NCBI GenBank assembly: GCA_027019885.1
Contig: JALUWC010000190.1
Location: 1 to 12,036 of the forward strand
DNA length: 12,036 nucleotides
Direction: 5' to 3'
From: Geoglobus sp.
Lineage (GTDB): Archaea; Halobacteriota; Archaeoglobi; Archaeoglobales; Archaeoglobaceae
Shown piece after piece: positions 1 to 12,036 of the stretch. Each line of letters starts with the position of its first letter. Positions within the stretch are counted from its first letter, which is position 1. A model generated the notes under the pieces. It did not search any database. It saw only the letters and a list, made by a program, of their open reading frames with translations, and was not told the origin of the DNA. Position numbers and translations under genes: made by a program.

Positions 1-489
1 TGCAAGATGTTCGCTCACAACGAGAGATGTGTCGAGGACAACGGGAATGTCCTCCTCTCTGTTCAGGATGAATCCTGCATGAATGCTGCCCACCTCACCC
101 TTCTTTTTCCTCATCAAGGCCTGCTCTATAACCTCCTTTTCCGCAAGCTTTACCTTCATTCCGGACTTTGGAGGAATTCTGGGATTGACGAAACCCATTA
201 CCTCATCGTGATAGCCAAGAATTGAGGCGGTTAGCTCATACAGATCAAAATCCCTTCTGACTATCCCTATTGCCCTCAGAATTCTTTCAGGCTCGATGTC
301 GGGGTTTGAGAGGTATACATCGGGAAACTGCCTCACAGGCTTTCTTCCTGTTATTCTGCATAGCACTTTCTTCCCATCAAGCTCGTAGTAGACGAACTCT
401 CCAGCTTTGAGCCTCTCATTGTCTGGGGAGATGAACCTGAACTCGTCCTGCCTGTCTGCTGGCCCCTTGACAAGTCCTATGGCATTCAT
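1..489 (-). CDS. herA: HerA DNA translocase, N-terminal part (cut by window edge)
   Basis: The first 163 residues of a HerA-family hexameric ATPase that pumps DNA and works with the NurA nuclease in DNA end resection. The visible part is the N-terminal HAS-barrel domain. It opens with MNAIGLVKGP, has the strand-turn LKAGEFVYYEL near residue 28, and ends with the HerA-typical stretch GSIHAGFILNREEDIPVV followed by LVVSEHLA. In the family the Walker A loop comes directly after this, so the window stops just before the catalytic motif. The ATG at 489-487 shares bases with the TGA of the upstream gene (ATGA overlap). A good Shine-Dalgarno (SD) sequence, AGAGGTGGAT, lies four bases upstream of the start, inside that gene. 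The position at the end of an mre11-rad50-nurA operon supports the call. No ATPase motif is visible in this fragment, so identity rests on the HAS-barrel sequence and context. Confidence 0.88.
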   Translation of the reverse strand, partial: MNAIGLVKGPADRQDEFRFISPDNERLKAGEFVYYELDGKKVLCRITGRKPVRQFPDVYLSNPDIEPERILRAIGIVRRDFDLYELTASILGYHDEVMGFVNPRIPPKSGMKVKLAEKEVIEQALMRKKKGEVGSIHAGFILNREEDIPVVLDTSLVVSEHLA

Positions 490-971
490 ATATCCACCTC
501 TCTCAGCAGACTGTACTCGATCTCAACCAGTATCATTTCAAATATGTCTCTCTGATCTGGAATGAGGTCCATCAATCTTCTGACAGCATTTCTTGCCAGA
601 TCTCTGTCTCTTTTTATCAGAAATGGGAGATAGGGTATTCTGATCTCATTGTTAGATGTGTGAATTTCAACAATCTCGTCATGATCCATCACCCGTATCT
701 CATCCCCAATCCTCACCATCCTCAGAGGCTCGCTTCCATCATTGCTCATCAGGACATAGAACTTCGTGTAGGTTTTCGGCTCATTGAGGTCTGGCATGAA
801 TTTTCTTATCTTTTCAACATCAGCTTTTCCGAGATACTTGGATATCTCGTCCTCCTGCTGGTAAACCTGAGAGCTTATTGAGATGACATCCCCAACCCTG
901 ACAAAGGTTCCTATCTCCATCTCACCCTCCGCCTCAAACTCTCTCACAGAATTAACCCTGACCACCCTCAT
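486..971 (-). CDS. Unrecognised 161-aa protein between nurA and herA
   Basis: I do not recognise this family. It is almost certainly a real gene: its ATG overlaps the nurA stop (ATGA), its TGA overlaps the herA start (ATGA), and AAGGTGAT sits just upstream of its ATG. It has no signal peptide, membrane segment or cysteine. The N-terminal two thirds look rich in beta strands and contain two similar turns, VRVGDVISI (residues 24-32) and VRIGDEIRV (86-94), of the kind seen in small barrel folds. Residues about 40-60 and 121-157 look helical and highly charged. A small barrel (OB, SH3 or HAS-like) is possible, since HerA itself begins with a HAS barrel, but I see no convincing alignment to HerA. 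Its position predicts a role with NurA/HerA, such as an adaptor or regulator; this is inference from context only. It does not look like a detached NurA C-terminus, because NurA upstream already carries its C-terminal motif. Confidence 0.85.
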   Translation of the reverse strand: MRVVRVNSVREFEAEGEMEIGTFVRVGDVISISSQVYQQEDEISKYLGKADVEKIRKFMPDLNEPKTYTKFYVLMSNDGSEPLRMVRIGDEIRVMDHDEIVEIHTSNNEIRIPYLPFLIKRDRDLARNAVRRLMDLIPDQRDIFEMILVEIEYSLLREVDI

Positions 972-1825
972 TCGATCACCTTGCTGACAAATTTAAATGA
1001 TATTCCCATGCTTTTTACAGCCCTGAGAAATGCGTTCTTCTCCCTCTCGCTTATTCTGGCATTGGCATGGGCTCTTTCGAGTATGTACGGATAGGCATTT
1101 GTTGATCCAAGCTTTGATTCAGCGTAAACAACCTCAATTATCTCATCCAGCATGCTTTCACACCACTCAGGAATTTCTATTCTTGCAGGCAAAAGCGGGC
1201 TTAATTTGAAGTACACTGCCTTCAATGGAGTGTTTGTGCCTATGGGGTGAGTGTATTCATAAATCTCAAGGTAATCTGAGAGAAGCATTGAGTCATATAT
1301 GCTGAACCTCAGATCCCTTGTAAAGCTCCTGTCAACATACCCTATGACTGGAGTTTCAAGTCTTTCAGACTCGTTTATAAGGCTTTCAATCTCTCTCTGA
1401 TAGGCTTTTCTCAGAGCCTCACTCAATTCGGTTGTGTAGAGTGCCCTCAGACTCCCATCAAAAAAGGCAAAGTCAGCTTTAGCCATGCTGTCCTTCATCA
1501 CCTCAACCTCAAGCCTGAACCTCTCAAATTCAAGGTTTGTGTCGGAGACTATCTTGCTTTTATGGAAGACCTCAAACTCTCCCCTGCCGTGATGCACAAC
1601 TATTCCTGCAGACTGCACTCCACCAAACGGTATTCCAAAATCTCTCATAGGTGGAAGCTGACTGCCATCAACCCCCAGAACCGCCAGATCATCGAGAATC
1701 TGATATTCGTTCAGCCTTCTGATTTTTCTCTTTTCAATCTTGACCTCAAATTCCTGAGACTGAATTTCCCTTATTCTTTCCACAAACCTGTCTATGTTCT
1801 CAAAAAGCCGTCCATCAAGGCTCAT
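968..1825 (-). CDS. nurA: NurA 5'-3' nuclease
   Basis: NurA is a metal-dependent nuclease with an RNase H-like fold. As a dimer docked on the HerA hexamer it degrades DNA strands during break processing. Three family motifs are visible: GVDGSQ at 51-56 (catalytic Asp53), FFDGSL at 121-126 (Asp123), and the C-terminal YPYILERAHANA at 245-256 with His253. GYVDRS at 162-167 fits the middle motif. At 285 residues it is at the short end for the family; some archaeal members exceed 400, so the variable middle and end regions are reduced here. The ATG at 1825 overlaps the rad50 stop (ATGA) and the TGA overlaps the next start in the same way, so translation is probably coupled on both sides. The stretch just before the start (GGGGTAAGTGTGGT) is only a weak SD, which fits reinitiation after rad50. 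Confidence 0.9.
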   Translation of the reverse strand: MSLDGRLFENIDRFVERIREIQSQEFEVKIEKRKIRRLNEYQILDDLAVLGVDGSQLPPMRDFGIPFGGVQSAGIVVHHGRGEFEVFHKSKIVSDTNLEFERFRLEVEVMKDSMAKADFAFFDGSLRALYTTELSEALRKAYQREIESLINESERLETPVIGYVDRSFTRDLRFSIYDSMLLSDYLEIYEYTHPIGTNTPLKAVYFKLSPLLPARIEIPEWCESMLDEIIEVVYAESKLGSTNAYPYILERAHANARISEREKNAFLRAVKSMGISFKFVSKVIE

Positions 1826-4479
1826 ACCACACTTACCCCGTTCTCCTTTCTAACTCTGATTGCATTCTCGACCATCTCCTCAAAAGTGTCATCGTGGCTT
1901 ATGACAAAAATCTGCCTGAAGTCCTTTATTTTTGATATCTGCTGGGCAAAGTTTCTCCTTCTCTCAGCATCCATGTTCTGGGTTGGCTCATCAAAGAATA
2001 TTATTGGCAGGGATGACAGAAACTTCAGCAGAGCAAGCCTGACAGCCAAAGCAGAGACCATCTGCTCCCCACCGCTCATCTGCCTGAAGTCAATCTCTCT
2101 TCCCATGTACTTTGCCCTTATCCCAAAATCCTCAGAAAGCTCTAACTGCCAGGAGTAGTCATCCATTATTTCGCAGAAAATCCTGTTTGCCTCAGCTGAA
2201 ATTATCTCCGCATAAACTCTCGTCAGCTCAGGAACTGCTTTTCTGAAGAGATCTCTGAGATCTTTGAGAAATTCAAGCTTTTTCTCAAGATTTTTAATCT
2301 CGTCTCTCATACTGCTCAGCTTCTCTTTTTCACTCTCCATCTCAGAGATCTCTGTTTCCAGCCTGGATATTTCCCTCATTAATGCACCAATCTCACCAGA
2401 AATGCTGCTTACCATTGAAAAGAGCTCTTCTCTAAGCCTTTCAACCTCCTCATGCTCCTTTTCACTGTATTTCACCGAAAGCTCATTAAGAGCTGTTTCA
2501 ATCTGCCTCATTTTTCCAGCTGTTTCCTGAATCTCGCCCTCAAGCTCTCTGATTTTGCCTTCAACCTCCCCTTTTTTACCTGTCTTTTCAGAGAGTCTCA
2601 CATACTTTTCATAGTCCGACCTTAAGCGATGCATCTCCCTTTCAATCTGAGCTTTCCCTGTTTTCAGTTTTTCGTATTCCTGAACAAATTCTTCAGAACC
2701 ATCAAGCTCCTTTCTGATTTCCTCCAGTCTCGAAGTGATTTCTTTGTAATCCCTTGTGTATCTCCTGAGATCATCCGTTTTTCCTGCAACAACGGCAAAT
2801 CTTTCCTCGCTTCCTTCAACAGATTCAAGTTCATTTTCAAGCTTCAGTTTTTCCTCTTCAAGATTTTCAATCCTCCCAAGCCTCTTCCTCAGCTCATCAA
2901 GCTTTCTCCTTCTCTCACCAATTTCTTTCTCAAGCAATGGAAGCCTTTCTGCCTCCATGGCAAGTGACGAAATCTTTTTCTCTATATCCTGCCTGGCTAT
3001 ATCCATCTTTTCCAGCATTTCGAGCTTACTTCTCAGATTCTCGAGCTTTTCAGACATTTCTGCTATTTCAGAGTCATATTTCTCCTTTCTGTCGGCTATT
3101 CTGTCACATGGCTCGCCGAGAATGGGGCATGTTGTCTCCTCAACTGACCTTCTCATGGATTTCAAATCCTTGATTTTCTGCTCAATTCTCGATATTATCT
3201 CTATTGCCCTCTTTCTCTTTTCATCCACACCCTCAAGCCTTTCAAGCTTTTTTCTGAGCTTCTCAAGCTCCTGCCTTGCAGAGTTTGCAGAGTGAACTTC
3301 ACTTTCAAATGCTTCTATCTCTCTTTCAAGTCTTTTGATAAATTCTTCAAGAGTTTTTTTCTCTCCCAGGGCTTCATTAATTGTGTTTATCCTCTCTTTC
3401 ACCTTTTTCTCTTTCTCAGCCTTTATCCTTAGCTCTTCGTAGCCGGCAACCTCTTTTTTCAGCTCCGAAATTTCCTTTTTCAGAAAAAGAAGCTTTTCCT
3501 TCAGTAAATCATGATCTCTCTTTTTCTCATTAATTGCATTAACAATTCTCTCAAGCTCTTCAAGCCTTTCTCCAAGCACCTCTATCTCCTTTTGAAGTTT
3601 CAGGTATCTGCTGTATCCCTCCTTTAGACTGAACATCATCTTTTCAGCTTTTTCAATTTCCAATCTCTCGTTTAAAAGTTCTCTGAGCCTCCTATCAAGC
3701 ATGCCCCTTTTGCTTTCAAGCAACTCCCTCTCTTTTTTAAGATCTGAAACTCTTTCCTTGATTCTGCTCAGGAGCTCACATCTCTTTTTAACTTCATCAA
3801 GTCTTGCCTCAACTTCTTTCTTCCTTTTTTTGAGATCACTCACTCTCTTCCTCTTTTCTGATAGCTCCTTTGCCATTCTTTCAAATCCCTTTATCCTTTC
3901 CTCTACTTTGGATATCTCAATTCGAATCTCATTTATTCTATCCTCAAGCAAATTCTGGTACTCTCTGCTTCTCTCAAATGCCCTGTCATACCTTTCTATC
4001 CCAAGAAGAGGTGAGAATACAGATTTTCTTGAGCTTGGAGGTAAGAGAAAGTGGGCCGTGATGTTTCCCTGATCTACGCCAACAGCATTCTCGAATATGA
4101 CTTCAGGATTTATCTCAAGCCCAAAGTGCTCTGTTATCCATGACTCCACATCTCTAACTCCTTCAGCAATTCTGCCAAGTTCCTCGTCCTCAACAAAGTA
4201 TTCGGAGGTTTTACCGCCTTGTATTTTTCTGACAACCCTGTAAACTCTGCCATCAGCAGGACTTTCAATTCTGATCCTTATCTCAGCCCTGCTCTCCCCT
4301 CTCCTGACGAAATCAGATATGTTGTAGGGTAGATGATTGAAAAGGCAGAAGCCTATTGCCTCAAGAATCGTTGTTTTTCCTGCTCCATTCTCGCCTATGA
4401 TTCCATTGAGTCCCCTTGTAAACTCAATTCTTTGTGCCCTGTAGCTCTTTATGTTTTCCAGATACACCTCAAGAATCAT
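1822..4479 (-). CDS. rad50: Rad50 double-strand-break repair ATPase
   Basis: This 885-residue ABC/SMC-type ATPase pairs with Mre11 to tether, open and trim DNA ends. The two halves of the ATPase head flank a long coiled coil. The N-terminal lobe carries Walker A (GENGAGKTT, 29-37) and the Q-loop Gln137. Residues about 165-445 and 465-745 are heptad-like and rich in Lys, Glu, Leu and Arg. The C-terminal lobe has the signature MSGGEQ (801-806), Walker B IIFFDEP (826-832), the D-loop NMD (835-837) and the H-loop His862. The turn at the coiled-coil apex is unusual: CPILGEPC at 451-458 places the two cysteines in a CX6C rather than the CXXC of standard zinc hooks. The frame is intact on both sides, so this is not a frameshift. 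The start overlaps the 3' end of mre11 by 11 nt and is preceded by a very strong SD. Length is normal for archaeal Rad50. Confidence 0.97.
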   Translation of the reverse strand: MILEVYLENIKSYRAQRIEFTRGLNGIIGENGAGKTTILEAIGFCLFNHLPYNISDFVRRGESRAEIRIRIESPADGRVYRVVRKIQGGKTSEYFVEDEELGRIAEGVRDVESWITEHFGLEINPEVIFENAVGVDQGNITAHFLLPPSSRKSVFSPLLGIERYDRAFERSREYQNLLEDRINEIRIEISKVEERIKGFERMAKELSEKRKRVSDLKKRKKEVEARLDEVKKRCELLSRIKERVSDLKKERELLESKRGMLDRRLRELLNERLEIEKAEKMMFSLKEGYSRYLKLQKEIEVLGERLEELERIVNAINEKKRDHDLLKEKLLFLKKEISELKKEVAGYEELRIKAEKEKKVKERINTINEALGEKKTLEEFIKRLEREIEAFESEVHSANSARQELEKLRKKLERLEGVDEKRKRAIEIISRIEQKIKDLKSMRRSVEETTCPILGEPCDRIADRKEKYDSEIAEMSEKLENLRSKLEMLEKMDIARQDIEKKISSLAMEAERLPLLEKEIGERRRKLDELRKRLGRIENLEEEKLKLENELESVEGSEERFAVVAGKTDDLRRYTRDYKEITSRLEEIRKELDGSEEFVQEYEKLKTGKAQIEREMHRLRSDYEKYVRLSEKTGKKGEVEGKIRELEGEIQETAGKMRQIETALNELSVKYSEKEHEEVERLREELFSMVSSISGEIGALMREISRLETEISEMESEKEKLSSMRDEIKNLEKKLEFLKDLRDLFRKAVPELTRVYAEIISAEANRIFCEIMDDYSWQLELSEDFGIRAKYMGREIDFRQMSGGEQMVSALAVRLALLKFLSSLPIIFFDEPTQNMDAERRRNFAQQISKIKDFRQIFVISHDDTFEEMVENAIRVRKENGVSVV

Positions 4480-5728
4480 TTACCTCCCACCACCTCCACT
4501 CCTCCTCACCCTCCCGATTTTCATCTCTTCCGGCATGCCCTTCATCCCTGAACTCATTTTTTATCTCAGTTACAGCTTCTTTCATCTTCTCCGAGATTAT
4601 ATCTGAAATGAGTTCATCAGCATCCTCCATCTTTCCCAAGGAAAATAGCTCCCTTAATCTCAGAATCTCCTCACTTATATCCTCGTATCCCATCCCCCTC
4701 AGGATTGAAGAGATGACATTCCTTTCAACCTTGATCCTGTCTGAAAGATCCACATTCACAGCCTGAAGAACCCCTGAGCTGTAATTCACCTCAATTCTCA
4801 GCACCAGGGGATCAAATATCTCCCTTGCAAGCTTTTCAACCTTCTCCCTGTCGATGTTCTTTTCAGTGCTGATTCTCACATGAACGACCTCTCCTGCATT
4901 TCCTCTCTGTTTCAGAAATTCATCCCTGAGCTTCGAATAATCTGAAAAGTTCGCATCAACAATTCTGAAAGCTCTGGGGGTGTAAAATGAGCTTTCATGG
5001 GAATATTTTATCTCCTCATCAAGCTCAACAATAAAAATCCCCTTTTTGAATGAGTACTCTCTCAGATCGCAGCTCTCAAGGCTTCCCGGATTGAATATGA
5101 AATCGTCCTCAACGTACATTTTATGAATGTGCCCGAGAGCAACATAATCAATCCGATCCCTGAAACGGTAAAGATGGGATGAGCTTATGCAGCCGTACAT
5201 GTCAATGTATCCTTCTATTCCAAAATGAGACATGAAAACTGTTTTGTTCTCGTTTTCAATCTCTCCAAGGAAGTCCTGAATTATTCGCTCCGTAAGCATT
5301 CCGTAGTATTTCAGCCCGTAAATTCTTGCATTGCCAGTGTCATAGTAAGAGCCCGCCTTCCCATCCCACTCCTCCACAACAGGCTTTCCATCCTCAAAGT
5401 GGGGTTTCAGATTTATCAGATAACCCTGACTGCTGAGATAGTCTATCCAGGTGTATCTCTCTCTGAAATAGGTTGAGTCGTGGTTACCCTCAACCGCAAT
5501 CACAGGGATATCACACCTCTCCAGAACGAGGACAGCCTGGGCAAGGGTTACTGGATCCATTTCGCTTTTTTTGTGAAACAGATCCCCCGCAACAAGTATG
5601 AAGTCAACATCTTTGGAGACTGAAAATTCAACAGCCTTCTTGAAAGCTTGGGCAAAATCTACTGCCCTCTCTTCACTTCCATACTGTCTGTAACCCAGAT
5701 GGACATCTGCAAGATGAGCAAATCTCAC
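4469..5728 (-). CDS. mre11: Mre11 double-strand-break repair nuclease
   Basis: Manganese-dependent 3'-5' exonuclease and endonuclease that forms the core of the Mre11-Rad50 complex. The 419-residue protein shows all five phosphoesterase motifs: ADVHLG (Asp8, His10), AGDLFH (Asp49), GNHD (81-84), MSHFG (His168) and GHIH (199-202). A capping domain occupies about 235-325, and the acidic, helical C-terminal region (about 335-419) contains the expected Rad50-binding segment. The final residues EEEWRWWEVNDS are Trp-rich because the DNA there is also the rad50 ribosome-binding site. The start is GTG at 5728, giving MRFAHLADVHLG, where the Asp/His positions match the family. No SD precedes it, but a TATA-like element lies about 24 bases upstream, so the transcript is probably leaderless. 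It is the first gene of the repair operon, 73 bp after rpsB. Confidence 0.96.
   Translation of the reverse strand: MRFAHLADVHLGYRQYGSEERAVDFAQAFKKAVEFSVSKDVDFILVAGDLFHKKSEMDPVTLAQAVLVLERCDIPVIAVEGNHDSTYFRERYTWIDYLSSQGYLINLKPHFEDGKPVVEEWDGKAGSYYDTGNARIYGLKYYGMLTERIIQDFLGEIENENKTVFMSHFGIEGYIDMYGCISSSHLYRFRDRIDYVALGHIHKMYVEDDFIFNPGSLESCDLREYSFKKGIFIVELDEEIKYSHESSFYTPRAFRIVDANFSDYSKLRDEFLKQRGNAGEVVHVRISTEKNIDREKVEKLAREIFDPLVLRIEVNYSSGVLQAVNVDLSDRIKVERNVISSILRGMGYEDISEEILRLRELFSLGKMEDADELISDIISEKMKEAVTEIKNEFRDEGHAGRDENREGEEEWRWWEVNDS
4480..4497 (-). promoter_or_regulatory. Double Shine-Dalgarno for rad50 inside mre11
   Basis: On the minus strand this reads GGAGGTGGTGGGAGGTAA just before the rad50 ATG, giving two GGAGGT cores in tandem, 12 and 2 bases from the ATG. 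It lies within the last codons of mre11, where it encodes Trp-Arg-Trp-Trp-Glu-Val. This favours the 4479 start for rad50 and suggests strong de novo initiation or reinitiation, in contrast to the weaker site before nurA. Confidence 0.8.
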
Positions 5729-5747
5729 GCTGTTGAATAGGACTGCG

Positions 5748-5764
5748 ATATATTTACACTTTCC
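5748..5764 (-). promoter_or_regulatory. Promoter of the mre11 operon (TATA box, probably leaderless)
   Basis: The minus strand reads GGGAAAGTG then TAAATATAT (5756-5748), a purine-rich BRE-like stretch followed by a TATA box. The box centre is about 24 bases before the mre11 GTG. Archaeal transcription normally starts about 25 bases after the box centre, which puts the start site at or next to the start codon. The absence of an SD fits a leaderless message. Confidence 0.6.
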
Positions 5765-5794
5765 CCTGCCAAGAAAGTAAACTGCTTAAAGGAT

Positions 5795-5799
5795 AAAAA
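5795..5799 (-). terminator. Candidate T-tract terminator after rpsB
   Basis: On the minus strand, T5 (ATTTTTATCC) begins two bases after the rpsB TAA, with further T-rich sequence around the stop. Archaeal RNA polymerase terminates at short T-tracts without a hairpin. It lies between the end of the ribosomal operon and the mre11 promoter. Some readthrough into mre11 is possible. Confidence 0.4.
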
Positions 5800-5801
5800 T
5801 T

Positions 5802-6428
5802 TTAAAGCTCAGCCTCAAAATCCTCAACGCTGTATGTGAACTCGGTAAAGCCTCTATTTTTCAGAACTTCCCTTGTGAGAACCCAGTAAACAAGGGCAAG
5901 AGCTTTCCTCCCTTTATTGTTTGTAGGTATCACAAAGTCCACATTCGCAATGCTGTTGTTGGAATCGCAAAGGGCAACAACCGGAATGCCTATATCGGTT
6001 GCCTCATCAACAGCCTGGGAATCTATTGCAGGGTCTGTGACTATCACGATGTCGGGTTCCCTGTACTCCTGAATTGCCGGGTTTGTCAGAGTGCCGGGAA
6101 CAAACCTGTCTATCACATAATCAGCCCCCGTTACCTTCGCAAACATCATAACAGGCTTGTGACCGTACTGTCTTGCTGCAACCACAAGTATCTTTGAGGG
6201 ATTGTATCTTGCGAGCATCTTCCCCGCAAGTCTGAGCCTTTCATCCAGTATCCTGATATCAAGAACGTAAAGACCGTCTGGCCTCACCTTGTATATGAAC
6301 TTCTTCATGTCCCCTGTTTTTATCTGAGTCCCGATGTGAACACCCGCAGCCAGATACTCGTCAGGTGGGATGAGATACTCGTATCCCTCCTCAGCCTCTC
6401 TTATCATTCCCTCTCTCTCTTTCACCAT
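5802..6428 (-). CDS. rpsB: 30S ribosomal protein S2 (uS2)
   Basis: Archaeal uS2, a small-subunit protein that binds between head and body of the 30S subunit. Family stretches seen: [40 protein letters not shown], the PGTLTNP loop, [13 protein letters not shown] and [12 protein letters not shown] chose the ATG at 6428 (208 residues) over an in-frame GTG at 6437 (211 residues). AAGGTGG lies at the right distance before the ATG, whereas the GTG falls inside that SD and has only a weak site of its own. With this start the gene begins two bases after the eno TAA; with the GTG it would overlap eno by 7 nt. It is the last gene of the rpl18e-to-rpsB operon. No long C-terminal extension is present, as is normal in archaea. 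Confidence 0.95.
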
Positions 6429-6430
6429 TC

Positions 6431-7633
6431 TTACCACCTTATCTCAGCCATTCTTGACTCAATCATCTCCTCAATCCTGATGAGTTCATTGAGCTTTGCT
6501 ATCCTCTCCCCTCCAACCACGCCTGTTTTTATTAATGTTGCGTCAAAGGCAACAGCCAGATGGGCAAGAGCTGGATCTTCCGTCTCACCACTTCTGTGAG
6601 AGACAACAACGTCCCATCCTGCCTTTTTCGCCATTCTGACAGCATCTGCTGTATCCGAAAGAGTTCCTATCTGATTGGGCTTTATCAGGGCTGTGTTGAT
6701 AGACCCATACTCAATTGCCCTTTCAATCCTTCTAACATTTGTTACAAGCAGATCATCACCGCAAACCATGGCCTTAACCTGAGATGTCAGCTCTGCAAAT
6801 CCCTCGAAATCATTCTCATGGAGGGGGTCTTCAACAAACAAGAGTTCATATCTGTCAGCAAGCTCTGCAATATGCTGTATCTGCTCCTCTCTGGTGAGCT
6901 TTCTGTCCTTGTAAACATAGTGCTCTCCATCAAAGAGCTCTGTTGCTGCAACATCAATTCCCATCCTCACCTTCACACCGTGTTCGTCTTCAACTCTCCC
7001 AATAGCCTCACTCAAGATCCCAAATGCCTGCTCATCCGTTATCTGAGCAGCCCATGCGCCTTCATCTCCCTTGCCACAGAATATTCCCCTCTCCTTGAAT
7101 ATCTTTTTGAGCTCTGCATGAACTCTTGTGTTTGCGTATTGTGATTCAAAGAACGTATCAGCTCCAATCGGGATAATGAGAAACTCCTGAATGTTAGTTG
7201 ATCCTTCCGCGTGCATTCCACCGCCTATAACATTTCCAAGAGGGTAGGGAATTGATTCAGCAAGAATGCCAGAAAGATACTGAAAGAGGGGGATTTGCAG
7301 AGAATCTGCAGCTGTCTTTGCGCATGCTATGCTTGCAGTTATGGCAAAATTGCCGCCAATGCTTGAAAAATTCTCCGTTCCATCCTCCTCCCTCAATGTT
7401 TTGTCTATCTCTCTCTGATCATATATGTTAAGCCCTATCAGAGCTCTTGAAACCCTTTCCTCAATCTCGTCAATCTTGAACGGATCAACAACAATAGCTT
7501 CCTCACTTCCTGTTGAGGCTCCGGCAGGAGCCATAGCTTTTCCCGAAAATCCTTCTGCAAAAACCTCACACTCAACGGTTGGATTTCCTCTGCTGTCAAA
7601 AACGATCCTGTAAACAACATCCTCGATAATCAT
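6431..7633 (-). CDS. eno: Enolase (phosphopyruvate hydratase)
   Basis: Interconverts 2-phosphoglycerate and phosphoenolpyruvate in glycolysis and gluconeogenesis; cytoplasmic and magnesium-dependent. At 400 residues it is shorter than bacterial enolases (about 430). Catalytic features are all visible: DSRGNPTVE (13-21), the mobile loop PAGASTG (36-42), GGGMHAEG with His141, GDEGA with Glu191, metal ligands Asp227 (GIDVAA), Glu268 (FVEDP) and Asp293 (GDDLLVTN), Lys318 in LIKPNQIGT, and SHRSGETED (345-353). The usual bacterial C-terminal tail is missing. A GAGGAG SD lies just before the ATG at 7633, 12 bases after the rpoK stop. Co-location of eno with ribosomal and polymerase genes is a long-conserved archaeal arrangement, so the position indicates ancestral co-transcription rather than a special role. 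Confidence 0.97.
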
Positions 7634-7645
7634 TTTCTCCTCACC

Positions 7646-7867
7646 TCAGAATAAATCATGTCTCTTGAGCCAGACAAAAGCATCTCTTCGCCTCCTCACA
7701 GTTATCGGAATCGCTCCCCTCTCAAACTCATCCTTTGCGATATCGAGGGAATTTTTTGCTTCTGTTTCTATCAGAACCGGTGCGCCCATCGCAATTTGCA
7801 ATGCTCTTGCACCTATAATCCTGGCTTTTTCAAACCTCGTGTATTCAAACGGAAAGACTTTTTTCAA
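7646..7867 (-). CDS. rpoK: RNA polymerase subunit K (Rpb6/omega homologue)
   Basis: Small assembly subunit of archaeal RNA polymerase, homologous to eukaryotic Rpb6 and bacterial omega, which clamps the largest subunit. The 73-residue protein has the core [20 protein letters not shown] (9-28), GAPVLIE, and the C-terminal [11 protein letters not shown] typical of the family. There is no in-frame ATG before the core, so I take the TTG at 7867: GGGGTGAT lies five bases upstream and only 19 bases separate it from the tRNA 3' end. An ATG at 7874 is out of frame and closes after nine codons. Processing of the tRNA would leave rpoK-eno-rpsB mRNA with a 19-nt leader holding only this SD. Confidence 0.92.
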
Positions 7868-7872
7868 ACACC

Positions 7873-7880
7873 ATCACCCC
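7873..7880 (-). promoter_or_regulatory. Shine-Dalgarno of rpoK in the tRNA 3' trailer
   Basis: GGGGTGAT on the minus strand, five bases before the TTG start of rpoK and seven to fourteen bases after the tRNA discriminator base. It decides the TTG start and means that cutting off the tRNA 3' trailer leaves the ribosome-binding site intact on the downstream mRNA. Confidence 0.7.
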
Positions 7881-7886
7881 TTTCAG

Positions 7887-7960
7887 TGGGGCCGCCGAGA
7901 TTTGAACTCGGGTCACGGCGTCCCGAACGCCGCAGGATAACCAGGCTACCCCACGGCCCC
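7887..7960 (-). tRNA. tRNA-Pro (anticodon CGG)
   Basis: Folded by eye. The acceptor arm GGGGCCG pairs with CGGCCCC over seven base pairs, with discriminator A at 7887. The D arm has A14, G15 and the GG pair in its loop, but its stem is weak (one G-T pair and a T-T mismatch at 13-22). The anticodon stem CGGCG/CGCCG is perfect, with loop TTCGGGA and anticodon CGG at 7925-7923, reading CCG codons. The variable loop is TGAC. The T arm CCGAG/CTCGG encloses TTCAAAT. CCA is not encoded. No intron is present. The gene lies between rpoN and rpoK, and its first 15 bases are also the last four sense codons and the stop of rpoN. Confidence 0.95.
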
Positions 7961-8146
7961 ATGGTACTGAGCAAACTCCTTAAGCACAGACTTGTAAGTC
8001 AGAAACATCCTTCTGCAGCAGTACCTGTTTACTCCAATCTCGTCGAGGGCTTCCTTGGGAGGTTTGCCTGAATCGATCAACTGCTTATAGTCCTCGTATT
8101 TGTGGGCTATAACAGCACCGCACGTAAAGCATCTTACCGGAAACAT
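7946..8146 (-). CDS. rpoN: RNA polymerase subunit N (Rpb10 homologue)
   Basis: Small zinc-binding subunit of archaeal RNA polymerase, equivalent to eukaryotic Rpb10, needed for assembly with subunits D, L and P. The 66 residues begin MFPVRCFTCG and carry the full atypical zinc site CX2C...CC (Cys6, Cys9, Cys43, Cys44) within RYCCRRM. I reject the longer frame from 8197 because the family starts at MFPVRCFTCG and AGGTGA precedes the ATG at 8146. That SD is formed by the last Arg codon and TGA of rpsI. The tail is odd: the last codons (Gly-Ala-Val-Gly) and TAG are the 5' end of tRNA-Pro. The tRNA begins exactly at a codon boundary, after Tyr61-His62, so RNase P cleavage would leave an rpoN message without a stop codon. 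Confidence 0.95.
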   Translation of the reverse strand: MFPVRCFTCGAVIAHKYEDYKQLIDSGKPPKEALDEIGVNRYCCRRMFLTYKSVLKEFAQYHGAVG

Positions 8147-8153
8147 GAAAAAT

Positions 8154-8552
8154 TCACCTGTATGAGGTTTGTCTCCTCTTCCTAGCTCCTCTGCCACCCT
8201 GTTTCTTTGCCTCCTTCCTCCTCACATCATTGACAAGGAGCGTTCTGTCATACTCCAAGAATACTCTCTTCAACTCAGGGTCCCCAGAATACTCAAGCAG
8301 AGCTCTTGCAATTGCCGTTCTCGCTGCCTCAGCCTGTCCCATCACTCCTCCGCCCTCCACCTTGACATCGATGTCAACCTGATTTGAGAGGTCTTTTGCG
8401 ATCATGAGGGGCTCCATTATCTTGAGCCTTATCATTTCAGGCTGAACAATCTCAACAGGAACCTTGTTTATTCTTATTCTGCCTTTTCCGGGCCTTGCAG
8501 TTGCCCTTGCAAGTGCTGTCTTTCTCTTACCGCTTGTCACAATAACCTTCAT
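8154..8552 (-). CDS. rpsI: 30S ribosomal protein S9 (uS9)
   Basis: uS9 sits in the head of the small subunit, and its C-terminal tail reaches the P-site tRNA. The 132 residues show [13 protein letters not shown] at 7-19, the central [48 protein letters not shown], and the basic tail [14 protein letters not shown], which ends in the conserved Arg that contacts tRNA. The ATG at 8552 overlaps the rplM TGA by 4 nt (ATGA), and GAGGTGAT lies three bases before it. Its final AGG-TGA doubles as the SD of rpoN, seven bases downstream. Length and motifs are normal for archaea. Confidence 0.97.
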
Positions 8553-9022
8553 GCTATCACCTCAAAACCGAGATATTTGCTGACATCCTCAAGCAGAACA
8601 TATCTTTCAGATTTGGAAACTCTCTCGTACAGAGCCATTTCAACCTTCTCAAACTCCCTGTCCTTCAGCTCATCAGGAATGCCAATGAAAACCCTCAACC
8701 TCCTGAAAGCCTCTCTCCCTCTTCCTGTTTTCCAGGGAAGCATCCCTCTAACAGTTCTTTTGAATATTTTCTCAGGATGTCTTGGGAAATAGGGACCTTT
8801 TTCCTTGCTACCCCTGTCATACTTCTCCTTGTATCTCTCAAACACATTTTCAGGATTTCCCGTAATGATGACCTTCTCCGCATTCACAACAACTATTTTT
8901 TCTCCTTCGAGCAGTCTCTTTGCTATATAACTTGAGAGTCTTCCGAGAATGTGACCGGATGCATCTATAACCCTGAAGTCATCACCGAGAGTCTTCAAAA
9001 CCCTCTCAACATTTACACTCAT
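8549..9022 (-). CDS. rplM: 50S ribosomal protein L13 (uL13)
   Basis: uL13, an early-assembling protein of the large subunit that binds 23S rRNA. The 157 residues show [20 protein letters not shown] at 18-37, [14 protein letters not shown], and the signature [18 protein letters not shown] (family pattern with MLPW-K-GR), followed by RVFIGIP. An N-terminal extension of about 14 residues before the core is present. The ATG at 9022 is preceded by TGAGGTGG, whose TGA is the rpl18e stop, so termination of one gene and initiation of the next share bases. It overlaps rpsI by 4 nt. Second gene of the operon. Confidence 0.97.
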
Positions 9023-9031
9023 TAAACCACC

Positions 9032-9409
9032 TCATACAATAATCCTGACCTTCTTACCTTCAGGATTCTGTCTCACCGCTTCGAAAAAGCTTATGCATTT
9101 GCCTCCTGCTCTCTCTATTTTCTCCCTTGCACTCTGGCTGAACCTCCATGCAGCAACTGTCAGGGGCTTTGAAAGCTCTCCTGATCCGAGAATCTTTCCA
9201 GGAACGAGAACCATCTCTCCTTCCATGCCATATCTCTCAAGCTTCCCCACATTGACCTCAGCGTAGTTTCTGAGGGGTTTTGCAAGCCTCTCTGCAATCT
9301 CCTTCCATACCTTTGCCTCATTCTCTGCGGAAGCTTTCAGCAGATCATCTATCAGCCTGACAAGATTTGGATTTGACTTTTTCCTCTGCAATTTCCTTAT
9401 CCTGCTCAT
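9032..9409 (-). CDS. rpl18e: 50S ribosomal protein L18e (eL18)
   Basis: Archaeal/eukaryotic large-subunit protein with an L15-like fold. The protein (125 residues from the chosen start) shows [60 protein letters not shown] and [21 protein letters not shown], all typical. I prefer the ATG at 9409 ([14 protein letters not shown]) to the in-frame TTG at 9415, because GGTGAT lies five bases before the ATG but abuts the TTG. It is the first gene of this operon. In many euryarchaea rpoD and ribosomal genes S13/S4/S11 precede it; here a divergent gene does, so the ancestral cluster is split at this point and the gene has its own promoter. Confidence 0.96.
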
Positions 9410-9452
9410 TTCCAATCACCATTACAGCCAGCTTCTCAGCCTTTAAGTAAGG

Positions 9453-9463
9453 TTATTTAAAAG
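9453..9463 (-). promoter_or_regulatory. Promoter of the rpl18e-rpsB operon (TATA-like)
   Basis: On the minus strand, ACTTTTAAATA (read downwards from about 9463) is a TATA-like element about 48 bases before the rpl18e ATG. Start of transcription about 25 bases further on would leave a leader of about 23 bases that contains the GGTGAT SD. A second AT-rich stretch, TTTATATTTC at about 9486-9495, is an alternative. Confidence 0.5.
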
Positions 9464-9543
9464 TATCTGCCTAAACAGGGTTTCGAAATATAAACATTGT
9501 CATCAGAAAATTGGGTGAGGCATACACCCGTTTATGCAAACCA

Positions 9544-9554
9544 AAATTTTAATA
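9544..9554 (+). promoter_or_regulatory. Promoter of the PfkB-family gene (TATA box, probably leaderless)
   Basis: AAATTTTAATA centred near 9549 lies about 28 bases before the GTG start at 9577, with AACCAA upstream. No SD lies between them. The spacing puts the transcription start within a few bases of the GTG, giving a leaderless or near-leaderless message. The 9416-9576 gap is thus a divergent promoter region. It also holds a short GGGTG...CACCC inverted repeat at 9513-9529. Confidence 0.55.
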
Positions 9555-9576
9555 CCATGGAATCGTTAAGCCAATC

Positions 9577-10452
9577 GTGATCACAGGAGTCGGCCCCGCC
9601 CTTGTTGACAGGATATGCCTGATTGATGAATTTCCTGAGAGAGGAGGACATGCCGTTGTCAAAAAAGTGGAAAAACATGCAGGTGGCGCCGCAGGAAATG
9701 TCATGTACGGGCTTGCGAGGTTTGGGATTGAGGTGAGATTCGTTTCCACCATTGGAAATGATGATGATGGAATTTTCTACAGAGATGAGATGGAGAAAAC
9801 AGGAGTAAAATGCATTTTCAAGGTTCTTAGAGCTGAGACTGGCAGAGTGGATGTTTTTGTTGACAGGCATGGAGAGAGAACATTTTTTGTGTACCCAAAC
9901 GCATCAGGAATGTTTTATCCATTTCTGAGTGAGAACGATTACAGATGGGGAGAATACTTTTATCTTGACCCTTTTCCCTCTGAGAAGAGCCTTCCAGCAC
10001 ACTTGGAGATTGCGAAAAAGGCAAAAAAATTCGGAAAGACCGTGATCTTAAACCCTGGCTACCCTTACTCAAAGCTTGGTGTTGATAATCTGAAGGATTT
10101 GTTGAAATTGACAGACATTATTTTCCTGTCTCAGGAGGAATACAGAATGCTTGAAGGAGTTGAGGACTACGTGAGCCTTACAGTTATAACAAAAGGTTCA
10201 GAGGGGAGTGTGGCTTTAAAAGATGGTGATGAGCTTTTTGCACCTGCATTTGAGGTTGATGTGGTGGATACAACCGGAGCGGGAGATGCGTTTGCTGCCG
10301 GCTTCCTCTACGCATACATCAGAGGATTTAACTTAAAAACATGTCTGCTTTCAGGGAATTTTGTTGCAAGCTACAGCATACAGATGATAGGAGCGAGAAA
10401 CTTCCCTGAAAAAAGAGAAATTGGCAATTTTCTAAAGAATTACTCAAAATGA
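9577..10452 (+). CDS. PfkB-family (ribokinase-like) carbohydrate or nucleoside kinase
   Basis: A 291-residue ATP-dependent kinase of the ribokinase/PfkB superfamily, substrate not identifiable from sequence. Visible: the N-terminal sugar-binding strand MITGVGPALVD, the first family signature GGAAGNVMYGLARFG (36-50), a lid-region stretch VDVFVDRHGERTFFVYP, the Asn-containing IILNPG-like strand (TVILNPG, 155-161), SQEEYRML, VITKGSEGS, and the second signature DTTGAGDAFAAGF (231-243) with catalytic Asp237 and its anion-hole GAGD. The start is GTG at 9577, fixed by MITGVG and the promoter spacing; an upstream ATG at 9557 is in another frame and stops after seven codons. It is the only plus-strand gene here, divergent from rpl18e and convergent with cdc6, with their 3' ends overlapping by 13 bp. 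It is not in an operon, so context does not suggest a substrate. Confidence 0.92.
   Translation: MITGVGPALVDRICLIDEFPERGGHAVVKKVEKHAGGAAGNVMYGLARFGIEVRFVSTIGNDDDGIFYRDEMEKTGVKCIFKVLRAETGRVDVFVDRHGERTFFVYPNASGMFYPFLSENDYRWGEYFYLDPFPSEKSLPAHLEIAKKAKKFGKTVILNPGYPYSKLGVDNLKDLLKLTDIIFLSQEEYRMLEGVEDYVSLTVITKGSEGSVALKDGDELFAPAFEVDVVDTTGAGDAFAAGFLYAYIRGFNLKTCLLSGNFVASYSIQMIGARNFPEKREIGNFLKNYSK
10409..10414 (-). terminator. Candidate T-tract terminator of cdc6, inside the opposing gene
   Basis: On the minus strand T6 (TCTCTTTTTTCAGG) occurs 26 bases beyond the cdc6 stop. Because cdc6 and the kinase gene overlap tail to tail, the terminator for cdc6 would have to lie within the coding sequence of the opposite gene. 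No comparable T-tract follows the kinase stop on the plus strand. Confidence 0.3.
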
Positions 10453-11675
10453 TCTAAAGAAGAGTTCAGAAAGCTTCCCTCATACCTTCTAAGAACTCCA
10501 AATCTGTAATCGTCAAGAATCACCTCCTTAACAGCATCAACGGGAACATCAAGCTTGATCTCCCTTGTCCTTCCGTATCTTCCCTTGGATATGACTATGG
10601 AGTTTATTATCCCAAGCATGTCAAGCTCAGAAATGAGGTCGCTCACCCTCCTCTGAGTTAGTATGTCCATTCCAATCTTTCTGCAAAGAGATTTGTAAAC
10701 TGCAAAAACCTCTCCGGTTGTGAATTTTCTTTTTCCGCTGTTGTGCAATAGAATCATTGCATAAAGCACAACCTTGCTCTGATTCGGCAGGGTTTTTACC
10801 GCCTCAACAACATGATCGCACTCCATCTTTTTGACAGCTTCCTTAACATGACCCTTTGTGATTTTCCTGTCCTGCCTTGATTCTGCGATCTCCCCACTTA
10901 TTCTAAGAAGATCCAGAGCCTTTCTGGCGTCTCCATGCTCCTGAGCTGCCAGAGCAGCGCAGTACGGAATGACCCCTTCCTCAAGAACGCCTTCATAGAA
11001 TGCAAGTTCTGCTCTCTGGGCGAGTATGTCTTCAAGCTGAGTGGCATTGTAAGGCGGGAATACTATCTCCTCCTCGCTGAGAGAGCTCAATACCCTCGGA
11101 TCTAAGAAGTTCTTGAACTTCAGATCGTTTGAAATCCCAATCAGGCTCACCCTCGCATTTTCAAGCTCAGAGTTGATTCTGGAGAGATTGTAGAGAACGT
11201 CATCCCCCTTTCTGACAAGCTTGTCTATTTCATCAAGAACGATGATTATTGTCTGATCTCTGCTGTCTATTGCTTCTCTAAGTTCCTCATATACCTGATC
11301 TGTCGGCCACCCAGTCATTGGCACGTTCTTTCCAAGAACCTTTGCCAGTGTGGCGAGAACTCTGTACTGTGTGTCTATGATCTCGCAGTTGAGATAGTGA
11401 ACGTAGCAGTGAGCATCCATTTTCCTGCCCGCCTCTTCAAGCTGTCTTCCAACGAATTTAACAGTCGCTGTTTTCCCGGTACCCGTCTTTCCGTAAATCA
11501 AAATGTTGGACGGTGTCTCACCCTGCAAGGCGGGAAGGAGTACTGATGCAATCGCCTCAATCTGCTCTTTCCTGTGGGGCAGGTATTCAGGTGTGTACGA
11601 GTGCCTCAGAACATCCCTGTTCTTGAAAATCTGGGGTTTTTTCAGCATTTTCTCGAAAATATTACTGTCAATCAT
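10440..11675 (-). CDS. cdc6: Orc1/Cdc6 replication initiator
   Basis: Archaeal Orc1/Cdc6 AAA+ protein that binds replication origins and loads MCM helicase. The 411 residues show, in order, PHRKEQIEAI (33-42), Walker A YGKTGTGKT (61-69), Walker B IIIVLDEID (143-151), sensor 1 GISNDLKF (180-187), sensor 2 GDARKALDLLR (248-258; Arg251), and a C-terminal winged-helix domain (about 290-400) with LTQRRVSDLISELDMLGII and the basic wing SKGRYGRTREI (363-373). Length is normal. The ATG at 11675 has AGAGGTG five bases upstream. A 26-nt hairpin covers that SD. The 3' end overlaps the convergent kinase gene. Archaeal origins are often next to such genes, but I see no clear origin recognition boxes here. 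Which of the paralogues (Orc1-type or Cdc6-2 type) this is cannot be told without alignment. Confidence 0.95.
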   Translation of the reverse strand: MIDSNIFEKMLKKPQIFKNRDVLRHSYTPEYLPHRKEQIEAIASVLLPALQGETPSNILIYGKTGTGKTATVKFVGRQLEEAGRKMDAHCYVHYLNCEIIDTQYRVLATLAKVLGKNVPMTGWPTDQVYEELREAIDSRDQTIIIVLDEIDKLVRKGDDVLYNLSRINSELENARVSLIGISNDLKFKNFLDPRVLSSLSEEEIVFPPYNATQLEDILAQRAELAFYEGVLEEGVIPYCAALAAQEHGDARKALDLLRISGEIAESRQDRKITKGHVKEAVKKMECDHVVEAVKTLPNQSKVVLYAMILLHNSGKRKFTTGEVFAVYKSLCRKIGMDILTQRRVSDLISELDMLGIINSIVISKGRYGRTREIKLDVPVDAVKEVILDDYRFGVLRRYEGSFLNSSLDHFE

Positions 11676-11677
11676 AG

Positions 11678-11703
11678 AAACACCTCTGCATTCAGAAGTG
11701 TTT
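11678..11703 (-). promoter_or_regulatory. Hairpin/palindrome covering the cdc6 ribosome-binding site
   Basis: On the minus strand AAACACTTCTG (11703-11693) and CAGAGGTGTTT (11688-11678) can pair over 11 base pairs with a single U-G wobble, around the loop AATG. The SD AGAGGTG (11687-11681) lies wholly in the 3' arm, five bases before the ATG. It may be an RNA structure limiting translation, or a DNA palindrome near the transcription start that serves as an operator. This is seen by eye only. Confidence 0.55.
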
Positions 11704-11719
11704 TACCTTCCACGCACAC

Positions 11720-11730
11720 ATTTAATAATT
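11720..11730 (-). promoter_or_regulatory. Promoter of cdc6 (TATA-like)
   Basis: AATTATTAAAT on the minus strand (11730-11720) is a TATA-like element about 50 bases before the cdc6 ATG. Transcription would begin near 11700, at the outer edge of the hairpin, giving a leader of about 25 bases. The rest of the 11676-11796 gap is AT-rich, with another possible box (TTTAAATTAAAAA) near 11763-11775, and holds no gene that I can see. Confidence 0.5.
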
Positions 11731-11786
11731 TTTTGATCCTTCACGGCTAAACATTTTGGAATTTTTAATTTAAATCCTTTTATCTG

Positions 11787-11791
11787 AAAAA
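11787..11791 (-). terminator. Candidate T-tract terminator after the sirtuin gene
   Basis: T5 on the minus strand (GATTTTTCAG) lies a few bases after the sirtuin TAA, followed by AT-rich DNA. It is a plausible archaeal T-tract terminator separating this gene from cdc6. Confidence 0.35.
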
Positions 11792-11796
11792 TCTAT

Positions 11797-12036
11797 TTAT
11801 TGTCTCATCCGCCTAACAGCCTCCACTATCCTCGGCATCACCTCTCCAGCCCTGCCATGAATCACAACATCGAAGTAATCGTCTGCATGAGTTCTCTCGG
11901 CATTGACAATAATGAGCCTTGCACCTGAATTTTTTGCGTACATCGGGAGATTTGCTGCTGGATAAACAACGAGAGAAGACCCAACAACTATGAAAACATC
12001 ACATCTCCTGCTTTCCTTAATTGCAGATGTCAGAGC
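11797..12036 (-). CDS. cobB: Sir2-family NAD-dependent deacylase, C-terminal part (cut by window edge)
   Basis: The last 79 residues of a sirtuin. Sirtuins remove acyl groups from protein lysines using NAD; in archaea the chromatin protein Alba is a reported substrate of some members. Visible family features are CDVFIVVGSSLVVYPAAN (fragment residues 12-29, where the GSS turn binds NAD), GARLIIVNAERT (38-49) with the NAD-contacting Asn, and DVVIHGRAGEVMPRIVEAV (56-74). The catalytic His, the zinc-binding cysteines and the N-terminal GAGIS motif lie outside the window, so catalytic competence and chemical specificity (deacetylase or other deacylase) cannot be judged. It reads towards cdc6 in the same direction, 121 bp upstream, with its own T-tract, so co-transcription looks unlikely. 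Confidence 0.92.
   Translation of the reverse strand, partial: ALTSAIKESRRCDVFIVVGSSLVVYPAANLPMYAKNSGARLIIVNAERTHADDYFDVVIHGRAGEVMPRIVEAVRRMRQ

What the first reader, a model, noticed from the sequence alone, without database searches (positions are those of the whole stretch)
486..971. Unrecognised 161-aa gene translationally locked between nurA and herA
Seen: both ends are 4-nt ATGA overlaps, it has its own SD, and it lies between two genes whose products form a complex. Known: the canonical archaeal cluster is mre11, rad50, herA and nurA with no fixed fifth member that I know of. Inference: it may be an additional subunit or regulator of the HerA-NurA machine. Two similar turns, VRVGDVISI (24-32) and VRIGDEIRV (86-94), hint at a small beta barrel or an internal duplication, followed by a charged helical C-terminus. 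A barrel related to the HAS domain of HerA would suggest a docking competitor or adaptor.
Basis: partly seen in the sequence, partly recalled or inferred. Interest (0 to 1): 0.7.

Follow-up and report, generated by a model that had tools for sequence, protein, structure and literature searches.

The report
Stand-alone HerA-type barrel beside NurA
A small uncharacterised gene wedged between two archaeal DNA-break-repair genes encodes what looks like a free-standing copy of the barrel with which the HerA motor grips the NurA nuclease, and it recurs at that spot in diverse members of one archaeal phylum, which suggests a further part of the DNA-end-processing machine.

The parts
486..971 (-). X161: stand-alone HAS-type barrel protein, divergent DUF8166 relative, 161 aa
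687..971 (-). residues 1-95: predicted HAS-type beta barrel
   Evidence: AlphaFold2 model, strands 2-8, 11-15, 23-26, 29-39, 66-76, 91-94; HerA matches
783..857 (-). residues 39-63: acidic loop and helices inserted between barrel strands, aligned with HerA's loop-helix that contacts NurA; least confident internal stretch of the model (block pLDDT 61-77 for 41-70)
495..683 (-). residues 97-159: helical C-terminus in place of HerA's ATPase; its end was hardly tested by the fold searches
974..981 (-). Shine-Dalgarno-like AGGTGATC before X161
   Evidence: match to the 16S tail recalled
968..971 (-). ATGA overlap nurA stop / X161 start
486..489 (-). ATGA overlap X161 stop / herA start
494..500 (-). 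Shine-Dalgarno-like GAGGTGG before herA
968..1825 (-). nurA (285 aa, short form)
   Evidence: Pfam NurA E 5.2e-16
1..489 (-). herA, first 163 codons; cut by the contig end
1822..4479 (-). rad50
   Evidence: AAA/SMC matches
4469..5728 (-). mre11
   Evidence: Metallophos E 3.2e-18

Best explanation
X161 is a third subunit of the HerA-NurA DNA-end-resection machine: a HAS barrel freed from the ATPase. SHOWN by computation: the predicted fold, profile homology to the HerA HAS barrel, operon linkage, co-inheritance with one HerA-NurA lineage, purifying selection. INFERRED: it docks on the NurA dimer with the loop and helix inserted in the barrel, the element that HerA's HAS barrels use to contact NurA; its helical C-terminus adds a contact that HerA lacks; and it acts as adaptor, assembly factor or gate between nuclease and motor. 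Translation between nurA and herA would let it meet nascent NurA before HerA does. I think an adaptor or guard on NurA likelier than a permanent ring subunit. (Odds lowered from 0.60 to 0.55 on review, because the rate-correlation test detects the known NurA-HerA pair but not X.)
Confidence: 0.55

Rival explanations
1. X161 is a subunit of the HerA ring rather than a NurA partner: its HAS barrel packs beside HerA's barrels, as a cap or spacer that fixes ring number (6 or 7) or breaks the six-fold symmetry under the two-fold NurA.
For: HAS barrel homologous to HerA's; HerA alone is mainly heptameric and nucleotide shifts it to hexamers (PMC5715905, passages); X stays next to herA in 2 genomes where nurA is set apart; X tracks a HerA lineage.
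Against: Six genomes keep nurA-X together while herA is elsewhere. X lacks the ATPase domain. X-HerA rate correlation is not significant.
Confidence: 0.2
2. X161 serves another partner of the operon or DNA itself, for instance linking Mre11-Rad50 to HerA-NurA.
For: After removing Mre11, NurA and HerA, X distances still correlate with Rad50 (0.28, permutation p 5e-4, 23 loci). HAS-like barrels are also placed among DNA-binding small barrels (PMC12839542, one passage).
Against: In five genomes with fetched flanks (G010, G011, G021, G022, G024) nurA-X has no mre11-rad50 pair beside it; G024 has a 248-aa ATPase with a weaker Rad50 match on the other strand. The protein is acidic (pI 4.6-5.7). The Rad50 signal is one of seven partial correlations, on distances that may be saturated.
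Confidence: 0.17
3. X161 is a relic: a broken-off HerA N-terminus carried passively.
For: HAS-type barrel without ATPase next to herA.
Against: dN/dS 0.019-0.261 in 7 pairs, relatives found in 43 of 294 phylum genomes, its own conserved C-terminal part; G89, H104, Y114 and L133 invariant in 25 of 25 rows.
Confidence: 0.02

Closest known systems
DUF8166 (PF26500), Chloroflexota and haloarchaea
   Same: Related by profile (window copy E 3.7e-13), same order of strands and helices in the models, same operon slot in haloarchaea.
   Different: The 13 closest proteins listed lack the precomputed Pfam tag (P0001-P0013). Copies of the window's own family are 154-174 aa; tagged proteins in the listings are 175-262 aa. 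The one bacterial context seen (Cloacimonadota) is not next to nurA.
HAS barrel of HerA (SsoHerA 4d2i, TkHerA 9x1m, DrHerA 7wrw)
   Same: Predicted barrel, insert and collinear profile match.
   Different: No ATPase domain; a helical C-terminus instead; Pfam's HAS-barrel model does not recognise X161.
HerA-NurA end-resection complex, 6 HerA : 2 NurA
   Same: Genes of both subunits flank X161.
   Different: The complexes described in the passages seen have two protein species (PMC12977600, PMC9960219). X161 would be a third.
F1/V1 ATPase N-terminal barrel
   Different: Shorter match; no ATP synthase context.

Membership tests
DUF8166 (PF26500) | Significant profile match to members, built without rows from the window's family | tested here: met
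   A8 profile: window locus E 3.7e-13; 24 genomes of family f1 matched, own included, E 3.6e-7 to 4.5e-17
DUF8166 (PF26500) | Reaches Pfam's own cut-off (precomputed tag) | tested here: not met
   P0001-P0013 show no Pfam tag; the model itself is absent from the local Pfam. Hence filed as a divergent relative, not a member.
DUF8166 (PF26500) | Same fold | tested here: met
   models: same order of elements, both match HerA HAS first
HAS barrel | HAS barrel fold | tested here: met
   (a predicted, not a solved structure)
HAS barrel | Pfam HAS-barrel PF09378 above cut-off | tested here: not met
   no match for X161 at E<=1; relatives L024 E 0.34 and P0014 E 0.64, below the cut-off
HAS barrel | Sequence-profile homology to HerA N-terminus | tested here: met
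   hhalign 90.6%, shuffled controls 0.1-0.7%; smaller alignments gave only 19.7% and 14.2%, and HMM searches did not separate HerA from decoys
HerA | RecA-like ATPase domain | tested here: not met
   161 aa; no family match at E<=1 in Pfam or NCBIfam
HerA-NurA complex subunit | Physical association with NurA or HerA | not testable with these tools
   needs pull-down, native MS or co-folding
HerA-NurA complex subunit | Conserved gene linkage | tested here: met
   nurA less than 400 nt upstream on the same strand in 37 of 43

The most novel reading that the evidence does not exclude
X161/DUF8166 is a dedicated HAS-only licence for NurA: a decoy of the motor's docking barrel that occupies NurA's HerA-binding face and blocks or meters the nuclease until a DNA-loaded HerA ring displaces it. 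The same five-gene module then travels as a unit: a housekeeping break-repair operon in Archaeoglobi and, in some haloarchaea, a plasmid or defence-island module (twice directly behind Shango genes) that degrades foreign DNA.
Probability: 0.2. Interest if true: 0.82.

Novelty: new variant of a known kind. Interest (0 to 1): 0.63.

Why it matters
The structural work seen here treats HerA-NurA as a two-protein machine, and a 2026 paper states that the interdependence of the two for nuclease activity remains unclear (PMC12977600, passage). A free HAS-type barrel encoded between the two genes is a ready candidate for a regulator. It would also give a domain of unknown function, with several hundred listed archaeal and bacterial relatives (586 and 196 hits), a testable role, and it splits archaeal break-repair operons into lineages with different parts lists.

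Tried and rejected
Internal duplication from the two VR.GD turns: rejected; both belong to one barrel. X161 as a replacement for a part missing from the short NurA: rejected as a general rule, since X-associated NurA run from 284 to 421 aa by my ORF caller. Mirror-tree to choose the partner: no signal for NurA or HerA, although the known NurA-HerA pair gives one. Profile comparison with few sequences was weak, and HMM searches between X and HerA mixed with decoys; an earlier hit of the X HMM on one HerA (L092, E 2e-3) should not be leaned on. DUF8166 in viruses: no confirmed hit in IMG/VR with the bacterial profile and no viral fold match at E<=0.001. Chloroflexota gene neighbourhoods could not be reached. 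Folds not listed by VIA are not excluded for the last helices. Literature: DUF8166 in no held paper; no paper that names a third HerA-NurA gene was noticed in the listings. Seven papers were opened as passages only (PMC7776575, PMC12977600, PMC9960219, PMC5715905, PMC12839542, PMC7599335, PMC8708640). Two ids tried for the classical papers on the herA cluster and on HAS barrels (PMC390275, PMC521647) are not held, so these were not read.

Full report
OBSERVATION. The ORF at 486-971 (minus) has 161 codons and overlaps nurA upstream and herA downstream by ATGA. Flanks by Pfam: NurA 5.2e-16, HerA N-terminus (HAS-barrel 1.6e-4, below the cut-off), Rad50 and Mre11. X161 matches nothing at E<=1 in Pfam or NCBIfam, and by sequence nothing of note in the PDB (best E 0.38). 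One genome that the tool places in the same genus, G006, has a contig of 1770093 bases, the length of the contig that holds a Geoglobus ahangari protein called hypothetical (P0006).

CONSERVATION. A protein search of 60 genomes found X161 in 25, own genome included. Seven dN/dS estimates lie between 0.019 and 0.261 (one NurA and one HerA pair gave no dS). In 25 aligned copies M1, G21, P60, D61, G89, H104, Y114 and L133 are invariant.

FAMILY. A search with these 25 gave 18 proteins: 13 without a Pfam tag and 5 distant ones tagged PF26500. A second, from those five plus L023, gave 586 (120 listed); the names seen are mostly Chloroflexota, one called DUF8166 domain-containing. A third, from copies outside f1, gave 196; all 120 listed are tagged PF26500, including Natronobacterium gregoryi and Halococcoides cellulosivorans. 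A profile with no f1 row (A8) finds the window locus at E 3.7e-13 and 41 of 294 phylum genomes in all; a profile that includes the window copy (A5) finds 43 of 294. The 13 closest proteins carry no Pfam tag, so I call X161 a divergent relative of DUF8166.

GENE ORDER. X was found in 45 genomes (43, plus G030 and G039). By: 22 have mre11-rad50-nurA-X-herA unbroken (10 Archaeoglobi including the window, whose herA is cut; 12 others, G047, G048, G055, G057, G065, G066, G102, G124, G255, G268, G282, G296; for G055 and G066 the order rests partly on profile coordinates, because my ORF caller picked antisense frames). 2 have 1-2 kb between nurA and X (G056, G074). 6 were seen in part and agree (G002, G003, G005, G035, G039, G150). 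6 keep nurA-X with herA elsewhere (G010, G011, G014, G021, G022, G024). 5 have nurA upstream with the other side not examined or cut (G030, G231, G262, G285, G289). 4 of one genus have X and nurA on different contigs (G013, G023, G032, G161). Of the 43, all have nurA, 37 with less than 400 nt between the profile matches on the same strand; nurA overall is in 190 of 294.

OPERON TYPES. Ten f1 genomes without X were examined (G009, G012, G015, G017, G020, G025, G027, G029, G033, G034): herA-mre11-rad50-nurA in 8, mre11-rad50-nurA with herA elsewhere in 2. Further X-negative f1 genomes (such as G139, G148, G180) were not examined. G004, G026 and G036 lack X next to a contig end; in G031 neither nurA nor X was found; G007 has a distant HerA and no X. 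In a HerA tree of 52 rows (one short row dropped; labels by locus, with second loci of G000 and G020 among the X-negative), 9 of 10 X-negative rows lie on one side of a branch, SH-aLRT 99; the tenth is G007 on a very long branch. X-positive needs 5 changes (shuffled mean 11.7), X-negative 2 (9.3), 0 of 500 shuffles as low. Relatedness alone clusters such labels, so this shows co-inheritance, not interaction.

MECHANISM. In T. kodakarensis two NurA sit on six HerA, and all HAS alpha1 helices with their preceding loops take part in NurA contacts (PMC12977600, passages). In D. radiodurans acidic HerA residues D78, E80 and D81 were mutated in the mapped interface, with basic NurA motifs opposite (PMC9960219, passages). 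X161 has a loop and helices (residues 39-63) that the profile alignment lays over HerA's loop-helix. From this I infer docking on NurA. Against: block pLDDT there is 61-77; conservation is 2.75 bits, third of ten segments (1.89-3.31), although second of ten in the bacterial set (3.43); its acidity is shared by the whole protein. Rate correlation beyond Mre11 and Rad50 is 0.41 for NurA-HerA (p 5e-4) but 0.06 and 0.05 for X with NurA and HerA (p 0.24, 0.31), with a small unexplained X-Rad50 signal (0.28, p 5e-4).

WIDER CONTEXT. A tblastn search of plasmids with a haloarchaeal copy found 4 of 72,556 records. Three show metallophosphoesterase-SMC-NurA-X-ATPase (Natrinema zhouii, archaeon DL31, Halobaculum); the fourth is cut by the record start. 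In the first two, SngA, SngB and SngC of the Shango defence system (PADLOC E 1.7e-89 and 6.9e-88; 2.5e-170 and 2.8e-172; 1.5e-272 and 9.2e-270) lie directly upstream on the same strand, 206 nt before the first gene. In 24 X-positive genomes searched, the best SngC score was 333 bits, against 895-905 on the plasmids. Ten proteins upstream of six chromosomal copies in haloarchaea-like genomes were scanned (seven regions were fetched): defence-type matches in 3 of the 6 (TmtA and a NERD/UvrD helicase in G268, a type II methylase in G255, GmrSD-like in G282). The ten were chosen by size and composition, so this is no estimate of frequency.

VERDICT. A real, conserved gene for a stand-alone HAS-type barrel, and the fifth member of one archaeal break-repair operon type. 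Fold and linkage are well supported by computation; its contact with NurA is the best guess and untested.

Noticed in passing
L185, L189 (Natrinema zhouii plasmid); L186, L190 (archaeon DL31 plasmid): The five-gene module lies directly behind Shango genes SngA-SngB-SngC, 206 nt before mre11 in both.
   Followed up: partly
L201, L202, L203: Defence-type genes (methylase, TmtA and NERD/UvrD helicase, GmrSD-like) within about 10 kb upstream of three chromosomal copies of the operon in haloarchaea-like genomes.
   Followed up: partly
window 7886-7960: tRNA-Pro (CGG, minus) overlaps by 15 nt the 3' end of the ORF at 7946-8197, which looks like rpoN (recalled).
   Followed up: no
L098 (G000 contig C562) and L099 (G020): A further nurA-herA-mre11-rad50 set of a third arrangement; G000 is given as 8.75% contaminated, so it may not belong to the same organism.
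   Followed up: no
L056, L182 (Cloacimonadota genome G297): The DUF8166 gene sits beside ExbB/ExbD, PGI and PepSY genes, not near nurA, which lies beside a Rad50-like gene on another contig.
   Followed up: partly
control genomes: Pfam NurA matches Haloferax volcanii, whereas a review says HerA and NurA are absent there (PMC7776575, passage).
   Followed up: no
23 operon loci: X distances keep a partial correlation with Rad50 (0.28, p 5e-4) after removing Mre11, NurA and HerA; unexplained.
   Followed up: no
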